From Acidobacteriota bacterium (GTDB lineage Bacteria > Acidobacteriota > Terriglobia > 20CM-2-55-15): DNA of 64,000 nt. The stretch is from assembly GCA_022821145.1 (NCBI GenBank), contig JAJEEE010000081.1, forward strand, positions 62,001 to 126,000, given 5' to 3'. Positions 1 through 64,000 of this stretch are shown in pieces. A program made the translations under genes and the position numbers. Below the pieces are notes generated by a model. The model saw nothing but the letters and a program-made list of their open reading frames with translations, did not search any database and was not told where the DNA came from. The number at the start of each line of letters is the position of its first letter. Positions within the stretch are counted from its first letter, which is position 1.

Positions 1-1
1 G

Positions 2-451
2 CGGCTCGAGGCGCGGCTCCGGCCGCAGGGTTTGACCCCGGCGGGCGTCGGCGCTATCGACGCGGAGGCGTTTCGCGCGATCGGCGTGTCGCGCCCGAAG
101 GCGGCGTATCTCAGGGATCTCGCCGAGCACGTCGAGTCCGGCCGGCTTCGGCTGGATCGGATCGGGCGGCTGTCCGATGCGGCCGTCGTCGATTCGCTGA
201 CCGAGGTCAAGGGGATCGGCGTGTGGACCGCGCAGATGTTCCTGATCTTCTCGCTCGGACGTCTCGACGTGTTTCCCCACGCCGACCACGGCGTCCGGTC
301 GGCGATCCGGAGGCTCTACGGGCTGGACGGACTCCCAGGCAAGGCGGCATCCGACGAAATCGCCGCTCCGTGGCGCCCTTATGCCACCATCGCCACATGG
401 TACCTGTGGCGAAGCCATGAGCTCGAGCGATCGGCGTCGGGCGGCGTGTAG
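2..451 (+). CDS. DNA-3-methyladenine glycosylase, HhH-GPD family (3' part)
   Basis: This is the C-terminal part of a base-excision DNA glycosylase of the AlkA type, which removes alkylated bases. The reading frame is open to the window edge, so the true start lies to the left; the TTG at 32 is an internal codon. The helix-hairpin-helix signature VKGIGVWTA is visible, followed about 20 residues later by FPHADHGVRSA, whose Asp matches the catalytic Asp of the HhH-GPD superfamily. There is no Cys cluster at the C-terminus, which argues against an EndoIII/MutY-type Fe-S enzyme. The last 40 residues contain the Trp-rich helix (PWRPYATIATWYLW) usual in this family. Substrate range cannot be read from this fragment. 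Confidence 0.85.
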   Translation, partial: RLEARLRPQGLTPAGVGAIDAEAFRAIGVSRPKAAYLRDLAEHVESGRLRLDRIGRLSDAAVVDSLTEVKGIGVWTAQMFLIFSLGRLDVFPHADHGVRSAIRRLYGLDGLPGKAASDEIAAPWRPYATIATWYLWRSHELERSASGGV

Positions 452-549
452 AGCCCTGTGCGACTCGATTCCGAAACGCCGCGCCGGTCGAAAAAGGAAG
501 AGTTCCGCCGCCGGGCGGTCTAGAATCGCACACCAGCAAGGAGGCGACG

Positions 550-1698
550 ATGACTGAGACTGGATGGTTCGGCCCCGGGCAATTCCGCGCCGCGCTGGCC
601 GCCGCAGCGGCCGTGGCGCTGGCGGCGTGCGCCGGCGACGCACCGTCCGGTCCGGAGACCGACACGGACGCCGGGTCGTCCGAAACCTCGAGCGACTTCG
701 TCGACCGGCAGCTTCCGAACCCGACGGGCGAGGTGATCCTGAACTGGGCGCCGCTCCCGGACGGCCGGGAGTGGGGATCGACGGCCGGCATCGACGTCGG
801 TCCCGACGGTCACATCTGGGCCTACGACCGGTGCGGCGGAATCGCGCTCGCCGGCGGCTGCGACGAGAACCCCGAACGCGATCCGATATTCAAGTTCGAC
901 CGGGACACCGGCGAAGTGATGGCGAGCTTCGGGGCCGGCCTGTTCGTCCTGCCGCACGGTCTCCACGTGGACGCGGACGGCAACGTCTGGGTCACCGACT
1001 CGCAGGGCAACGCCGAGGGGACCAAGGGGCACCAGGTCATCAAGTTCAGCCCGGAGGGCGAGGTGCTGTTGACGTTGGGCACGGCCGGACAGCCGGGCAG
1101 CGGTCCGGGTCAGCTCAGCGAGCCGTGCGACGTGATCACGGCGCCGAACGGGGACATCTTCGTCGCGGACGGCCACAGCGGCCAGAACGCGAATCCGCCC
1201 GACGGCGCCACCGGGCGCATCCTGAAGTTCGACAGCGAAGGCAACTTCATCGCGTCCTGGGGCGAGATCGGCTTTCGGCCGGGCCAGTTCCGGACGCCCC
1301 ACGCCCTGGAGATGGACTCCGAGGGCCGCCTCTACGTCGCCGATCGTGGCAATCACCGCATTCAGATCTTCAGCCAGGACGGCGAGCTGTTGGACACCTA
1401 CGTGCAGCACGGACGCGTCAGCGGGCTCTTCATCACCGGCGACGACACGCTGTACGCGATCGATTCGGAATCCGACGTCGGACGGCATCCGGGATGGCGG
1501 ACCGGAGTGCGCATCGGTCCGGCGGGCGAGGACCGACTGACGGGGTTCGTGCCGCCCCACGCCGACGACAACCGCGCGTTGCAGGGCGTGGCCGGCGAAG
1601 GCGTGGCGGTCGACGCGGACGGCAACGTCTACGCCGCGGAGGGGCCCGGATCGCGGCAAGCCGCCGGCGGCGGCATCACGAAATACATGGCGCGGTAA
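550..1698 (+). CDS. NHL-repeat beta-propeller lipoprotein
   Basis: The 382-residue protein begins with a lipoprotein signal peptide; the lipobox ALAACAGD puts the lipidated Cys near residue 27, so it should be anchored in a membrane facing the periplasm. The rest is a series of NHL repeats (for example DGNVWVTDSQGN, NGDIFVADGHSGQ, EGRLYVADRGNHRIQIF), the pattern of a six-bladed propeller as in peptidyl-alpha-hydroxyglycine lyase-like proteins. A strong AAGGAGG at 538-544 fixes the ATG. NHL propellers bind ligands or act as lyases, and neither can be chosen here. It stands alone on its strand and ends just before the accessory island. Confidence 0.85.
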   Translation: MTETGWFGPGQFRAALAAAAAVALAACAGDAPSGPETDTDAGSSETSSDFVDRQLPNPTGEVILNWAPLPDGREWGSTAGIDVGPDGHIWAYDRCGGIALAGGCDENPERDPIFKFDRDTGEVMASFGAGLFVLPHGLHVDADGNVWVTDSQGNAEGTKGHQVIKFSPEGEVLLTLGTAGQPGSGPGQLSEPCDVITAPNGDIFVADGHSGQNANPPDGATGRILKFDSEGNFIASWGEIGFRPGQFRTPHALEMDSEGRLYVADRGNHRIQIFSQDGELLDTYVQHGRVSGLFITGDDTLYAIDSESDVGRHPGWRTGVRIGPAGEDRLTGFVPPHADDNRALQGVAGEGVAVDADGNVYAAEGPGSRQAAGGGITKYMAR

Positions 1699-1775
1699 CA
1701 GCGTGGCCGAGAAGACGTTCGTCATTCATTGGCATCTCGTTCATATGGTTCCCTTTTTTGTCCCCCGGTTGAGTC

Positions 1776-1800
1776 TGTCCCATGTTCTTGTAATGGGACA
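1776..1800. repeat. Perfect 8-bp inverted repeat at the left edge of the island
   Basis: TGTCCCAT at 1776-1783 is repeated in inverted form as ATGGGACA at 1793-1800, with a 9-base loop. There is no run of T after either arm, so it is not a standard intrinsic terminator. It lies between the lipoprotein gene and the first island gene, where base composition changes, and could be an operator, an RNA hairpin or a trace of integration. Confidence 0.45.
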
Positions 1801-1843
1801 CGCGGAGCACACGCGGACATAACGATAGGAGCGGAAAGAAACA

Positions 1844-1873
1844 ATGAACCAACGTCGGAAGAACCCCAGGTGA
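1844..1873 (+). CDS. Possible 9-codon leader peptide, coupled to the next gene
   Basis: An ATG at 1844 follows a good purine-rich ribosome site (AGGAGCGGAAAG, about 1828-1838). It opens a 9-residue frame, MNQRRKNPR, ending in TGA at 1871-1873. That stop overlaps the GTG at 1870-1872, which is the best start for the large island protein (GTGA overlap). The large gene's own GTG has only a weak site, so the leader could deliver ribosomes to it by termination-reinitiation. Such a short frame may also be chance. Confidence 0.35.
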   Translation: MNQRRKNPR

Positions 1874-3405
1874 GTGAAGCACAGGGATACTCTGCACTGG
1901 GCGGATATACCTGGCTTGACATCGACCGACCTGCGGACTATGAAGAGCTAGTCAACATACTGGGTGGCGAATATGAACCCACAAAGATAGCGGTCGAATT
2001 ACAGAACAATATTTCCAGTGAGGTTAGCGCTATTCTCGTCGAGCACGACTACATCGACAAGGATTACAGGAGTACGTTTTACAACTTCTATGCCAAGATG
2101 GGGCGGCCGTATCGTCAGGACTGTGTCAGGTTACACTTCTTCGACAAGGATGTGAGCTTTACCGAATCGCCTTTGGATCTAAAGGGCCCCGATTTATGGC
2201 TTGAACAGCATTACTTTGGATACATCGTCCTGAGACCGACGATCGCAGCTACGCTGGGTCGTTCCCTTCTGTCGCCGCGAATCAGGATTGGCGCACGAGG
2301 CAATGCGATCCAATCCCGCCACAAGGTCCACCTACTCGGATACACGCTGTCGGTTTGGGGATTCCCATCGATGGCGCAGCATGCGGACATCGCAGTGTGT
2401 GCGCATGTGTCGTGCTGGGCGATTCTCCGGCACTACAGCGAACAATATGTGCAGCATCGTGAGCTGCTCGTGCATGACATCACGCGGCTTGCGACGCCGC
2501 TCGATCCGGGCGGACTGACGCCGTCCCTAGGCCTGAACCTGTATGAGGCGGAACGCATCTTCCAGGCGGCGGGCTGCTACCCACTGATGATCGTTAGGGA
2601 ATGGGACGAGGACTCCGAAGAATGGGTTGATGATGACAACTTTTTTGCGCAGATGTTGAGTTACCTTGATTCGGGTTTTCCGTTGTTCGTGTCGTTGCGG
2701 AGCGAGGCAATGAACAATGAAGGACATGCGATAGTCCTAGCGGGCTATTCGTGGCGCCACGGATCGCCCGGATCAAGAGAGGGTTGCTCTCATGTGTGGT
2801 CGTTGGTGGATGGTCTTCTCGCTGTCGACGACAATATGCTGCCCTACAGTTCTGTGAGTATCGGAAATCACACGAATTCGACGGTAGATATAGAGAACTA
2901 CTCGGCGAGAGACTTCGATGCGTTTATCGTTCCGTTACCCGACAAGATTTTCTATCCCGCGCAAGCAGTAGAGTCGTTTTCCCTCCGTACCATGTATCCA
3001 ATTTACAAGGAGGTGCTAGACTTGCCGGAAGAAGACAAATTGCTGCGACGATACTTCGTGACAACTGTGTCAGCGCTCAGGCGTTTCGCGCGAAATAACT
3101 TATCGCAATTCGGTACTGAGTTGGCAAATCTGTATATGCACTTGAAGACCACACAGTTCGTCTGGTTGGTCGAGTATGCTTCCGAGGAACAGTGGAGCGA
3201 TGGACACATTGCGGCACGAGTCGTGCTGGATGCCAGTGCGAGCCGCAAAGACGTACAACCCATGTGGCTGTGCCACAATCACGAGTTCGCATTCATCTTC
3301 GATCGCTCTTCGGAAGTACCGACAGGGCGCGAAATTGGGCTCGGACGGCCTGCAAATACGCCGTTGAGCCGTATGGAGACGAATCTGCGACCGGTGAGAC
3401 CGTGA
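1870..3405 (+). CDS. Papain-fold-like cysteine peptidase candidate of the Ubl island
   Basis: This 511-residue protein (GTG start at 1870) has no name I can give. The frame stays open upstream to 1729, but that part lies against the preceding gene and has no ribosome site. Residues 165-325 carry a papain or C39-like order: Gln170, then VCAHVSCWAI with Cys177 and Cys182, GHAIVLAGY with His286, and AVDDN with Asp320/321 and Asn322. The SCWA string resembles the papain nucleophile site. No signal peptide or membrane segment is seen. Residues 1-160 and 330-511 match nothing known to me. Base composition is clearly lower in GC than the flanking core genes. Next to a Ubl operon it could be a deconjugating peptidase or an effector; this is inferred from motif order and context only. 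Confidence 0.6.
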   Translation: MSEAQGYSALGGYTWLDIDRPADYEELVNILGGEYEPTKIAVELQNNISSEVSAILVEHDYIDKDYRSTFYNFYAKMGRPYRQDCVRLHFFDKDVSFTESPLDLKGPDLWLEQHYFGYIVLRPTIAATLGRSLLSPRIRIGARGNAIQSRHKVHLLGYTLSVWGFPSMAQHADIAVCAHVSCWAILRHYSEQYVQHRELLVHDITRLATPLDPGGLTPSLGLNLYEAERIFQAAGCYPLMIVREWDEDSEEWVDDDNFFAQMLSYLDSGFPLFVSLRSEAMNNEGHAIVLAGYSWRHGSPGSREGCSHVWSLVDGLLAVDDNMLPYSSVSIGNHTNSTVDIENYSARDFDAFIVPLPDKIFYPAQAVESFSLRTMYPIYKEVLDLPEEDKLLRRYFVTTVSALRRFARNNLSQFGTELANLYMHLKTTQFVWLVEYASEEQWSDGHIAARVVLDASASRKDVQPMWLCHNHEFAFIFDRSSEVPTGREIGLGRPANTPLSRMETNLRPVRP

Positions 3406-3457
3406 CCGGACGACCGATGATCGGCGTCTTGGTGTGTGCTTGACCAAGGAGCTACGC

Positions 3458-3679
3458 ATGAACAGGAGGCTGATTGACTATCTCGACAAAAAGGGCGCGA
3501 AAGCGCTCAACGAAGATCTTCTGAGAGCGTACGCAACAGCGATGAAGGAGCGGACGATCCCCGACACTGAGAGGCAGGTCAGGAAGAACGACGAGCGTGC
3601 CGCAGTGTTGCGGCTTTCGCCAAGCTCATCCTCAAGGCGTCAACGAGCCGTTAGGCGAGAGAAAAGGAGACAGGGGTGA
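3458..3679 (+). CDS. Small basic protein of unknown function
   Basis: The 73-residue frame starts at the ATG at 3458, with AAGGAG at 3446-3451 in front, so translation is likely. Residues 1-35 look like an amphipathic helix pair (RRLIDYLDKKGAKALNEDLL). The C-terminal 25 residues are a Ser run followed by a strongly basic tail (SSSSRRQRAVRREKRRQG), which suggests nucleic-acid binding or disorder. It follows the papain-like gene by 52 bases on the same strand, probably co-transcribed. No cysteines, no transmembrane segment, no family recognised. It could be an accessory subunit, an antitoxin-like partner or a decayed gene end. Confidence 0.55.
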   Translation: MNRRLIDYLDKKGAKALNEDLLRAYATAMKERTIPDTERQVRKNDERAAVLRLSPSSSSRRQRAVRREKRRQG

Positions 3680-3724
3680 GGCGCGAACCGCGTTGGAAGG
3701 CGTCCTATGCCCCGAGTCCCCGAG

Positions 3725-4093
3725 CTAGTGGGGGTCACCCTGACGTTTGAAACGATCATAGGCTGCCCTGATGATGGTCTCCAACGCATCGGCACCTCCA
3801 CGATCGAGGTTGGGATCCTCGCGGAGCAGCTTGGACACCATCGCGATCGGCTCTCTGGCTCGCTTCGGCGCAGATATGAAGTCGACGGGATTGAGCCCTG
3901 ACCAAGCCGAAAGGGCTGTGAGGCTAGCGGCGTCGGGCTGGCGACCGTTGGACATCCGGGACAGCGTTGTTTGTGAGACGCCCGTCTGCTCGCTAACCGC
4001 TTTCCAAGTCGTGTCCCGCACCTTCACTGTTGCACTGAGAGCAGCATAGAACGACGGGAAATCGAACCTTGTGCGTCGATTCACGGCGGTCAC
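3725..4093 (-). CDS. XRE-family helix-turn-helix regulator of the Ubl operon
   Basis: The 122-residue protein has an XRE/Cro-type DNA-binding domain at about residues 28-66: TWKAVSEQTGVSQTTLSRMSNGRQPDAASLTALSAWSGL has the two-helix pattern and the conserved NG turn. The remainder is a short helical tail, with no peptidase or sensor domain. The apparent start is GTG at 4093; the GTG a few codons in is an alternative. It is divergent from the ubiquitin-like operon and convergent with the small basic gene. Two similar dyads surround the operon's promoter, so a repressor role on that promoter is the simplest reading (inference). Confidence 0.8.
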   Translation of the reverse strand: MTAVNRRTRFDFPSFYAALSATVKVRDTTWKAVSEQTGVSQTTLSRMSNGRQPDAASLTALSAWSGLNPVDFISAPKRAREPIAMVSKLLREDPNLDRGGADALETIIRAAYDRFKRQGDPH

Positions 4094-4503
4094 TCCGATG
4101 GGTGATGGCGGAACGTCAAGTCGGAAAGGGCCAGCGACAGCCGTGGTGCAAGATGATGCACGGTCGGTGCGGCACTCCTCCCGAACTCCGAAACAGATGG
4201 ATCTTGCACCCAGGCCGAGATCAGCTGTGCATCAGCGGCCGGCGGCGCGACTCGGTGCCAAGTCCGATCCGACGATAACGGATCGTGTAGGGGCGGCCTC
4301 GGCACCATGCTCGGATCGAAGGGGTGCCCGCTGTGCATTCGAAACGGCCTGTGTGGCAGGTCCTGCCGCTTACGCGAGAGGGCAACTGGGCGTCCTGCCG
4401 TGTCGCACGGTCGGATCACGAAACGACTGCTTAGAATTCGCCGGCATGCCGGGTGCCGTGCTTTGATTGTCCGCAACGTCGGCACCTCCCAGGATCGTCG
4501 ACT
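4094..4503. other. Intergenic region with no gene seen
   Basis: This stretch between the divergent XRE gene and the Ubl promoter contains only short out-of-frame openings without ribosome sites. No tRNA or clear structured RNA was recognised. It is long for a simple divergent promoter region, so a small RNA or a decayed gene is possible but not shown. Confidence 0.5.
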
Positions 4504-4569
4504 ATTGTTGCGAAAAAATAGCAATTGACATGCTGATGCGCAACCCCTATATTGTTGCCTATTAGCAAT
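4504..4569. promoter_or_regulatory. Two similar operator-like dyads around the Ubl promoter
   Basis: Site 1 (4504-4525) reads ATTGTTGC, 7 bases, TAGCAAT; site 2 (4551-4569) reads ATTGTTGC, 4 bases, TAGCAAT. Each is an imperfect dyad. Site 1 ends on the first base of the -35 box and site 2 begins inside the -10 box. A possible half-site (GCGCAAC) lies between them at 4538-4544. The repeated arms and their position suggest binding sites of the divergent XRE protein, which would block RNA polymerase. Confidence 0.65.
4525..4553 (+). promoter_or_regulatory. Near-consensus sigma-70 promoter of the Ubl operon
   Basis: TTGACA at 4525-4530 is followed after exactly 17 bases by TATATT at 4548-4553. 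The start codon of the Ubl gene is 40 bases further on, with AAGGAG at 4579-4584. A perfect -35 box with an optimal spacer predicts a strong promoter that would need repression, in line with the flanking dyads. Confidence 0.8.
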
Positions 4570-4592
4570 CTCATATCCAAGGAGCAAATCCG

Positions 4593-4913
4593 ATGACGAT
4601 GAACAACTCGGGAATCGAGCCGGGCCAAAAGAGCCCGCGAGCCGAAGACGTGAAGGCCGCAGAAGATCGTGGCGCAGAGTTCAAGAAAGTCACGATCGAG
4701 ATCAACGGCCACAAGGTCGAGATGCTGGAAGGACCGGCGTCAGGCCTGGAGATCAAGGAAGAAGCAATCAAGCAGGGTGTCGGCATCACGGCGAAGTTCG
4801 TTCTGCAGCAGGAGATGCCGAACGGCACCGGAAAGGTGATCGGCGACGATGACAAGGTCCTCATTCGCGAGCACCTGAGCTTCACGGCGATCGAGCCCGA
4901 CGACAACAGCTAA
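4593..4913 (+). CDS. Ubiquitin-like (beta-grasp) protein, single domain
   Basis: The 106-residue protein has a disordered, charged N-terminus (1-29) and one beta-grasp-like domain (about 31-101): VTIEINGHKVEML as the first hairpin, GLEIKEEAIKQG as the helix, and KVLIREHLSFTAIE as the last strands. This resembles one unit of the bacterial multi-ubiquitin family, and the following E2-like and JAB-E1 genes support the call. It has no cysteine. It ends EPDDNS with no Gly-Gly, so it is not a ready substrate for canonical activation at a diglycine tail. AAGGAG at 4579-4584 selects the ATG at 4593. Its TAA overlaps the next ATG (TAATG). Assignment is by pattern and context; a structure prediction would test it. 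Confidence 0.72.
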   Translation: MTMNNSGIEPGQKSPRAEDVKAAEDRGAEFKKVTIEINGHKVEMLEGPASGLEIKEEAIKQGVGITAKFVLQQEMPNGTGKVIGDDDKVLIREHLSFTAIEPDDNS

Positions 4914-5314
4914 TGAAGGGTACCGGCACGAGGACAGCGGTCAGTGAGGCCATCGAGGAGTTGAAGCGGGCCTTTCCCGGATCGGAGGTCACGGTCATCG
5001 AGGATGGACAGGGAGGGGCTCACGTGGTGGTCGAGACCGTGCACGTTGGTGATCGCTACGAGCCGGCGTATACGTGGCTGGCGGGCCACATTACCGCTCA
5101 GTATCCCTACGCGGACATCTATCCGGTGTTCATGGACGCGGCCGTGCAGCGTCGGGATGGAAAGGCGTTCGAGGCGCCAATCACGAAGGGGCATGACTTT
5201 CGCGGGCGTCCGGCAATCCAGATCTCCCGACGGAACAACCGGATACGGAATTCAGGGCAGTCCGCCGTCGCAAAGTTCCTGAAGATCATCGACTTCCTGG
5301 AAAAGGTCGAATGA
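4913..5314 (+). CDS. E2/UBC-like protein without any cysteine
   Basis: The 133-residue protein has the order expected for a minimal E2 fold: an N-terminal helix (SEAIEELKRAF, 11-21), four strands (about 25-75) ending in a YP-containing turn (QYPYADIYPVFM, 63-74), a loop with GRPAIQISRR (98-107), and a C-terminal helix (118-131). Canonical E2 enzymes carry the catalytic Cys after the YP-strand segment; here the whole protein has none, and Ser105 or Arg-rich residues occupy that region. There is no ribosome site of its own; TAATG coupling to the Ubl gene is likely, and its stop overlaps the next start (ATGA). It may be a non-catalytic adaptor, use an oxygen nucleophile, or be a different small protein. 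The family call rests largely on operon context. Confidence 0.58.
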   Translation: MKGTGTRTAVSEAIEELKRAFPGSEVTVIEDGQGGAHVVVETVHVGDRYEPAYTWLAGHITAQYPYADIYPVFMDAAVQRRDGKAFEAPITKGHDFRGRPAIQISRRNNRIRNSGQSAVAKFLKIIDFLEKVE

Positions 5315-6681
5315 CGAGCCAACAGACGTGCGAGATTATCATCACGCACGAGGATCACAACCGGGTGATGACGCATCTATTTCCGGGTGATCATGACGAA
5401 TACGGTGCGGTTCTCCGTGCGGGGATCGTGTCCTGCGACACCAGACTTCGTCTCTTGGTCAATGCCGTGGAGCGGGCGCGGGTTGGCACGGACTACATCC
5501 CGGGAAAATACGGCTACCGCGCGTTGGATCCCTCGTTCATCCACCGGCAAATCGTGCGATGCCGCAACGAACGAATGGCCTATCTGGCTGTGCACAACCA
5601 TAGTTCCGACACTTCCGTTCGCTTTAGCAGGGTTGACCTTGACTCGCACAAGAGGGGATATCCGGCGTTGCTCGACATCGGCAAAGGCATACCGGTCGGC
5701 GCACTGGTCTTCGGGCGTCGCGCGGTGGCGGCGGACGTCTGGATGCCGGATGGCACGCGACGGGTGCTCGGGTCGTACCGGGTGGTCGGTCAGACGATCA
5801 GGAGGCTGTATGCCAATCCGCAGCGAGCTGCCATGGCGGGCACCCGTTTCGACAGGCAGGTACGCATGCTCGGTCATGCGGGGCAGGCCGTGCTGGGCGC
5901 GAGTAAGGTGGCGGTCGTGGGGCTGGGTGGAGTCGGATCCCTGGTCGCTGAATATCTCGCACGTCTCGGCGTCGGTCACCTCGTGCTAGTTGATCCGGAT
6001 GAGATTGAGGACACCAACCTGTCCCGCGTCGTCGGCGCTACGCTGCTGGATGTCGAGACCAAACAGTTCAAGACGCAAATCGCCGTCCGGCATCTGGGAG
6101 AGGCCAGACCAGATATTCGGCTGGAAGCAATTCGGGGCGATGTTGCGAGTGAGTCGGTCGCTATGAAACTGAGGGACTGCGATTTCATCTTCCTAGCCGC
6201 GGACTCGATGAGGAGCCGGCTGGTGGTGAACGCGCTGACTCACCAATACCTGATTCCTACCGTGCAGATGGGTGCGAAGATTAGACCGGGAGTGAGCGGC
6301 TCGATCGAGGATGCTATGTGCGCCGTACGGAAGTTGAGGCCGGGAACGGGATGCCTCTGGTGCAACGGATTAATCGACGGAACGCAACTGGCAATCGAGG
6401 CGAAGACAGATGAGGAACGAAAGGCCCAGGACTACGGGGTTCGGGAACCGAACCCCAGTGTGATCACGCTGAATGCCGTGGCTGCAGGTCACGCGGCGAA
6501 CGACTTTCTGTTCGACTTTCTGGACCTGCGGCCCACGAGCGGCGACGCGGTGTATCAGCACCATCACTTTTTGCGGAGCACCTCACAGAACGTGGTTCCA
6601 CGCAAGGATCCGAACTGCCGGGAGTGCGGGAAGAGGCTGGGAATGGGCGACGCGATGGGTTTGCCGACAGTAATGGGATGA
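5311..6681 (+). CDS. JAB metalloprotease-E1 (ThiF-like) fusion of the Ubl system
   Basis: The 456-residue fusion has two enzymes. Residues 1-165 are a JAB/JAMM peptidase: Glu30 and the zinc site His95, His97, Ser106, Asp109 (HNH, 8 residues, SRVD; most JAMM motifs have 7). Residues 175-456 are an E1/ThiF adenylating domain: GLGGVGS at 204-210, VDPDEIEDTNLSR (227-239), Asp298, and zinc pairs CLWC (348-351) and CREC (436-439). No Cys lies between 351 and 436, where ThiF and E1 enzymes have the thioester-forming residue; other cysteines are 7, 42, 84, 290 and 337. JAB domains trim or remove Ubls, and E1 domains adenylate their C-terminus, so one chain could mature, activate and recycle the Ubl. 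It is the last gene of the operon. Confidence 0.9.
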   Translation: MTSQQTCEIIITHEDHNRVMTHLFPGDHDEYGAVLRAGIVSCDTRLRLLVNAVERARVGTDYIPGKYGYRALDPSFIHRQIVRCRNERMAYLAVHNHSSDTSVRFSRVDLDSHKRGYPALLDIGKGIPVGALVFGRRAVAADVWMPDGTRRVLGSYRVVGQTIRRLYANPQRAAMAGTRFDRQVRMLGHAGQAVLGASKVAVVGLGGVGSLVAEYLARLGVGHLVLVDPDEIEDTNLSRVVGATLLDVETKQFKTQIAVRHLGEARPDIRLEAIRGDVASESVAMKLRDCDFIFLAADSMRSRLVVNALTHQYLIPTVQMGAKIRPGVSGSIEDAMCAVRKLRPGTGCLWCNGLIDGTQLAIEAKTDEERKAQDYGVREPNPSVITLNAVAAGHAANDFLFDFLDLRPTSGDAVYQHHHFLRSTSQNVVPRKDPNCRECGKRLGMGDAMGLPTVMG

Positions 6682-6893
6682 ATGATTCTCCGGGGGGATG
6701 GCGGCCCTTCTTACTAGGTCCCCGAGATGTGATGTTTCATCCGAAAGGCGACTTGGCGCCGGTTAGGGAACGCGGAGCGACGCGCGAAAACGCGGGAAGG
6801 AACTCGAATGTGAGCGACGGATAGACCAACGTCAGCTTGGTTCGCGATCTTTTCGTGGTACGAGTCCCTGCCGGAGGTAGTGGCAAAAATTTT

Positions 6894-6920
6894 GACGGCG
6901 GCATGCAGCATGCCGCCGTC
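6894..6920 (-). terminator. Intrinsic terminator of katG
   Basis: A perfect 12-bp stem (GACGGCGGCATG, 6894-6905, pairing with 6909-6920) has a 3-base loop. Read on the minus strand it is followed by AAAATTTTT, the U-tract of a rho-independent terminator, 23 bases past the katG stop. It may also slow readthrough from the Ubl operon on the plus strand, where the T-tract is poor. Confidence 0.85.
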
Positions 6921-6942
6921 TTCTGAGTCCAGCTTCGGACGA

Positions 6943-9168
6943 CTACCGCTCGAGATCGAAACGGTCCAGGGTCATCACCTTGACCCACGCCGCGACGAAG
7001 TCGTCAAGGAACGCCTCCTGCCCGTCGGCGGCGGCATAGAACTCCGACACCGCGCGCAACTCGGAGTTGGAACCGAAGATCAGGTCGACCGGAGTCGCCG
7101 TCCACTTCAGCTCGCCCGTGGCCCGGTCGCGCCCTTCGTAGACGCCCTCGGCCGCCGACACCGTCCATTCGGTCGACATGTCGACGAGGTTGACGAAGAA
7201 GTCGTTCGTCAACGCGCCCGGACGGTCCGTGAACACGCCGTGCCCGGAGCCCCCGGCGTTGCCGTCGAGCGCCCGCATCCCGCCGACCAGCACCGTCATT
7301 TCCGGCACCGTCAGGTTCAGCATCGCCGCCTTTTCCACCAGCATCTCCACCGGAGGCCGGGCGTTGCCGCCAGCGAAGTAGTTGCGGAACCCGTCCGCGG
7401 TCGGTTCCAGCACGGCCATGGAGTCCACGTCGGTCCGATCGGCCGAGGCGTCCATGCGGCCCGGCGCGAACGGGACGTCCACGTCGAAGCCCGCGCTGCC
7501 GGCCGCCTGCTCGACGGCGGCCGCGCCGCCGAGCACGATCACGTCGGCGAGCGAGACACGCTTGCCGCTGGTTTGGGCGCCGTTGAAATCGTTCCGCGCC
7601 CCCTCCAGCGTTCCCAGCACGCGGTTCAACTCGGCCGGGTCGTTGACCGCCCAGCCGTTCTGGGGCGCGAGACGGATGCGCGCGCCGTTGGCGCCGCCGC
7701 GCATGTCGGTCCCGCGGTAGGTGGATGCCGAAGCCCAAGCGGTCCGAATCAGCTCGGGGACCGTCAAGCCGGAATCCAGGATGGCGGCTTTCAGTCCCGC
7801 CGCGTCCGCCGCGTCGATCAGAGTATGGTTCACGGCCGGAATCGGGTCTTGCCACACGAATTCCTCGTCCGGCGCGTGGTCGCCGAGGTAACGCGACGTC
7901 GGACCCAGGTCGCGGTGGGTCAGCTTGAACCAGGCCCGCGCGAACGCGTCTTCGAACTCGTCAGGGTTCTCCAACCACCGCGAAGTGATCTCGCGATAGG
8001 CCGGGTCCTCCTTGAGCGCCAGGTCGGTCGTCAACATCATGGGCGCGTGCCGGACGGATGGATCGTGGGCATCCGGCACCAGGTCCGATGCCGCGCCGTC
8101 GGCGGGTTCCCACTGGATCGCGCCCGCCGGGCTTCGAGTCTGCACCCAGTCGTAGGCGTACAGGTTCTCGAGGAAGTTGTGGGTCCACGCCGCGGGGTTG
8201 AACGTCCACGCGCCCTCCAGGCCGCTGGTGATCGTGTCGGCGCCATGGCCGTCTCCGAGGCTGTTCCGCCATCCGAAACCCTGGGCCTCGATGACGTCGC
8301 CCTCGGGCTCGACGCCGACGTACTGCGACGGATCCGCGGCGCCGTGGGCCTTGCCGAACGTATGCCCCCCGGCAATCAGCGCAACGGTCTCTTCATCGTT
8401 CATGGCCATGCGGCCGAAGGCTTCCCGTATGGCCTGGGCGGCCGCCAGCGGGTCGGGGTTGCCGCCCGGGCCCTGGGGATTCACGTAGATCAGGCCCATC
8501 TGCGTCGCGCCGAACGGATGCTCCAGCTCTCCGTCGGCGTTGCGCCGGTCGGCGGCCAGCCACTCGCCCTCGGGTCCCCAGTTCACGTCGTCGGGCTGCC
8601 AGGCGTCGACCCGGCCGCCCGCGAAACCGAGGGTCTCGAACCCCATCGAATCCATGGCCACCGTGCCCGCCAGGATCATCATGTCGGCCCAGGAAATGTT
8701 GCGGCCGTATTTCTCCTTGATCGGCCAGAGCAGCCGGTGCGCCTTGTCCAGGTTGGCGTTGTCCGGCCAACTGTTGAGCGGCGCCAGGCGCTGCAGCCCC
8801 CCATCGGCGCCGCCCCGCCCGTCGATGGTCCGATAGGTACCCGCGCTGTGCCACGCCATTCGAATGAAGAACGGCCCGTAGTGACCGTAGTCGGCCGGCC
8901 ACCAGTCCTGCGAGGTCGTCATCAGCGCTTCGACATCCGCCTTCACCGCATCCAGGTCGAGGCTTTCGAACCCCGCCGCGTAGTCGAAATCCGCGTCCAG
9001 GGGGCTCGATCCCGTGGAGCCCTGACGCAGCGGGTCGAGGCTCAGACGGTTCGGCCACCAATAGTCGTTGTCCGGCGGACGATCCTGGGCCGCCGCCCAG
9101 TGGACCGGCAGACCCGGCGCCATCGCGATCGCCAGCAGGGCGATGACAGATATCGTTCGTTCACGCAT
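6943..9168 (-). CDS. katG: Catalase-peroxidase with an export signal
   Basis: The 741-residue haem enzyme destroys hydrogen peroxide. The distal site [11 protein letters not shown] gives Arg103, Trp106 and His107. The proximal site [11 protein letters not shown], the Tyr of [10 protein letters not shown] and the Met of [10 protein letters not shown] complete the Trp-Tyr-Met adduct typical of KatG. Both the catalytic N-terminal and the haem-free C-terminal peroxidase halves are present. Residues 1-28 form a signal peptide (hydrophobic core [16 protein letters not shown] before QDR), so this copy should be periplasmic like KatP, whereas most KatG are cytoplasmic. AAAGGAGG (9178-9185) precedes the ATG. 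It is divergent from oxyR and likely induced by it. Confidence 0.97.
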
Positions 9169-9241
9169 CGAAGTTGCCTCCTTTGGTCGCTGTCTCCGTC
9201 AGTCTGCGCTTCCCGACGCTGATCCGTCAAAGACATTGTCT

Positions 9242-9268
9242 CTATCTTTAGGATAGGTTATTCCTATC
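9242..9268. promoter_or_regulatory. OxyR operator between katG and oxyR
   Basis: CTATC (9242-9246), GATAGG (9252-9257) and CCTATC (9263-9268) alternate at about one helical turn. They form the perfect palindrome GATAGG-5-CCTATC plus an upstream CTATC-5-GATAG. This is the ATAG/CTAT spacing bound by OxyR tetramers. It ends four bases before the oxyR start codon, so OxyR would repress itself while activating katG. Confidence 0.75.
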
Positions 9269-9272
9269 AGTA

Positions 9273-10229
9273 ATGAGGACCTACGACTTCACCCTGCGGC
9301 AACTTCAGTACGCCGTGGCCGTCGCGGAAACAAGAAGCTTCCGGCGCGCCGCGAGTCTCTGCAACGTATCGCAGCCTTCCCTGAGCGCCCAGGTGGCCAA
9401 GATGGAGGCCGCGCTCGGCGCGCCTCTATTCGAACGCGACCGGCGCGGCGTGCTGGTGACCCCGGCCGGGCAGGAGCTCACAGCCAGGGCGCGCCGCGTG
9501 CTGGTCGAAGCCACCGACCTCGCCGACGCCGCGAACCGGTTCGTCGACCCCCTGACTCACAAGCTCCGGATCGGTGTGATCCCTACGGTCGGGCCGTATC
9601 TCCTGCCGCGCGTCGTCCCGGCGTTGCGCGCCGCGTACCCCCGCCTGACGGTGATATGGATCGAAGACAAGACCGACACGCTGGTCCGCGCCGTGAACCA
9701 CGGAGACCTGGACGCGGCGCTGCTGGCCATGGAGGCGGACCTTGACGATCTCGATCACCGAACGATCGCCATCGATCCGTTCGTGTTGGCCGTTCCGGCG
9801 GGACACGCGCTCGGACGCGGCGCCCGGCCCGTAACGCGGAAGACGCTCCGCGGTCAGCGGGTTCTGCTGCTCGACGACGGGCATTGCTTTCGCGATCAGG
9901 TGCTGGACTTCTGTTCGAATCACCGGCTCGAGGAACTCGGTTTCCGCGCGACCAGCCTGCCCACGCTGACACAGATGGTCGCCAGCGGGGCGGGCGTCAC
10001 GCTGCTGCCGACGATCGCGGTAGAGACCGAGACTCAACGTTCGCAACTATCGATCCGGACGCTGGCGCGCCCCGTGCCCTTCCGAACCCTCGTGCTCGGC
10101 TGGCGCCGCCGCTCCCCGCTGGCCGGAACGCTGCGGACGATGGCGGATTCCCTTCGCGGAACGGTGGAGGGGAATCGGGAGGTCCGCCGGGGGCGTGCTA
10201 CATCAAAGTCATCGGGTCGACGTCGATGA
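9273..10229 (+). CDS. oxyR: Peroxide-sensing LysR-type regulator
   Basis: The 318-residue LysR protein has the winged HTH at its N-terminus (RRAASLCNVSQPSLSAQVAKME). Its sensor domain contains LLLDDGHCFRDQVLDFC, which aligns with the redox Cys pair of OxyR (Cys199 and Cys208 of E. coli), so peroxide sensing by disulfide formation is well supported. No ribosome site precedes the ATG at 9273; the operator occupies that space, so the mRNA may be leaderless. It is divergent from the exported katG. Its 3' end overlaps the convergent priA 3' end by 32 bases. The C-terminal tail is about a dozen residues longer than usual and basic. Confidence 0.95.
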   Translation: MRTYDFTLRQLQYAVAVAETRSFRRAASLCNVSQPSLSAQVAKMEAALGAPLFERDRRGVLVTPAGQELTARARRVLVEATDLADAANRFVDPLTHKLRIGVIPTVGPYLLPRVVPALRAAYPRLTVIWIEDKTDTLVRAVNHGDLDAALLAMEADLDDLDHRTIAIDPFVLAVPAGHALGRGARPVTRKTLRGQRVLLLDDGHCFRDQVLDFCSNHRLEELGFRATSLPTLTQMVASGAGVTLLPTIAVETETQRSQLSIRTLARPVPFRTLVLGWRRRSPLAGTLRTMADSLRGTVEGNREVRRGRATSKSSGRRR

Positions 10230-12180
10230 TGACGCGGTTCGGCGGCGCCTTCGTGTCCTCCAGAAAGCGCCGAAGCCGTCCCAACAGCGCGTGCAGGGGC
10301 TCCCGGGCGGCCGACTTGACCAGCAACTGGTGGCGGTAGGTCTTGTTCAGCTTCTCCAGCGGCGCCGGCGCCGGGCCGAGGATCCGAACCGGCGCCGAGC
10401 GTTCGGCGTCCAGGAAATCGGCAATCTTCCGTGCCAGACGGGCCGCGCGCTCCCGGGAGGTTTCCAGCACCATGATCCCCGCCAGCGACGTGAACGGCGG
10501 ATAGAACATCACCTTCCGGAAGTGGGCCTCGCGCCGGTAGAACTCCTCGAAGCGCTGCCGGGCCGCCAACTGGAACGCGTAGTGGTCGGGAAAGTAGCTC
10601 TGGATCACGACTTCGCCCGGGACGTCGCCGCGTCCGGAGCGCCCCGCCACCTGGGTCAGGAGCTGGAACGTGCGCTCCGCGGCTCGAAAGTCGGGCAGGC
10701 CCAGCGCCGCGTCCGCCGAGACCACGCCCACGAGCGTGACGTTCGGAAAATCGTGGCCTTTCGCCAACATCTGGGTCCCGACCATGATGTCCAGCTTCCC
10801 CTTCCGGAAGTCTCCGAAGACCCGGTCGAAATCCCGCAGATGACGCATGGTGTCGCGGTCGACGCGCGCGACTCGGGCGTCCGGCGCCAGTTCGTTCAGC
10901 AACTGCTCCAGTTGCTCGGTGCCCTCGCCGACGTACTGGATATACTCGCTGCCGCAGTCCGGACACTCCTCGTGGGGCCGTTGCCAGTGTCCGCAGTAGT
11001 GGCAGAGCAGCCGGCGGGACTTCCGATGGTAGGTCATCGACACGCTGCAGTCGCGGCAGTGGAACGAGTTGCCGCACCGGCGGCATAGCAGGAACATCGA
11101 GTACCCGCGCCGATTGAGCAGCACGATGGACTGCTCGCCCCGGTCCACGCGGTCGCGGATGCCCGTCAGAAGCCGGTCGGAGAACACGGCCTGCCGTCCC
11201 TGGCGGACGTATTCCTCGCGCATGTTGACGATGCTCACGTCCGGAAGCGTCCGGGCCTCGACGCGGTCCGGAAGCTGGACATAAGCGTACCGTCCGGTCT
11301 GGGCGTTCCGGAACGTTTCCATCGACGGCGTGGCCGATCCCAGCACGACGGGCGCCCCGGACATCTTGGCGCGCATGACCGCGCAGTCGCGGGCGTTGTA
11401 CCGGGGCATCTCGTCCTGCTTGTAACTGGACTCGTGTTCCTCGTCGACGATGATCACTCCCACGTCTTCCAGCGGAGCGAACAGGGCCGACCGCGTGCCG
11501 ATCACGATCGGCGCCCGGCCGTTGTAGATCCGCAGCCACTCGTCGATCCGCTGGCGGGGCTTGAGCGCGCTGTGGATGAGCGCCATCTGCGGTCCGAAGC
11601 GCGCCGCGAACCGCTCCCGCACCTGCGGCGTCAGGCCGATTTCGGGAACCAGGACCAGCGCCGTGCGGCCGCGTCCCCGGCACTCCTCGATCGCGCGCAT
11701 GTAGATCTCGGTCTTTCCGCTCCCCGTCACCCCGTGCAGGAGCACCGGATGGAAGCCGTCCCGGGCGCGGATCGTGTCGAGTCCCTCGGCCTGCGCCCGC
11801 GTCAGCTCCACGCGGGGGCGGACTTCGACCGGGGTCGTCGCGCCGCCGTCGAACGCCGCCACGTGCCTGGCGGTGATATTCGGGGGCAGCGCGCTCTTCA
11901 GGACCTCGCCCAGCGGAGCCGCGTAGTAGTCGGCGATCCACCGGCACAGCCGAAAGATGTCCGGGCGAATCAGCGGCGCGGGATCGAGGACGTCCGTCAC
12001 GGGCCGGATGGTTTCCGGATCCATGTCCTCGGGCGCCTCGGCCCGCGTGCTCACCACGAATCCCTGGATCTGGCGGGTTCCGAACGGAATCGTGACGCGC
12101 GCGGCCTGCGCAACGGGCTCGGAAATCTCGTACAGAAACGTCCTCCACAAGGGGAGGCAAACGGCCACGTCGGCGTACAT
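10198..12180 (-). CDS. priA: Primosomal replication restart helicase PriA
   Basis: The 660-residue DNA helicase reloads the replisome at broken forks. It has the N-terminal 3'-DNA-binding domain (MYADVAVCLPLWRTFLY), Walker A GVTGSGKTEIY, a DEEH box, a zinc module made of four CxxC pairs (CRRC, CRDC, CHYC, CPDC), and C-terminal helicase motifs including GTQMLAKGHDFPNV and QVAGRSGRG. Length is slightly below the E. coli protein and nothing is missing. It lies 18 bases after the uracil glycosylase gene and is the last gene of the gmk-rpoZ-coaBC-udg-priA run. Confidence 0.97.
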   Translation of the reverse strand: MYADVAVCLPLWRTFLYEISEPVAQAARVTIPFGTRQIQGFVVSTRAEAPEDMDPETIRPVTDVLDPAPLIRPDIFRLCRWIADYYAAPLGEVLKSALPPNITARHVAAFDGGATTPVEVRPRVELTRAQAEGLDTIRARDGFHPVLLHGVTGSGKTEIYMRAIEECRGRGRTALVLVPEIGLTPQVRERFAARFGPQMALIHSALKPRQRIDEWLRIYNGRAPIVIGTRSALFAPLEDVGVIIVDEEHESSYKQDEMPRYNARDCAVMRAKMSGAPVVLGSATPSMETFRNAQTGRYAYVQLPDRVEARTLPDVSIVNMREEYVRQGRQAVFSDRLLTGIRDRVDRGEQSIVLLNRRGYSMFLLCRRCGNSFHCRDCSVSMTYHRKSRRLLCHYCGHWQRPHEECPDCGSEYIQYVGEGTEQLEQLLNELAPDARVARVDRDTMRHLRDFDRVFGDFRKGKLDIMVGTQMLAKGHDFPNVTLVGVVSADAALGLPDFRAAERTFQLLTQVAGRSGRGDVPGEVVIQSYFPDHYAFQLAARQRFEEFYRREAHFRKVMFYPPFTSLAGIMVLETSRERAARLARKIADFLDAERSAPVRILGPAPAPLEKLNKTYRHQLLVKSAAREPLHALLGRLRRFLEDTKAPPNRVIIDVDPMTLM

Positions 12181-12198
12181 CGAACGTCGGCCGCCGGA

Positions 12199-12861
12199 TC
12201 AGGGTTCGAGCAGGGCCGTGCGGATCTTCTTCATGTCTTCCCACACGTCGCGTTTCTTCCCGGCGTTGCGCAGCAGGTAGGCGGGATGGAAGGTCGCGAT
12301 GTAGCGTATGCCGTCGATTTCGTGGAAGTCCCCCCGCAGACGCGATATGGGCGACTTCATCCCCATCACGGTCTGCGCTGCGAACGTGCCGAGACAGCAG
12401 ACGATGCGGGGACGAATCGACCGGAGTTGCCGCTTCAGGAACGGGCTGCACGCATCGACTTCATCCGGCTCCGGATTGCGATTCTTCGGCGGCCGGCACT
12501 TGAGCACGTTGCAGATGTAGACGTCGTCCCGCTTCAAACCGATGGACTCGATGATCCGGGTCAGGAGCTGACCCGCCCGGCCGACGAACGGCAACCCCTG
12601 CCGGTCCTCGTCCATTCCCGGGGCCTCGCCCACGAAAACGAGCCGGGCCCGGGGATTGCCGGAACCGTAGACGATCCGCGTCCGGTGGCCCGCCAACCGG
12701 CACCGCCGGCAGTCTCCCAGGTCGGCGCGGATCGTTTCCAGCGTTTCGGGCCCGTCGGCGCCTCCGTCGGCGAGCCGCGTCCGGCCCTCGCCGGCGTCGA
12801 CATTAGAGACGCCCAGGTCCCGGAAGAACTCGAGTTGTCCGGCCAGCTCCAGTCGGCTCAT
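12199..12861 (-). CDS. Family 4 uracil-DNA glycosylase (Fe-S)
   Basis: The 220-residue enzyme removes uracil from DNA. The Fe-S cysteines CRRC at about residue 50 and the later pair around CNVLKC and IVCCLG, the motif GEAPGMDED, and the C-terminal HPAYLLR mark the thermostable family 4 (UDGa). About 45 residues precede the first CxxC, a little longer than usual, so the ATG could lie further in. It sits between coaBC and priA in a repair and replication run. Confidence 0.92.
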
Positions 12862-12888
12862 GGGAATCCAGGCGCGCCCCGGGACGAA

Positions 12889-14112
12889 TCAGTCCGTCCG
12901 CAGAAGCTCTGCGACACGGTCGAGGATGCGATGCGCCAAGTCGTCCTTGGACATTGTCGGCAGATCCTCGGACCGGCCGGAAGCGTCGATGAGGCTTGCC
13001 CGGTTCGTATCACGGTCGAAGGCCGAATCGGGTCCCGAGGCGGCGTTGACGACGATCAGATCGAGGTTCTTCGCGCGCAGCTTCTCGAGCGCGAACTCAC
13101 CATGCCGTTCCGTGTCGGCGGCGAACCCCACGAGCACGGCGCCGTTCTTGCGGCGGCCCAACTCGCCCAGGATGTCCGGTGTCGGCTCGAACCGGACCTC
13201 GAGACCGGCCGACTTCTTGATCTTCCCGGGCATGGGATTTCCGGGACGGAAATCCAGCGGGGCCGCCGCCTTTATGACGGCGTCCGCGCCGTCGACGCGG
13301 GACATGACCGCTTCGCGCATCTCCTCGGTCGTCCGGACGCGTATGGCGCCGTCGAACTCCAGCGCCGTCGGGCCGGATACGACGACCACCTCGCCCCCGC
13401 GTTGACGGACGGCCCGGGCGACGGCGTATCCCATCCGGCCGGAGGAACGGTTGCCGATGTAGCGGACCGGGTCGATGTCCTCGTAGGTCGGCCCGGCCGT
13501 CACCAGGATCGTGCGGCCCTCGAGGTCGCGTGGGCGGTCCAGGAGGGACACGACCGTCTCGACGATCCGCTCGATGTCGGCCAGGCGGCCCGGGCCCACC
13601 GTGCCGCAAGCCATCTCGCCGGTCTCGGGCTCGATCACGCGCGCGCCGCGGGAAACCAGCGTCCGGACGTTGGCCTGGACCGCGGGATGTTCCCACATGC
13701 GGGTGTTCATCGCCGGCGCGACGACAACGGGCGAACGGACCGCCAGATGAAACGTGGTGAGGAAGTCGTCGGCGATTCCCCGGGCCATGCGCGCGATGCA
13801 GTCCGCCGTGGCCGGCGCGACGAGGAACAGGTCCGTGGACTCCGCGAGAAAGACGTGGTCGAAGGCGCCCGGGAAATCGTCGCCGGCGTTCTCGCCTTCG
13901 AATATGTCGGTGTGGACCTTGTGGCCGGACAGCGCGCCGAACGTCAGCGGCGTCACGAAGCGCCGGGCGCCCGGCGTCATGAGGACGACGACGTCGAGTC
14001 CGCGATCCTGGAGCCGCCGCAGGATCTCGGCCGCCTTGTAGCATGCGATCCCGCCGCTCACACCGAGCGCGACCCTGCGCTTGCCCGTGGTCGATGACCT
14101 CGCGCCGCTCAT
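12889..14112 (-). CDS. coaBC: Bifunctional CoaBC (4'-phosphopantothenoylcysteine synthetase/decarboxylase)
   Basis: The 407-residue bifunctional enzyme makes 4'-phosphopantetheine for coenzyme A. The CoaC flavoprotein half (about 10-190) shows GVSGGIACYKAAE, PAMNTRMW and the substrate flap Cys in GEMACG. The CoaB half (about 195-405) shows VTAGPTYEDIDPVRYIGNRS and GKIKK. It starts 13 bases after the rpoZ stop and is followed by the glycosylase. The gmk-rpoZ-coaBC order is conserved in many bacteria. Confidence 0.97.
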   Translation of the reverse strand: MSGARSSTTGKRRVALGVSGGIACYKAAEILRRLQDRGLDVVVLMTPGARRFVTPLTFGALSGHKVHTDIFEGENAGDDFPGAFDHVFLAESTDLFLVAPATADCIARMARGIADDFLTTFHLAVRSPVVVAPAMNTRMWEHPAVQANVRTLVSRGARVIEPETGEMACGTVGPGRLADIERIVETVVSLLDRPRDLEGRTILVTAGPTYEDIDPVRYIGNRSSGRMGYAVARAVRQRGGEVVVVSGPTALEFDGAIRVRTTEEMREAVMSRVDGADAVIKAAAPLDFRPGNPMPGKIKKSAGLEVRFEPTPDILGELGRRKNGAVLVGFAADTERHGEFALEKLRAKNLDLIVVNAASGPDSAFDRDTNRASLIDASGRSEDLPTMSKDDLAHRILDRVAELLRTD

Positions 14113-14125
14113 CGCGAAGCGCCCC

Positions 14126-14326
14126 TTACTCCTCCAGCAGGTCGTCCTCGCCAGCCACCGAGAACTCGATCAGACCCTCGGACAGTTCCTGCCGGGCGAT
14201 CGTGGTCGCCTTGCGGCCCATGTCATCGACCAACGGCAGGCTGCCGTTCTGGATCTGCCGGGCCCGGACGGCGGACAGAATGACGAAACGATACTTGCTG
14301 TCGATGTTATCCGGAATGTTCAGCAA
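14126..14326 (-). CDS. rpoZ: RNA polymerase omega subunit
   Basis: The 66-residue protein (TTG start at 14326) reads LLNIPDNIDSKYRFVILSAVRARQI and then GRKATTIARQELSEGLIEF, the omega signature for assembly of the beta-prime subunit. The frame continues upstream, but that is gmk in another frame. A strong GGAGG inside the last gmk codons lies 6 bases before the TTG, and the two genes overlap by 7 bases, so their translation is coupled. The acidic tail GEDDLLEE is usual. Confidence 0.93.
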   Translation of the reverse strand: MLNIPDNIDSKYRFVILSAVRARQIQNGSLPLVDDMGRKATTIARQELSEGLIEFSVAGEDDLLEE

Positions 14327-14940
14327 TCCACACCTCCAAACGACGCAATGATGTCTCCGATCCGCGCTTCCTGATTCGCCGGCCGCGCCGCGCCGGCTCG
14401 AATGACGGACTCCAGGACGCGAGCCGATTCCTCGATCGTGTCGTTGACGACGATGTAATCGTAGTCGCCGTAACGCTCGATCTCGGTCTTGGCGATCGCC
14501 AGGCGCATGCGGACGGTTTCGTCGTCCTCGAGCCGGCGTTCCTTCAGCCGCCGCTCCAGCTCCGCGTACGACGGCGGCAACACGAAGACCGTGACGGCGT
14601 CCGGCACCTGTTCCTGAACGCGCTTCTTCCCCTGGACGTCGATATCCAGGATGACGTTCCGTCCGGCTTCGATGTTCTCTTCGACGAAGGCGCGGGACGT
14701 GCCGTAGAAGTTCCCGTGGACCTCCGCCCACTCGATGAATTCGCCGCCGTCGATCATGCCGCGGAACTCGTCCCGGCCGACGAAGTAGTATTCGACGCCG
14801 TCGCGTTCGTTGCCGCGTGGGCGCCGCGTCGTGAAGGACACCGAGAAGATCAGATCGTCGAACCTGGAGATGAGCTGGTCGAGCAGCGTGGTTTTCCCGG
14901 ACCCCGAAGGCGCCGAAACGATATACAGGTTGCCGCGCAA
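14320..14940 (-). CDS. gmk: Guanylate kinase
   Basis: The 206-residue kinase phosphorylates GMP. It opens with the P-loop SAPSGSGKTTLLDQL, followed by TTRRPRGNERDGVEYYFV (GMP binding) and the FIEWAEVHGNFYGTS segment. The length is normal. It is the first gene of the operon leading through rpoZ and coaBC to priA. The conserved yicC neighbour is not adjacent here but 5 kb away. Confidence 0.97.
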   Translation of the reverse strand: MRGNLYIVSAPSGSGKTTLLDQLISRFDDLIFSVSFTTRRPRGNERDGVEYYFVGRDEFRGMIDGGEFIEWAEVHGNFYGTSRAFVEENIEAGRNVILDIDVQGKKRVQEQVPDAVTVFVLPPSYAELERRLKERRLEDDETVRMRLAIAKTEIERYGDYDYIVVNDTIEESARVLESVIRAGAARPANQEARIGDIIASFGGVDC

Positions 14941-14990
14941 TCCTCAACTATAGCAGAGTCGCGCGGCCGGACAGGCCGAACGCCGCGAGA

Positions 14991-15620
14991 TCAGGAACCG
15001 TCGCCGCGAGCGGGGGGGAACGTGACGCCGATTCTGGCGCCGATCATGTCCAGCGCGATTTCCGCCGCCGCGTCGGGCGTCAACCGCGACGCGTTCAGGC
15101 TGCATTCCAACCAGACCCCGTCGATCACGGAATTGATGCCCAGCGCCAGTTTCTCCGCGGATTCCTGATTCAACGATTCGCCGCGGCCGGCATAGATCCT
15201 GAACAGACAGTTGGTGATTTCCTCGATGAAGCGCTCGTAGTTCTCGGCCTGCGCGGCCGACGCCTCCGGGTTCGTGGTGACCAGTTCGACGAAGCTGGCC
15301 CAGATCTTCATGTGTTCCGTGTCGGCGGCCTTGAAGCACAGGATGGACCGCACGAAGGCACCCAGACGCTTGACCGGATCGGGACCGGCATTCTCGGCCG
15401 CAGCCAGGTACACCTCCAGCCAGCCGCGCTTGAAGTGGCGGTACGACTCGACCAACATCGCGTCCTTGCCCTCGAAATGGTGCTTCACCAGGCCTGCGGT
15501 GAGGCCTGCGGTATCGGCGATCTTCCTCACCGACGACCGGTGATACCCATATTGCGCAAGAGAACGCAGCGTCGCGTCGATCAGCCGCTGACGCCCGCCC
15601 GCATGATCGGCCTTCTGCAC
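14991..15620 (-). CDS. TetR-family regulator (BetI-like)
   Basis: The 209-residue regulator has the TetR HTH at about residues 10-56 (RLIDATLRSLAQYGYHRSSVRKIADTAG, then LVKHHF). The ligand-binding helices that follow resemble the BetI C-terminal domain (EHMKIWASFVELVTTNPE). It is divergent from the di-haem cytochrome gene across a 405-base AT-rich region, so that gene is a plausible target. The ligand is unknown. Confidence 0.88.
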   Translation of the reverse strand: MQKADHAGGRQRLIDATLRSLAQYGYHRSSVRKIADTAGLTAGLVKHHFEGKDAMLVESYRHFKRGWLEVYLAAAENAGPDPVKRLGAFVRSILCFKAADTEHMKIWASFVELVTTNPEASAAQAENYERFIEEITNCLFRIYAGRGESLNQESAEKLALGINSVIDGVWLECSLNASRLTPDAAAEIALDMIGARIGVTFPPARGDGS

Positions 15621-16025
15621 GGCGCCGATTATTCCAGATTTCGGGCCCGAGCACTATCAAATGCGCTACGGGCTCGAAGCATGGTGTTCGCCGGGTCAGG
15701 AAACTTCGGAGCGTTTCCACAACGCACAAGCACGGACAGGACAGGCGATCGGCGCTATATGAATGTATAAAAATTTTGTAACAGAAGTAGAATTCTATGA
15801 TCGGTTGTGTATAAATTTGGCGCTGCGACCGTTTAGTGGACGAGACCGCGAACCGGTTGCAAGCCACCGAATGCAAGTGGCCGGATCATTGACACGACGC
15901 CAGTGGCGCCGGTCGAGGGAATGTTGTTCCGCGGAATAGCCGAAAGGCAATCCGGTCCGCGGCGATCGGTGGATCGGTTGCTCGACGTGCCGAAGAATCA
16001 ACTCGAACAGACAACGCGGTTCCCC
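15621..16025. promoter_or_regulatory. Divergent AT-rich control region, tetR / di-haem cytochrome
   Basis: No gene is seen. The middle (about 15760-15820) is strikingly AT-rich for this genome and has a near-direct repeat, TGTATAAA(A)ATTT at about 15764 and 15808. Promoters for both divergent genes probably lie here, and the repeat may be a regulator site. No confident -35/-10 pair was found. Confidence 0.45.
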
Positions 16026-17906
16026 ATGACGGACTCTTCGCGTTTCGGCCGGGCCCTTGTCGCTTGCTTGCTGTTGCTCATCGTACGGACTCTCACTGTC
16101 GCGCCGCAAAGCCTCGACGACGAGGAGGAACGCGGCAACCCCGTCCTGCAACTGTCGTTTCGTGAAATCGCGGAGGCTCTCGAAACCGGGCGGTTGACGC
16201 TGGACGAAGTCCGCCGCGCCGGAATGGAGGTGTTCACGCGTCCGATGGGAAGCGCGGACGGATTCGGCGACGGCCCTTTCGATCCCGCCGAGTTGCAGCG
16301 CCCGTTTCCCGGCAGCACGCCGGAGTCCATACACAGTCTGTTCCCCGGCCGCCGCCCGACGTTGCAAGGGAACGGCACAACCCTGGGTGTCAACGGTTTG
16401 GACGCCCAGAGTTGCAACGAATGTCACTCGATCGTCAGTCATGACACGATCCCGCCGACGCTCGGCATCGGCGGTGTGGGCGGGATAGCGCAGAACGCGA
16501 TCATCGCCCCGACCGTGATCGACGTATCCGACAGCAGAGAGCACCGGGTGGTCGGTTCCGCGCCGGGCGGTGGATTCATGGCGCCCGACGGCGTGGCCGA
16601 TTTCAACGGCCGGGAGTCGAATCCGCCCTTCCTCTACGGCGGCGGCGGCGTGGAGCTGCTGGCCAAGGAAATGACCGCCGATCTGCACGGCCTCTTGCGG
16701 CAGGCTCGGACGGCGGCGCCGGGCGCCGTCACGCGCCTGCTGACGCACGGGGTCGACTTCGGCTTCCTCAGGACCGAGGCGCCGGGGCTGGTGGATTTGG
16801 AAGGCGTTGAAGGCATCGGGTTCGAGCACAACGAGGGGCGGCGTCCCGAAGACGTCCTGGTGGTCCGCCCGTTCGGCCGAAAGGGTGAGTTTTTCAGCAT
16901 GCGGGAATTCGACGTCGCCGCGATGCGCTTCCATTTCGGCATCCAGCCGACCGAGTTCGTCGGCGCCGACGTGGACGATGACGGCGACGGCGTGGTCAAC
17001 GAGATCTCCGACGGCGCCATGACCGCTCTCCACCTGTTCGACGTCACCAATCCGCCGCCTGTCATGCAAGGCCTGGACGCCGCGGCTCAGGCCGGCTTCG
17101 ACACATTCCAGCGGATCGGCTGCGCCGACTGTCACCGGCCCGTGCTCGAGACGCGCTCCCGCTACCTTCCGTTGGCCCATCCCGGGGTTGCGGAGGATCC
17201 GCAGGCCAACGTCTACTTCTCCGTCGATCTCGTCGAAGTGGGGTTCGCTCCCTCGCCCAACGGTGGGGTCTACGTGCCGCTGTTCGCCGACCTCAAGCGC
17301 CACGCCATGGGTCCGGAACTGGAGGAGACGGCCCATTTCGCCGAGGTCGGCAACGACATGTTCACGACGGCGCGTCTCTGGGGCGTCGGCGACACGGCGC
17401 CGTACCTGCACGATGGCCGGGCTCTGGATATTCGCGACGCGATCCTCGCGCACGGCGGTGAGGCGCAGGCAGCGCGCGACGCCTTCAACGGTCTCGGAAC
17501 GGCGGCTCAGGGCAACCTCGTCCGCTTCCTGAGGAAGCTGCGTGCGCCGTCGAACCCGAACGTCGAGCTGCTCGACGTCACGACCCCGTCCAGATCGCTC
17601 CACCCGCAGCCGACGGGCCTCACCGTATCGCCGGACACGGTGAGTCGTTCGAACAACGAGTGCTACGCCATGATCGTGGAGAACGGCGCCGGAATGACTC
17701 TGGACGTGACCTTCACGCTGAACGGCGTCCCGGCGGATCCCGTCATCGGATGGCCGCGCCTGAACGAAAACGGCGTGAACACCGACCCGATCTGCGTCAC
17801 GGAAGAAGCTTCGGTCGGAACCTACGTGTTCACCGGCATTCGAAACACGCTGAACGCCGGATCACTCTTCGTGCCCGTCCACGCCGGGGTGACGGTCGTC
17901 GAATAA
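16026..17906 (+). CDS. Exported di-haem c-type cytochrome (DHOR/MauG-like)
   Basis: The 626-residue protein has a signal peptide (MTDSSRFGRALVACLLLLIV, cleaved near APQS) and two haem-c sites, CNECH at about residue 130 and CADCH at about residue 365. The conserved region around the second haem (YLPLAHPGVAEDP, LFADLKRHAMGPELEE, LWGVGDTAPYLHDGR) matches the di-haem oxidoreductase family, often annotated as thiol oxidoreductase or putative peroxidase. The final 110 residues form a beta-rich domain of unknown role. The frame is open upstream to 15903, but the ATG at 16026 starts a proper signal peptide. It ends 7 bases from a convergent phosphatase gene. Confidence 0.85.
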   Translation: MTDSSRFGRALVACLLLLIVRTLTVAPQSLDDEEERGNPVLQLSFREIAEALETGRLTLDEVRRAGMEVFTRPMGSADGFGDGPFDPAELQRPFPGSTPESIHSLFPGRRPTLQGNGTTLGVNGLDAQSCNECHSIVSHDTIPPTLGIGGVGGIAQNAIIAPTVIDVSDSREHRVVGSAPGGGFMAPDGVADFNGRESNPPFLYGGGGVELLAKEMTADLHGLLRQARTAAPGAVTRLLTHGVDFGFLRTEAPGLVDLEGVEGIGFEHNEGRRPEDVLVVRPFGRKGEFFSMREFDVAAMRFHFGIQPTEFVGADVDDDGDGVVNEISDGAMTALHLFDVTNPPPVMQGLDAAAQAGFDTFQRIGCADCHRPVLETRSRYLPLAHPGVAEDPQANVYFSVDLVEVGFAPSPNGGVYVPLFADLKRHAMGPELEETAHFAEVGNDMFTTARLWGVGDTAPYLHDGRALDIRDAILAHGGEAQAARDAFNGLGTAAQGNLVRFLRKLRAPSNPNVELLDVTTPSRSLHPQPTGLTVSPDTVSRSNNECYAMIVENGAGMTLDVTFTLNGVPADPVIGWPRLNENGVNTDPICVTEEASVGTYVFTGIRNTLNAGSLFVPVHAGVTVVE

Positions 17907-17913
17907 CGGCGTC

Positions 17914-19947
17914 TCACGCCGCTCGGAATGGCAGGCGGCGGGCCAGCAGGAGCGTGGTGTCGTCCTGGCCCGGCAGATCGTAGGCCCATTCCGTCACCGT
18001 CTGGACGATGATTTCGGTCAGTTCCTCCAGCGGCTTCGTGGAATTCATGACCAGAAGGGCGTCCATGCGGTCCGGGCCGAATTGCTCGCCCCGGGCGTTT
18101 TCGCATTCGGTCACGCCGTCCGTTGCGGCCACGATCAGGTCGCCGGGATCGAGCGTGATGCGGTTTTCCTCGTAACGGACATCCGGAAATGCTCCGATGA
18201 TCGTTCCGTTCGGCTCGAGTCGAGTGACGGCGCCGTTTCGAACCAGCACCGGAGGCACGTGGCCCGCGTTCGTGTAGCGCAACTCGTGGGTATCGCCGTC
18301 ATACACCGAGCAATAGAACGTCGCGAACCGTTCCGCCGTCGTCGTCTCGTGCAACTGTTTGTTGAGCTGTCCGACGATCGCCGCCGGCGACAGGACGGCC
18401 TGGGAAGAACTCCGGGCCATCATGATCTGCGCGTGGAGCGACGATTGAATGCTGGCCATCAACAGCGCGGCCGAAATGCCTTTTCCCGAGATATCGCCGA
18501 TCACGAGGGCGATCTGCCGATCGCCGAGCGGCACGAAGTCGTAGTAGTCCCCGCTGACCGATCGAGCCGGCCTGCAGAATCCCGCGACCTCCAGGCTTCC
18601 CAGATCGGGTGGCCGCTTCGGAAACAGGCCGAGTTGAACATCCCGCGCGATCTTCAACTCCGAGTCCTGCCGTTCCTTGTCCTTGACCTCGGCGATCAAA
18701 CGCTGGACGTTCTCGGTCATGTCGTTGAACGACGCGGCCAGACTGTTCAACTGGTCGTCGGCGCGAATCGGAATGCGGTGGGACAGGTTGCCGGACTCGA
18801 CCTGCCGGGTGGCCGCGTACGTGTCCTTGACGGTCCGGGTTATCGAGCGGGTCAGCCGCCCGATAAAGAACAACGACGCCCCCTCGACGCACAGGAATAC
18901 CGCGGCGATGACGATGAGAGCCGTACCGAGCACTCCGGCCACCTCATCAAGCGTGCTGAACAGCTCCGCGACGATCAGCGACGGGCGTGACGCCATAACA
19001 GCCGTCATCCTGACTTCGGCGCCGTCTTCGAGACGACGTGCGGGAACCGCCGACACCCACGTGATCGGAAGGTCCCAGAATCCGGCCGGCTCGGGAAGCG
19101 GAACTTCATCGGCCGAGCCCAGCGTCACGACCACTGGCTCCCTGTTCTCCGCCGCGGGTACGGGAACGTCGTTCCCGGGGGCGTTCCGGAACGGGCCCAA
19201 TCTCGCGCCAACCGGGCGCTCGACGATCCCGACGGTGGCGAGTCCGGGCAGGAGTTGGGACAGGATCCCGGGATCCAGGACCTCGTAGACCAGGACGCTC
19301 GCCGATCCGGCCGATGCATCGACCGGAGAACGTGCGGCCAAAATAAAGTTCGTCTCGGTAACCAGCATTCCACCGTGGGCGGGTTCGATCCAGTCCGGCA
19401 TACGCTCCAGCGTCTCCGACGTGGACCCCACGGGCTGTCCGTCGACGTGGACGACGGCGTCCAGCGTGGGCCGTTCGTCGCGAAGCGCGGCCAGCGCCGC
19501 GGCGGCCGCGGCCCGGGGCTCGTCTCCCAGGGCCGTGGCGAGGGCGATGTTGGATGCGACGCCTTCCAGGTTCTCGTATCTCCGATCCAGGCTCGAGATC
19601 ATGAGATACCCGGTGATCTGCCCCATCAGGATCGTCGCGACAATCCAGACCATCGCCGCAACGAGCACGATGGGAACGACCCCGACCAGGACGTAAGTGA
19701 CCAGAAGCCGATTCCGAACCCTCCACAGGACCCTGCGCATCGGTTGGAGCGATACGGAAACGAGCCAGACCCCCCCGACGATCACGAGCAGGAACCGGAT
19801 GGGCCCGCCGCCCGGCAAGTCGACCCCGGCAAACCCGCCAACCGCGCGGACGCCTTCCAGAACCAGAAGGATGATGAGGATGCGCGTGGAACGCCGAAGA
19901 GAGACGAACGTTCTTCCGATTGACTGTCGCACGGACGCTTGCGCCAT
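17914..19947 (-). CDS. Membrane-bound RsbU/SpoIIE-type PP2C phosphatase with HAMP
   Basis: The 677-residue signalling protein has N-terminal membrane segments, a periplasmic sensory region of about 200 residues, a further membrane helix, a HAMP domain (FIGRLTRSITRTVKDTY) and a C-terminal PP2C/SpoIIE domain (SVSGDYYDFVPLG, ALVIGDISGKGISAALLMA, DDTTLLLARR). Such phosphatases act on anti-sigma-factor antagonists or similar phospho-switch proteins. The ATG at 19947 is chosen because GAGGTG precedes it; an ATG at 19977 has no ribosome site. No anti-sigma partner is encoded nearby. Confidence 0.9.
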   Translation of the reverse strand: MAQASVRQSIGRTFVSLRRSTRILIILLVLEGVRAVGGFAGVDLPGGGPIRFLLVIVGGVWLVSVSLQPMRRVLWRVRNRLLVTYVLVGVVPIVLVAAMVWIVATILMGQITGYLMISSLDRRYENLEGVASNIALATALGDEPRAAAAAALAALRDERPTLDAVVHVDGQPVGSTSETLERMPDWIEPAHGGMLVTETNFILAARSPVDASAGSASVLVYEVLDPGILSQLLPGLATVGIVERPVGARLGPFRNAPGNDVPVPAAENREPVVVTLGSADEVPLPEPAGFWDLPITWVSAVPARRLEDGAEVRMTAVMASRPSLIVAELFSTLDEVAGVLGTALIVIAAVFLCVEGASLFFIGRLTRSITRTVKDTYAATRQVESGNLSHRIPIRADDQLNSLAASFNDMTENVQRLIAEVKDKERQDSELKIARDVQLGLFPKRPPDLGSLEVAGFCRPARSVSGDYYDFVPLGDRQIALVIGDISGKGISAALLMASIQSSLHAQIMMARSSSQAVLSPAAIVGQLNKQLHETTTAERFATFYCSVYDGDTHELRYTNAGHVPPVLVRNGAVTRLEPNGTIIGAFPDVRYEENRITLDPGDLIVAATDGVTECENARGEQFGPDRMDALLVMNSTKPLEELTEIIVQTVTEWAYDLPGQDDTTLLLARRLPFRAA

Positions 19948-20015
19948 GGTCACCTCGTCGTCACGGACGCATCCCATGATAGCGGCGGAAACGGATCGGG
20001 AGCCGCCGCCTCACG

Positions 20016-20915
20016 CTACTCCACGTTCTGCACCTGCTCGCGCAGCTTGTCGATCTCGACCCGGATGTCGATGCCCGCCTCGCCGATCGAAGCGCCCGTC
20101 CGGTTCAGGCCGGACGTCTTCGACAGGATCGTGCTGACCTCGCGGTTCATCTCCTGGAGCAGGAAATCGAGCCGCTTGCCCGCCTCGGCCTCCCGCATCA
20201 ACACGGCGTCGAACTGATCCAGGTGGCTCTCCAGTCGCGTGACTTCCTCGGCGATGTCGGACTTCTCGGCGAGCATCAGCGCCTCGATCTCCAGACGCTC
20301 GGGATTGACGTCGAGGTTCGGGGCGAGCTCGGCCACACGGACGGCCAACCGCTCGCGGTAATGGTCCAGGAGCACAGGGGCGGATTCCCGGATCACGCCC
20401 AGGCGCTCGCGGATGGTGTCCGAGCGGGCCCGCATGTCGGCGACCATCGCCTCGCCTTCGCGTGCCCGCATGCCGCGGACCCCGTCCAGCGCCTCCAGCG
20501 TCGCCCGCTCCACGCCCGACGCCAGCGCGTCCTGCTGCTCGCGGCTCGGGTCCCGGTCCGCCACCTGGATCGCTCCGGGCAACCTGGAGAGGGCCTCCAC
20601 CGTCAGCTCACCGGAAATCGGGAACCGCGACTTCAGTTCGCGCACCAGTTCCACGTACGCCCCGATCAGGTCCGGGCGGGCGTCGATCCGGACGTCCGGC
20701 CGCGTCCGTTCGATCTTGACGAACAGGTCGGCGCGTCCTCGGGCCAGCTTCGACGACGCGGCCCGGCGCACCACGGGCTCCAGGCTCTGGAACTCGGGCG
20801 CCAGGCGCACGTGCAGATCCAGGTACCGGTGATTGACCGTCCGCGCCTCGACCGTGATCGATGCGCCGCCGGCGTCGACCCGGCTCGAACCGAAGCCCGT
20901 CATGCTCAGAATCAT
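20016..20915 (-). CDS. yicC: YicC-family endoribonuclease
   Basis: The 299-residue protein begins MILSMTGFG, the invariant YicC start, and has the C-terminal DUF1732-type helices (DVNPERLEIEALMLAEKSDIAEEVTRLESH and MNREVSTILSKT). YicC proteins are RNA endonucleases tied to small-RNA turnover. The start overlaps the msbA stop by four bases (ATGA), so they are co-translated. Confidence 0.95.
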   Translation of the reverse strand: MILSMTGFGSSRVDAGGASITVEARTVNHRYLDLHVRLAPEFQSLEPVVRRAASSKLARGRADLFVKIERTRPDVRIDARPDLIGAYVELVRELKSRFPISGELTVEALSRLPGAIQVADRDPSREQQDALASGVERATLEALDGVRGMRAREGEAMVADMRARSDTIRERLGVIRESAPVLLDHYRERLAVRVAELAPNLDVNPERLEIEALMLAEKSDIAEEVTRLESHLDQFDAVLMREAEAGKRLDFLLQEMNREVSTILSKTSGLNRTGASIGEAGIDIRVEIDKLREQVQNVE

Positions 20916-22699
20916 GGCGTCACGTCCTCGAACTGAAGCTTGTGAAGCTTCCAGTACAAACCCTGGCGCAGGAGCAACGTGTCATGGGTTCCCTCCTCCT
21001 GCACGCGCCCGTCGCCGAGCACCAGTATGCGGTCCGCGCGGCGGACGGTCGACAGGCGGTGGGCGATCACGATCGTCGTGCGCCCCTCGATGAGGTTCTC
21101 GATGGCCCGCTGCACCAGGACCTCCGACTCGGCGTCCAGCGAGGAGGTGGCCTCGTCCAGGATCAGGATCGGCGCATCCTTCAACAACGCGCGCGCGATC
21201 GATATGCGCTGGCGTTCGCCTCCGGACAGGCGCACGCCGCGCTCCCCGATGACCGTGTCGTATCCGTCGGGCAGGCCACGGACGAAGTCGTCCACCAGGG
21301 CCGCGCGGGCGGCCTGCAGGATCGCGTCGTCGTCCGCCGCGGGGTCGCCGTAGGCGATGTTGGTCCGGACGGTGTCGTTGAACAGGATCACGTCCTGGGT
21401 CACCATGGCGATCTTCCGTCGGAGCGACTCCAGCGTGAAATCCCGCACGTCCGCCCCGTCGATGGCGATGCGGCCGCCGGTGACGTCGTAGAAGCGCGGG
21501 ACGAGATTGACCAGCGTCGTCTTGCCGGCGCCGCTCGAGCCCACCAACGCGAGCACTTCCCCCCGCGGCACGCGGAACGACACGTCCCGGATCGTCTCCT
21601 CGCCGGAGCCGTAGCCGAACCGGACGTTGTCGAACTCGATCGAAGAACGGAACGCCTCGAGCTTCTTCGAGCCCGCGTCCGATTCCGGGGGCGAATCCAT
21701 GATGCGGAAAAGCGCGCTCGACGCGCCGATCGCCTGCTGGAACGAGTTGTTGATACCCGTCATCCGCCGGATCGGATCGTAGAGCCGGATCAGCGCGATG
21801 ATGAACATCATGAACGACCCCGGGCTCATCCGTCCGGCCTGGATCGCGCTTTGGGCGTACAACAGGAAACCCGCGATGACGACGATGCCGAGGATCTCCA
21901 TCAGCGGCGACGACAACGCGTGCGTCAACCGCTGCCGGAGGCCCAGCCGGAAGACGCGCCCGGCCGCCGACGCGAACTTCTTGCGTTCGGCGGACTCCAT
22001 CGTGAAGATCTTGACGATCCGGTTCGCGGAGAAGGTCTCGAACAGGACGTTGGCCATGCCGGCCATCTCGGCCTGGTTCCGGGTCCCCAGGCGGCGCAGG
22101 CGCCGGCCGAACCAGAGCGACGGAAAGAAGACCAGCGGTCCCAGTATCAGGGAGTAGGCCGTCAACCGCCAGTCGATCGCCAGCACCACGCCCAGCATGG
22201 CGACCAGGATCGCGCTCTGCTTCAGCAGGTCGGCCAGCGTCTCGGACGCCGCGGTCTGGACCTTTTCGACGTCGGAGGACACCCGCGAGATCAGCTCGCC
22301 GGTCGGGTAGCCGGCGAAGAACCCCAGCGGCTGCGACACGATCGAGCCGTAGAGGTCGCGGCGAAGGTCGCGAACGACCGAGTGTCCCAGATGGGCGACG
22401 GCCGCCACCGATCCGTACAGCGCGGCCGCCTTGACGATCGTCACCGCGACGAGCGCGGCGAGCAGCCAGCCGCCATACCCGGGCGGGACGGTCAACTCGA
22501 TGCCCGGAAACGGCGCGAGGGGGGGCGTCGCATCGCCGGCGCCGATCAGCGTATCGAAAACCAGTCCCAGGAGGACGGGGTAGGACGCTTCCAGGGGCGT
22601 AACGAGCAGCGTCAGCGCGAGTATCAGGACCACGGTCCATGCATACGGCCGTACGTAGGCCCGGAACCGCCGGACGATGGAGGGCGCGACGCCGCTCAT
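20912..22699 (-). CDS. msbA: Lipid A/lipid flippase-type ABC exporter (MsbA-like)
   Basis: The 595-residue half transporter has a six-helix membrane domain (about 1-315) and an ATPase domain with Walker A GSSGAGKTTL, signature LSGGERQRISIARAL, Walker B ILDEATSSLD and the H-loop AHRLSTV. The length and order match MsbA, which flips lipid A-core across the inner membrane as a homodimer. The gene precedes yicC and follows ptsI by about 10 bases. Specificity for lipid A is inferred from similarity and from the lpt and lpx genes nearby. Confidence 0.88.
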   Translation of the reverse strand: MSGVAPSIVRRFRAYVRPYAWTVVLILALTLLVTPLEASYPVLLGLVFDTLIGAGDATPPLAPFPGIELTVPPGYGGWLLAALVAVTIVKAAALYGSVAAVAHLGHSVVRDLRRDLYGSIVSQPLGFFAGYPTGELISRVSSDVEKVQTAASETLADLLKQSAILVAMLGVVLAIDWRLTAYSLILGPLVFFPSLWFGRRLRRLGTRNQAEMAGMANVLFETFSANRIVKIFTMESAERKKFASAAGRVFRLGLRQRLTHALSSPLMEILGIVVIAGFLLYAQSAIQAGRMSPGSFMMFIIALIRLYDPIRRMTGINNSFQQAIGASSALFRIMDSPPESDAGSKKLEAFRSSIEFDNVRFGYGSGEETIRDVSFRVPRGEVLALVGSSGAGKTTLVNLVPRFYDVTGGRIAIDGADVRDFTLESLRRKIAMVTQDVILFNDTVRTNIAYGDPAADDDAILQAARAALVDDFVRGLPDGYDTVIGERGVRLSGGERQRISIARALLKDAPILILDEATSSLDAESEVLVQRAIENLIEGRTTIVIAHRLSTVRRADRILVLGDGRVQEEGTHDTLLLRQGLYWKLHKLQFEDVTP

Positions 22700-22709
22700 G
22701 GAACGCGGC

Positions 22710-24431
22710 TCACAGGTCCTTGGCGAGCGTGTCGCGGACGCGCCGCTCGATGCGGTCGCGGCTGCGCATGCCCAGGATGCCGTCGGCCATCTCTCTCAAC
22801 TCCGTCACGGCGACCGAGCGGATCATGCGCTTGATCCGCGCGTAGGCCCCGACGTTGACCGACAACCGCGTGAATCCCAGGCCCAGGAGCACCGCGGCCG
22901 AGTACGGGTCGGCGGCCAGCTCGCCGCAGACCACCATCGGCTTTCCGGTGGGCGCCACCAGCGTGTGCACGCGCTTCAGCACGCGGAGCACGGCCGGGTG
23001 GTAGGGGTCGTAGAGCTGGAGGTTCGCCAGGTCGGTCCGATCCACCGCCAGCAGATACTGGATCAGGTCGTTCGTCCCCAGGCACATGAAGTCCGCCTGG
23101 GACGCCATCAGGTCGCAGCTCTCCGCGGCGGCCGGAGTCTCGATCATCACGCCCATCGGAACGGATTCATCGAACGGAACGCCGCGCTCGGACAGCCGGC
23201 GCCGGACGTCGGCATTGATCCGGCGCGCTTCGGACAACTCCTCCGGCGTCGAGACGAACGGCAGCAGTATCCGGGCGTGCCCGTGGACGGACGCGCGGTA
23301 GATGGCCCGCAACTGCGTTCGAAACAGGCCGCGGTTCTCGAGAAGAAAACGCAGTCCCCGGGAGCCGGTTGCGGGCCATCCGTCCCGGTTCTCGCGCATG
23401 CCGGCGTCCACGGCGCGGATGTTCACCCACCGGTCCCCCGCGTGCGAAAGGACGTAAGCGTAGTCCTCCGCGAGACGCGCCTCCGACGGCTTCGGTCCGT
23501 CGCGAAAGAAGTCGAACTCGGTCCGGTACAGGCCCACCGCCTCGCACTCGTGGGCGACGGCGGCGTCGACTTCCTCCTTGAAGTTGATGTTGGATCCCAG
23601 AAGGATCGAGATCCGGTCACGGGTCACGCACGGGGCGCCGACGGGCCGCTCCACGCGGCGGCGCGTCTCGGCGTTCTCCTGGACGCGAACCCGGTAGGAT
23701 TCCAGCGTCTCCTCCGACGGCGCGCGAATCACCACGCCCTCGTCGCCGTCGACGATGATCAGCTCACCGGACATCAACCCCGGCAGGACCTCGTCCACGC
23801 CCATGACCGCGGGGAGGTTCAGGGAACGCGCCACGATGGCCGTGTGGGACAAGGGACCGCCCGACTCGGTCACGACGCCGACCAGGCGCGGTGACTTGAG
23901 CTCGAGCAGCGTCATGGGAAGGATCGTCCGCCCCACCAGGATCGAGTTGTACCGCAGCGAATCGAAGGTCAGGGGATGATAGGAACGCAGGTTGGCAAGC
24001 AGCCGCCGGACGACGTCCTCGAGGTCCCCGCGCCGGTCGCGCAGATAGTCGTCGTGAACGCGGTCGTACGCCTCCAGGATGTGACTGGACACGGCCTGGA
24101 TCGCCCACTCCGCGTTGATCCGTTCGGCCCGGATCTTCTCGACGATCCGTTCGACGAAGAGACGGTCCTCCAGGATCAGCAGATGCGCGTCGATCAGGGT
24201 CGTGGAGTCGCCCCCGACGGCTCCGGCCAGCTTGTCCTGCATCCGGACGAGTTGTTGGCGCGACTCGTCGACGGACCGGCGGAGGCTCTCGACCTGCGAA
24301 TCGACTTCGGACGGCTCCAGCGTGTAGTTGAGCGTCACGAATTCCGGATCCCAGGATGTCACCGCGTGCCCGAAGGCGACGCCCGGCGATGCGGCCACGC
24401 CCGTCAGCCGTCGCTCGACAACGGTCTTCAT
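22710..24431 (-). CDS. ptsI: PTS enzyme I
   Basis: The 573-residue phosphotransferase takes phosphate from PEP and passes it to HPr. The phospho-His site is GGPLSHTAIVA, the PEP-binding segment is GVMIETPAAA, and the C-terminal catalytic Cys is in VVCGELAADP. It overlaps the HPr gene by four bases. No EIIB or EIIC sugar permease is present, so this PTS probably regulates rather than transports. Confidence 0.97.
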   Translation of the reverse strand: MKTVVERRLTGVAASPGVAFGHAVTSWDPEFVTLNYTLEPSEVDSQVESLRRSVDESRQQLVRMQDKLAGAVGGDSTTLIDAHLLILEDRLFVERIVEKIRAERINAEWAIQAVSSHILEAYDRVHDDYLRDRRGDLEDVVRRLLANLRSYHPLTFDSLRYNSILVGRTILPMTLLELKSPRLVGVVTESGGPLSHTAIVARSLNLPAVMGVDEVLPGLMSGELIIVDGDEGVVIRAPSEETLESYRVRVQENAETRRRVERPVGAPCVTRDRISILLGSNINFKEEVDAAVAHECEAVGLYRTEFDFFRDGPKPSEARLAEDYAYVLSHAGDRWVNIRAVDAGMRENRDGWPATGSRGLRFLLENRGLFRTQLRAIYRASVHGHARILLPFVSTPEELSEARRINADVRRRLSERGVPFDESVPMGVMIETPAAAESCDLMASQADFMCLGTNDLIQYLLAVDRTDLANLQLYDPYHPAVLRVLKRVHTLVAPTGKPMVVCGELAADPYSAAVLLGLGFTRLSVNVGAYARIKRMIRSVAVTELREMADGILGMRSRDRIERRVRDTLAKDL

Positions 24432-24703
24432 GCGCCCTCGCCCCCTCCGAGGTAATGACAGACGGCTTCCACCGCGGCCTGTTCGTCGCGCCCGTCCGCC
24501 GCCACGCGCACGCGCGTGCCTTGAGCGGCGGCCAGAAGCAGCACCGACAGGATGCTGCGCGCGTCCGCCTCGGTTCCATCCGACCGGTCGGCTCGGGAGA
24601 TGCAGATCCGCGACTGGAACCCGCCGGCCAACTGCACGAGCCGGGCCGACGCGCGCGCGTGCAGGCCGAGCTTGTGGCCGATCACGACTTCGCGGTCGGT
24701 CAT
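24428..24703 (-). CDS. ptsH: HPr phosphocarrier
   Basis: The 91-residue HPr has the phospho-His15 in GLHARASAR and a Ser50 in DARSILSVLLLAA at the position of regulatory Ser46. It receives phosphate from enzyme I (next gene) and hands it to the EIIA encoded just upstream. All three genes overlap by four bases (ATGA-type). The HPr kinase gene often found in this cluster is not here. Confidence 0.96.
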   Translation of the reverse strand: MTDREVVIGHKLGLHARASARLVQLAGGFQSRICISRADRSDGTEADARSILSVLLLAAAQGTRVRVAADGRDEQAAVEAVCHYLGGGEGA

Positions 24704-25107
24704 GACCCCCGGGGCGAGAGCAGGTCGCTGGCGATGTAGATGTTGTTCTGCCCGTTCTCCCGGACCATCCGCGCGGCCTCCGACAGAGAAGCCCCGGCGT
24801 CGAGCTGGACCAGCTTGATCAGCATCGGCAGGTTGACGCCCGTCACCACCTCGACCGTGCCGTCGTCCAGGAACGTCGATGCGATGTTCGTCGGCGTGCC
24901 GCCGAACATGTCGGTCAGGATCAGCACCCCGGAACCCGAGTCCACCCGCGCGATCGCCTTCTCGATCGCCGACGACGCCATCTCGACGTCGTCATGCCAT
25001 CCGATCGACACCGCGGCGATGTGGCCCAGGTCGCCGACGATCGTCTCGGCCGCGTTCAGGAGCTCGGTCGCCAGCCGCCCGTGCGTCACGATGAGTCCGC
25101 CGATCAT
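24700..25107 (-). CDS. PTS EIIA component, mannose type
   Basis: The 135-residue protein has the EIIA-Man fold: phospho-His9 in GLIVTHGRLA and the conserved LTDMFGGTPTNIAS segment. It accepts phosphate from HPr. With no EIIB, EIIC or EIID beside it, it is likely a regulatory output, as in the rapZ-linked PTS of many Gram-negatives. It is the first gene of the EIIA-ptsH-ptsI-msbA-yicC run. Confidence 0.93.
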   Translation of the reverse strand: MIGGLIVTHGRLATELLNAAETIVGDLGHIAAVSIGWHDDVEMASSAIEKAIARVDSGSGVLILTDMFGGTPTNIASTFLDDGTVEVVTGVNLPMLIKLVQLDAGASLSEAARMVRENGQNNIYIASDLLSPRGS

Positions 25108-25220
25108 GCAGTGATTCTAGTGCAGCGCCTCCCGAGTACGGGAAAAAACGCGGGACGGCGATGCGGCGTGACGCCGTGGCCTCGAAGTCACGCAACGCGT
25201 TGCCGTACGCCCGTTGGACC

Positions 25221-25286
25221 TGCGGCGTTCTTCGCCGCATGTGGACAAGGCGGCCCTGGGCCGCCGCGTTGTTCAGCCGCGGCGAG
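25221..25286 (-). repeat. REP-like palindromic element, copy B
   Basis: The gap between rapZ and the EIIA gene holds two GC-rich hairpins. One is TGCGGCG-TTCTT-CGCCGCA (25221-25239). The other end (25267-25286, minus strand) shares 20 identical bases with the repeat at 52880-52899. The same TTC(C/T)T loop occurs in both copies. This looks like an extragenic palindromic repeat family; only two copies are in the window. Confidence 0.55.
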
Positions 25287-25298
25287 CAGCCCGCCCGG

Positions 25299-26153
25299 CT
25301 AGTTCTCGATGTCGCGGTGGACGACCTTGATCGGCCGCCCCGGGTCGGCCAGCTTCGACAAGGCGTTGACGATCATCACGGAACGATGCCGGCCGCCGGT
25401 GCATCCGATCGCGATGGTCAGGTACGACTTCCCTTCGCGCTCGAACTCGGGCAGGAGAAACTCCAGCATCGACCGGAGCCGGTCCAGGAAACCCATCGTC
25501 AGCGACTGCGCTTCCATGAACTCGATCACCGGTCGATCCACCCCCGTCAGTGCGCGTAGATCGGGAACGAAATACGGGTTGGGCAGGAATCGGACGTCGA
25601 AGATCATGTCGGCGTCGACCGGGATACCGTACTTGTAGCCGAAGCTCAGCAGCGTCACCAGCAGGCGCGTGTCGGCGTGGTCCTCCAACAGCTTGGGCGC
25701 GTGCGCGCGAAGCTCGTGGATGGAAAACCTCGACGTTTCGATGATCCGGTCCGCCATCGACCGGATGCGGTCGAGGCGCTCCCGCTCGAGCCCGATCGCC
25801 TCCCGGACCGGCAGCGTCGCGTCGATCGGGTGGGGACGGCGCGTCTCGCTGAATCGCCGGATCAGCGTCTCGTCGGACGCGTCCAGGTACCACAGAGTCG
25901 TCTCAAGCTCGGGGAGCCGCTTCAGCTCGGTATGCACCTCGGGAAACCGGTCCAGGGCCTGCCCCTCGCGGACATCGACGACCAGAGCGGCGCGCTCGAC
26001 CGCGCCTTCGGCGAGCAGCTCGGCGAACTTGATCAGAAAACCGACGGGCAGGTTGTCCACGCAGAAGTATCCGCGGTCCTCCAGGGCGCGCAGCAGCGTG
26101 CCTTTGCCGGAACCGCTCGGGCCCGTGATGATGATCAGGGGAGACGGCTGCAT
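25299..26153 (-). CDS. rapZ: RapZ-family nucleotide-binding RNA adaptor
   Basis: The 284-residue protein has a P-loop GPSGSGKGTLLRALED, the VVDVREG segment and the C-terminal GCTGGRHRSVMI motif of RapZ. In enterobacteria RapZ guides small-RNA decay and senses glucosamine phosphate; in this lineage the role is unknown. It lies after hpf and before the PTS genes, the classic rpoN-hpf-rapZ-pts neighbourhood. Confidence 0.95.
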   Translation of the reverse strand: MQPSPLIIITGPSGSGKGTLLRALEDRGYFCVDNLPVGFLIKFAELLAEGAVERAALVVDVREGQALDRFPEVHTELKRLPELETTLWYLDASDETLIRRFSETRRPHPIDATLPVREAIGLERERLDRIRSMADRIIETSRFSIHELRAHAPKLLEDHADTRLLVTLLSFGYKYGIPVDADMIFDVRFLPNPYFVPDLRALTGVDRPVIEFMEAQSLTMGFLDRLRSMLEFLLPEFEREGKSYLTIAIGCTGGRHRSVMIVNALSKLADPGRPIKVVHRDIEN

Positions 26154-26211
26154 TCTCGCACCGGACCGCGCGACATCCGCGGCATCCGCGGGCTCGGGCG
26201 TGGCCCGCGCA

Positions 26212-26754
26212 TCACCCCTCCGGGTCGATCCATCCGATGTCGCCGTCGCTGCGCCGGTAGACCAGGTTCAGGCGGTCGGTCGCGGAGTTTCGGAACAGCA
26301 GGAACGTCCCCCCGTCGTCGCCCAGTTCCGCCGCGGCGTCGTCGACGCTGAGGGGCTTGACGTTCGGGGAGTCCGCGCGCACGATCTCCGGCAACTTCTC
26401 GGCCACGACGGGTTCGACCTCGGCCACCGACCGGGCCTCGATCACGCGGGGAGCGGACCCGGAGCGGCGGCGCTTCATGTGACGCGTCTTGGACTTGCGG
26501 ACCTGACGCTCGACCTTGTCGAGAACCGAGGCGATCGACGTGTACATGTCGTTGGTGACGTCCTCGCAATGAAGGAAGTCGTGGCGCGTCTTCAAATTTA
26601 TCTCGGCGACGTGGCGTTGATGCTTCTCGGCCGACAGCACGAAGTGCGCCTCGATGATGTCATGGACGGAGCGTATGCGCTCGAGCCGTTCGGTGGCGAA
26701 TTGCCGGATGGGCTCTGTGACTTCGATGTGGCGACCGGTGAACTCGACTCTCAC
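26212..26754 (-). CDS. hpf: Ribosome hibernation factor, long form
   Basis: The 180-residue long HPF has an N-terminal ribosome-binding domain (RVEFTGRHIEVTEPIRQFATERL) and a C-terminal dimerisation domain (KPLSVDDAAAELGDDGGTFLLFRN, then DIGWIDPEG) that forms 100S ribosomes. The GTG at 26754 is chosen because a strong GGGGAGG precedes it; the frame stays open upstream to 26805. It follows rpoN and precedes rapZ. Confidence 0.95.
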   Translation of the reverse strand: MRVEFTGRHIEVTEPIRQFATERLERIRSVHDIIEAHFVLSAEKHQRHVAEINLKTRHDFLHCEDVTNDMYTSIASVLDKVERQVRKSKTRHMKRRRSGSAPRVIEARSVAEVEPVVAEKLPEIVRADSPNVKPLSVDDAAAELGDDGGTFLLFRNSATDRLNLVYRRSDGDIGWIDPEG

Positions 26755-26859
26755 GGAAACCTCCCCCTGTTTGCGCTCGACGCCGTCAACAGCGTGCGGC
26801 GGCATTGTACACGGACGCGCTCGGCGCCATCCCGAGACTCGCCGCGCCGGACTCCCCCG

Positions 26860-28377
26860 TTATCGGACGCGGCGCTGGCGCGTGCTCGGGATCTTCAGAT
26901 CCTCTCTGTACTTGGTAATGCTGCGGCGCGTGACCGAGATGCCCTGCTCGGAAAGCAACGCCGCGACCCTGTCGTCGGTCAGGGGCCGCCGCGGGTCCTC
27001 GGCCTCGATGATGCGCTTGACCTTCGCCCGAACCAGCGTCAGCGACGTCTCCGCCCCACCGGCCCGGCCGGCGGCTCCGGAGAAGAAAAACCGCAACTCG
27101 TACACGCCTTGCGGCGTGTGGGCGTACTTGTTGGCGACGGCTCGACTGACGGTCGACGAATGGACGCCCACCTCCTCGGCCACGTCCTTCATCATCATCG
27201 GACGGAGCCCATCGATACCGTTGTCGAGGAAGTCGGCCTGGTGACGGATGATCACTTCGCATACCCGGACGATCATGTTCTTGCGCTGCTCGAGGTTCTT
27301 CAACAACTGAACGGCCGACTTGAACCGGTCCTGGACGTAGTTTCGCACCTCGGGATCCGTTTCGCCCCGTTCCAGCATCTTGCGGTACGTCCGGCTGAAC
27401 CGAAGCGGCGGCACGCCGTCCTCGTTGGCGACGACCTTGTATTCGTCCCCCTCCTTCACCAGGAACACGTCCGGCTCGATATGGCTGGCCTCGGGCCTGT
27501 TGTACTTCCGTCCCGGCCGCGGGTCGAGGGCCTTGATCACTTCCACCGCCGACAGTACGGCGTCCAGCGGCCGCCCGAGCGCCCGGCCGATCTCCTGGAA
27601 CCGTCGGTTCTGCACGCTCCTCAGATGATCCGTCACGATCTGCATCGCTTCGGGATGATCGTCGGGGAGCGACGCCAACTGGATCAGCAGGCACTCCCGA
27701 AGATCCCTCGCCGCGACGCCCACGGGATCGAACCCCTGGACGACCAGCAACGCCCGTTCGACGTCCTGTTCCGTCGAGCCGCTCGAGCGTGCGACCTCAT
27801 CGAGCGAGAGGGGCGTTTCGCGGCCCCGGGCGTCCACCGCGGCCAGGTAGCCGTCCTCGTTGAGGTTACCGATGACCGCCTCGCACGCCACGCGAAGCGG
27901 ATCCCGGATGGACATGAGACCCAGTTGCCACTCCAGGTGGTCGACAAGCGTCGAAGGGCGCGACAGGAAGGTCTCGAACGACGGCCGTTCGAAGGATTCG
28001 GTCTCACGCGGACGGGAGGCGCCGTCGTTCAGGTACTGTTCGAACTCCTGAAGGTCGAAGTCGCGGAACGGGTCGTCCGCGGCCGACTCCGGTTCGGGAG
28101 CGTCGACGGTGGACTCGGACCGTTCCTCCCGTTCCCCGGGCGTCTCGAACTGCGTATCGGACGCGTCGGTCTCCCCGGGCCTCTCGGGACCCGATTCCGG
28201 TTCCTCCACGATTTCGGTCGCCTCTTCGAGCACCGGATTCTCGACCAGCTCTTCGGCGATCATGTCGGCGAGCTCCATCCTGTTCAGCGCGAGCAGGTTG
28301 ACCATCTGGACCAACTGGGGGGTCAACACCGTCTTCTGAGTGATCTTCTGGGCCAGTCTGTTCTCGAGATGGATCAT
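26860..28377 (-). CDS. rpoN: RNA polymerase sigma-54
   Basis: The 505-residue sigma-54 has the glutamine-rich region I (MIHLENRLAQKITQKTVLTP), an acidic Pro/Glu linker, the core-binding domain, and the C-terminal HTH ending in the RpoN box ARRSITKYRE that reads the -24 element. It lies in the usual place after lptB and before hpf. Its targets in this window were not identified. Confidence 0.97.
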   Translation of the reverse strand: MIHLENRLAQKITQKTVLTPQLVQMVNLLALNRMELADMIAEELVENPVLEEATEIVEEPESGPERPGETDASDTQFETPGEREERSESTVDAPEPESAADDPFRDFDLQEFEQYLNDGASRPRETESFERPSFETFLSRPSTLVDHLEWQLGLMSIRDPLRVACEAVIGNLNEDGYLAAVDARGRETPLSLDEVARSSGSTEQDVERALLVVQGFDPVGVAARDLRECLLIQLASLPDDHPEAMQIVTDHLRSVQNRRFQEIGRALGRPLDAVLSAVEVIKALDPRPGRKYNRPEASHIEPDVFLVKEGDEYKVVANEDGVPPLRFSRTYRKMLERGETDPEVRNYVQDRFKSAVQLLKNLEQRKNMIVRVCEVIIRHQADFLDNGIDGLRPMMMKDVAEEVGVHSSTVSRAVANKYAHTPQGVYELRFFFSGAAGRAGGAETSLTLVRAKVKRIIEAEDPRRPLTDDRVAALLSEQGISVTRRSITKYREDLKIPSTRQRRVR

Positions 28378-28500
28378 TTCGTGTCGCCGCGGCCGGAAGC
28401 GAGGGACGACTCGCCGCCCGGCCTTCCAAGCGGAAGCTCACCCGAAGCCGAACGGCTCGGATGAGGTGACCGCGGGCGCGCGCCGCCGTGTCACGCCCAA

Positions 28501-29241
28501 CTAATTTAGACTGAAATGCTCGCCCAGATAAACCCTCTTCACTTCCGGGTCGTTGCCGAGATCGTCCGGCGTGCCGGATCGGAAGATGACGCCGTCGTTG
28601 ATGATGTAGGCGCGGTCGGTCACCCGCAGGGTCTCGCGCACGTTGTGGTCGGTGATGAGGACGCCGATGCCCTTGTCCTTCAGGTGCTGGATGAGCTTCT
28701 GGATCTCCAGGACCGTGATCGGGTCGATGCCGGAAAACGGCTCGTCCAGCAGGATGAACTTGGGCGAGATCACCAGCGAGCGAGCGATTTCGACGCGGCG
28801 GCGCTCGCCGCCGGACAACGTGTCCGCCAGGCTCTTCCGAACGTGCGCGATCCCGAATTCGTCCAGCAACGCCTCGAGGCGCTCCCGGCGTTCACGCCGC
28901 GACAGCGGAAGCGTTTCCAGGATGGCCGCGATGTTGGCCTCGACCGTCAACTTGCGAAAGACCGACGCCTCCTGCGGAAGGTAACTGATGCCGTTCCGCG
29001 CGCGCAGATACATCGGAAGGCGCGTGATGTCGTGTTCTCCGAGCCGAACCGTCCCGGCGTCGGGCGGGGTCAGGCCGACGATCATGTAGAACGTGGTCGT
29101 CTTCCCGGCGCCGTTCGGTCCCAACAGCCCCACGACCTCGCCCTGGGAGACCGCCATGTCGACGTCGTTGACGACGATCCGCTTGCGGTAGGACTTGCGA
29201 ATCCCGACGGTTTCGAGCACGAGCGCGGGCTCGGACGTCAA
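28501..29241 (-). CDS. lptB: LPS export ABC ATPase LptB
   Basis: The 246-residue ATPase powers LPS movement to the outer membrane with LptFG. It has Walker [17 protein letters not shown], signature [16 protein letters not shown], Walker [14 protein letters not shown] and the H-loop [10 protein letters not shown], all characteristic of LptB. The TTG at 29241 overlaps the LptC/LptA stop (TTGA); a GTG seven codons in is an alternative. It precedes rpoN. Confidence 0.95.
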
Positions 29242-31265
29242 CGGCCCGCGTCCACGCGACGGCGCGAGACCGGGCGGCGTTGGTCGTCGCCCATCATCAC
29301 GACGCGATCGTCTTCGACGTTCCAGACGAATCGGGGACCGGTCGCCAGTCCGGTCTCCGGCCCGCGGACCGTGGCGTTCGCGCCCGTCAACGTGATCGTG
29401 CGCCGGGACGCCTCGTAGTCGACGCGGTCGCCCGCGCCGACGAGGTCCGCGCTGCGCACTTCGACCTGCTCCGAAGCCAGGACACGCACCGGTTCGCCGG
29501 CGTCCAGATGGAACTCGACCCGGTCGGCGTCGAGATCGGCGTCCGGGAATCGCGCGCGCACCGTCCCGGTGAAGAGCAGGCGACCGAGGAACTCGTCGAA
29601 GTCCATCCGATCGGCGCGCGCGCGGACATCGCCGAACGTGGACACGATGTCTCCATCCGCCGCCAGGCGGCGCTCGTCGACGTGAAACTCGATCGACCGG
29701 GTCGCCGTCACGTGCATGTCTTCCCGCCACAGCTCGGGCGATTCGTGGAACGTGAGGAGGGAACCGCCGCCTTCGGCGCGGCCGCCTTCCACCAGTACGG
29801 GCGCGTCGCTGTCGGACAGAATCGCCCGGACCGCTCCCGACGCCGCGAACCGTTCACCGTCCTCGTGCAGCCGGATTTCTTCGGCGTCGATCCGGAGCCT
29901 CGCGTCCAGGGACGCCCCCGCCGACCCGGTCAGCGAGATCCACCCCTCGGGCTCGACCGCGATGCGTTCGGCGTATCCTTCCATGCCGTCCCCCGTGAAG
30001 ACGGCGCCGCCGGACTGGGACAGCCGGCTCAGTGCGCCGGTTTCGGGGTCGAACGACGCGGCCGTGCGCGGCGCGCGCAGCACCCCGGACGGAGACGCGA
30101 TGACGGCCGCCCGGTCGGTGGAAAACTCGATCGTCGCCCCCTCGCTGACAACGAACTGGCGGCCTTCGATCCGGACATCCCCCAGATCGAGCGTGGAGGC
30201 GTCGCCGGAACGAAGGGTCGCGTCCTCGAAGTCATGGACGATATCGCGGGACCGCAGCTCGTATCCGCCGCCGAACAGCATGCGGGCCTCTCCGGAAGCA
30301 TCGATCCCAACCAGCGTTCCGGCCGGCGAGAAGGCGCCGGACATCTCCTCGGCGAACAACACGCGGCCGCCGCCGGCATCGGACGTCTCGGCCCGGACGG
30401 ATCCCCAGCCGGCGGCCTCGACCATGCGCCCGTCACTCAAGGCCACGCGCATGGCGTCCGCCTCGGCCCTCACCGGGTTCGGGCGGTCGTCCCCGGTCGC
30501 GGACACGCTCCCGTCGAACGCGATCTCCCGCGGATCCAGCGTCACCGGGTCCAGGGCGATCTCGGCCAGGCGGCTGCGGACCTCACCGCGCGGGGACCGG
30601 AGCCGGACGCTTCCCATGAGCTCGATCCGGTGCGCGGCCCGGTAGTAACGGGCGCCGTTGACGGCCAGCGTGACGCCACCCGGCGTGGTCACCCGGACCC
30701 CGCCGCCGACTTCCAGGACATCTTCGGCGAGGTGGAGCGACAACTGCTCGGCGTCCACCAGGAACTTGCCCGGACGCACGATCCTGGCGGAACCCAACGA
30801 CGTGATCGTCCGGGTCGCGTCCTCGTATCGGATGGCCGTGGTGCGAACGACGGTCTCCTCGTCCCAGTGGAACTCGACGCCGCCGCGGCAGGTGATGTCG
30901 CCGCTCGCTTCCTCGACCGTGCTGGAGTCGCAGTCCATGCGCTGATCCGGATTCGACGGATCGGGCGCCGGGAACGTGATTCCGACGTCTTCGAGAACGC
31001 GGCGGCCGTCGGCCAGCGCCCGGTTGCGAGCCGCATCGACGGAGAAAACGGTCTCGCCGTCTTCGCGCCGCCCGTATCGGACGTCTTCGGTGACTTCCCG
31101 CACGTCGCGTACGAGTCCGGTCGAAGGTTCGGCGTCGGTCGTGGACGACGCCCGCCGTTCCAGGTAGTTCCATGCCGGAATCGCCGCCAGAACGATCACT
31201 GCGAGCGGGATCACGGCGCGCAGGACGCGAATCAGGTTATAGGCGTGGATGTGGCGGAGTTCCAC
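29238..31265 (-). CDS. Long LptC/LptA (OstA)-type periplasmic LPS transport protein
   Basis: The 675-residue protein has one N-terminal membrane anchor ([22 protein letters not shown]), an LptC-like segment, and then many beta-jellyroll repeats of the OstA/LptA kind ([51 protein letters not shown]). LptC is normally about 190 residues and LptA about 180, so this chain could hold several OstA units and span much of the periplasmic bridge. It overlaps lptB by four bases. It could be described as an LptC-LptA fusion; the domain borders need a structure model. Confidence 0.82.
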
Positions 31266-31301
31266 TTCGTCATCGTATCACGCGGCCCGCGCCTATCCCG
31301 T

Positions 31302-31381
31302 CCGGTCGAAGATGCCGACCGGACTACGACCTCCGGTCGAAGATGCCGACCGGACTACGACGTCCGGTCGAAGATGCCGAG
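31302..31381. repeat. 31-bp tandem palindromic repeats after the aldehyde dehydrogenase gene
   Basis: Two full copies of a 31-bp unit (30 identical bases starting TCCGGTCGAAGATG at 31302 and 31333) and an 18-base third copy at 31364 run in tandem. Each full unit contains CCGGTCG-AAGATGC-CGACCGG, a 7-bp stem with 7-base loop. The third copy is the 3' end of the dehydrogenase gene (codons for GIFDRTS), so the array may be duplicated gene end. It may act as a tandem hairpin transcription barrier between two minus-strand operons. Confidence 0.85.
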
Positions 31382-33076
31382 ACTCTCGCCCAGATCGCGC
31401 GCCGCCGGCGTGATGATCGTCTTCTGATCGACCGCGATGCGGCGGTTCGCGCGCGACGCGGCGCGGACGTCGTCCTCGCAGACGAATCCGACCGGATCCG
31501 GGGGCGGCTCGGCGGCCTTCTCCCGGGTCTCGATCTCGCTGTAGTCTTCCAACGGAGGCGCCGTCGCGGGCGCGTCGCCGGCAGCGGCGGCCACGGGCGC
31601 CGCCTCGTCCGTTCGCGCACCGATCTGCCTGCGATCCAGCCAACCGTCGACGATGGCCGTGATGCGTTCCCGCCTCGGGCGGTCCGAGGCGGCCGTCGGC
31701 GAGCGCGTTTCGACGGGACCGGAGTCCGTCGCGGACCGGACGCCGAACGCCACGCGCTTCAGGTTGATCAGGTGCAGGGGAGAGATATTGTCCGACGTGA
31801 TGTTGCCGCCGGAGGCGCCGCAACCGAGCGTCATCGAGGGGAAGAGGTTCGTGGTGTGCCCCACCGCTCCAAGAGCGGCCGGCGTGTTGACGCAAATCCG
31901 GGACGCGGGTTTTCGCAACGCGAACTGACGGATCACCTCGTCGTCGTTGGAGTGCAGCCCCAACGAATGCCCGAGTCCGCCGAACGTGAGAATGTCGATG
32001 CACAACCGGCAACCCTCGCGCCAGTCGCGCACGGTGTAGAACGCGAGCACGGGCGACAGTTTTTCCATCGACAGCGGGTGCTCGGGCCCGACGCCGTCGG
32101 CCTCGCCCACCAGCGCGCGCGTATCGGAGGGAACGTCGATCCCCGCCATCTCCGCGATGCGGACCGCGGATTGGCCCACGATGGCGGTGTCGAGCGTACC
32201 GCGCGCGTTCCGGATCGTACGCTCCAGGCGTTGCCTGTCCTCGCCGCGGCACAGGTAGGCCCCGTTGGCCTGCAATTCGGCCAGCACCCGATCGCCGATC
32301 TCCGCGTCGGCGATCAGCGCCTGCTCGGACGAGCACAGTGTCCCGTTGTCGAAGCACTTGCCGGTCAAGACGTCCTCGACGGCCCGGGCGACGTTCGCGG
32401 ACCGTTCGATGTAGGCGGGCACGTTGCCGGGTCCCACGCCGAACGCCGGCTTCCCCGCGCTGTAGGCGGCCCGCACCAGCCCCGGCCCGCCCGTCGCCAG
32501 GATCAGGGCCGTCTTCGCGTGCCGCATCAACTCCTGGGTCGCCGGCATCGTGGGCATCGTCAACGACGACAGGATGCCGGGGGGCGCTCCGGCCGCCTCG
32601 GCCGCCTCGGCCAGGACGCGGATGGTTTCGTTGATGCACCGCGCCGCCGACGGGTGCGGGCTCAGGACGATCGCGTTGCGGCCCTTCAGCGCGATCAGCG
32701 CCTTGTAGATCGCCGTGGACGTCGGATTGGTCGAGGGCAGGATCGCGGCGACGACGCCGACCGGGCAGGCCACCTCGAAGACCCGGTTTTCCTTGTCTTC
32801 ATTGACGATGCCGATCGTGCGCATCGCGCGCATCGCGTCGTAGACGTTCTTCGCGCCGAACAGGTTCTTGGCCGTCTTGTCGGGGACGTTGCCGTACCCG
32901 GTCTCCTCGACGGCCAGCTCGGCCAGCTTCCCGGCGTTGGAGACGCCGGCGTCGCACATCGCGCGGAGGATGGGCTCGACCTGCGCCTCGGTGAATTCCT
33001 CGAATGTCTTCCAGGCCGCGTGCGCGGCCTCGACGAGACGGCGCGATTCCTGAATCGATTGGAGGTCCCGGTCCAT
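31355..33076 (-). CDS. CoA-acylating aldehyde dehydrogenase of microcompartment type
   Basis: The 573-residue enzyme is of the EutE/PduP kind, turning an aldehyde into acyl-CoA with NAD. The catalytic Cys248 is in NGTLCSSEQ and the cofactor region in LATGGPGLVRAAYSAGKPAFGVG. After residue 455 comes an unusual extension: a disordered Ala/Pro linker, then a conserved-looking tail (529-573) with VCEDDVRAASRANRRI and TIITPAARDLGE. Such linker-plus-helix tails direct enzymes into bacterial microcompartments. A BMC-H shell gene lies directly upstream. The aldehyde substrate is not known. Confidence 0.9.
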   Translation of the reverse strand: MDRDLQSIQESRRLVEAAHAAWKTFEEFTEAQVEPILRAMCDAGVSNAGKLAELAVEETGYGNVPDKTAKNLFGAKNVYDAMRAMRTIGIVNEDKENRVFEVACPVGVVAAILPSTNPTSTAIYKALIALKGRNAIVLSPHPSAARCINETIRVLAEAAEAAGAPPGILSSLTMPTMPATQELMRHAKTALILATGGPGLVRAAYSAGKPAFGVGPGNVPAYIERSANVARAVEDVLTGKCFDNGTLCSSEQALIADAEIGDRVLAELQANGAYLCRGEDRQRLERTIRNARGTLDTAIVGQSAVRIAEMAGIDVPSDTRALVGEADGVGPEHPLSMEKLSPVLAFYTVRDWREGCRLCIDILTFGGLGHSLGLHSNDDEVIRQFALRKPASRICVNTPAALGAVGHTTNLFPSMTLGCGASGGNITSDNISPLHLINLKRVAFGVRSATDSGPVETRSPTAASDRPRRERITAIVDGWLDRRQIGARTDEAAPVAAAAGDAPATAPPLEDYSEIETREKAAEPPPDPVGFVCEDDVRAASRANRRIAVDQKTIITPAARDLGESLGIFDRTS

Positions 33077-33130
33077 GACTGCCGAACCATGATCGCACGC
33101 CGCGCAAGCGGCAATCGGCCCGACTCCCCC

Positions 33131-33427
33131 TCAGCGGCCGGAATCCGCGTCGGCGTCGGGGCCGACGATCCGGTCGACGTCGCCGTAGGGCATGGGAATC
33201 ACGTGGACGGCGACCAACTGCCCGACCCGGCGCGCCGCAGCGGCGCCCGCGTCCGTCGCGGCCTGGACGGAGCCGACGTCTCCGCGAACCCACACGGCGA
33301 CGTAACCGTTCAGCAGGTACTCCCAATTCTCGAGGCGGACGTTCGCGGCCTTCAGCATCGCGTCGGAAGCTTCCACGGAGCCGACGAAACCCACGGTCTC
33401 GATCAAACCGAGCGCTTGGCGCACCAT
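33131..33427 (-). CDS. BMC-H microcompartment shell protein
   Basis: The 98-residue protein is a single BMC domain: QALGLIETVGFVGSVEASDAMLKAANV is the usual opening (as in PduA, EutM, CcmK), followed by GDVGSVQAATDAGAAAARRVGQLVAVHVIP. It forms hexamers that tile a protein shell. It is one gene upstream of the aldehyde dehydrogenase on the same strand. No pentamer (BMC-P), trimer (BMC-T), alcohol dehydrogenase or phosphotransacylase gene accompanies it within the window. Confidence 0.95.
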   Translation of the reverse strand: MVRQALGLIETVGFVGSVEASDAMLKAANVRLENWEYLLNGYVAVWVRGDVGSVQAATDAGAAAARRVGQLVAVHVIPMPYGDVDRIVGPDADADSGR

Positions 33428-33457
33428 CGTCTCCCGGGCGTTCGCGGCGGGGACCCG

Positions 33458-34057
33458 TCAGAACCCCGGCTTGAGCGTGCCTTTTTCACGGGCGACATCC
33501 ATGAGCGTTGGATAGAACTGAACGAACGTGCGTTCGAGGGCGGTGTTCTCGGTGTGGCACTCCACGCAACCGGCAACGGCGTCTCCGGCCAGCGGCTCGG
33601 CGACATCGCTCAACGTCGATCCGCCGCCAAAATTGAAGAAGGCCCAACCGTCCTCGTAGCGCGAGTCCTTCACCTCCGCTTCGAGCCCGATCAACTCTCC
33701 CTGGAAACGTCCGGCGGCGTTCGGGGGCGCATCGGTCACGGAACGGCGGAACTCGAGGACGAACACCGTCGCGTCCGGCCACGATCCCGTGTCCATGAAT
33801 CCGCGATACCCGGACGGATTGACGAACACGTTCGTGAACGTGGGCGGCCGCCCCTCCGGAGGGGCCTCCTCTTCGTAGGTCAGCCCCAGGCCGGCGCCGA
33901 TGAAGGGCCACTCGCGGTAGTCGGCCGGCCGGACGAGGTTCGGGCCGTCCAGGTACCGCGAGCCGGCGTCGTCACGGGGGGCGCACGAGCCGAGAGCGGC
34001 CAGGGAGACGCAGACGACGGCCGTGGGAACGGCGCGGCTCGAACTCTTCTTTGTCAC
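33458..34057 (-). CDS. Cytochrome P460-family lipoprotein
   Basis: The 199-residue protein (GTG at 34057) has a lipoprotein signal (VSLAALGSCAPRDD) and one haem-c site, CVECH, near the C-terminus. The body shows YREWPFIGAGLGLTY, FTNVFVNPSGYRGFMDTGSWPDATVFVLE, the pattern of cytochrome P460, a family with enzymes that oxidise hydroxylamine and others of unknown role. It ends 30 bases before the BMC-H gene starts, possibly in one transcript with it. Upstream, the RodZ-like gene is divergent. Confidence 0.85.
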   Translation of the reverse strand: MTKKSSSRAVPTAVVCVSLAALGSCAPRDDAGSRYLDGPNLVRPADYREWPFIGAGLGLTYEEEAPPEGRPPTFTNVFVNPSGYRGFMDTGSWPDATVFVLEFRRSVTDAPPNAAGRFQGELIGLEAEVKDSRYEDGWAFFNFGGGSTLSDVAEPLAGDAVAGCVECHTENTALERTFVQFYPTLMDVAREKGTLKPGF

Positions 34058-34200
34058 GAGGCCATTGTACTGCCGGGCCGTGCGCCCGGCCACCGGGGAA
34101 ATCGACCGGGCCCGCAAAGCTCGATGAGCGACCACGAAGAATTGACTCCGGAGCCCCCCACTCGTTACGATCTACTTTCCGGTCACTTCGATCTGTTGCC

Positions 34201-35010
34201 ATGTCGGATTTCGGGGCCAGCTTCCGATCCGCCCGAGAGTCAAGGCTCTTGACCGTGGAGGCGGTTGCGCGCGACACGCGCATCAGCTCCCGGTATCTGG
34301 ACGCGATCGAGAACGAGGCCTTCCACGTGCTTCCCGGCGGCGTCTTCAATCGGGGCTTCATCCGCACCTACGCCATGAAACTCGGCCTGGACCCGGAGGC
34401 GAAGCTGGCGGAATACGCCGCCTTGACCGCCGACGATCAACGGACGGCGGCGCTCGGCTCCACCGGCGGCGCTCGGAAGACCCGCCCCGAACGCCGGATC
34501 CTGCCGATCGCGCTCGGCGCTCTGATCGCCGTCATCATCCTCTACTACGCGCTCGATCGGAGCCGCGTGGCTCCGGCCGACGCGCCGCCGCCCGGCGAGG
34601 CGGCCGCCGATACCGCGACGCCGGGTCCCGCGCCGGCGAGTCCCGCGCCGGCAAGTCCCGCGCCGGCAAGTCCCACGCTCGTGGACCCCGCGCCAGGCAG
34701 CCCCCGGATCGCCGCCGGCGTCGCCGGGACGCGCGCGGGATCCACCGAGAACGTCCGGATTCTGCTGGAGGTGCACGCGCCCACTTGGATCGCCTTGGCT
34801 TCCGACGGCGAGCCGGTCGTGGAGAGCGCGCTCCTGGAACCGGGAACTCGCCGGACGTTCGGGGCCTCCGAAGTGATCGAGTTGAGGGTCGGCAACGCCG
34901 CGGGCCTGACCTTGACCGTCAACGGCGAGCAGGCGCCGAGCCTGGGCGCCGACAGCCAGGTCCGGAACCTGCGGATCACGCCGGATGGTTTTAGCTACGT
35001 CTTCAACTGA
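34201..35010 (+). CDS. RodZ-like HTH membrane protein
   Basis: The 269-residue protein has a cytoplasmic RodZ-type HTH ([30 protein letters not shown]), one membrane helix ([19 protein letters not shown]), a Pro-Ala linker and a C-terminal DUF4115-like beta domain ([26 protein letters not shown]). RodZ links MreB to the envelope. The linker holds a 15-bp repeat in three tandem copies (34627-34671, PAPAS each). The frame is open upstream to 34051; the ATG at 34201 starts the conserved domain. It lies 10 bases before uvrA. Confidence 0.9.
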
Positions 35011-35020
35011 ATGATCTCTC

Positions 35021-37807
35021 ATGGCCAAGGCGCTTGAGTCGCCCGTAACGGGCGAGGACAGGATCGTCGTCCGCGGGGCCCGCGTACACAACCTCAAGAA
35101 CATCGACTTCGAGCTGCCCCACAACGCGCTGACCGTCGTGACCGGCGTCAGCGGTTCGGGAAAGTCGTCGTTGGCGTTCGACACGATCTACGCCGAGGGA
35201 CAGCGCCGGTACATCGAATCCCTTTCGGCCTATGCGCGCCAGTTCCTCGAGCGCATCGAGAAGCCGGACATCGACGACGCGTCCGGGATCGCTCCGGCAA
35301 TTTCCATCCGGCAGCGCAACACGACCCGCACGCCCAGGTCGACGGTCGGCACGTCGACGGAAATATACGACTACATCCGCCTTCTCTTCGCCAGGGTCGG
35401 CGTCACGCGATGCCGGGGTTGCGGCGGCGCCGTCGAGCGCGACACCGTGGACCAGGTCGCCGACCGCATTCTGTCGTGGCCCGAGGGGCGCCGGTTCCTC
35501 GTTCTGTTTCCGATTCCGAAGCTCTCCGGCGAAGCCGAGATAGCCGAGTGCCTGGGAGACCTGAAGCGGCGGGGGTTCGGCCGCATCTGGCAGGACGGAA
35601 CCTTCTACGAGTACTCCAGACCCGAAGCGCTGATCGACGTGGACTTCCAGCAGCCCAGCTTCGTCGTCGTCGACCGGCTCACGGTGAACCCGGACGTCCG
35701 CCAGCGCCTCATCGACTCGATCGAAACCTGCTTCCGGGAGAACGACGGGAACGTCCGGATTCAGGAAGCGGACGGCGAGGAGCGGGCCCATGGCTTCAGC
35801 GAACGGTTCGAGTGCAAGAACTGCGACATCCGGTACGAGGAGCCGGAGGCGCGGCTGTTCTCCTTCAACAATCCGTTCGGCGCCTGTTCCCGGTGTCAGG
35901 GCTTCGGCAACACGATCGACCTGGACATGAACCTGGTCGTTCCCGACCGGAGCCGGAGCGTCGCCGGGGGCGCCGTCGAGCCGTGGACGAAACCCCGCTA
36001 CCGGAAGCACCTGCACGAGTTTCGGAAGAAGGCCGAGGCCGCGGGTTTCCCGATGGGCGCGCCCTATCGGGAACTGGACGGCGAACAGCGGGCTTTTCTG
36101 ATGGTCGCCATCCGCGGTTTCTTCGACTACCTCGAGGCCAAGAAGTACAAGCTTCACGTTCGGGTCTTTCTGAGCCGCTACCGCGGATTCACGACCTGCC
36201 CGGACTGCGCCGGAACCCGGCTTCGCCGCGAAGCGCTCGACGTGCAGGTCGATGGCCGGAACATCGGTGAGGTTTCACGGATGTCGACCGCCGAGGCGTC
36301 AGGTTTCTTCGACCGGATGCGGCTTCGCCCCCATCAGGCGGACATCGCCGAGCGGGTCCTGTGGGAGATCCGGACCCGGCTCGGCTTTCTCAACCAGGTG
36401 GGTCTCCAGTACCTGACCCTCGACCGGCTGTCTTCCACGTTGTCGGGCGGCGAAGCGCAACGGATTCAACTGGCGACGTCGCTCGGTTCCACGCTCGTCG
36501 GGGCGCTCTACGTGTTGGACGAACCGTCGATCGGGCTCCATCCCCGGGACAACGAACGACTCATCCGCATCCTCCACAGGCTGCGTGAACTGGGGAACAC
36601 GGTGCTGGTCGTCGAACACGACGCCGAGATGATCCGGGCGGCGGACTGGCTGATCGACCTGGGACCGGGCGCCGGGGAGAACGGCGGCCACCTGGTGTTC
36701 CAGGGCCCTCTCGAGGCACTGGCCGGGACGACCGCGTCGCTGACCGGCAAGTACATTCGCGGGGAAATTCGCATTCCGTTGCCACGGCAACGCCGGACGC
36801 CGGGCAAACCGGTGCTGCAACTCCGAGGCGCGTCGAAGCACAATCTCAAGGACATCGACGTCGAAATCCCGCTCGGGCTGATGACGTGCGTCACGGGGGT
36901 TTCCGGATCCGGCAAGTCCACGCTGGTGCACGACTGCCTGTACGAGGCCCTGAAATCGCATCTGACCGGAACGGAGCCGGAAGCCGGAAGCGGTGCGATC
37001 CGGACCCACTCCAAATGGCTGGCCGACGTCGTCCTCGTCGATCAGAGCCCGATCGGGCGGACCCCCCGGTCCAACCCGGTGACCTATATCAAGGCGTTCG
37101 ACCAGATCCGGGAACTGTTCGCCGCCACCCCCGCGGCGCGGGCGAGCGGGTTCACGGCCGGCAGCTTCTCGTTCAACATTCCGGGAGGCCGCTGCGAGAC
37201 ATGCCAGGGCGACGGCGCCGTGACCGTCGAGATGCAGTTCCTCGCGGACGTGGAGCTGGTGTGCGAGGATTGCAAGGGCATGCGGTACCGGAGCGACGTG
37301 CTCGACGTGACCTACAAGGGCCGGCACATCTACGACGTTCTCCAGTTGACCGTTCGCGAAGCGCTGGCGTTCTTCTCCAACGTGAACCGCGTCACCCGGA
37401 AGCTGGCCATGCTCGACGAAGTGGGTCTCGGCTATCTCCGGCTCGGCCAGTCCGCAACGACGCTGTCCGGCGGCGAAGCCCAGCGAATCAAGCTGGCGTC
37501 GTACCTGGCGAAGGAAACCAGCGGCAAGACGCTGTTCATCTTCGACGAACCGACCACGGGTCTGCACTTCGACGACATCAACAAGCTACTCGCCGCGTTC
37601 CGGCGCCTGATTCGCGCCGGCGGCTCCGTCCTGATCATCGAGCACAACCTGGATGTCGTGAAAACCGCCGACTGGATCATTGATCTCGGCCCCGAAGGCG
37701 GCGAGGGCGGCGGCGAGGTCGTCGCCGTCGGTCCTCCCGAAGATGTCGTCAAGAACCGGAAGTCGATCACCGGCCGGTTTCTGGCGCCCAGGTTGAGGTT
37801 GGGATGA
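35021..37807 (+). CDS. uvrA: UvrABC excinuclease ATPase subunit UvrA
   Basis: The 928-residue damage sensor has two ABC ATPase modules (Walker [13 protein letters not shown] near residue 45 and [12 protein letters not shown] near 630; signatures LSGGEAQRI twice) and Cys-rich zinc modules (CKNC/CSRC and CETC/CEDC). It loads UvrB on bulky lesions during nucleotide excision repair. Length is normal. It is followed by a TPR gene with a four-base ATGA overlap. Confidence 0.98.
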
Positions 37808-39048
37808 GTCCCGCAATGATCGCGATCCTGTTCCTGGGTCTGCTGCCTCAGGCCGCGGAACCGTCGCCCGCGGATCGGTACGAGCGGGCGATGGGCGCCA
37901 TCGCGGCCGCGGATTGGGACGCGGCGATCGCCGACCTGAGCGCCGTCCTCGAATCCAATCCGTCGCATATGCCTTCGAAGTTCTATCTCGCCGTCAGCTA
38001 CAACGGCAGCGGACGGACCGATCGCGCGATCGAGACCTACCGGGAAATACTCGCGCTGGATGCGACGGTCTTCGAGGCCCGGATGAATCTCGGTGTGCTT
38101 CTGGCGGAGGACGGACGCGAAGACGAGGCGGTGGAGGCATTCGGGCGGGCCATGGAACTGGCCCCGGACGATCCCGCTCCCGCGCTGTACCGGGCCCAGG
38201 TGCTCGGCCAATCGGACCGCGTCGACGAGGCGATCGACGCGTACCGGCTCGTGCTGGCGCGCGCGGGCGCCGGGACGGAGGCCGCGATGGAAGCCTACCG
38301 GCGCCTGGGAAGCCTCCACGTCCGACGGGACGAGCCCGACGCCGCCGAGACGATGCTTGCAGAAGCCGTTCGACTGGGTCTGGAGGACCCGTCCGTTTTC
38401 GTCGCGTTGGGAGATCTGCGTCTGTCGGCGGACGATCGGGACGGGGCGCGGGCGCACTACGAACGCGCCCTGGGTCTGGACGCGGGAAACGCCGACATCG
38501 AGTTGCGGCTCGCGCTGGTCTTGCGCGATTCGGGGCTGCCCGACGATGCGATCCGGCTGATCGAAGACCGGGATGACGTGAACGCGCTCCTGGCCGACAC
38601 CTACGCCGCGGCGGGACGCATCGACGAGGCCGCCGCGATCTACGAGCGGCTGGTCGCGGATGAACCCGAGAACGCGGACCACTGGCACGGACTCGGCCAG
38701 AGCCACTACGAAATGGGCGACTTCGACCGGGCGGTGCCGGCGCTGGAACGCGCGGTTCGTCTCGACGCCGCGCGCCACGAGGCATTGGGCGCGCTGGCGG
38801 CCGTCCATCATCGGCGGGAAGACTGGTCGAGGGCCCGCGACACGCTCCTCCGATATCTCGAGATTCGGCCGGACCACGCGCCCTCGATCTTCCTGCTTGC
38901 GACGTGCTACGACAATTTGGGCGACGCCGAGCAGGCGCGGGTGCACTATAATCGGTTCATCTCACTCGACGACGGAAGCGACGATGCCCGATCGTTCCAG
39001 GTACGGCAGAGAATTCAGGCGCTTGAGGCGATTCTCGAGACGCGCTAG
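37804..39048 (+). CDS. Exported TPR-repeat protein
   Basis: The 414-residue protein has a short N-terminal hydrophobic segment (MIAILFLGLLPQAAEP), which looks like a signal peptide, and about ten tetratricopeptide repeats (for example AIETYREILALDATVFEARMNLG and GLGQSHYEMGDFDRAVPALERA). TPR arrays bind partner proteins; no enzymatic domain is seen. It overlaps uvrA by four bases and its end overlaps the next lipoprotein gene. Confidence 0.88.
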   Translation: MSPAMIAILFLGLLPQAAEPSPADRYERAMGAIAAADWDAAIADLSAVLESNPSHMPSKFYLAVSYNGSGRTDRAIETYREILALDATVFEARMNLGVLLAEDGREDEAVEAFGRAMELAPDDPAPALYRAQVLGQSDRVDEAIDAYRLVLARAGAGTEAAMEAYRRLGSLHVRRDEPDAAETMLAEAVRLGLEDPSVFVALGDLRLSADDRDGARAHYERALGLDAGNADIELRLALVLRDSGLPDDAIRLIEDRDDVNALLADTYAAAGRIDEAAAIYERLVADEPENADHWHGLGQSHYEMGDFDRAVPALERAVRLDAARHEALGALAAVHHRREDWSRARDTLLRYLEIRPDHAPSIFLLATCYDNLGDAEQARVHYNRFISLDDGSDDARSFQVRQRIQALEAILETR

Positions 39049-39529
39049 CGCGGCCTGTCTGGCCCTACTGGCCCTCACCGCGTGCTCCGATCCGCGAAAC
39101 CTGTTCAGCGAATCGCGGGATGAGCGGCTGCGCCGCCTCGACAACGAACGCTCTCGACTGGCGCGGGCCCGCGGCCCGGTCGACCGGACGCGGATACAGG
39201 TGAACATCGCGAACCTGCTGGTCAGCCTGATCGGCGACGCCGTCAGCGACGGCGACATCGAGCGGCTCGGGCTTCGAATGATGGAGTACCGATCGGCCGT
39301 GACGAATGCACGGGACGTGATGATGGGTTCGGGCCGGAACGCGGTCGACGATTCGGCAGGTTTCCGCGACCTGGAAATCGCGCTCCGGAGGCACGTTCGA
39401 CAGCTGGACGACATCGGGGGCCGACTCACGTTCGGGCTCCGGCAACCGATCACCGAACTGATCGACGAAATCGCGGACATTCGCAGCGAATTGCTCGGAG
39501 CCCTGTTCCCGAGCCTCAACGACGTGTGA
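38984..39529 (+). CDS. Helical lipoprotein of unknown function
   Basis: The 181-residue protein (ATG at 38984, overlapping the TPR gene by 65 bases) has an Arg-rich n-region and a lipobox LLALTACSD, so it is lipid-anchored. The mature part is mostly helix (RLRRLDNERSRLARARGP, LRRHVRQLDDIGG) without cysteines or known motifs. It lies between the TPR protein and another exported helical protein with a similar layout, and the three may form an envelope complex. No family recognised. Confidence 0.7.
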   Translation: MPDRSRYGREFRRLRRFSRRASAACLALLALTACSDPRNLFSESRDERLRRLDNERSRLARARGPVDRTRIQVNIANLLVSLIGDAVSDGDIERLGLRMMEYRSAVTNARDVMMGSGRNAVDDSAGFRDLEIALRRHVRQLDDIGGRLTFGLRQPITELIDEIADIRSELLGALFPSLNDV

Positions 39530-39549
39530 GGCGAGGCCGGGCCAAAGCC

Positions 39550-40170
39550 ATGCAACCCATGCGGAAACGCCTCTTGACGACAGCGGCCGTGCTGTTGGCG
39601 GGTTTGGCCGGCGCCGCACCCGGCGACGCCGCGGACGACTACTTCACGGACGCCGAAATCGAACGGATCCGCGACGCGCAGAGAATCGAACGCCGGATTC
39701 CCGTGTTTCTGGAAATCGCCGGCGTGCGCCTCGTACGGCTCGGGATCATGGAAGGCGACGCCGAAGTCGCGGACTCGCGCGAGGAAGGAAACGGTCTGAC
39801 GCGGACCATAATCCGCCTGCTCGACCCGGAGGCGGCCGACGAGCTCGACGAGTTGGCGCGCCAACAGGACGAGTTCAGCAACGATTTGAGCGTCTTCACC
39901 CGGGCCGACCTGCTGCGCGGCTATTTTCAGGCCCTGGACGAGGCCATAGACAACATCGACGACGCCTACGAACGGGGCCGCGGCAACGTCCGCCGTCCTC
40001 TCGAGGACCTGCTGGAATTCACCGAGGACACGATCCCGAACCTGAGGGAGTTCTCCCCGGGGAACCGCGACGAGGAAGTCGCGCTCGAGGACGCGCTCGA
40101 GATCGCCGAGTTGGCAAGGGACGGCGCGTCCGAAGCGCTGGAGGTCGTACCCCGGACCGAGGAACGTTGA
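39550..40170 (+). CDS. Exported acidic helical protein of unknown function
   Basis: The 206-residue protein starts at ATG 39550 with a clean signal peptide (MRKRLLTTAAVLLAGLAGAAPGDAA). A GTG at 39526 overlapping the previous stop is an alternative start. The mature chain is strongly acidic and helical (DELDELARQQDEFSNDLSVF, LDEAIDNIDDAYERG) with no cysteine. It follows the helical lipoprotein directly and is coupled to the zinc protease gene by TTGA overlap. Function not recognised. Confidence 0.7.
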   Translation: MQPMRKRLLTTAAVLLAGLAGAAPGDAADDYFTDAEIERIRDAQRIERRIPVFLEIAGVRLVRLGIMEGDAEVADSREEGNGLTRTIIRLLDPEAADELDELARQQDEFSNDLSVFTRADLLRGYFQALDEAIDNIDDAYERGRGNVRRPLEDLLEFTEDTIPNLREFSPGNRDEEVALEDALEIAELARDGASEALEVVPRTEER

Positions 40171-40919
40171 CGCGGCTCCTACAGCCCGCCCTCGACTTCG
40201 AAACGACCCCGGCCGACTCCCTGGAATCCGCGTTTCGCCGTGTCCACCGGCAAGTCAAGCCCCGAACACCGGTCCCGGCGATCCGCACGCGGTTCTACCC
40301 GTCGGTGGGAGCCAATCACAACGTCAAGCTCGAACGCGGGACGCTGACCGTCCGGGTCAGCGACCTGTTCGAGGACGCGCCGGCCCACATCTTCGAAACG
40401 ATCGCCGCCATCCTGCTGTCGAAGCTCTACAAGACGAAGCTCGACGCACGCCACAACGACATCTACCGCCGTTACACGATGAGCGAACCGATGCTCGAGC
40501 GGGCGCGCCGCGCGCGGGCGGAACGGGGCCGGCCCGGTCCGACGACGGATCCAAGGGGCCGGCGCCACAACCTGGACCGGCTGTTCGACGCCCTCAACCG
40601 CGAGTACTTCGACTCCGGACTGCCGAAGCCCGCGCTCTCGTGGACACGACGCGGCACGCGAACGCTGCTGGGGCGGTACGACTTCGATCAGGACACCGTC
40701 TTCGTCAGCCGGTCGCTCGACTCACCCGGCGTGCCCGAGCATGTCGTCCGCTACATCCTCTTTCACGAGATGCTACATGTGAAGCACGGCGCCCGGATCC
40801 GCAACGGGCGCAAGCTTGTTCACACGGCGGAGTTCCGCCGCGAAGAACGGGGCTTCACCGACTACGACGCCGCCAACGACTGGTTGCAGCGTCGCGGAAA
40901 CGCGGTGTTTCAAGACTGA
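40167..40919 (+). CDS. SprT-like zinc metalloprotease
   Basis: The 250-residue protein has the zinc site HEMLH at about residue 200 and a downstream HTAEFRREERGF that can supply the third ligand, as in SprT/YgjP-like gluzincins. The N-terminal half (VKLERGTLTVRVSDLFEDAP, FETIAAILLSKLY) is a substrate-handling domain of unknown kind. The TTG at 40167 overlaps the previous stop (TTGA) and has AGGA in front. SprT-type proteins act on DNA-protein crosslinks or other nuclear-type substrates in other organisms; here the target is unknown. Confidence 0.82.
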   Translation: MTRLLQPALDFETTPADSLESAFRRVHRQVKPRTPVPAIRTRFYPSVGANHNVKLERGTLTVRVSDLFEDAPAHIFETIAAILLSKLYKTKLDARHNDIYRRYTMSEPMLERARRARAERGRPGPTTDPRGRRHNLDRLFDALNREYFDSGLPKPALSWTRRGTRTLLGRYDFDQDTVFVSRSLDSPGVPEHVVRYILFHEMLHVKHGARIRNGRKLVHTAEFRREERGFTDYDAANDWLQRRGNAVFQD

Positions 40920-40938
40920 AATAAAATTCAGAACAGTG

Positions 40939-40971
40939 TTCCACAACGCTTGTGGATATTCCTGTGGAAAC
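40939..40971. promoter_or_regulatory. Cluster of DnaA-box-like sequences
   Basis: TTCCACAA (40939-40946), TGTGGATAT (40951-40959, one mismatch to the DnaA box) and TGTGGAAAC (40963-40971) lie within 33 bases; CCACAA-CGC-TTGTGG (40941-40955) is also a perfect small hairpin. They sit in the gap between the protease and hflX 3' ends. The context is not that of a replication origin. Confidence 0.4.
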
Positions 40972-41050
40972 GCGTGAACGCGCCGCGTCCGCATCTCGCA
41001 AGTCTATGTTTTCAGGCGAGTTGAGCCATAACGCGACGGCTGACGAGCTG

Positions 41051-41101
41051 TTGAAAAGGCCGGACACTCCTTCGCGACATTCCCGAATTTCGCGCCCGGC
41101 C
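41051..41101 (-). terminator. Likely terminator after hflX
   Basis: On the minus strand, seven bases past the hflX stop, GGCCGG (41101-41096 side) pairs with CCGGCC (41063-41058). An inner CGCGA/TCGCG stem closes part of the 32-base loop, and TTTTCAA follows. The T-run is short, so termination is plausible rather than certain. Confidence 0.5.
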
Positions 41102-41107
41102 GGCGTG

Positions 41108-42145
41108 TCAGCGGGGAAGACGGTCGACGCACTCGTGAATGCGCGCCTTCAGTTCCGGGATGCCCTGACCGGTCCGGGCCGAAATGGCGACGATGTCGGC
41201 GCCCGCGTCCGGCGGCGGGACCGCGCGGTCGATCTTGTTGTATACGCGCAACCGCGCGTGGCCGGCGCATCCCAGGTCGCCGAGCACCTCGTCCACGACA
41301 CGCATCCGCTCCCGGTAATCGCGTTCCGATACGTCGACGACGTGGAGAATCAGGTCCGAGGCGACGACCTCTTCGAGCGTGGCCCGAAAGGCGTCGACCA
41401 GGTCGTGAGGGAGCTTGCGGATGAAGCCGACGGTGTCGGAGATCAGCACGGCGGCGGCGTCGCCCAGCCGCACGCGGCGGACGACGGGATCGAGCGTGGC
41501 GAAGACCTGGGCCGACACGCGCGTCGACGCGCCGGAGAGCCGGACGAACAATGTCGACTTCCCGGCGTTCGTGTAGCCGACGAGCGCCACGATCGGCAGC
41601 CGGCTCCGCCGGCGCCGGTCCCGGTGCAGCCGCCGGTGCTTGCGAACCTGCTCGGCGTCCTGCCGCAGCTTCGCGATCCGGCTTCGGATGCGCCGCCGGT
41701 CCACCTCGAGCCGGGTCTCGCCGGGTCCGCGCGTTCCGATCCCGCCGCCGAGCCGTGACAGCCAGTCCCCGGAACCGGCGAGCCGCGACAGCCGATAGTT
41801 GAGCTGGGCGAGCTCGACCTGGAGCTTTCCCTCGCGCGTCCGGGCCCGGCGCGCGAAGATGTCCAGGATAAGGCCCGTACGGTCCACGACTTTCGTTTCC
41901 ACGACGCGTTCGAGATTCCGCATCTGGCCCGGGCTCAGGTCGTCGTCCATGATGACCAGGTCGGCACGGAGCCGCACGACGTCGTCCCGGAGCTCTTCGG
42001 CCTTGCCGTGCCCGATGAACAGGCCGGGGTCGGGCCGGTCCCGATGCTGGATCACCTCGTCGACGACTCGCGCGCCGGCGGCGCCCGCCAGTTCGCGCAA
42101 CTCGTCGAGCGGCTCCTCCAGACCCACGAGAATCGCGTTTTCCAT
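41108..42145 (-). CDS. hflX: Ribosome-associated GTPase HflX
   Basis: The 345-residue GTPase has the HflX N-terminal domain (GKAEELRDDV, DDDLSPGQMRNLE), the glycine-rich linker GGGIGTRGPGETRLE and the G domain (G1 GYTNAGKST, G3 DTVGF, G4 NKID). HflX splits stalled ribosomes. It follows hfq by 16 bases, the conserved hfq-hflX pairing seen in proteobacteria too. The C-terminal extension is short. Confidence 0.96.
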   Translation of the reverse strand: MENAILVGLEEPLDELRELAGAAGARVVDEVIQHRDRPDPGLFIGHGKAEELRDDVVRLRADLVIMDDDLSPGQMRNLERVVETKVVDRTGLILDIFARRARTREGKLQVELAQLNYRLSRLAGSGDWLSRLGGGIGTRGPGETRLEVDRRRIRSRIAKLRQDAEQVRKHRRLHRDRRRRSRLPIVALVGYTNAGKSTLFVRLSGASTRVSAQVFATLDPVVRRVRLGDAAAVLISDTVGFIRKLPHDLVDAFRATLEEVVASDLILHVVDVSERDYRERMRVVDEVLGDLGCAGHARLRVYNKIDRAVPPPDAGADIVAISARTGQGIPELKARIHECVDRLPR

Positions 42146-42161
42146 CGGATCGGACGGCGCC

Positions 42162-42434
42162 TCAAGCCTCCTTCCGGGCCGCGTCGGGCTCGCGGGGCGC
42201 GGGTTCCCGAGGCGTACGCGGCGGCCCGGATCGCGACGTGGTCACGGTCGAGATCGCGTGCTTGAAAATGAGCTGTTCCTGATGGTTGGTCGACAGGATC
42301 ACCGAGTACTTGTCGAAACCCTTGAGCCGACCCATGAGCTTCACGCCGCTCATCAGGAAGATCGTGACCGGCTGTTTTTCCTTGCGCACGGTGTTCAGAT
42401 AGACGTCCTGAATGTTCTGCGACTTGTTCTCCAT
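42162..42434 (-). CDS. hfq: RNA chaperone Hfq
   Basis: The 90-residue protein has the Sm1 motif ([25 protein letters not shown]) and the Sm2 motif with the Hfq-specific IFKHAIST. It forms a hexamer ring and pairs small RNAs with mRNAs. The last 22 residues are a disordered Pro/Arg tail. It lies after miaA by about 20 bases, in the conserved miaA-hfq-hflX order. Confidence 0.98.
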
Positions 42435-42455
42435 AAGGGCACTCCCCCAAAAAAT

Positions 42456-43442
42456 TCAAGGTTCGCCCGGGCCCGGACCGGCGGCGATGCCTGTCCTCGG
42501 CCCGGCCCGTTCTCCGTCCAGGAAGCGGAGCACCCGCGCCTGGATCGCCGGGTCGCCGCCGACCCCCTGGAACCAGGCGGCCGCGTGCTGTTTCCTGAAC
42601 CACGTCGTCTGGCGCTTCGCGTACCGACGGGTGTCCCGCTCTGTCCGCATTATGGCCTCATCGACGGGAATAATGCCATCCACGTAATCGAGCGCGTGGC
42701 GATAACCGATGGCCCGGAAGGCCGGCGCCTCACGGGCGACGCCGCCCTCCAGGATGCGCCGCACCTCGCCCGCGATGCCCGCCTTGTACATCCGGCTCAC
42801 GCGAAGGCGAATCCTCTCGTGGAGCCGTTCCCGTCCCGGTTCCAGGCCGATGAGCCGGAAGGCGTACCCATCGAGCGGATTTCGCGCGCGGCCGGCCAGG
42901 TGAGCGGACAGCGGTCGGCCGGTCATCAACCGCACTTCGATGGCCCGGATCACCTTGGGGACGTCCGCCGGCGCGATTCTGGCGCCGGCGCCCGGGTCGA
43001 GACGCGCCAGTATGCGATGCAGGCGCCCGGCGCCGCCGTCGCGCGCGCGCTCCTCGAGACGCAGTCGCCAGTGCTCGGAGCGGCGTGGACCGTCGAACAA
43101 CCCCTCGATCAGGGCGCGCAGATAGAGGCCGGTCCCGCCTACCAGGATCGGGACCGCGCGGCGTTCACGAATCCCGGCGAGCACGGCCTCGGCCCGTCTC
43201 CGGTATTCGCCCGCGCTGAACAACTCGCCGGGGTCCAGGATGTCGATGAGATGGTGCGGCGCCCGGGCCCGGTCGGCCGCCGGCGGCTTGGCCGTTCCGA
43301 TATCGAACGACCGGTAGAGCTGCATGGAGTCGTAGTTGACGATCTCGCCGCCCAGCGCCTCGGCCAGCGCCAGGGCCAGGTCGGACTTCCCGCTCGCGGT
43401 GGGCCCGACGACGGCGATGGCCGGGTAACGGTCCCGGGTCAG
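42456..43442 (-). CDS. miaA: tRNA dimethylallyltransferase MiaA
   Basis: The 328-residue enzyme adds an isopentenyl group to A37 of tRNAs. It has the P-loop VVGPTASGKSDLA, the DSMQLYRSFDIGTAKP region, VGGTGLYLRALIEG and the C-terminal RRYAKRQTTWFRKQ. No ATG, GTG or TTG lies near the expected N-terminus. A CTG at 43442, overlapping the spoIID stop (CTGA), would give the normal 8-residue lead before the P-loop and is my chosen start. The open frame runs on upstream without sense. Confidence 0.93.
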   Translation of the reverse strand: MTRDRYPAIAVVGPTASGKSDLALALAEALGGEIVNYDSMQLYRSFDIGTAKPPAADRARAPHHLIDILDPGELFSAGEYRRRAEAVLAGIRERRAVPILVGGTGLYLRALIEGLFDGPRRSEHWRLRLEERARDGGAGRLHRILARLDPGAGARIAPADVPKVIRAIEVRLMTGRPLSAHLAGRARNPLDGYAFRLIGLEPGRERLHERIRLRVSRMYKAGIAGEVRRILEGGVAREAPAFRAIGYRHALDYVDGIIPVDEAIMRTERDTRRYAKRQTTWFRKQHAAAWFQGVGGDPAIQARVLRFLDGERAGPRTGIAAGPGPGEP

Positions 43443-45160
43443 AAGACGCGCTCCAGCTCGATTCCCCGGTAGTACGTCTTCATGATGTCTTCGGCCGTCG
43501 CGCCGTCGAGCGCCATGCCGTAAGCGCCCACCTGACACAGTCCGACGCCGTGGCCCCACCCGTTGCCGAAGAAGCGCATCCCGAGGAGATCGCCTTGCCG
43601 GTTGCGCTCCTCGTCGATGTAGACCAACGAGTCCCGAATTCCGAGCAGCGTCCGCAAACGCGGCCCCCGGATGACTTCGACACCGCGGGCGCCTTGAATT
43701 TCGGCCCGGACGACCCGGTTCGAAGGTCCGCGCTCCAGGACGACGATGTCGTCGAGGCCGCCGATCCCGAGCGGGGCGAACGCGTCGTCCAATTCCGAGC
43801 GCGTCCGGTGGAGCTGCCACCGGGCGACGGGAGAATAGCGATCGGCGGCGTCTCCGGCGGGGTTGTCGCGGTAAACGAGCGCCACGATTTCGGGAAGGGC
43901 GTCGCCGCCGGGCGTTTCCGGCGCCAGGCGGAATTCCATGCTCTCGCCCCCGATCCAGGCGCCCTGGTCGACGGGCAGCCGCGCATCGCCCACGCGGCGG
44001 AAGATGGCGGCGTCGGACCGCAGCCGGAAGTCCTGGATCCGGGACCCGACCCGCGCTGTCAAGACCTCGCCGTTCCAGGACATCAAGCGCGCCGGCCGCC
44101 ATTCGAACGCGTTCTTGCCCGTCAGCAGGCGGACCAGAACCTCCCCGCGTCCGTTCGTCCCCGCTGGCCGAAGGATGCCCTGCTCTTCCAGGAACACGCG
44201 GTCCGAGGCCGCGGGCACGCCCGGAAAGAAGCGGCTCCGAATGAAAGCCGACCAGGTGTCGATATCGTCCGACGCGGGCTCGCCGACGTCGCCCAGACCG
44301 AGGAAGCGTCCGGCGTCGGCGAAGGTCTCCACGCCGGCGATGCCCAGGAGCCCCGTCTCCCAGTCCGGATACGACACCGACGACGCGAACGGCTGCGGCT
44401 CCGGGTGTTCGGCGTGACACACCGTCGACACCAGGTACGGCAGCGGCTCGCCGAACACGTTCTCGGAGTTCTCCGTTCGGCCCCCGCACGTCGAGCTGTA
44501 AAGCGCGTTGATCGGTTCGCCGTCGTAGGTGGCGACGACCCCACGGGTTTCCTCGACGGCGCGCGTCGCAAGCGGATGCTCGGTATCGAGTCCCCCGTAG
44601 ACCTGGCACTGGTCCGTGGCGCAGATGTCGTAGCCGTCCTCGGCGAACTGGCCGAGGTTGCGAACGATGTAGGTTCGGGCGGCGATCGCCTGCGCCTTCA
44701 GCGCCTCGAGCTCCGGAAACGGTTCCGGCGCCAACTCGTTCGGCACCACCCCGAGCAGGTATTCCTCCAGCGGCAGTTCGTTGACGACGGTGAACGCGTC
44801 TCCGCCGCCGAGAACCTCGACCGCTCCGCGATAGGCGGTCCCGTCGACTTCGAGCGGCGCCGAGCCGGCCCGTACGGCGATCCTGGAATCCATGGGACGC
44901 ACCAGCACGGTTTCGCCGTCCAGCTCGATCGCCATGCGCCGGACCAAGTCCTCCGGCCGCACTTCGGCGTCCGCGGACGCAAGCGCGACGATCGTCGTGA
45001 ACCGCGCGCTCCGGACCGTCCGCCCCTCGAGCACGTAGGACGCATCGGAAGACAGCCTGAAACCCGCCACGTCGCGTTCGACGCCGATGCGGACGAGCGG
45101 CTCCTCGCTCGGCGAGACCTGGACAGCCAGCAGCAGCGCGAACGCCAATCGGAGTTTCAT
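43439..45160 (-). CDS. SpoIID/LytB-domain protein
   Basis: The 573-residue exported protein (signal MKLRLAFALLLAVQVSPSEE) contains the SpoIID domain: VVNELPLEEYLLGVVPNEL, LEALKAQAIAARTYIVRN, YSSTCGGRTENSENVFG and the end motif GWGHGVGLCQVGAYGMA. In spore formers SpoIID cleaves peptidoglycan glycan strands; here it is likely a wall-remodelling lytic enzyme or amidase enhancer. The central 150 residues are an insertion. It overlaps tonB by four bases. Confidence 0.92.
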   Translation of the reverse strand: MKLRLAFALLLAVQVSPSEEPLVRIGVERDVAGFRLSSDASYVLEGRTVRSARFTTIVALASADAEVRPEDLVRRMAIELDGETVLVRPMDSRIAVRAGSAPLEVDGTAYRGAVEVLGGGDAFTVVNELPLEEYLLGVVPNELAPEPFPELEALKAQAIAARTYIVRNLGQFAEDGYDICATDQCQVYGGLDTEHPLATRAVEETRGVVATYDGEPINALYSSTCGGRTENSENVFGEPLPYLVSTVCHAEHPEPQPFASSVSYPDWETGLLGIAGVETFADAGRFLGLGDVGEPASDDIDTWSAFIRSRFFPGVPAASDRVFLEEQGILRPAGTNGRGEVLVRLLTGKNAFEWRPARLMSWNGEVLTARVGSRIQDFRLRSDAAIFRRVGDARLPVDQGAWIGGESMEFRLAPETPGGDALPEIVALVYRDNPAGDAADRYSPVARWQLHRTRSELDDAFAPLGIGGLDDIVVLERGPSNRVVRAEIQGARGVEVIRGPRLRTLLGIRDSLVYIDEERNRQGDLLGMRFFGNGWGHGVGLCQVGAYGMALDGATAEDIMKTYYRGIELERVF

Positions 45161-46275
45161 GACATGTTGTACAGGAAACTGAACTGCAGCACGAGGTTGT
45201 TCCCGTCGAAGTCATCGGGAATGGGAGGAAACGGATTGGAGATGCGAATGGCTCCGATCGCGGCCACGTCCAGCGGCTCGCGTCCCGAGCCGGCCTCGAT
45301 CCGCTCGTTGACCACGCGCCCGTCCTCCAGGATCGTGAAAATGATCACCACGCGCCCGCGGATTTGGGGGAGACGCGCCACTTCCGGAATCAACGAATAC
45401 CAGTTCACGCGGACCCGGTTGATTACCTGGTTCATGTACGGACCGAAGTCGTACCCGCGCGTCTCGGAGAGAATCAGGGGCTCCGTCTGCGCGAAATCGG
45501 GCACGACGTCGCCGTCGCTGCCGGATCCCGAAGCGCGGCCGGAGCTGAAATCCCGGCGGGCTTCCGCGACGGTCTCGTCGATGATGATGTTGGCCCTCCG
45601 TCGCAGGTCGGGCAGCAGAAGCGCATCGGGATCGTCGTTCGGTTCCGATCCGAACTCGGGCGCATCCTCGGGCGGAGCGGGCGCATCGACGGCTTCCCGA
45701 GCCTCCTGGGGCGCGGCGTCGTCGGATGCGTCACCCCCGTCGCCGTCATCGCCTTCCGGGCCGTCCGGCGGCGCTCCGGCCGGCGGCTCCAGCGCGATCC
45801 GGGGCGGAGAATCCTCCCCCTCGGGAGGACTCGGCGGAGCGTCCGGCCGCGCGCCCTCCTCGATGAGGTCGTCCGGACCGATGATGGAAGGCGGCGGCGT
45901 CTCCTCCTCCGCGGTCTCCGGTTCCGGCGCCGCCTCGGGAGGCGGGGGCGGTTCCGGAGGAGGCGGCGGCGGCGCGGCCTCGGGCGCGGGCAACGGCAGA
46001 ACCGGCTCGATCCCGGCCACGGCCGGCGGCTCGGGTACCGGAACGGGCTCGGGCGGGGCGACCAGCTCGGGCGGCAGGATCAACGGGGTCACCTCGAAGA
46101 CTTCGCGTTCGAAGTCCTGGCCGGAAATGTGGATGACCCGTCGCGCAGCTGTCGGCAAGAACCCGGGGCTGACCCAGACGACGACCATCAGGAGCAGGTG
46201 CAGGCCGACGGAAAAAGCCAGACTCCGGGATCGGCGGCCGCCGGATTCCAGTGTCGCGTCGCGTTCGAAGATCAT
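45157..46275 (-). CDS. TonB-family energy transducer
   Basis: The protein (about 372 residues from the ATG at 46275; a TTG at 46296 is an alternative) has one N-terminal membrane helix (SLAFSVGLHLLLMVVVW), a very long Pro/Glu-rich spacer (about 75-215) and a C-terminal TonB domain (IRGRVVIIFTILEDGRVVNERIEAGSG, ISNPFPPIPDDF). TonB carries proton-motive force to outer-membrane receptors. No ExbB or ExbD genes are next to it. Confidence 0.88.
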   Translation of the reverse strand: MIFERDATLESGGRRSRSLAFSVGLHLLLMVVVWVSPGFLPTAARRVIHISGQDFEREVFEVTPLILPPELVAPPEPVPVPEPPAVAGIEPVLPLPAPEAAPPPPPPEPPPPPEAAPEPETAEEETPPPSIIGPDDLIEEGARPDAPPSPPEGEDSPPRIALEPPAGAPPDGPEGDDGDGGDASDDAAPQEAREAVDAPAPPEDAPEFGSEPNDDPDALLLPDLRRRANIIIDETVAEARRDFSSGRASGSGSDGDVVPDFAQTEPLILSETRGYDFGPYMNQVINRVRVNWYSLIPEVARLPQIRGRVVIIFTILEDGRVVNERIEAGSGREPLDVAAIGAIRISNPFPPIPDDFDGNNLVLQFSFLYNMS

Positions 46276-46348
46276 CCTCGATGGAAAGTTTACCAAGAGC
46301 TCGTAACCGGGCAGGCACGCTTTTTTGGACCCGCCTGGATCCGCGATT

Positions 46349-47284
46349 TCAACCGGTCCCGGTACGCCGCCGCCGGTGACGTTCGATTTCGTCGTTCACG
46401 GCGAGCCCGACCTCGAGCGCCCGCAGGCCGGCCGCTCCGTCCACGCGCGGCGCCGACCGCGTCCTCACCGACTCGATGAAGCACTCCAGCTCGACCCGCA
46501 ACGGCTCGCGGACGGGCGGATCGAGCGTCTCCTTGTGAAGCCGCCCGCCCCTCAACGACAGGCAATAGCCGGACTGGGCGGCGTAGTCGATCGAGACGTA
46601 GTCATGGGGCTGGAAGAACCGCAGCCGGCGGACCGGCTCCGTGCTGACGCGGCTGGCCGTCATGTTCGCGACGCAACCGTTCGCGAACTCGATCCGCACG
46701 TTGGCGATGTCCGCCTTGTTGGAAAGCACAGGGACGCCCGCCGCCCGGATCTCGTATACGCCCGCGTCGACGAGGCTCATGACGACGTCGATGTCGTGGA
46801 TCATCAGGTCCAGCACCACGTCGACGTCGAGGCTGCGCATCGAGAACGTGCTCATCCGGTGAACCTCGAAGAACTGGGGCCGGGTCGCCACGCGGGCCGC
46901 CGCTTCGACGATCGGGTTGTAGCGCTCGACGTGGCCGACCTGAAGGATCCGTCCGCCCGCCTCGGCCGCGGCGACCATCGACCGCGCGTCCTCGATGGTG
47001 GCGGCGATGGGCTTCTCGACGAGCACGTCGATGCCGCCGTCCAGGCACGCCCGGCCGATCTCGGCGTGCCCCGAGGTCGGCGCGGCCAAACTGACCGCGT
47101 CCACCCGGTCGAAGAACCGCCGGAAATCGGTGAACGCCTCGCAGCCGTGCGCCTGGCCCGTGTCGCGGGCCCGCTCGGCGACGACGTCGGCGACGCCGAC
47201 CAGCTCGACGCCCTCCAACTCGGAATAGATGCGCGCGTGGTGTCTCCCCAGCGCGCCCGCTCCGATGACGCCGACGCGGGTCAT
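46349..47284 (-). CDS. Gfo/Idh/MocA-family oxidoreductase of the lipid A cluster
   Basis: The 311-residue NAD(P)-dependent protein has the Rossmann motif VGVIGAGALGRHHARIYSE and the catalytic-site segment VEKPIAATIEDA. A homologous oxidoreductase lies after lpxA or lpxI in many Gram-negatives, suggesting a sugar or lipid A precursor substrate such as a UDP-GlcNAc derivative (context inference). It overlaps lpxI by four bases. Confidence 0.88.
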   Translation of the reverse strand: MTRVGVIGAGALGRHHARIYSELEGVELVGVADVVAERARDTGQAHGCEAFTDFRRFFDRVDAVSLAAPTSGHAEIGRACLDGGIDVLVEKPIAATIEDARSMVAAAEAGGRILQVGHVERYNPIVEAAARVATRPQFFEVHRMSTFSMRSLDVDVVLDLMIHDIDVVMSLVDAGVYEIRAAGVPVLSNKADIANVRIEFANGCVANMTASRVSTEPVRRLRFFQPHDYVSIDYAAQSGYCLSLRGGRLHKETLDPPVREPLRVELECFIESVRTRSAPRVDGAAGLRALEVGLAVNDEIERHRRRRTGTG

Positions 47285-48108
47285 CGTCGCGTCTCTTCCA
47301 TCGCCACGATCGCTATCTCGTGCTCGTCGGCCATCCGGATCGACGCGTCCCGATCGATCATCAGCGTCTTGCCGGCCTCGATGGCCAGGGCGCGCGCATT
47401 GCAGTCGACCATGGTACGGATGGTGTCCGGCCCGACGACCGGCACGTCGAAACGGACGTCCTGGCCGGGCTTCGCCAACTTCACCAGGGTCAGGGGCCGG
47501 CCGTTCACCAGCGTCGCGGCGCGCCTCAACGCGGCGTCGGTGCCTTCCATGGCTTCCAGCGCCACGCAGGCGCCATCGCTGACGACGACCGACTGTCCCA
47601 GGTCGAGCCTTCCAAGCTCGCGCGCGATGCGGCGGCCGTACTCGATGTCCCGCGACTCCGCGTCCGTCGCGCCGCGCGACGTTAGAACGCCCGGCGCGGG
47701 CAGCAACGGTTGGAGAAAGGACGTGGAATCGACCAGTTGAATGCCGGCGTCTTCCAGGACGCGGGCGACGCCGCCGATGAGAGCGTCCGTGGACTTGGTC
47801 GGAAGCGACGCCAGCATCCGGATCATCGTCAGGTCGGGAACGATCCCGCTGAAGATCCGATGGTGCTTGACCTGGCCGGCCATCACGGCCCGGTCGACGC
47901 CCTCGGCCCGGAACGTCCGGACGAGCTTGCCCAGTTGGCCGAGCGAAAGCCAGTGCACGGTCTCGGCTTCGCGTTCGATTTCGGGTGAGGTCTCCTGCTT
48001 GATGGCCGCGACGACCATGTCGACGCCCTGGCTGCGGGCGGCCTGCAGCACGAGAAACGGGAAACGGCCGTTCCCGGCGATGAGTCCGTACCTACTTGTG
48101 GACGCCAC
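47281..48108 (-). CDS. lpxI: UDP-2,3-diacylglucosamine pyrophosphatase LpxI
   Basis: The 275-residue enzyme makes lipid X in lipid A synthesis, replacing LpxH. It opens RYGLIAGNGRFPFLVLQAARSQG and has AGQVKHHRIF, GQSVVVSDGACVALEAMEGTD and KPGQDVRFDVPVVGPDT, all LpxI signatures. The GTG at 48108 lies inside the end of lpxA (17-base overlap); the longer upstream frame is a shadow. Confidence 0.95.
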   Translation of the reverse strand: MASTSRYGLIAGNGRFPFLVLQAARSQGVDMVVAAIKQETSPEIEREAETVHWLSLGQLGKLVRTFRAEGVDRAVMAGQVKHHRIFSGIVPDLTMIRMLASLPTKSTDALIGGVARVLEDAGIQLVDSTSFLQPLLPAPGVLTSRGATDAESRDIEYGRRIARELGRLDLGQSVVVSDGACVALEAMEGTDAALRRAATLVNGRPLTLVKLAKPGQDVRFDVPVVGPDTIRTMVDCNARALAIEAGKTLMIDRDASIRMADEHEIAIVAMEETRR

Positions 48109-48880
48109 GGGAAGAGCTCTCGATGAACTCGACGATGACCCCGGCCTCGGGACCCTCGACCTGCTCGCGAATAGCCGCGACCGCTTGCGACGTGTTGAGC
48201 CGGGAGCGTTGCAGCAGACGGAACGCGCGCTCGATCCTGGCCAACTGCTCCGCGTCGAAACCACGCCGCTGGAGCCCCAGGGTATTCACGCCGTACGCAT
48301 GCGTGTCGCGCCGGGCGACGGTCTTGGAATACGGCAGCACGTCCTTGGTGACGACCGTGAACCCGCCGACCCATCCGTGGACGCCGACCCTGCAGAACTG
48401 GTGCACCGCGCTGAAGGCGCCGATCGTTCCGTAGTCCTCGACCACGACGTGGCCGCTGAGCGTGGCCGCGTTGGCCATCATGACGTGGGACCCGAGAACG
48501 CAGTCATGGGCCACGTGCGCGTTGACCATGAAATAGCAGCGGTCGCCGATCCGGGTGACGCCGCCCCCGCCGGCGGTGCCTCGATTGACGTTCACGTACT
48601 CGCGGAAGACGTTGTGATCGCCGATCTCGAGCCGGGCCTCTTCGCCGGCGAACTTCAGGTCCTGGGCCTGGCTCCCGATCGAGCAGAACGGGTAGAAGCG
48701 GTTGCCGGCGCCGATCGTCGCCGGCCCCTCGACGACGACGTGCGAATCGAAGCGGCAGCCCGGGCCCACGCGCACGCCGGGACCGATCGTCGCATACGGG
48801 CCCACGGACACGTCGGCCGCCAGGTCGGCCTCGGGACTGATGATCGCCGTGGGATGACGAGCCGGGCGGATGGCGGCCAT
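48092..48880 (-). CDS. lpxA: UDP-N-acetylglucosamine acyltransferase LpxA
   Basis: The 262-residue enzyme starts lipid A synthesis by moving a 3-hydroxyacyl chain from ACP. It is a left-handed beta helix of hexapeptide repeats (SPEADLAADVSVGPYATIGPG) with VNAHVAHDCVLGSHVMMANAATLSGH holding the catalytic His. The ATG overlaps the fabZ stop by one base. A normal C-terminal helical domain is present. Confidence 0.97.
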   Translation of the reverse strand: MAAIRPARHPTAIISPEADLAADVSVGPYATIGPGVRVGPGCRFDSHVVVEGPATIGAGNRFYPFCSIGSQAQDLKFAGEEARLEIGDHNVFREYVNVNRGTAGGGGVTRIGDRCYFMVNAHVAHDCVLGSHVMMANAATLSGHVVVEDYGTIGAFSAVHQFCRVGVHGWVGGFTVVTKDVLPYSKTVARRDTHAYGVNTLGLQRRGFDAEQLARIERAFRLLQRSRLNTSQAVAAIREQVEGPEAGVIVEFIESSSRGVHK

Positions 48881-49317
48881 CACTCGCGCGGGACGATCGA
48901 GGACAGCAGCGTCGCTTCCGCCGCCAGGTCCTCGCCGACCCAGACTTCCCCCCGCATCTTCCACAACTGCGCCCGGCGGCGCAGCAGGTGGGCCACGATG
49001 CGCAACTGGTCGCCCGGTACGATCGGCCGGCGGAACCGGGCCGATTCGATCCCCGTGAAATAGACCAGCGTCCTTTCCGGCTCGGGGGTCTCCATCAGAC
49101 CGAGAATCGCTCCCGCCTGGGCCATGCACTCGATCGTCAGGACGCCCGGCATCACGGGAACATCCGGGAAATGACCGGAGAAGAAGTGCTCGTTGATCGA
49201 GACGTTCTTCACGGCCACGAGCCGCTTCGCGCGCTCGACCTCGACCACGCGGTCCAGCATCAGGAACGGGTAGCGGTGCGGAAGGAGCCGCATGATCTCG
49301 GCGATTCGAAGTTCCAC
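48880..49317 (-). CDS. fabZ: 3-hydroxyacyl-ACP dehydratase FabZ
   Basis: The 145-residue hot-dog enzyme dehydrates hydroxyacyl-ACP in fatty-acid synthesis. The motif LLPHRYPFLMLDRV and the active-site segment HFPDVPVMPGVLTIECMAQ (catalytic His and Glu) are intact. It lies between skp and lpxA, sharing the hydroxyacyl-ACP pool with LpxA, as in many Gram-negatives. Confidence 0.98.
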   Translation of the reverse strand: MELRIAEIMRLLPHRYPFLMLDRVVEVERAKRLVAVKNVSINEHFFSGHFPDVPVMPGVLTIECMAQAGAILGLMETPEPERTLVYFTGIESARFRRPIVPGDQLRIVAHLLRRRAQLWKMRGEVWVGEDLAAEATLLSSIVPRE

Positions 49318-49386
49318 GAGGCCTCCCCCCGGCCGGGCGGCGCGACCCGCGCGGCCGACGCTACGACGATGCCTGACGATTGTCGA

Positions 49387-49944
49387 TTAGGGTTCGGGTT
49401 GCGCCGGCGCTTCGGTTTCGACGGGCGCCTCTGCGGCCGACGCCTCGTTCATGCGCCGAACGATTTCCGCCGTGATGTTCGTGGACTCGGACGCGTAGAC
49501 GATCCCGGCCGTGGCGTCCAGGATCAGGTCGAAGCCCGCTTCCTCGGCGTAGGCGAGAACGATTTCCCGGACCTTCTCGCTGACCGGTTGGAGCGATCGG
49601 GTCTGGACGAGCTGAATCTCCAGGTCCGCGTCCTCGGCCGCGCGGTTGATCTGCGTCTGGAGCCGGGTGATTTCGGCCTCCAGCTCCGCCAGGGCCGTCG
49701 CCGACAGGGCGCGCTGCTGCGTTTCGTAACGTGTCTGGGCGGCGGCCAGTTCGGCCTGGAGATCGCCCAGGTTCGCCTCGAGTTCCGTCGCCCGCGCTTC
49801 GATCGCCGTTTGCGCCTCGAGGCCGTCGTTGCTGTTCAACGCGGCTCCCTGGAAGTCGATCACCGCGATTCGCGTTCCCGTCTGCGCCGCCGCGGCCAAG
49901 GGCAGCAAAACCAGCGCCAACAGGGCCCGCCTCAAATTGGTCAT
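49387..49944 (-). CDS. skp: Periplasmic chaperone Skp/OmpH
   Basis: The 185-residue protein has a signal peptide (MTNLRRALLALVLLPLAAAA), a first strand RIAVIDFQGAALNS, a long coiled coil (LEANLGDLQAELAAAQTRYE) and the closing DLILDATAGIVYAS, the Skp layout. It holds unfolded outer-membrane proteins for the Bam complex. It follows bamA by 17 bases. The Pro/Ala/Glu tail is a lineage-specific addition. Confidence 0.93.
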   Translation of the reverse strand: MTNLRRALLALVLLPLAAAAQTGTRIAVIDFQGAALNSNDGLEAQTAIEARATELEANLGDLQAELAAAQTRYETQQRALSATALAELEAEITRLQTQINRAAEDADLEIQLVQTRSLQPVSEKVREIVLAYAEEAGFDLILDATAGIVYASESTNITAEIVRRMNEASAAEAPVETEAPAQPEP

Positions 49945-49960
49945 TGTCTCTCCCGCGAAA

Positions 49961-52615
49961 CTAGAATGTCCGTCCCACCGAAAACTTGAACCCGTGTTTC
50001 TCTTCCCGGAACAGGAAGCTCTGACCCGATGCCGGTCCGGTGAACGTGGTGTCGATCCGGTGCGGGTTGTAATGCCAGATCAAACGGAACGGCGCCTGAA
50101 TGACCGGCAACTGGACCTGGAACTCGACCCCGGTGCTGGACCGGAAGCCGGAGTTCGTGCCAGCCAGGAAGTTTACACCTTCCTCGACCAGGGCGCCATC
50201 CCGATCCAGGACGGTGCGGGTCAGCTGGCCGCGGTTGAAGGCCCACGAGTTCCCTATGTCGAAGAACGGGGCGAGCGTCAGGATGTCGTCCATGATGGGG
50301 ATGCGGTACTCCAGATTCACCACCGCGCTGGTATCGCCGCCGAGGTAGGCGATATCGTCGAAATAGACGGGCTGACCGATCAGCGGGTCCCGCTGCTCGC
50401 GCCGCACCCACGCGATCGGGCTGAGGGAACGGAACTCGAAGCCGCGGATGTCGAAGTCGCCGCCCATGAAGAAGCGCTGGTAGAACGGCACGCTCGTCCC
50501 GGCGAATCCCCGGATGTGGGCCACCTGCGCGCGGAAGGCCAGAACGTTGGGCAACCCGCCCAATCCCATGCCCATGGACCGGAAACGCTGGTATTCGATC
50601 ACGGGACGGAAGTAGTTGACGTTGCCCCCCAGGAAACCGCCGGTGAAGTCGAACGACGCCGAGAAGAGCTGCCCGGCCGTCGGACGGAAGCCGCTGTTCC
50701 GGGTATCGAAGGAATAGCGTGGAATGATCGAGCGCGTCCGGAAACGGTCGTCCAGGCTGGCGCCCGTCCGGAAGCTCGATTCGTTGGACTGCCGGACCGC
50801 GCTGAAGTAGGCCTCGGTGGCCTGATTCACGGCCGAGGTCTCGGAATTGTCGTACTGGAAACTGACCCCGAGCCGTTGGAACACGGCCAGGGGATAGCTG
50901 GTGTAGACGTTGAAGCCCCGCCGCGCCTGCTCGAAATTGAGCCTGTTGTTGAAGCCGAACTTGTCGGCGTCTTCGGGGTTGATCCCGAAGAAGTCCCGCG
51001 CCTGGTCGAACCGGTACTCGCTCTTGAAAACGGAGAACCCCGTGGAGATCGGCCGGTCGAACATGTAGGGCTCCGTGAAGCTGAACATGTAGTTCGACAT
51101 GTGGGTGCCGCCCTGCAGGGTGACGGCCAGGGTCTCGCCGAAGCCCAGGAAGTTGTTCGTGGAGTAGTCCACGCCGAGGAAGCTGCCTCCGATTCCGCTG
51201 ACGCCGCCGCTGAAACCCAGGCTGTTCCTTCCCCGTTCCTCGACGGTGAGCGTGATGTCGACCTCGGGCTCGGTCGCGCTCGGCTGGATGTCGGCCGACT
51301 CTTCCGAGATTTCCTCGAAATACCCCAGCTGGTTTAGGCGGAGCACGCTCATGTCCCACAGCTGCGAGTTGAAGACCTGCCCTTCCTGGAGCATGAGCTC
51401 GCGCCGGATCACCTTGTCGCGGGTGGTCGTGTTCCCCCGGAAATTGATCCGGTTGACGAAGAACTGCCGGTCCTCGTCGATGTCGATCGTCACGTGGACC
51501 AGGCGCTCCTGGTCGTCGTAATCCAGAAACGGGGACGGCGTGAAGTTGATGTAGCCGGAGTTGCCGTACAGCTCCCGCAGGTTCTCGAAACCGTCGCGCA
51601 GGAGCGACTCGTTGAAGAGCTCGCCCGGCACCAGACCCAGGAACGCCAGGATGCCCTCTTCGGCGAACACTTCCGCTCCGGTGACGTTGACGTCGCCCAA
51701 CCGGTACTGGTCGTTCTCTTCGACCGGAATCGTGACGTAAAAACGGTCGACTTCCTTCTTCCAGAACGGGATGGGGATCCCCCACGGAAACGCGGGCTTG
51801 ATGAACGGGAACGTCCGGTGGATCCGCTTGGGACGGAGCTCGATCGTCGGCTCCAGTATGTTGGCGCGCATGTAGCCGTTGTCGCCGTAGAACATGTCGA
51901 TCCGCGCGAGATCGTCGTTCATCTTCAGGGGATGGTACAGGTCGCGGCTCTGGAAGGCGGTGATCGGGCCGGTCTCCTTGATCAGCTCCATGGCCCCCTT
52001 GATGTCACCGTCGGAGAAGGCCTCGTTGCCCTCGATCTCGATGCTCTCGACCTTGATCTTCGGGCCCTCGTCGATCACGAATGCGATGCCGACGTTGCGC
52101 GGCGGTATCTCGTACTCGTCGACCTCGACGGTGGCGTTCTGCCGCCCCTGCTCGGCCAGCATGTCCAGGATGATGTTCCTTGCGCGGCGGATGCGCGCCG
52201 GATCGTAGGGCTGCTCGATGCTCAACCCGACGTTGCGGTCGCGAAAGCGCTCGAGAATGTCCGACTCGGTGATCGAGCTCATGCCCTCGTAGTCGATCTG
52301 CCGAATGTAGGGCTTTTCCTCGACGTTGACGATGAGGATGACGCCCTCGCCGCCGTCCTCGCGCTCGACCCGGATGTCGTCGAAGTACTCCAGGGAATAG
52401 AGAGCCCGGATGTCGCGGGCGACCACGGCCGGGTTCAGGAGCGAGCCCGGCCGGCTCTGCAGGTTGTAGCGAATGGCCTCGGACGGCACGCGGAGGTTAC
52501 CGCGGATGTCGATGGCCTCGATGATCGGCGGGACCGCCGATTCGGCCGTTTCGATCTCCTGGGGCAATGCGGCGCTGTTGAGGAGCAACGCCAGTGCAAC
52601 GGCAAACAGATGCAT
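49961..52615 (-). CDS. bamA: Outer-membrane assembly factor BamA
   Basis: The 884-residue beta-barrel insertase has a signal peptide (1-19), five POTRA-like domains (about 30-450; strands such as IEAIDIRGNLRVPSEAI and VNRINFRGNTTTRDKVIRRE) and a C-terminal barrel ending in Phe (FKFSVGRTF). The barrel loop GGDFDIRGF is the conserved loop-6 VRGF/Y-type motif. It heads the bamA-skp-fabZ-lpxA-lpxI-oxidoreductase run. Confidence 0.97.
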   Translation of the reverse strand: MHLFAVALALLLNSAALPQEIETAESAVPPIIEAIDIRGNLRVPSEAIRYNLQSRPGSLLNPAVVARDIRALYSLEYFDDIRVEREDGGEGVILIVNVEEKPYIRQIDYEGMSSITESDILERFRDRNVGLSIEQPYDPARIRRARNIILDMLAEQGRQNATVEVDEYEIPPRNVGIAFVIDEGPKIKVESIEIEGNEAFSDGDIKGAMELIKETGPITAFQSRDLYHPLKMNDDLARIDMFYGDNGYMRANILEPTIELRPKRIHRTFPFIKPAFPWGIPIPFWKKEVDRFYVTIPVEENDQYRLGDVNVTGAEVFAEEGILAFLGLVPGELFNESLLRDGFENLRELYGNSGYINFTPSPFLDYDDQERLVHVTIDIDEDRQFFVNRINFRGNTTTRDKVIRRELMLQEGQVFNSQLWDMSVLRLNQLGYFEEISEESADIQPSATEPEVDITLTVEERGRNSLGFSGGVSGIGGSFLGVDYSTNNFLGFGETLAVTLQGGTHMSNYMFSFTEPYMFDRPISTGFSVFKSEYRFDQARDFFGINPEDADKFGFNNRLNFEQARRGFNVYTSYPLAVFQRLGVSFQYDNSETSAVNQATEAYFSAVRQSNESSFRTGASLDDRFRTRSIIPRYSFDTRNSGFRPTAGQLFSASFDFTGGFLGGNVNYFRPVIEYQRFRSMGMGLGGLPNVLAFRAQVAHIRGFAGTSVPFYQRFFMGGDFDIRGFEFRSLSPIAWVRREQRDPLIGQPVYFDDIAYLGGDTSAVVNLEYRIPIMDDILTLAPFFDIGNSWAFNRGQLTRTVLDRDGALVEEGVNFLAGTNSGFRSSTGVEFQVQLPVIQAPFRLIWHYNPHRIDTTFTGPASGQSFLFREEKHGFKFSVGRTF

Positions 52616-52984
52616 CGTCTCCCTCCACTCGCCGCTTCCGGGCGGGTCTTCGCCAGAGCGGCATTGTACTACGGGCGGTCACCGGGGTCTATCGCCCGGC
52701 CGGCGGACGCGCCGGGGCTTCGCCGCCGGGTCCGCCGGCCTTCATCTGACTTAGACCTCGCGGCGGGCGATTGGTTGCGGAGGAATCCCGGGAAACGGGC
52801 CGTCCGTGACTTGCAGGGCTCGGCACCGCGGTCGATCGCCGCGAACCTGCACGACCCCCCGACAGTAGCCGCGGCGTTCCTCGCCGCGGCTGAACAACGA
52901 GCGGAGTGAGGCGTCAGTCCAAGAAAATGATCTCTACAGCGCACGCGGCCGGCGCGCAGCCGTCCGGGTCGTCGACGCGAACCG
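52616..52984. other. Gap between clpC and bamA with two hairpins
   Basis: No gene is seen. An 11-bp perfect stem (GGCCGGCGGAC, 52698-52708, with 52730-52740) and a second palindrome at 52868-52890 could both form strong hairpins, but neither has a T-tract. The bamA promoter is presumably at the left part. Confidence 0.5.
52868..52899 (+). repeat. REP-like palindromic element, copy A
   Basis: GCCGCGGCG-TTCCT-CGCCGCGGC (52868-52890) is a 9-bp perfect stem with a 5-base loop, followed by TGAACAACG. Bases 52880-52899 are identical to the minus strand of 25267-25286, 27 kb away. Both copies lie between genes. Confidence 0.55.
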
Positions 52985-55423
<2,439 letters not shown>

Positions 55424-55579
55424 GACTCGCTCTCGGTCCGAATCAAGTCTCCGAAGACTTCGATCGCGTGAACCTCCAGGGCGTCAACGGTCGTCCGCAC
55501 TCCTCCCTTTACAACCGACCTCCAGCATGGATTCCAATTCGAGTCTAATCGAACCCAAATTCCAGAACAATAGCCATTT

Positions 55580-55616
55580 GGACCGGAACGGCCGCCGGCC
55601 CCGGCCGGTACGGTCC
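55580..55616. repeat. GC-rich inverted repeat at the lolD end
   Basis: GGACCG (55580-55585) and CGGTCC (55611-55616) flank further complementary GGCCGG/CCGGCC blocks immediately after the lolD stop. No T-tract follows on the minus strand, so it is a weak terminator candidate at best. Confidence 0.35.
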
Positions 55617-56323
55617 TATGCGCGAGGGGCCCGGAGACGTCGCTGCTCGATCTTCCAGACCCGGGGGCAACGGCGCGCGATCTGCTCGTTGTGCGTCACG
55701 ATCACCGACGTCAGACGCCGTTCCTCGTGAAGGCCGCGAATCACCTCGAACACGTCCCGGCCCGTGTCCGAATCGAGATTCCCCGTCGGTTCGTCGGCCA
55801 GAAGCAGCTCCGCTTCCCCGACCAGGGCGCGCGCGATCGCCACGCGCTGCTGTTCGCCGCCGGAAAGCTCTCCGACACGGTGCTCGAGGCGGTTGGCGAG
55901 GCCGACGCGCTCGAGCAGGACCCGGGCGCGCTCGACGGCGGCGCGGCGCTCGACGCCCCCCACCATCAGCGGCATCGCCGCGTTCTCGGCGGCGGTGAAC
56001 TCGGGCAGCAGGTGGTGAAACTGGAACACGAAGCCCACGCGGCGGTTCCGATACGCGGCCAGTTGATCCGGACCGAGGCTGAAGATGTCCCGCCCATGGA
56101 AGAAAACCCGACCGGAGGTGGGCGTGTCCAGGCCGCCCAGCAAGTGGAGCAGCGTGCTCTTCCCGGCCCCGGACGGGCCGACGACGGCGATGAGATCCCC
56201 GGCCGCCGCCTCCAGGTTCAGGTCCTCGAAGACGACGATCGGAGCCAGCGGGCTCGGGTAGATTTTCGTCAGGTTGACGGCAGCCAACACCGGGTCGCCG
56301 GAAACCGGCGCGCCTTCACTCAT
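55616..56323 (-). CDS. lolD: Lipoprotein-releasing ABC ATPase LolD
   Basis: The 235-residue ATPase has Walker [18 protein letters not shown], signature [15 protein letters not shown], Walker [14 protein letters not shown] and the H-loop VTHN, the MacB/LolD subfamily pattern. With the membrane subunit encoded just upstream it extracts lipoproteins from the inner membrane for LolA. Start ATG 56323 overlaps the lolC end by 8 bases; the longer frame to 56452 lies inside lolC. Confidence 0.95.
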
Positions 56324-57530
56324 AGCGCAACGCTTCGACGGGCTGTGTCGCCGACGCCGCGCGCGACGGGTACAGCGTCGCCAGGTAGCTGACCAGGACC
56401 GCCGCCAGCCCGACCACGGCCGAATCGGTCCACTCCGGATCGAACGGGACATGGTCGATGGACCACACCTCCTCGTTGAGCCCGATCAGCTCGTAACGGT
56501 CGGCGGCAACGGCCGCCGCGTTGCCGGCGGCCAGGCCGAGGAGGGTCCCCACGACGCCGATGATCACGCCCTGCGCGATGAACACGCGGCGGATGTTGTC
56601 GCGCGTCGCCCCCATCGACATGAGCACGGCGATGTCGCGCGTCTTCTCCATCACCATCATCACCAGCGTCCCCACGATGTTGAGCGAGGCCACCAGGACG
56701 ATCAGGCCGATGGCCAGCCACATGGCCAGGCGCTCGAGCTGGAGGGCCTGGAAGACGCTGGCGTTCTGAGTCTTCCAGTCGGTGAAACGCAAGTGGGGGC
56801 CGGCGGCGGCCACCAGCAGCGCCCCCATCCGCTCGGTGTCGTCCGGGTCATCGATCCGGACCTCGATGGCGGAGGCGACGTCGCCCAGGCCGCTCAGCCG
56901 CTGGACGGCCCACATGGGCGCCGCGGCGTAGGCGATATCGTACTCGTAGAGGCCCGAGCTGAAGACCCCGGCGACGTCCAGGGTCAGCGTGCGCGGCAGG
57001 CGCCCGATGGGCGCGCCGAAGGTCTCGATGCTGATGGCCTCCACCCGGTCCCCGACAACCGCCCCCATGTTCGCGGCCAACTGGCTTCCGAGAAGAATCG
57101 AGAACTCCCCGAAGTCGTCGAGCGAGCCTTCCGTCAGCGTGTCCAGCACGGTGGACGACCCTGTCTCCAACTCCGGCGTCACGCCCTTCAGGTAGGCCCC
57201 GGACTCCCGGAAACCGTTGGACAGCAGGACTTGCCGGTAGATGACCGGCGAGGCGGACACGACGCCGTCGACGGTCTCGGCCGCCGTCACCGCGTCCATG
57301 TAGCGCTCGATGTTCTGCCCGTCCGAGGCCAGCAGCGTCACGTGGGGTTGCGCCCCCAACAGCTTCTCGAGCAGGTCCTGGCGAAACCCGGTGTTCATGG
57401 CCAGCGCGATCACCAGCGCCGCGACCCCCGCCGCGACCCCCGCGACCGAAACGCCCGTGATGACCGAAACCACGGCCTGCTTGCGTTTGGCCTTGAGGTA
57501 GCGGAGGGCGACCATGAATTCGAACCGCAT
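56316..57530 (-). CDS. lolC: Lipoprotein-releasing permease subunit LolC/E
   Basis: The 404-residue membrane protein begins MRFEFMVALRYLKAKRKQAVVSVIT, the LolC/E start, with one N-terminal helix, a large periplasmic domain (about 45-270) and three C-terminal FtsX helices (LAIGLIVLVASLNIVGTLVMMVMEKTRDIAVLMSMGAT). One gene replaces the LolC/LolE pair, so a homodimer with LolD is likely. The gene sits between lysS and lolD. Confidence 0.94.
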   Translation of the reverse strand: MRFEFMVALRYLKAKRKQAVVSVITGVSVAGVAAGVAALVIALAMNTGFRQDLLEKLLGAQPHVTLLASDGQNIERYMDAVTAAETVDGVVSASPVIYRQVLLSNGFRESGAYLKGVTPELETGSSTVLDTLTEGSLDDFGEFSILLGSQLAANMGAVVGDRVEAISIETFGAPIGRLPRTLTLDVAGVFSSGLYEYDIAYAAAPMWAVQRLSGLGDVASAIEVRIDDPDDTERMGALLVAAAGPHLRFTDWKTQNASVFQALQLERLAMWLAIGLIVLVASLNIVGTLVMMVMEKTRDIAVLMSMGATRDNIRRVFIAQGVIIGVVGTLLGLAAGNAAAVAADRYELIGLNEEVWSIDHVPFDPEWTDSAVVGLAAVLVSYLATLYPSRAASATQPVEALRYE

Positions 57531-57579
57531 CGATCGAATTATGGCATGGAGAACCGGCCGGGCCTCGGAAGCCGCGCGG

Positions 57580-59052
57580 CTATTCCGGCCGCAGGAGCGG
57601 GAACAGGACCACGTCGCGGATGGAACGGGAGTCGGTCAACAGCATCGTGAGGCGGTCGACGCCGATCCCCTCGCCGGCGGTCGGCGGCATGCCGTAGCTC
57701 AACGCCCGGACATAGTCATGGTCCATGGCGTGGGCTTCCTCGTCTCCCCCCGCGCGCGCTTCGAGCTGCGCCTCGAACCGCGCCTGCTGGTCCAGGGGAT
57801 CGTTGAGCTCCGAGTACGCGTTCGCGATCTCCATGCCCGCGATGAAGAGCTCGAACCTCTCCACCAGCGCCGGGTCGTCCGGCTTGGCCTTCGACAGCGG
57901 CGACAGCTCGATCGGGTAGTCGTAGACGAAGCACGGGTTGACGAGGCGCGCCTCGGCCACGTGATCGAAGAGCTCGCCGATCAGGCGGCCGAGCGACAGG
58001 TCCGGATCGTGGTCCACTCTCAACTCGTCCAGCAGCTCGCGCGCCGCGCCGGCCGTCGCCAGGTGCGTTTCGTCGATGTCCCCCGGAAAGTGCTCGACGA
58101 TCGCTTCCTTGACGGTCTTGCGGGACCAGTCGTCGAAATCGATCTCCACGCCATTGTGCACGACGACGCGCGATGCGCACACCGCGTCCACCACGTCCTT
58201 GATCATCTCCTCGGTCAGCGACATCAGGTCGAGGTAGTTGCTGTAGGCCTGGTAGAACTCCAGCATGGTGTATTCCGGGTTGTGCTTGAACGACAGCCCT
58301 TCGTTGCGGAAGCTGCGATTGAGGTCATAGACGCGCGTCAGCCCGCCGACGATGAGCCGCTTGAGATACAGCTCGGGCGCCACGCGCAGGTAGAGGGGCA
58401 TGTCCAGCACGTTGTGACGGGTCCGGAACGGCCGGGCCAGCGCGCCGCCCGCGATCGGGTGCAACAGCGGCGTTTCGACTTCAAGGTATCCGCGTGCGTC
58501 CAGAAAGCGGCGCAGCTCCCGGACGATGCGGCTGCGCTGGACGAACACGTTCCGCGCTTCCGGGTTGACGATCAGGTCGACGTAACGCCGGCGGTACCGG
58601 ATCTCCACGTCGGTCAGGCCATGCCATTTCTCGGGAAGCGGCAACAGGCTCTTGGCCAGGAACGTCAACTCGGCCGCCCCGACCGTGAGCTCGCCGGTGC
58701 GCGTCCGGAACACGCGGCCTTCGACGCCGATGAAGTCGCCGACGTCCAGCAGCTTGTAGAGCGCGAACCGCTCCTCGGGCAGCGCGTCCTTCCTGGCGTA
58801 GACCTGAACGCGCGCGCCGCCCTCGGAGAGGGTCAGGAACCCGGCCTTTCCGAATGGCCGGCGGGCCACGATGCGGCCGCAAACCCGCACGATGGCCGGA
58901 TCGGCTTCCAGCGCGTCGCCCGTCTTCGAGGAAAACCGATCCTGGATCTGCCCCAACGTGTGCGTATACCGGTACTGGGCCGGGTAGGGGTCGACACCCA
59001 GGGCCCGGATCTTCTCGAGCTTGTCCAGTCGGACTTCTTCCAGGTTATCCAT
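57580..59052 (-). CDS. lysS: Lysyl-tRNA synthetase, class II
   Basis: The 490-residue enzyme charges tRNA-Lys. It has the N-terminal OB fold (VRVCGRIVARRPFGKAGFL), motif 2 FRNEGLSFKHNPEYTMLEFY, and motif 3 with GEGIGVDRLTMLLTD. The ATG at 59052 (MDNLEEVRLDKLEKIRALG) is the family start; the frame extends 20 residues further upstream into nusB. It lies before lolC. Confidence 0.97.
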   Translation of the reverse strand: MDNLEEVRLDKLEKIRALGVDPYPAQYRYTHTLGQIQDRFSSKTGDALEADPAIVRVCGRIVARRPFGKAGFLTLSEGGARVQVYARKDALPEERFALYKLLDVGDFIGVEGRVFRTRTGELTVGAAELTFLAKSLLPLPEKWHGLTDVEIRYRRRYVDLIVNPEARNVFVQRSRIVRELRRFLDARGYLEVETPLLHPIAGGALARPFRTRHNVLDMPLYLRVAPELYLKRLIVGGLTRVYDLNRSFRNEGLSFKHNPEYTMLEFYQAYSNYLDLMSLTEEMIKDVVDAVCASRVVVHNGVEIDFDDWSRKTVKEAIVEHFPGDIDETHLATAGAARELLDELRVDHDPDLSLGRLIGELFDHVAEARLVNPCFVYDYPIELSPLSKAKPDDPALVERFELFIAGMEIANAYSELNDPLDQQARFEAQLEARAGGDEEAHAMDHDYVRALSYGMPPTAGEGIGVDRLTMLLTDSRSIRDVVLFPLLRPE

Positions 59053-59512
59053 GGTCGGTTTCACCGTGAGCCGGACGCTGGCCGTGGGTCGCCCGTAACG
59101 GCGGCGCCGCATCCAACTCTCTGCGTATGCTGTCCAGAACGCCGTTCACGAATTCGCCGGAGTCCGACTTGCTGAACTTCCGGGCCACCTCGATCGCCTC
59201 GTCGATGACGACGGCCGGCGGTGTTTCGCGCTCGTGCATCAACTCCTGAACGGCAATGCGCAGGACGTTGCGATCGGCGGTTTCCATGCGATCCAACCGC
59301 CAACGTACGGCGTGGCGCTGGATGATGGCGTCGATGGCGCCCAGGTTCTCGATCGTCGAGAACGCCAGGCGATCGGCGAATTCGCGGACCTCCCCGCCCC
59401 CGGCCCGCGCGTCCCAGAACGTGCGGACGAGAGCGCGAGGATCATCGCGACGGAGATCCCATTGGTACAGGATCTGGAGCGCGCACTCCCGCGCGTCCCT
59501 CCGGGCGCCCAT
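59045..59512 (-). CDS. nusB: Transcription antitermination factor NusB
   Basis: The 155-residue all-helical protein (ATG at 59512) has the NusB pattern: ARECALQILYQWDL, MHERETPPAVVIDEAIEVARKFSKSDSGEFVNGVLD. With NusE (S10) it binds boxA of rRNA operons. It follows ribH by 5 bases, the common ribH-nusB pairing, and overlaps the lysS start by 8 bases. Confidence 0.95.
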   Translation of the reverse strand: MGARRDARECALQILYQWDLRRDDPRALVRTFWDARAGGGEVREFADRLAFSTIENLGAIDAIIQRHAVRWRLDRMETADRNVLRIAVQELMHERETPPAVVIDEAIEVARKFSKSDSGEFVNGVLDSIRRELDAAPPLRATHGQRPAHGETDHG

Positions 59513-59517
59513 CGCGG

Positions 59518-60012
59518 CTAACCCCGCCTCATCCGGTCGAGCATCTCGATGGCGGCCATCGCCGCGTCGAAACCGTGGTTCGCTCCCGTCCGGTCCGTTC
59601 CCCCCGAGCGGTCCATGGCCTGCTCGATGGTGTCGGTCGTCAGGACCCCGAAACCCACCGGAACCCGGAACTCGAGGGAGACGTCGCGCAGGCCGTCGGT
59701 CGCCGCCCGGCTGACATGCTCGAAGTGCGCGGTCTCGCCGCGGATCACGCAACCCAGGGCAACCACCGCGTCGCAGGCGTCCGACTCGATCAGGTGCGCC
59801 GCCATGAGCGGCAGCTCGAACGCGCCGGGCACACGGACGACGCTCACGTCTTCCGCCCGGGTCCCCGAGCGCCGGAAGGCCTCCAGGGCGCCTTCCAGCA
59901 ACCGGTCCACGACCGGCGCGTTGAACCGGCTGGCGACGACGGCGAACCGCCCGCCCCTCGAAGTCAACCCGTCGAGGGGCCGCGGCGCCTGCTTTTCCAC
60001 GGAGTCCGACAC
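59518..60012 (-). CDS. ribH: 6,7-dimethyl-8-ribityllumazine synthase
   Basis: The 164-residue riboflavin enzyme has FAVVASRFNAPV, VPGAFELPLMA, GCVIRGETAHFEHV and GFGVLTTDTIEQAMDR with catalytic His in the ETAHFEHV region. It assembles into a 60-mer or smaller capsid. Residues 1-20 are a variable lead. It is followed by nusB, and preceded by an unrelated hydratase. Confidence 0.97.
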   Translation of the reverse strand: MSDSVEKQAPRPLDGLTSRGGRFAVVASRFNAPVVDRLLEGALEAFRRSGTRAEDVSVVRVPGAFELPLMAAHLIESDACDAVVALGCVIRGETAHFEHVSRAATDGLRDVSLEFRVPVGFGVLTTDTIEQAMDRSGGTDRTGANHGFDAAMAAIEMLDRMRRG

Positions 60013-60015
60013 GTC

Positions 60016-60780
60016 CTATTTCCTGTTCCCGTCGAGGAACGCGCGCGTGCGCTCCCGCATCTCGGGCGTGCCGCAACTGGCGCCGAACAACCCGGACTCG
60101 ATCGCTTGCCCGCCCGCCAAGGGTTCGTCCAGCCCGCGCCGGACGGCTTCGAGCACTCGCGCCACCGCGTCCGGCCCGTGTCGCGCGATCGTCCGCGCCA
60201 TGGTCTCGGCCATCGGCATCAATCGCTCCGCGTCCACGACGGCGTTGACCAGACCGATGCGGTACGCCTCCTCCGCGTCGATGGACAACCCGGTCAGCAA
60301 CAACTGGAGCGCCCGCCCGTTGCCGACGATCCGCGGCAGGCGCTGCGTGCCGCCGAACCCCGGAATCAGCCCCAACTGCACCTCGGGTTGTCCGAACATC
60401 GCGTCGCGGGACGCCACGCGAATCGCGCACGCCATGGCCAGCTCGCAGCCGCCGCCCAACGCGTAGCCGTTGACGGCGGCGATCACCGGCTTCGGCGATC
60501 GTTCGATCGCGTCGAAAACCGCCTGGCCGGCCCGGGAGTAGGCTTCGCCTTCCGCGGCCCGCAGCGTGGCCAGCTCCCGGATGTCGGCGCCCGCGACGAA
60601 CGCACGGCCCCCGGCCCCCGTGATTACGGCCGCGCCCACTCCATCGTCGCACGAAACGGCGTCAAACGCCTGTTCGAGCTCGGTGAGCGTCTGACGGTCG
60701 AGGGCGTTGAGCGTTCGCGGCCGGTTGACGGTGAGGACCGCGACACGGTCCCGGACTTCGAGAATCAGGTTGTCGTACAT
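60016..60780 (-). CDS. Enoyl-CoA hydratase/isomerase family protein
   Basis: The 254-residue crotonase-fold protein has the oxyanion-hole segments FVAGADIRELA and NGYALGGGCELAMACAIR, and the second active-site region FGQPEVQLGLIPGFGGTQRLPR with the Glu pair of true hydratases. It likely hydrates short enoyl-CoA in beta-oxidation. No partner beta-oxidation gene is adjacent; ribH starts 3 bases after its stop. Confidence 0.93.
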   Translation of the reverse strand: MYDNLILEVRDRVAVLTVNRPRTLNALDRQTLTELEQAFDAVSCDDGVGAAVITGAGGRAFVAGADIRELATLRAAEGEAYSRAGQAVFDAIERSPKPVIAAVNGYALGGGCELAMACAIRVASRDAMFGQPEVQLGLIPGFGGTQRLPRIVGNGRALQLLLTGLSIDAEEAYRIGLVNAVVDAERLMPMAETMARTIARHGPDAVARVLEAVRRGLDEPLAGGQAIESGLFGASCGTPEMRERTRAFLDGNRK

Positions 60781-60825
60781 GACGCCTCGCGGGTCGAACC
60801 GGCTTGTCGGGTCGACATCTTTCGT

Positions 60826-62229
60826 TTACAACCGGGCCAGCGTCTCCAGGAATTCCCGGGCCGAGTAGCCCGACCTGACGGTCCGAACACCGATTGCGCT
60901 TTCCACGTCCGCCAGCTTCATGTCGTCGAGGAACAACCCCTCGTTTCCGATCATGGACTCCGAGGGCAGGACCAGGAAGTCGCCGCGCACGCGGCCCCGG
61001 AGCGCGTCCACGAAGTCGCTGCCCGTCAACAACCCGGCGACGTTGATCCCGGAACCCCAGAAACGACTCGGGACCGCGACCGTTTCCAGGTCGAGGCCCA
61101 GCCGTCCCACGCAAGCGGCCAGGCAGGGGTGGAACAGGCGGCCCGTGGCCACGACGCCGTGCAGCGGCCGCCGGCGGATCTCACCCGCCAACGCCGACGC
61201 GGCATCGTCGAAGTCGTCCAGGAACGTCCGGACCATGCCGACCCCGTTCTCGATCTGCGGGAACGCCCGATAGTGACCCGACCCGGGCACCGGCTGATCC
61301 GCAAGGATGTAGAACTCGTCGCCGAGAAACGCGAACGGTGTGTCCCACGTCTCCGTGTACCGGCGCTGGATGGCCGTGACGGCGCGGATCGTGCGCTCGG
61401 CGTAGGCCGGCGTGACCGGCTCGATCGTGGGAAGGTTCTGCCGGTGGTCGGTCAGTCCGACCGGCACGATGGCGACCGATTGAACCGACGGGTAACGGCC
61501 GTCCAGGTCCCGTATCGTCCGCTCCAGGTGTTCCCCGTCGTTCCAGCCCGGGCACAGCACCACCTGGCAATGCAACCGGATGCCGGCGGCGGCGAGACGG
61601 TCCAGCTTCTCGTCCAGTCCGTCGTAGGCGTCGTTCCCGAGCATGCGCGCGCGCAGCCCCGGCTCGGTCGCGTGGACCGAGATGTACAGGGGCGACAGCC
61701 GCTGCTCGATGATGCGCCCGAGCTCGGCTTCTCCGACGTTGGTCAGCGTGAGGTAGTTGCCGAACAGGAACGAGAGCCGGTAGTCCTCGTCCTTGATGCG
61801 AAGGGAGCGCCGGGTGTTTCCCGGGTTCTGGTGCACGAAGCAGAAGACGCAGTCGTTGTCGCAAACGAGGGGTTCGATCGGTTCGAACTCCGCGCCGATG
61901 CCCTCCCATTCATCGCGGACGAACTCGAATGTCCTCGCGCGGGTGCGAAGCGTCATGGGTTCGCCGAACGACGCCATCCGAAACTGAAAATCGATGACAT
62001 CGTCGAGCGGCGAGCCGTTGACTTCGAGAACTTCGTCTCCCGGCCGGAGTCCGATCCGCGCGGACAGGGAGCCGGCGTCCACGCGGAGCACGCGTAATGC
62101 GGACGATGAACCCTTCTTGGCCGGAGGCGCGTGCCGGTATTCGTGCCGGGCGCGGATCTTGCGCTCCAGGTCCTGGTCGTTGGCCTTGCGAACGTAGGCG
62201 CCGGACGAGAACGGGCGCTTGGCTTCCAT
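60826..62229 (-). CDS. DUF512 radical-SAM protein with PDZ domain
   Basis: The 467-residue protein has a PDZ-like domain (about 45-95, ARIGLRPGDEVLEVNGSPLDD) followed by a radical-SAM core with the CX3CX2C cluster motif CDNDCVFCFVHQNP, then the DUF512 C-terminal half. The reaction is unknown; homologues are widespread in bacteria, often near the Der GTPase. The ATG at 62229 is followed by a basic N-terminal lead of about 40 residues that may be species-specific. Confidence 0.92.
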   Translation of the reverse strand: MEAKRPFSSGAYVRKANDQDLERKIRARHEYRHAPPAKKGSSSALRVLRVDAGSLSARIGLRPGDEVLEVNGSPLDDVIDFQFRMASFGEPMTLRTRARTFEFVRDEWEGIGAEFEPIEPLVCDNDCVFCFVHQNPGNTRRSLRIKDEDYRLSFLFGNYLTLTNVGEAELGRIIEQRLSPLYISVHATEPGLRARMLGNDAYDGLDEKLDRLAAAGIRLHCQVVLCPGWNDGEHLERTIRDLDGRYPSVQSVAIVPVGLTDHRQNLPTIEPVTPAYAERTIRAVTAIQRRYTETWDTPFAFLGDEFYILADQPVPGSGHYRAFPQIENGVGMVRTFLDDFDDAASALAGEIRRRPLHGVVATGRLFHPCLAACVGRLGLDLETVAVPSRFWGSGINVAGLLTGSDFVDALRGRVRGDFLVLPSESMIGNEGLFLDDMKLADVESAIGVRTVRSGYSAREFLETLARL

Positions 62230-62391
62230 CTAGGAGCCTGTGGTGGAGCTTCGCGTCGCACCGAGACCGGTGAGGCGCCCGTCCGGCAATGCGCGAGGAG
62301 GGAACATATTCCCGAGATGTGATCGACGAGGAACGCAGTCCCGACGGGATACATCGCCGGTCGAATGCAGCAGAGGTTCCACCGCGGGCTC

Positions 62392-62988
62392 CTACTCCTC
62401 GATCAGGCGCCAACCCCTCGCCATGTATTGGGCGCCGGAGACCGCGGTCACCAGCCCGGTCAGGATGAACAGGAAGTAGAGAGCGTCTTCACGGACCCCC
62501 GTCCATTCGTACAGCAGGATCACGCACACGGTCAGAAGCTGGAGCATCGTGCTCATCTTTCCGTAGAGGGACGGGTGGAACACCCGGAAGCCCTGCATCA
62601 GGAAGAAGGCGAGGCTCCCGATGAGGATGAGAGCGTCGCGAAAGATGATGACGACCGCCAGCCATAGAGGGATCGGGTTGACGAAACCCATCTCCGGAAC
62701 CGCCAGCAGCACGATCGCCCCGCTGACCAGAAGCTTGTCGGCCACGGGATCCAGGATCGCGCCCACGGACGTCTTCTGGCCGAACCGGCGCGCGATCAAA
62801 CCGTCCAGACCGTCGGTCACGGCCGCCGCGGCGAACACGGTCAGCGCCGCGCCGATCCGGTCGTAGATCAGCAGCGTGATGAACACGGGAACGCTGACGA
62901 TGCGCAGAATCGTGAGCTGGTTCGCCAGCGTCAGGATGTTGGGGCGGTATCGCTCGACCGGGTCCGTCAATTTCGAGGGGGCGCGCAT
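62392..62988 (-). CDS. pgsA: CDP-diacylglycerol-glycerol-3-phosphate phosphatidyltransferase
   Basis: The 198-residue membrane enzyme has the CDP-alcohol phosphotransferase motif DGLDGLIARRFGQKTSVGAI followed by LDPVADK, with all conserved Asp residues, and about five membrane helices. It starts PG synthesis. The 162-base gap after it holds no gene seen. Assignment as PgsA rather than another CDP-alcohol enzyme rests on length and overall similarity. Confidence 0.9.
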   Translation of the reverse strand: MRAPSKLTDPVERYRPNILTLANQLTILRIVSVPVFITLLIYDRIGAALTVFAAAAVTDGLDGLIARRFGQKTSVGAILDPVADKLLVSGAIVLLAVPEMGFVNPIPLWLAVVIIFRDALILIGSLAFFLMQGFRVFHPSLYGKMSTMLQLLTVCVILLYEWTGVREDALYFLFILTGLVTAVSGAQYMARGWRLIEE

Positions 62989-63022
62989 CGTTCGCCTACC
63001 GAATGAATACCCATATGGAAAA

Positions 63023-63050
63023 GGACGCAGTGAACCGGGTCACTGCGTCC
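63023..63050 (-). terminator. Intrinsic terminator after the DsbD-N-like gene
   Basis: GGACGCAGTGA (63023-63033) and TCACTGCGTCC (63040-63050) form a perfect 11-bp stem with a 6-base loop; on the minus strand TTTTCC follows. It separates the DsbD-N-like gene from pgsA. Confidence 0.85.
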
Positions 63051-63082
63051 TGAGACTGCTGAATCTCGCCGCGTCCGTCCGG

Positions 63083-63511
63083 CTACTCGGCCACGACCGG
63101 AAGGCTGACGTCGAGCGTTTGGCGCGCACAGAAGCCGTCGGCGATCGAACAGAAGAAGTACACCAACTCGCCCGGCACCTCATAGGCGCCGGCGCGGTCG
63201 GCCGTGACACCGATCCTGAAATCGGGAACGTTGACGTAATAGACGTCGGTCGAATCCGGATCGAGCGCGTCCGACACGAACTCGGTCTGGTTCAACGTCA
63301 GCCCGGCGACCGTATCCAGCTTCAGTTGCATCGGCGGCGTGTGATTGATCAGGTAGCCTTCCCGAACGTCGAGCGAGAGAACCACTTCTCCAGGCCGACC
63401 CGCGGCCATGCTTCCGCCGGAGTAATCCGCTTCGGCGACCTGGGGCAACCCCCCGCTGGCGCCGATCAACTGCGCCATCGCGTAGAGCCATACGAGAGCC
63501 GAATGCACCAT
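63083..63511 (-). CDS. Exported DsbD N-terminal-like protein
   Basis: The 142-residue protein (ATG at 63511, preceded by GGGAGT) has a signal-like start (MVHSALVWLYAMAQLIGASG). The mature domain (EGYLINHTPPMQLKLD, then ELVYFFCSIADGFCARQTLDV) resembles the N-terminal immunoglobulin-like domain of thiol-disulfide exchanger DsbD, with a Cys pair six residues apart. It lacks the membrane and thioredoxin parts, so it is either a stand-alone thiol-redox partner or a truncated relative. Confidence 0.65.
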   Translation of the reverse strand: MVHSALVWLYAMAQLIGASGGLPQVAEADYSGGSMAAGRPGEVVLSLDVREGYLINHTPPMQLKLDTVAGLTLNQTEFVSDALDPDSTDVYYVNVPDFRIGVTADRAGAYEVPGELVYFFCSIADGFCARQTLDVSLPVVAE

Positions 63512-63960
63512 GACAGACTCCCTTGCACCCCGCCCGGTACGCTCGGAAGCGGCCCGGGCGGCGGTCCGGAAATTCCGGCGCCAGTATACCACGGGAACCG
63601 CTTCGGGAGACCCGGTCGACCGGCGGGGCCGCGCGACCGCCCCGTCGCCGAAAAAGTCCGGAAAGACGCTGCCAAACAGGTCGCCGTTTTCCCGGATTTT
63701 GGTCGAGCGCCACGCAGGCTCAATCACTTGCGATTGGCACGCCCCGTGCATGAAGTCGGACGTTCCGGCGGGGCGGTCCGTGAGGCCCTATAGCGAAGGG
63801 CCGGTGCCTCCGGCCCTCCGCCGGGACATTCCCGAAGGTCCTCTCGGCGGCCGGCGGGCGAGGCTGTGTATTTGTTGTGCGGAAAGGGCCGCAGCCTCGC
63901 AGGCCGCCGGGATGGGACCTCGTCGTCAACCGTAGGGAAGACCCTTCGCAGGAGGTATCC
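63512..63960. other. Gap with no gene seen; one hairpin
   Basis: No convincing coding region is seen; the openings are short and lack ribosome sites. GGGCCGG-TGCCT-CCGGCCC, near 63799-63817, is a 7-bp stem with a loop like that of the REP-like elements elsewhere in the window. Promoters for the divergent flanking genes are presumably here. Confidence 0.45.
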
Positions 63961-64000
63961 ATGATCGGAACGTCCCATGCACTCGGCCGGGGCCTGATGG
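63961..64000 (+). CDS. Start of an unidentified gene cut by the window edge
   Basis: ATG at 63961 follows AGGAGG (63950-63955) at a good distance and opens a frame MIGTSHALGRGLM to the edge. Thirteen codons are too few to name it. Confidence 0.5.
   Translation, partial: MIGTSHALGRGLM

Follow-up and report, generated by a model that had tools for sequence, protein, structure and literature searches.

The C-terminal glycine of ubiquitin-family modifiers is generally assumed to be necessary for their activation by E1 enzymes. The window analyzed here (64,000 nucleotides of contig JAJEEE010000081.1 from an Acidobacteriota bacterium) carries genes for a ubiquitin-like protein (Ubl), an E2-like protein and a fusion of a JAB peptidase with an E1 domain, and this Ubl ends in serine, which raises the question of what such an operon can do with its modifier. 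A branch whose modifiers invariably lack a terminal glycine, but whose E1, E2 fold and JAB domain are otherwise intact, would show how far the chemistry can drift. On balance, we consider it probable that the locus is a horizontally acquired, glycine-less conjugation cassette of the Bub type, serine-based and under repressor control. Its features, in positions of the window, are as follows.

1870 to 3405, plus strand: putative cysteine peptidase of about 511 aa, papain/C39-like, with a GTG start assigned from relatives (sub-threshold Pfam match, invariant C-H-D, Foldseek)
3458 to 3679, plus strand: conserved protein of about 73 aa, encoded directly 3' of the peptidase gene (tblastn; same place in loci L021, L022 and L023)
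3725 to 4093, minus strand: divergent HTH regulator of the Xre/Cro type, 122 aa (HTH_3, E=2e-4)
4504 to 4569, plus strand: promoter TTGACA (4525-4530), 17-base spacer, TATATT (4548-4553), with two predicted operators (read from the sequence)
4593 to 4913, plus strand: BubA-like Ubl of 106 aa with one beta-grasp domain and the C-terminus DDNS-COOH (Pfam, profile, alignment)
4913 to 5314, plus strand: E2/UBC-fold protein (BubB-like), 133 aa, no cysteine, S105 in an SRR motif (Pfam, profile, model)
5311 to 6681, plus strand: JAB-E1 fusion (BubCD-like), 456 aa, JAMM peptidase at residues ~1-150 and ThiF/E1 domain at ~178-440 with a CxxC...CxxC zinc site (Pfam, PDB alignment)

The last three genes are all present as open reading frames and overlap through TAATG and ATGA, as the preliminary description had proposed, and their identification as Ubl, E2-like protein and JAB-E1 fusion is borne out by Pfam, profile and PDB matches. 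The Ubl scores slightly below the cut-off of Pfam Multi_ubiq (E=1.9e-4; 22.0 bits against 24.5), and its family profile matches solved multi-ubiquitin proteins (9cd2, E=8.6e-9). The E2-like protein just exceeds the cut-off of Prok-E2_E (25.4 bits against 25); its family profile retrieves Citrobacter BubB with E=5e-5, or 1.6e-21 using the wider family. Thus the beta-grasp fold of the first product and the E2 fold of the second, on which the earlier proposal was to be judged, are both supported by profile matches. The JAB-E1 protein matches Pfam ThiF (E=4.8e-36), and its residues 8-403 align with Citrobacter BubCD, itself a JAB-E1 fusion (E=1.2e-25). The extent of three genes was too small: the cassette has six, and the three to the left of the promoter had been missed, as had the absence of a C-terminal glycine and of catalytic-type cysteines. 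The near relatives L021, L022 and L023 have all six genes in unchanged order, and all six are under purifying selection (dN/dS about 0.1-0.25 where measurable).

The class to which the operon belongs was correctly traced to the comparative genomics of Iyer, Burroughs and Aravind, where the same arrangement is operon type 6e: a (poly)Ubl, an E2/RWD-like domain without cysteine, a JAB-E1 fusion and a metal-binding protein (Iyer et al. 2006; PMC1779556, Table 1). The distribution of type 6e is sporadic (proteobacteria, cyanobacteria and actinobacteria), and Alteromonas macleodii has a solo Ubl (PMC1779556). Gene order and domains are those of the window operon, and its E2-like protein, too, is described as lacking cysteine. 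However, type 6e lists a Zn-finger protein Y (equated here with DUF6527; usual, not stated as universal), which is absent from the window operon, and its description names no papain-like peptidase, whereas one is linked in the window. Such operons were named Bub by Corbett and colleagues (n=544; PMC13373217). Citrobacter BubA, BubB and BubCD (PDB 9ea4, 9ea8, 9eae, 9eav; Gong et al. 2025; Ye et al. 2026) likewise comprise a Ubl, a cysteine-less E2 fold and a JAB-E1 fusion, with the same JAMM residues and the same invariant E2 serine. In contrast to Bub, the window Ubl ends in DDNS without a tail instead of glycine, DUF6527 is missing, and the peptidase, the small protein and the HTH regulator stand in place of CapK and CapS. 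Citrobacter-type BubA has three Ubl domains and is fused to BubB in a gene of plasmid L024, whereas the window Ubl is a single domain. Of the Bub/6e traits, the window therefore has the N-terminal JAB on the E1, the Multi_ubiq-type Ubl upstream and the cysteine-less E2/RWD protein, and it has neither DUF6527 nor glycine at the activated Ubl C-terminus.

The nearest relatives are thus of the Bub/6e type, and not CBASS Cap2/Cap3 or Bil, which the preliminary description had also named. Bil (BilABCD) also has Ubl, E1, E2 and JAB in one operon, as four individual genes; its BilA has two domains and is opened at a glycine (PMC11354881). We rejected a Bil assignment, as in the window JAB and E1 form one chain and the Ubl has one domain and no terminal glycine. 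CBASS Cap2/Cap3 have the E1 fold and a JAB-type peptidase in common with the window proteins, the E1 similarity being only distant. Cap2 is an E2-E1 fusion that works on a cGAS-like enzyme; here the E2 is separate and cysteine-less, and no CD-NTase was found among the cassette proteins, so this assignment was rejected as well. A sulfur carrier of the ThiS/MoaD kind was also rejected, as the Ubl does not end in Gly-Gly and the cassette lies in no thiamine or molybdopterin context.

What sets the window operon apart is the end of its modifier. DDNS is found in place of glycine, and we have therefore filed these loci as a separate branch and not as ordinary Bub. It comprises 15 loci: nine plasmid loci, three genome contigs (JAB-E1 71-84% identical to that of the window), the genomes G257 and G349, and the window; the hosts are alpha- and gammaproteobacteria, actinobacteria, cyanobacteria and Deinococcus. 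Scans of viral contigs with the JAB-E1 sequence found no relatives. In 14 of the 15 loci DDNS is the exact end of the Ubl (HEDS in L019), against a mean column identity of about 29% elsewhere in the alignment. It aligns where other Bub Ubls carry glycine, at or near their end (TTTEG, ANFG, ATFG, INPG, NNG) and often trailed by a short tail or a fused E2, and where the solved Citrobacter BubA chain stops (NNG229). The exception is L032, a divergent plasmid locus with DUF6791 replacing JAB, whose Ubl ends in TDKS; the comparison of Ubl ends covers the loci other than L048. DUF6527 was found neither in the window nor in the other 14 DDNS loci, and each of the 15 further Bub loci examined has it (nine by profile, six by annotation). 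In the E1 tree of 23 proteins, the two sets fall on opposite sides of one branch (support 87/81; recovered in 90% of bootstrap trees); tree support for the DDNS branch is moderate. Since nothing follows the terminal serine, the JAB domain is probably a deconjugase; the earlier assumption that it matures the Ubl is unlikely for a protein with no tail to remove. A lone Ubl domain is found in most members of the branch, and operons of this type as a rule carry the JAB-E1 fusion, hence the compact layout, previously offered as a variant, is not the novelty. The class is already known, and the branch is a variant of it in which the end of the modifier is unusual and the linked peptidase had been overlooked.

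The catalytic residues of the E1 and E2 proteins are unusual in the same direction. The E2-like protein contains no cysteine, and Tyr64 and Ser105 are the sole residues invariant among 15 E2-like proteins of all subtypes. Ser105 lies in a motif SRR (SRH or SWH elsewhere) and aligns with the serine of BubB SRH; the natural reading is that it occupies the place of the E2 cysteine. A serine-linked intermediate has reportedly been described for Bub, and no novelty is claimed for the E2 serine. The structure model (low confidence, pLDDT 55) has BubB as its top PDB match, followed by eukaryotic E2s. In the JAB-E1 protein, the JAMM residues E30, H95, H97, S106 and D109 and the E1 residues G204, G209, N236, R239, K254, D291 and D298 are kept in 22-23 of 23 relatives; D109 corresponds to D104 of BubCD, which is replaced by alanine in the D104A structures of that protein. 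The only cysteines common to the subtypes are the CxxC pairs C348/C351 and C436/C439, which form the zinc-site pattern known for MoeB/ThiF. Of the 23 proteins, 16 have C290 and 12 have C84, so neither is a general catalytic residue, and no conserved cysteine of catalytic type was found in these E1 proteins. The usual thioester cascade is therefore not supported.

The cassette lies in a region of low GC content (0.53-0.62 over about 1.7-6.9 kb against a background of about 0.69), which recovers in a catalase-peroxidase gene, and is absent from the 60 relatives compared. Orthologs of the HTH regulator are 79-89% identical in L021-L023 and 41% identical in L012. The peptidase gene has orthologs (58-82% identity) beside the same operon in L021, L022 and L023. 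Its product matches Peptidase_C39_2 below threshold (E=0.0024), and a Pseudomonas aeruginosa relative scores 24.7 bits, above the cut-off of 24. Candidate catalytic residues are C176, H285 and D319/D320 (numbered from window base 1873), and Cys, His and Asp are invariant in five relatives. The top Foldseek match of a weak model (pLDDT about 60) is staphopain, with a probability of 0.99 but E=0.016; given the quality of the models (pLDDT 61 for the peptidase, 55 for the E2-like protein), the fold matches serve as support only. In L021 (7490-8251) and L022 (6826-7581), the JAB-E1 gene is followed by a gene for a protein of about 252 aa, 87% identical between the two, with no Pfam match; it was not found in the window.

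The association of the peptidase with Bub genes is repeated in several arrangements. Among 396 genomes of the phylum, two have the peptidase, and in each of them it lies next to Bub genes. Apart from L021-L023, it is present at three further, divergent Bub loci: the Mesorhizobium plasmid L012 (22% identity), where it is found on the opposite side and strand; G257 (L034), where it lies upstream; and the P. aeruginosa plasmid L032, where it adjoins a Bub locus of another type. Without Bub, it is found near phage structural genes (L028), a caspase-family gene (L031), a TrlF-type ATPase (L033) and an AAA-ATPase-like gene (G484). Thus the peptidase is a recurrent but not an obligatory partner. These neighborhoods, and its linkage to Bub in several arrangements, even at a locus of another subtype, would fit a toxin or abortive-infection module with the peptidase as its effector, turned on or off by the Ubl system. 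However, it lies near only six of the 15 DDNS loci, and none was seen near the other nine (roughly 9-13 kb examined); the peptidase therefore cannot be essential to conjugation, and we regard the toxin module as quite improbable.

Two other explanations dispense with protein conjugation. A module whose Ubl only binds its partners would agree with the lack of glycine, of catalytic-type cysteines in E1 and E2 and of the DUF6527 found in other Bub operons, and an exact terminal motif can equally be a binding motif. Such a module is not expected to keep the E1 ATP site and all JAMM residues under purifying selection, as observed here. Moreover, the canonical Bub E1 and E2 proteins likewise have no catalytic-type cysteines, yet the title of the study by Ye et al. 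(2026, NSMB) presents Bub as protein conjugation; we therefore judge a purely binding function unlikely. Adenylation of the Ubl C-terminus might also serve small-molecule chemistry, leading to a thiocarboxylate (ThiS/MoaD-like) or a nucleotide-peptide (MccB-like), and the E1 domain does match ThiF, MoeB and MccB structures. MccB acts on a non-glycine (Asn) C-terminus, and so the fold is not restricted to glycine. But the cassette has no sulfur-transfer or exporter genes, and the JAB and E2-fold partners are kept in all branch loci, which makes this the least probable of the explanations considered, with a very small chance of being right. The glycine-less conjugation cassette has a difficulty of its own: the E1 fold normally acts on glycine, and a C-terminal serine would be more difficult for it to activate.

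Regulation of the operon can be approached from its upstream region. Two imperfect palindromes ATTGTTGC...AGCAAT (4504-4525 and 4551-4569) overlap the promoter of the Ubl gene; the -35 and -10 boxes and both AGCAAT half-sites are aligned and kept in L021, L022 and L023. Given the divergent HTH gene next to these sites, the HTH protein may repress the operon and regulate its own expression. Other branch members have an HTH gene with ImmA/IrrE in place of the lone HTH, resembling the CapH+CapP pairs described for Bub (PMC13373217). According to the 2016 Synechocystis paper (PMC4963859), 70% of PF14452 genes are beside COG2856/DUF955 genes.

In the preferred scheme of a glycine-less conjugation cassette, the operon would have been acquired horizontally as part of a distinct Bub branch and would be repressed by the HTH protein through the palindromes over the promoter. 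Once repression is relieved, the JAB-E1 protein would adenylate the Ubl at its ready-made C-terminal serine, and the Ubl would be handed, with no cysteine thioesters involved, to Ser105 of the E2-like protein as an oxyester and then passed to target proteins. The JAB domain would take it off again, with no precursor trimming, and the papain-like peptidase may have an accessory function in the island, as a further deconjugase, as a processor or as an effector. The comparisons establish which genes are present and linked, the families to which they belong, the residues that are conserved and the structure of the branch. Adenylation at serine, conjugation, repression and the role of the peptidase are inferred, the oxyester step from residue conservation, and the same holds for any role in stress or defense, for which the context is circumstantial. 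The Bub authors state that phage protection has been shown for no Bub operon (PMC13373217). The more specific claim, that a DDNS-COOH modifier is activated at serine by a Cys-less E1 and transferred via a serine E2 in a DUF6527-less branch, some lineages of which recruited a papain-like peptidase, is tentative and rather less probable than the general scheme. A possible meeting of papain-fold deubiquitinases and Ubl systems was raised by Iyer et al. (PMC1779556), and the repeated linkage of a papain-like peptidase with bacterial Ubl operons bears on when the two first met.

Some of the loci compared have features of their own. The 11.7-kb IMG/VR contig L028 (1438-3116) encodes the peptidase and a similar small protein, with no Ubl genes, just upstream of apparent phage portal/head genes. 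In G484 (L058:3557-7484), a peptidase relative with no Bub genes beside it adjoins the AAA-ATPase-like gene, with resolvase-like and transposase-like ORFs nearby. The locus on plasmid p4782_002 (L032:2689-8016) contains a Multi_ubiq protein ending in TDKS, a DUF6791-E1 fusion, DUF6527 and a C39-like peptidase relative of 726 aa. Two members of the DDNS branch are decaying: the E1 gene of Deinococcus sp. D7000 is broken by transposase genes (L016:5001-7689), and in Nostoc cf. commune SO-36 (L051:3800-4981) Ubl, E2 and the N-terminal portion of JAB-E1 are either missing or broken. The DDNS-type operon of Rhizobium ruizarguesonis has upstream of it a gene of the NTase-conflict kind (Pol beta superfamily; L013:848-2410), with a gene for an N-6 DNA methylase nearby. 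Finally, plasmids of Bradyrhizobium, Mesorhizobium, Deinococcus and Rhizobium (L052, L053, L054 and L055) carry a further Bub subtype, with a phosphotransferase-family gene between JAB-E1 and DUF6527; the Ubl ends in NFG or TFG, in some cases followed by a short tail, and the motif of the E2 is FSWH.

Follow-up and report, generated by a model that had tools for sequence, protein, structure and literature searches.

The locus and its gene content

Within the window (i.e. the whole stretch of 64,000 nucleotides that was analysed), three forward-strand genes follow one another in the order Ubl (ubiquitin-like protein), E2 and JAB-E1 fusion, with overlaps at both junctions (TAATG and ATGA), and lie next to genes for a divergent regulator, a small conserved protein and a predicted peptidase. 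The features are given below with their supporting evidence in brackets ('the branch' designates the cluster of related operons to which that of the window belongs).

1729..3405, + strand: C39/papain-like predicted cysteine peptidase, co-conserved (Peptidase_C39_2 at 18.9 bits, below the cut-off)
3434..3679, + strand: small conserved ORF of 81 aa between the C39-like and HTH genes (homologues in the same place in loci L002-L006)
3725..4093, - strand: divergent HTH protein (Cro/C1-type), likely the operon repressor (HTH_3, 2e-4)
4593..4913, + strand: Ubl of 106 aa, predicted beta-grasp domain at residues 31-106, ending in -Asp-Asp-Asn-Ser (Multi_ubiq near miss; AlphaFold)
4899..4910, + strand: codons for DDNS, the last four residues of the Ubl (tail alignment)
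4913..5314, + strand: Cys-less E2 of 133 aa, BubB-like, Prok-E2_E (PF14462 at 25.4 bits; UBC fold, Z 11.3 to BubB 9eae_C)
5201..5203, + strand: codon of E2 Arg97, within the branch a Cys only in L002-L004 (E2 alignment)
5225..5227, + strand: codon TCC of E2 Ser105, invariant Ser and candidate acyl acceptor (sole invariant column among 37 E2s)
5311..6681, + strand: JAB-E1 fusion of 456 aa, BubCD-like, with N-terminal JAMM and C-terminal ThiF/E1 parts (ThiF PF00899, 4.8e-36; phmmer)
6457..6459, + strand: codon of E1 Ser383, in P-S-V-I-T-L-N, in place of the E1 catalytic Cys (Ser in 18/18 of the branch)

The E2 reading frame (4913-5314, forward strand) opens with ATG and encodes 133 residues without a single Cys, which bears out what the sequence-only reading had observed. 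Intact homologues are present in eight other genomes (33-80% identity) and relatives also on nine plasmids, in all nine records of which the gene is labelled 'hypothetical protein'; a scan of viral contigs for such relatives found none. A spurious ORF was ruled out by this conservation together with the predicted fold (see below). The protein scores barely above the curated cut-off of Prok-E2_E (PF14462: 25.4 versus 25 bits), the E2 of a Nostoc member of the branch has no Pfam match whatsoever, and the window E2 was matched neither in NCBIfam and PADLOC nor, when used alone in a phmmer search, by any PDB entry at E values up to 1.

This trio of genes, with its order unchanged, is shared by Alpha- and Gammaproteobacteria, by Acidimicrobiia and other Actinomycetota, by Cyanobacteria, by Deinococcus and by one Latescibacterota MAG, with the branch of the window spanning five phyla and several of its operons residing on conjugative or mobilizable plasmids. 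In an IQ-TREE phylogeny of 36 E1s (18 loci of the branch plus other PF14462 operons; Citrobacter absent), the branch is set apart from the other operons sampled by a long stem (1.18 changes per column), as a clade of its own with 100/100 support. Furthermore, in searches of plasmid E1s nine sequences of this branch stood at 41-47% identity and most others below 35%, with a gap between. Judged by its sequences, the window operon belongs to a distinct branch of the Bub (bacterial ubiquitination-like) systems, new here.

Upstream of the operon, the HTH protein retains 73-89% identity in L002-L006 and 41% in L038, the same loci in which the gene of the C39-like peptidase is found. The latter ORF probably starts about 47 codons downstream of position 1729, and its C224, H333 and D367/D368 are invariant in 7 homologues; a profile search of the PDB with the 558-aa protein gave no match, and no family was found for the 81-aa ORF (3434-3679). 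In the 18 loci with enough flanking sequence, the HTH gene is accompanied either by an ImmA/IrrE metallopeptidase (10 loci) or by a C39/papain-like peptidase (8 loci: the window, L002-L006, L038 and L031, one of them weak) and never by both, the loci being related and perhaps amounting to three independent cases. Since the two peptidase types are mutually exclusive beside the HTH gene, and since an HTH-peptidase pair (CapH and CapP) is reported to control Bub operons after DNA damage (PMC13373217), the C39-like protein may, by analogy, stand in for CapP as the switch by which DNA damage leads to cleavage of the repressor.

The E2-like protein and its invariant serine

The AlphaFold2 model of the E2 (built from nine sequences; pLDDT 83.9, pTM 0.80) displays the topology helix, four strands, hairpin, helix, and among solved structures Citrobacter BubB comes closest to it (9eae_C; first in the Foldseek ranking, E 5e-3; VIA Z 11.3 at 3.0 A for 120 residues). 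E2 and UEV proteins (the UEV domains of Tsg101 included) rank next, with Z of about 7-8; values below 8 would by themselves be weak support for a UBC fold. As BubB is also reached by sequence with the profile of the E2 family (E 2e-19), we consider the UBC fold of the window E2 secure, and the outcome that the sequence-only reading had set against itself, a fold unrelated to UBC, is thus contradicted by both model and profile. The window protein shares this fold with eukaryotic E2 (UBC) and UEV/RWD domains. It differs from canonical eukaryotic E2s in that it lacks the catalytic Cys and the HPN motif (looked for in its sequence and absent) and retains, close to the catalytic position, a Ser that does not vary.

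The absence of Cys, taken alone, is weak evidence and unremarkable by chance, since, with Cys as frequent as in the proteins encoded nearby (1.26%), a chain of 133 residues would contain none with P of about 0.19. What the alignment adds is that a conserved Cys column, sought across 37 aligned E2s (20 of the branch and 17 other PF14462 proteins), is lacking, the Cys97 of L002-L004 being sporadic; the lack of Cys is therefore, as far as the aligned sequences indicate, a trait of the whole E2 family. Local loss of a catalytic Cys is ruled out on the same grounds, and no set of homologues contains the conserved active-position Cys that the earlier reading had named as evidence against its proposal.

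The 37 aligned E2s, some of which have an overall identity to the window protein as low as about 12-20%, all agree at a single column, residue 105 (a Ser within the segment GRPAIQISRRNN), and it is again the sole invariant column in a second alignment of 17 representatives. The solved BubB carries this Ser in alignment with Ser105, and nine further PF14462 proteins retain it (within W-S-R-H, F-S-R-H, F-S-W-H, F-S-Y-H or W-S-K-N); the window E2 conforms to the family-wide motif [WFIVL]-S-[RW]-[HRK]. The sequence-only reading, which had proposed Ser105, Arg106 or Arg107 as residues to be checked for invariance, is hence upheld for the Ser (37/37) and in part for its neighbours: Arg106 is present throughout the branch (20/20) and at a frequency of 0.86 among all aligned E2s, and position 107 is Arg in only 18 of the 20 branch members. 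Also common to all 20 are Trp55, Pro65, Asp68, Tyr70, Pro71, Arg80, Asp82 and Lys121. Two residues past the Ser, the other PF14462 clades carry a His (S-x-H), a possible base, which in the branch is Arg or Lys. An exchange of this Ser for Cys was sought in 46 sequences and not seen.

The place of Ser105 in the fold was estimated from the end points of the VIA alignments, by counting residues backwards through the C-terminal helix that the proteins have in common, on the assumption that no gap follows residue 105. In the VIA ranges, residue 133 of the model pairs with residue 116 of UBE2N and of UBE2L3, 120 of UBE2W and 121 of UBE2K, so that Ser105 would correspond to residues 88, 88, 92 and 93, respectively. 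The catalytic cysteines of these enzymes are Cys87 (UBE2N), Cys86 (UBE2L3), Cys91 (UBE2W) and Cys92 (UBE2K). Because the counted-back positions differ from these by one or two, the alignment end points suggest that Ser105 lies within 1-2 residues of the UBC catalytic Cys position; the loop directly past it is modelled with low confidence (pLDDT below 50 at residues 108-113).

The Ubl tail and the JAB-E1 fusion

The Ubl falls short of the Multi_ubiq profile (PF14452: 22.0 bits, cut-off 24.5). Its beta-grasp fold is supported by the AlphaFold model (pLDDT 73.9 overall, 84-89 in most of the domain), whose top five matches among solved structures are multi-ubiquitin proteins of bacteria (Z 9.3-10.4; 9cd2, 9d59 and 9d5b, at Z 9.8-10.4, being among the best) and in which the terminal Ser106 pairs, in several of the alignments, with residues 75-76 of ubiquitin and NEDD8. 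The tail reads DDNS in 16 of the 18 aligned branch members and DDNA or HEDS in the other two. As codons of both the AGY and the TCN family encode the terminal Ser across the branch, and as loci without an overlap of Ubl stop and E2 start also keep the motif, the comparison of codons indicates that the constraint on DDNS acts on the protein. The Ubls of other PF14462 operons carry a Gly at this site (NPG, ATFG, TEG/DPTEG); in the branch Ubls, the beta-grasp domain does not close with the Gly seen in the other Bub clades sampled. Going by these tails, we would take the non-Gly ending to mark a variant of Bub rather than exclusion from it. In six loci outside the branch (L010, L011, L012, L017, L018 and L020, all with other PF14462 proteins), a single ORF encodes both Ubl and E2, an arrangement that looks as though it calls for cleavage by JAB.

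The JAB-E1 fusion is homologous to Citrobacter BubCD (9ea4) over residues 8-403 (phmmer E 1.2e-25). In its JAMM half, E30, H95, H97, S106 and D109 are retained by all 18 branch members, with H-N-H, or H-C-H in the case of two Nostoc loci, in place of H-S-H-P. In the E1 half, the four cysteines of a zinc-type Cys4 site (348, 351, 436 and 439) and the ThiF residues R182, N236, R239, K254 and D298 are likewise found in 18/18, and with the ThiF residues complete throughout, adenylation by the window E1 is expected from sequence and should work. At the E1 crossover site, the branch invariably has Ser383 (18/18), as does Citrobacter BubCD at the matching position; of the E1s associated with other PF14462 proteins, 15 of 18 carry Ala there. 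The sequence-only reading had noted neither this Ser at the E1 Cys site nor the -DDNS ending of the Ubl, both of them more unusual than the features that it names. E1 residue 319 is Gln in 18/18 of the -DDNS branch versus Asp in 18/18 of the other clades, a substitution that is possibly tied to the altered Ubl tail. In one locus on a Deinococcus plasmid (L035; CP058538.1, 4393-7078) the E1 gene is split, with its C-terminal part at 6686-7078 and annotated transposase genes between.

Candidate mechanisms and relation to known systems

By its operon structure (Ubl, E2 and JAB-E1 fusion) and its homology to BubCD and BubB, the window locus belongs with Bub. The Citrobacter system (BubB and BubCD; PDB 9eae, 9eav, 9ea4 and 9ea5) likewise has an E2 and a JAB-E1 fusion adjoining the Ubl; its BubCD has the E1 motif PSVITLN in common with the window protein, and its BubB shares with the window E2 the fold, the Pfam family and the aligned invariant Ser. 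The branch departs from Bub in three motifs: the Ubl tail (-DDNS versus a Gly-containing one), the surroundings of the E2 Ser (S-R-R-x-N versus S-R-H...W) and the JAMM site (HNH versus HSHP). Oxyester intermediates have reportedly been described in the paper on the Bub mechanism. Iyer, Burroughs and Aravind (2006) defined an operon type, 6e, composed of a polyUbl, a Cys-less E2/RWD-like protein and a JAB-E1 fusion, the Cys-less E2s of which they judged inactive (PMC1779556). The window matches this type in its Ubl, its Cys-less E2/RWD-like domain and its JAB fused to E1, and differs from it in having one Ubl domain where type 6e Ubls mostly have two or three; the main-text passages that describe type 6e name neither an invariant Ser nor a -DDNS tail (PMC1779556). 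The Bil antiphage conjugation system (BilABCD) likewise groups a bacterial Ubl with an E2, a JAB and an E1 in a single operon. Its E1 and JAB are separate proteins and BilB has a catalytic Cys, Cys138, that lies within a CEHH motif (PMC11354881), whereas the window has JAB and E1 fused and an E2 without Cys, which sets it outside Bil. In sum, the Cys-less E2s and the general Bub pathway are already known, and what appears to be new here is the -DDNS branch, as recognized by its Ser-ended Ubl, the E1 Ser383 and the E2 S-R-R-x-N.

We regard the window gene as the E2 of a diverged Bub-type conjugation operon in which the Ubl would be carried on E2 Ser105 as an oxyester, a proposal to which we assign a probability slightly above even. 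The ThiF half of the JAB-E1 protein would adenylate Ser106 at the C-terminus of the Ubl (as suggested by the -DDNS tail and by a full set of ThiF catalytic residues); E2 Ser105 would next take up the Ubl, directly or by way of E1 Ser383, in an oxyester rather than a thioester bond and hand it on to a target nucleophile, probably Lys; and the JAB half, with its intact JAMM motif, would remove or process (trim) the Ubl. A relay through serine oxyesters is our best reading, albeit an unproven one, and its argument is conservation and position: the invariance of Ser105 and its place in the fold favour a chemical role. Several points speak against the oxyester. Conservation would equally be expected of a Ser whose role is to cap the loop or to bind the Ubl tail; the His of S-x-H is Arg or Lys in the branch; some Ser-to-Cys swaps might be expected for a nucleophile, and none occurs in the 46 sequences; the model is of low confidence directly past Ser105 (residues 108-113); and such E2s were judged inactive by the 2006 authors (PMC1779556). 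An extended form of the proposal, which we put forward tentatively and hold to be rather unlikely, is a relay made of serines only: the E1 would adenylate the Ser of the -DDNS Ubl, oxyesters would form on E1 Ser383 and/or E2 Ser105, and conjugation would proceed via the terminal Ser or, after trimming by JAB, via Asn105, the cascade thus containing neither a catalytic Cys nor a C-terminal Gly.

The main rival to the Ser105 oxyester is an E2 that serves as a scaffold (similar to UEV/RWD domains), which would bind E1 and Ubl and position the Ubl-AMP or the target Lys, with Ser105 only shaping the groove and either the E1 adenylate or E1 Ser383 handing the Ubl straight to the target. It agrees with the 2006 description of the Cys-less UBC domains of such operons as inactive (PMC1779556), with the Tsg101 UEV domains among the structural matches and with the loss of the S-x-H histidine in the branch; moreover, the invariant E1 Ser383 could be the sole covalent site. 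However, a pure scaffold would hardly hold one side chain invariant, near the catalytic position, at 12-20% identity, and the Ala found at the E1 site in 15 of 18 other Bub-like operons makes an E1 acceptor unlikely there. We consider the scaffold a serious contender of well below even probability.

Far less probable is thioester chemistry on a displaced Cys97 that the window E2 would have lost recently: this Cys does occur in three close relatives (L002-L004), within an F-C-G-R hairpin adjoining the active loop, but the alignment largely refutes such a role, as position 97 is Cys in only these 3 of the 20 branch E2s (R, A, N, Q, L, D or S in the remaining 17), 11 of the 20 (one a partial sequence) have no Cys anywhere, and outside the branch a Cys stands there in 2 of 17. 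That the operon is degenerate or non-functional, with a decaying E2 whose want of Cys would be meaningless (and, by the chance estimate of about 0.19, not rare), is the reading to which we give the least credence, given three intact genes, catalytic residues conserved across phyla and a Ubl tail retained despite AGY/TCN changes of its Ser codon.

Ubiquitin systems are usually described as relying on Cys carriers (thioesters) and on a modifier that ends in Gly, and by sequence the window branch departs from both rules. The operon, which is small (three genes, of 106, 133 and 456 aa) and hence easy to reconstitute, would be a natural comparison for the published work on Bub, and it could show whether E2-type transfer runs on an oxyester, which residues may end a modifier, and whether the Cys-less E2s that were called inactive in 2006 are enzymes.
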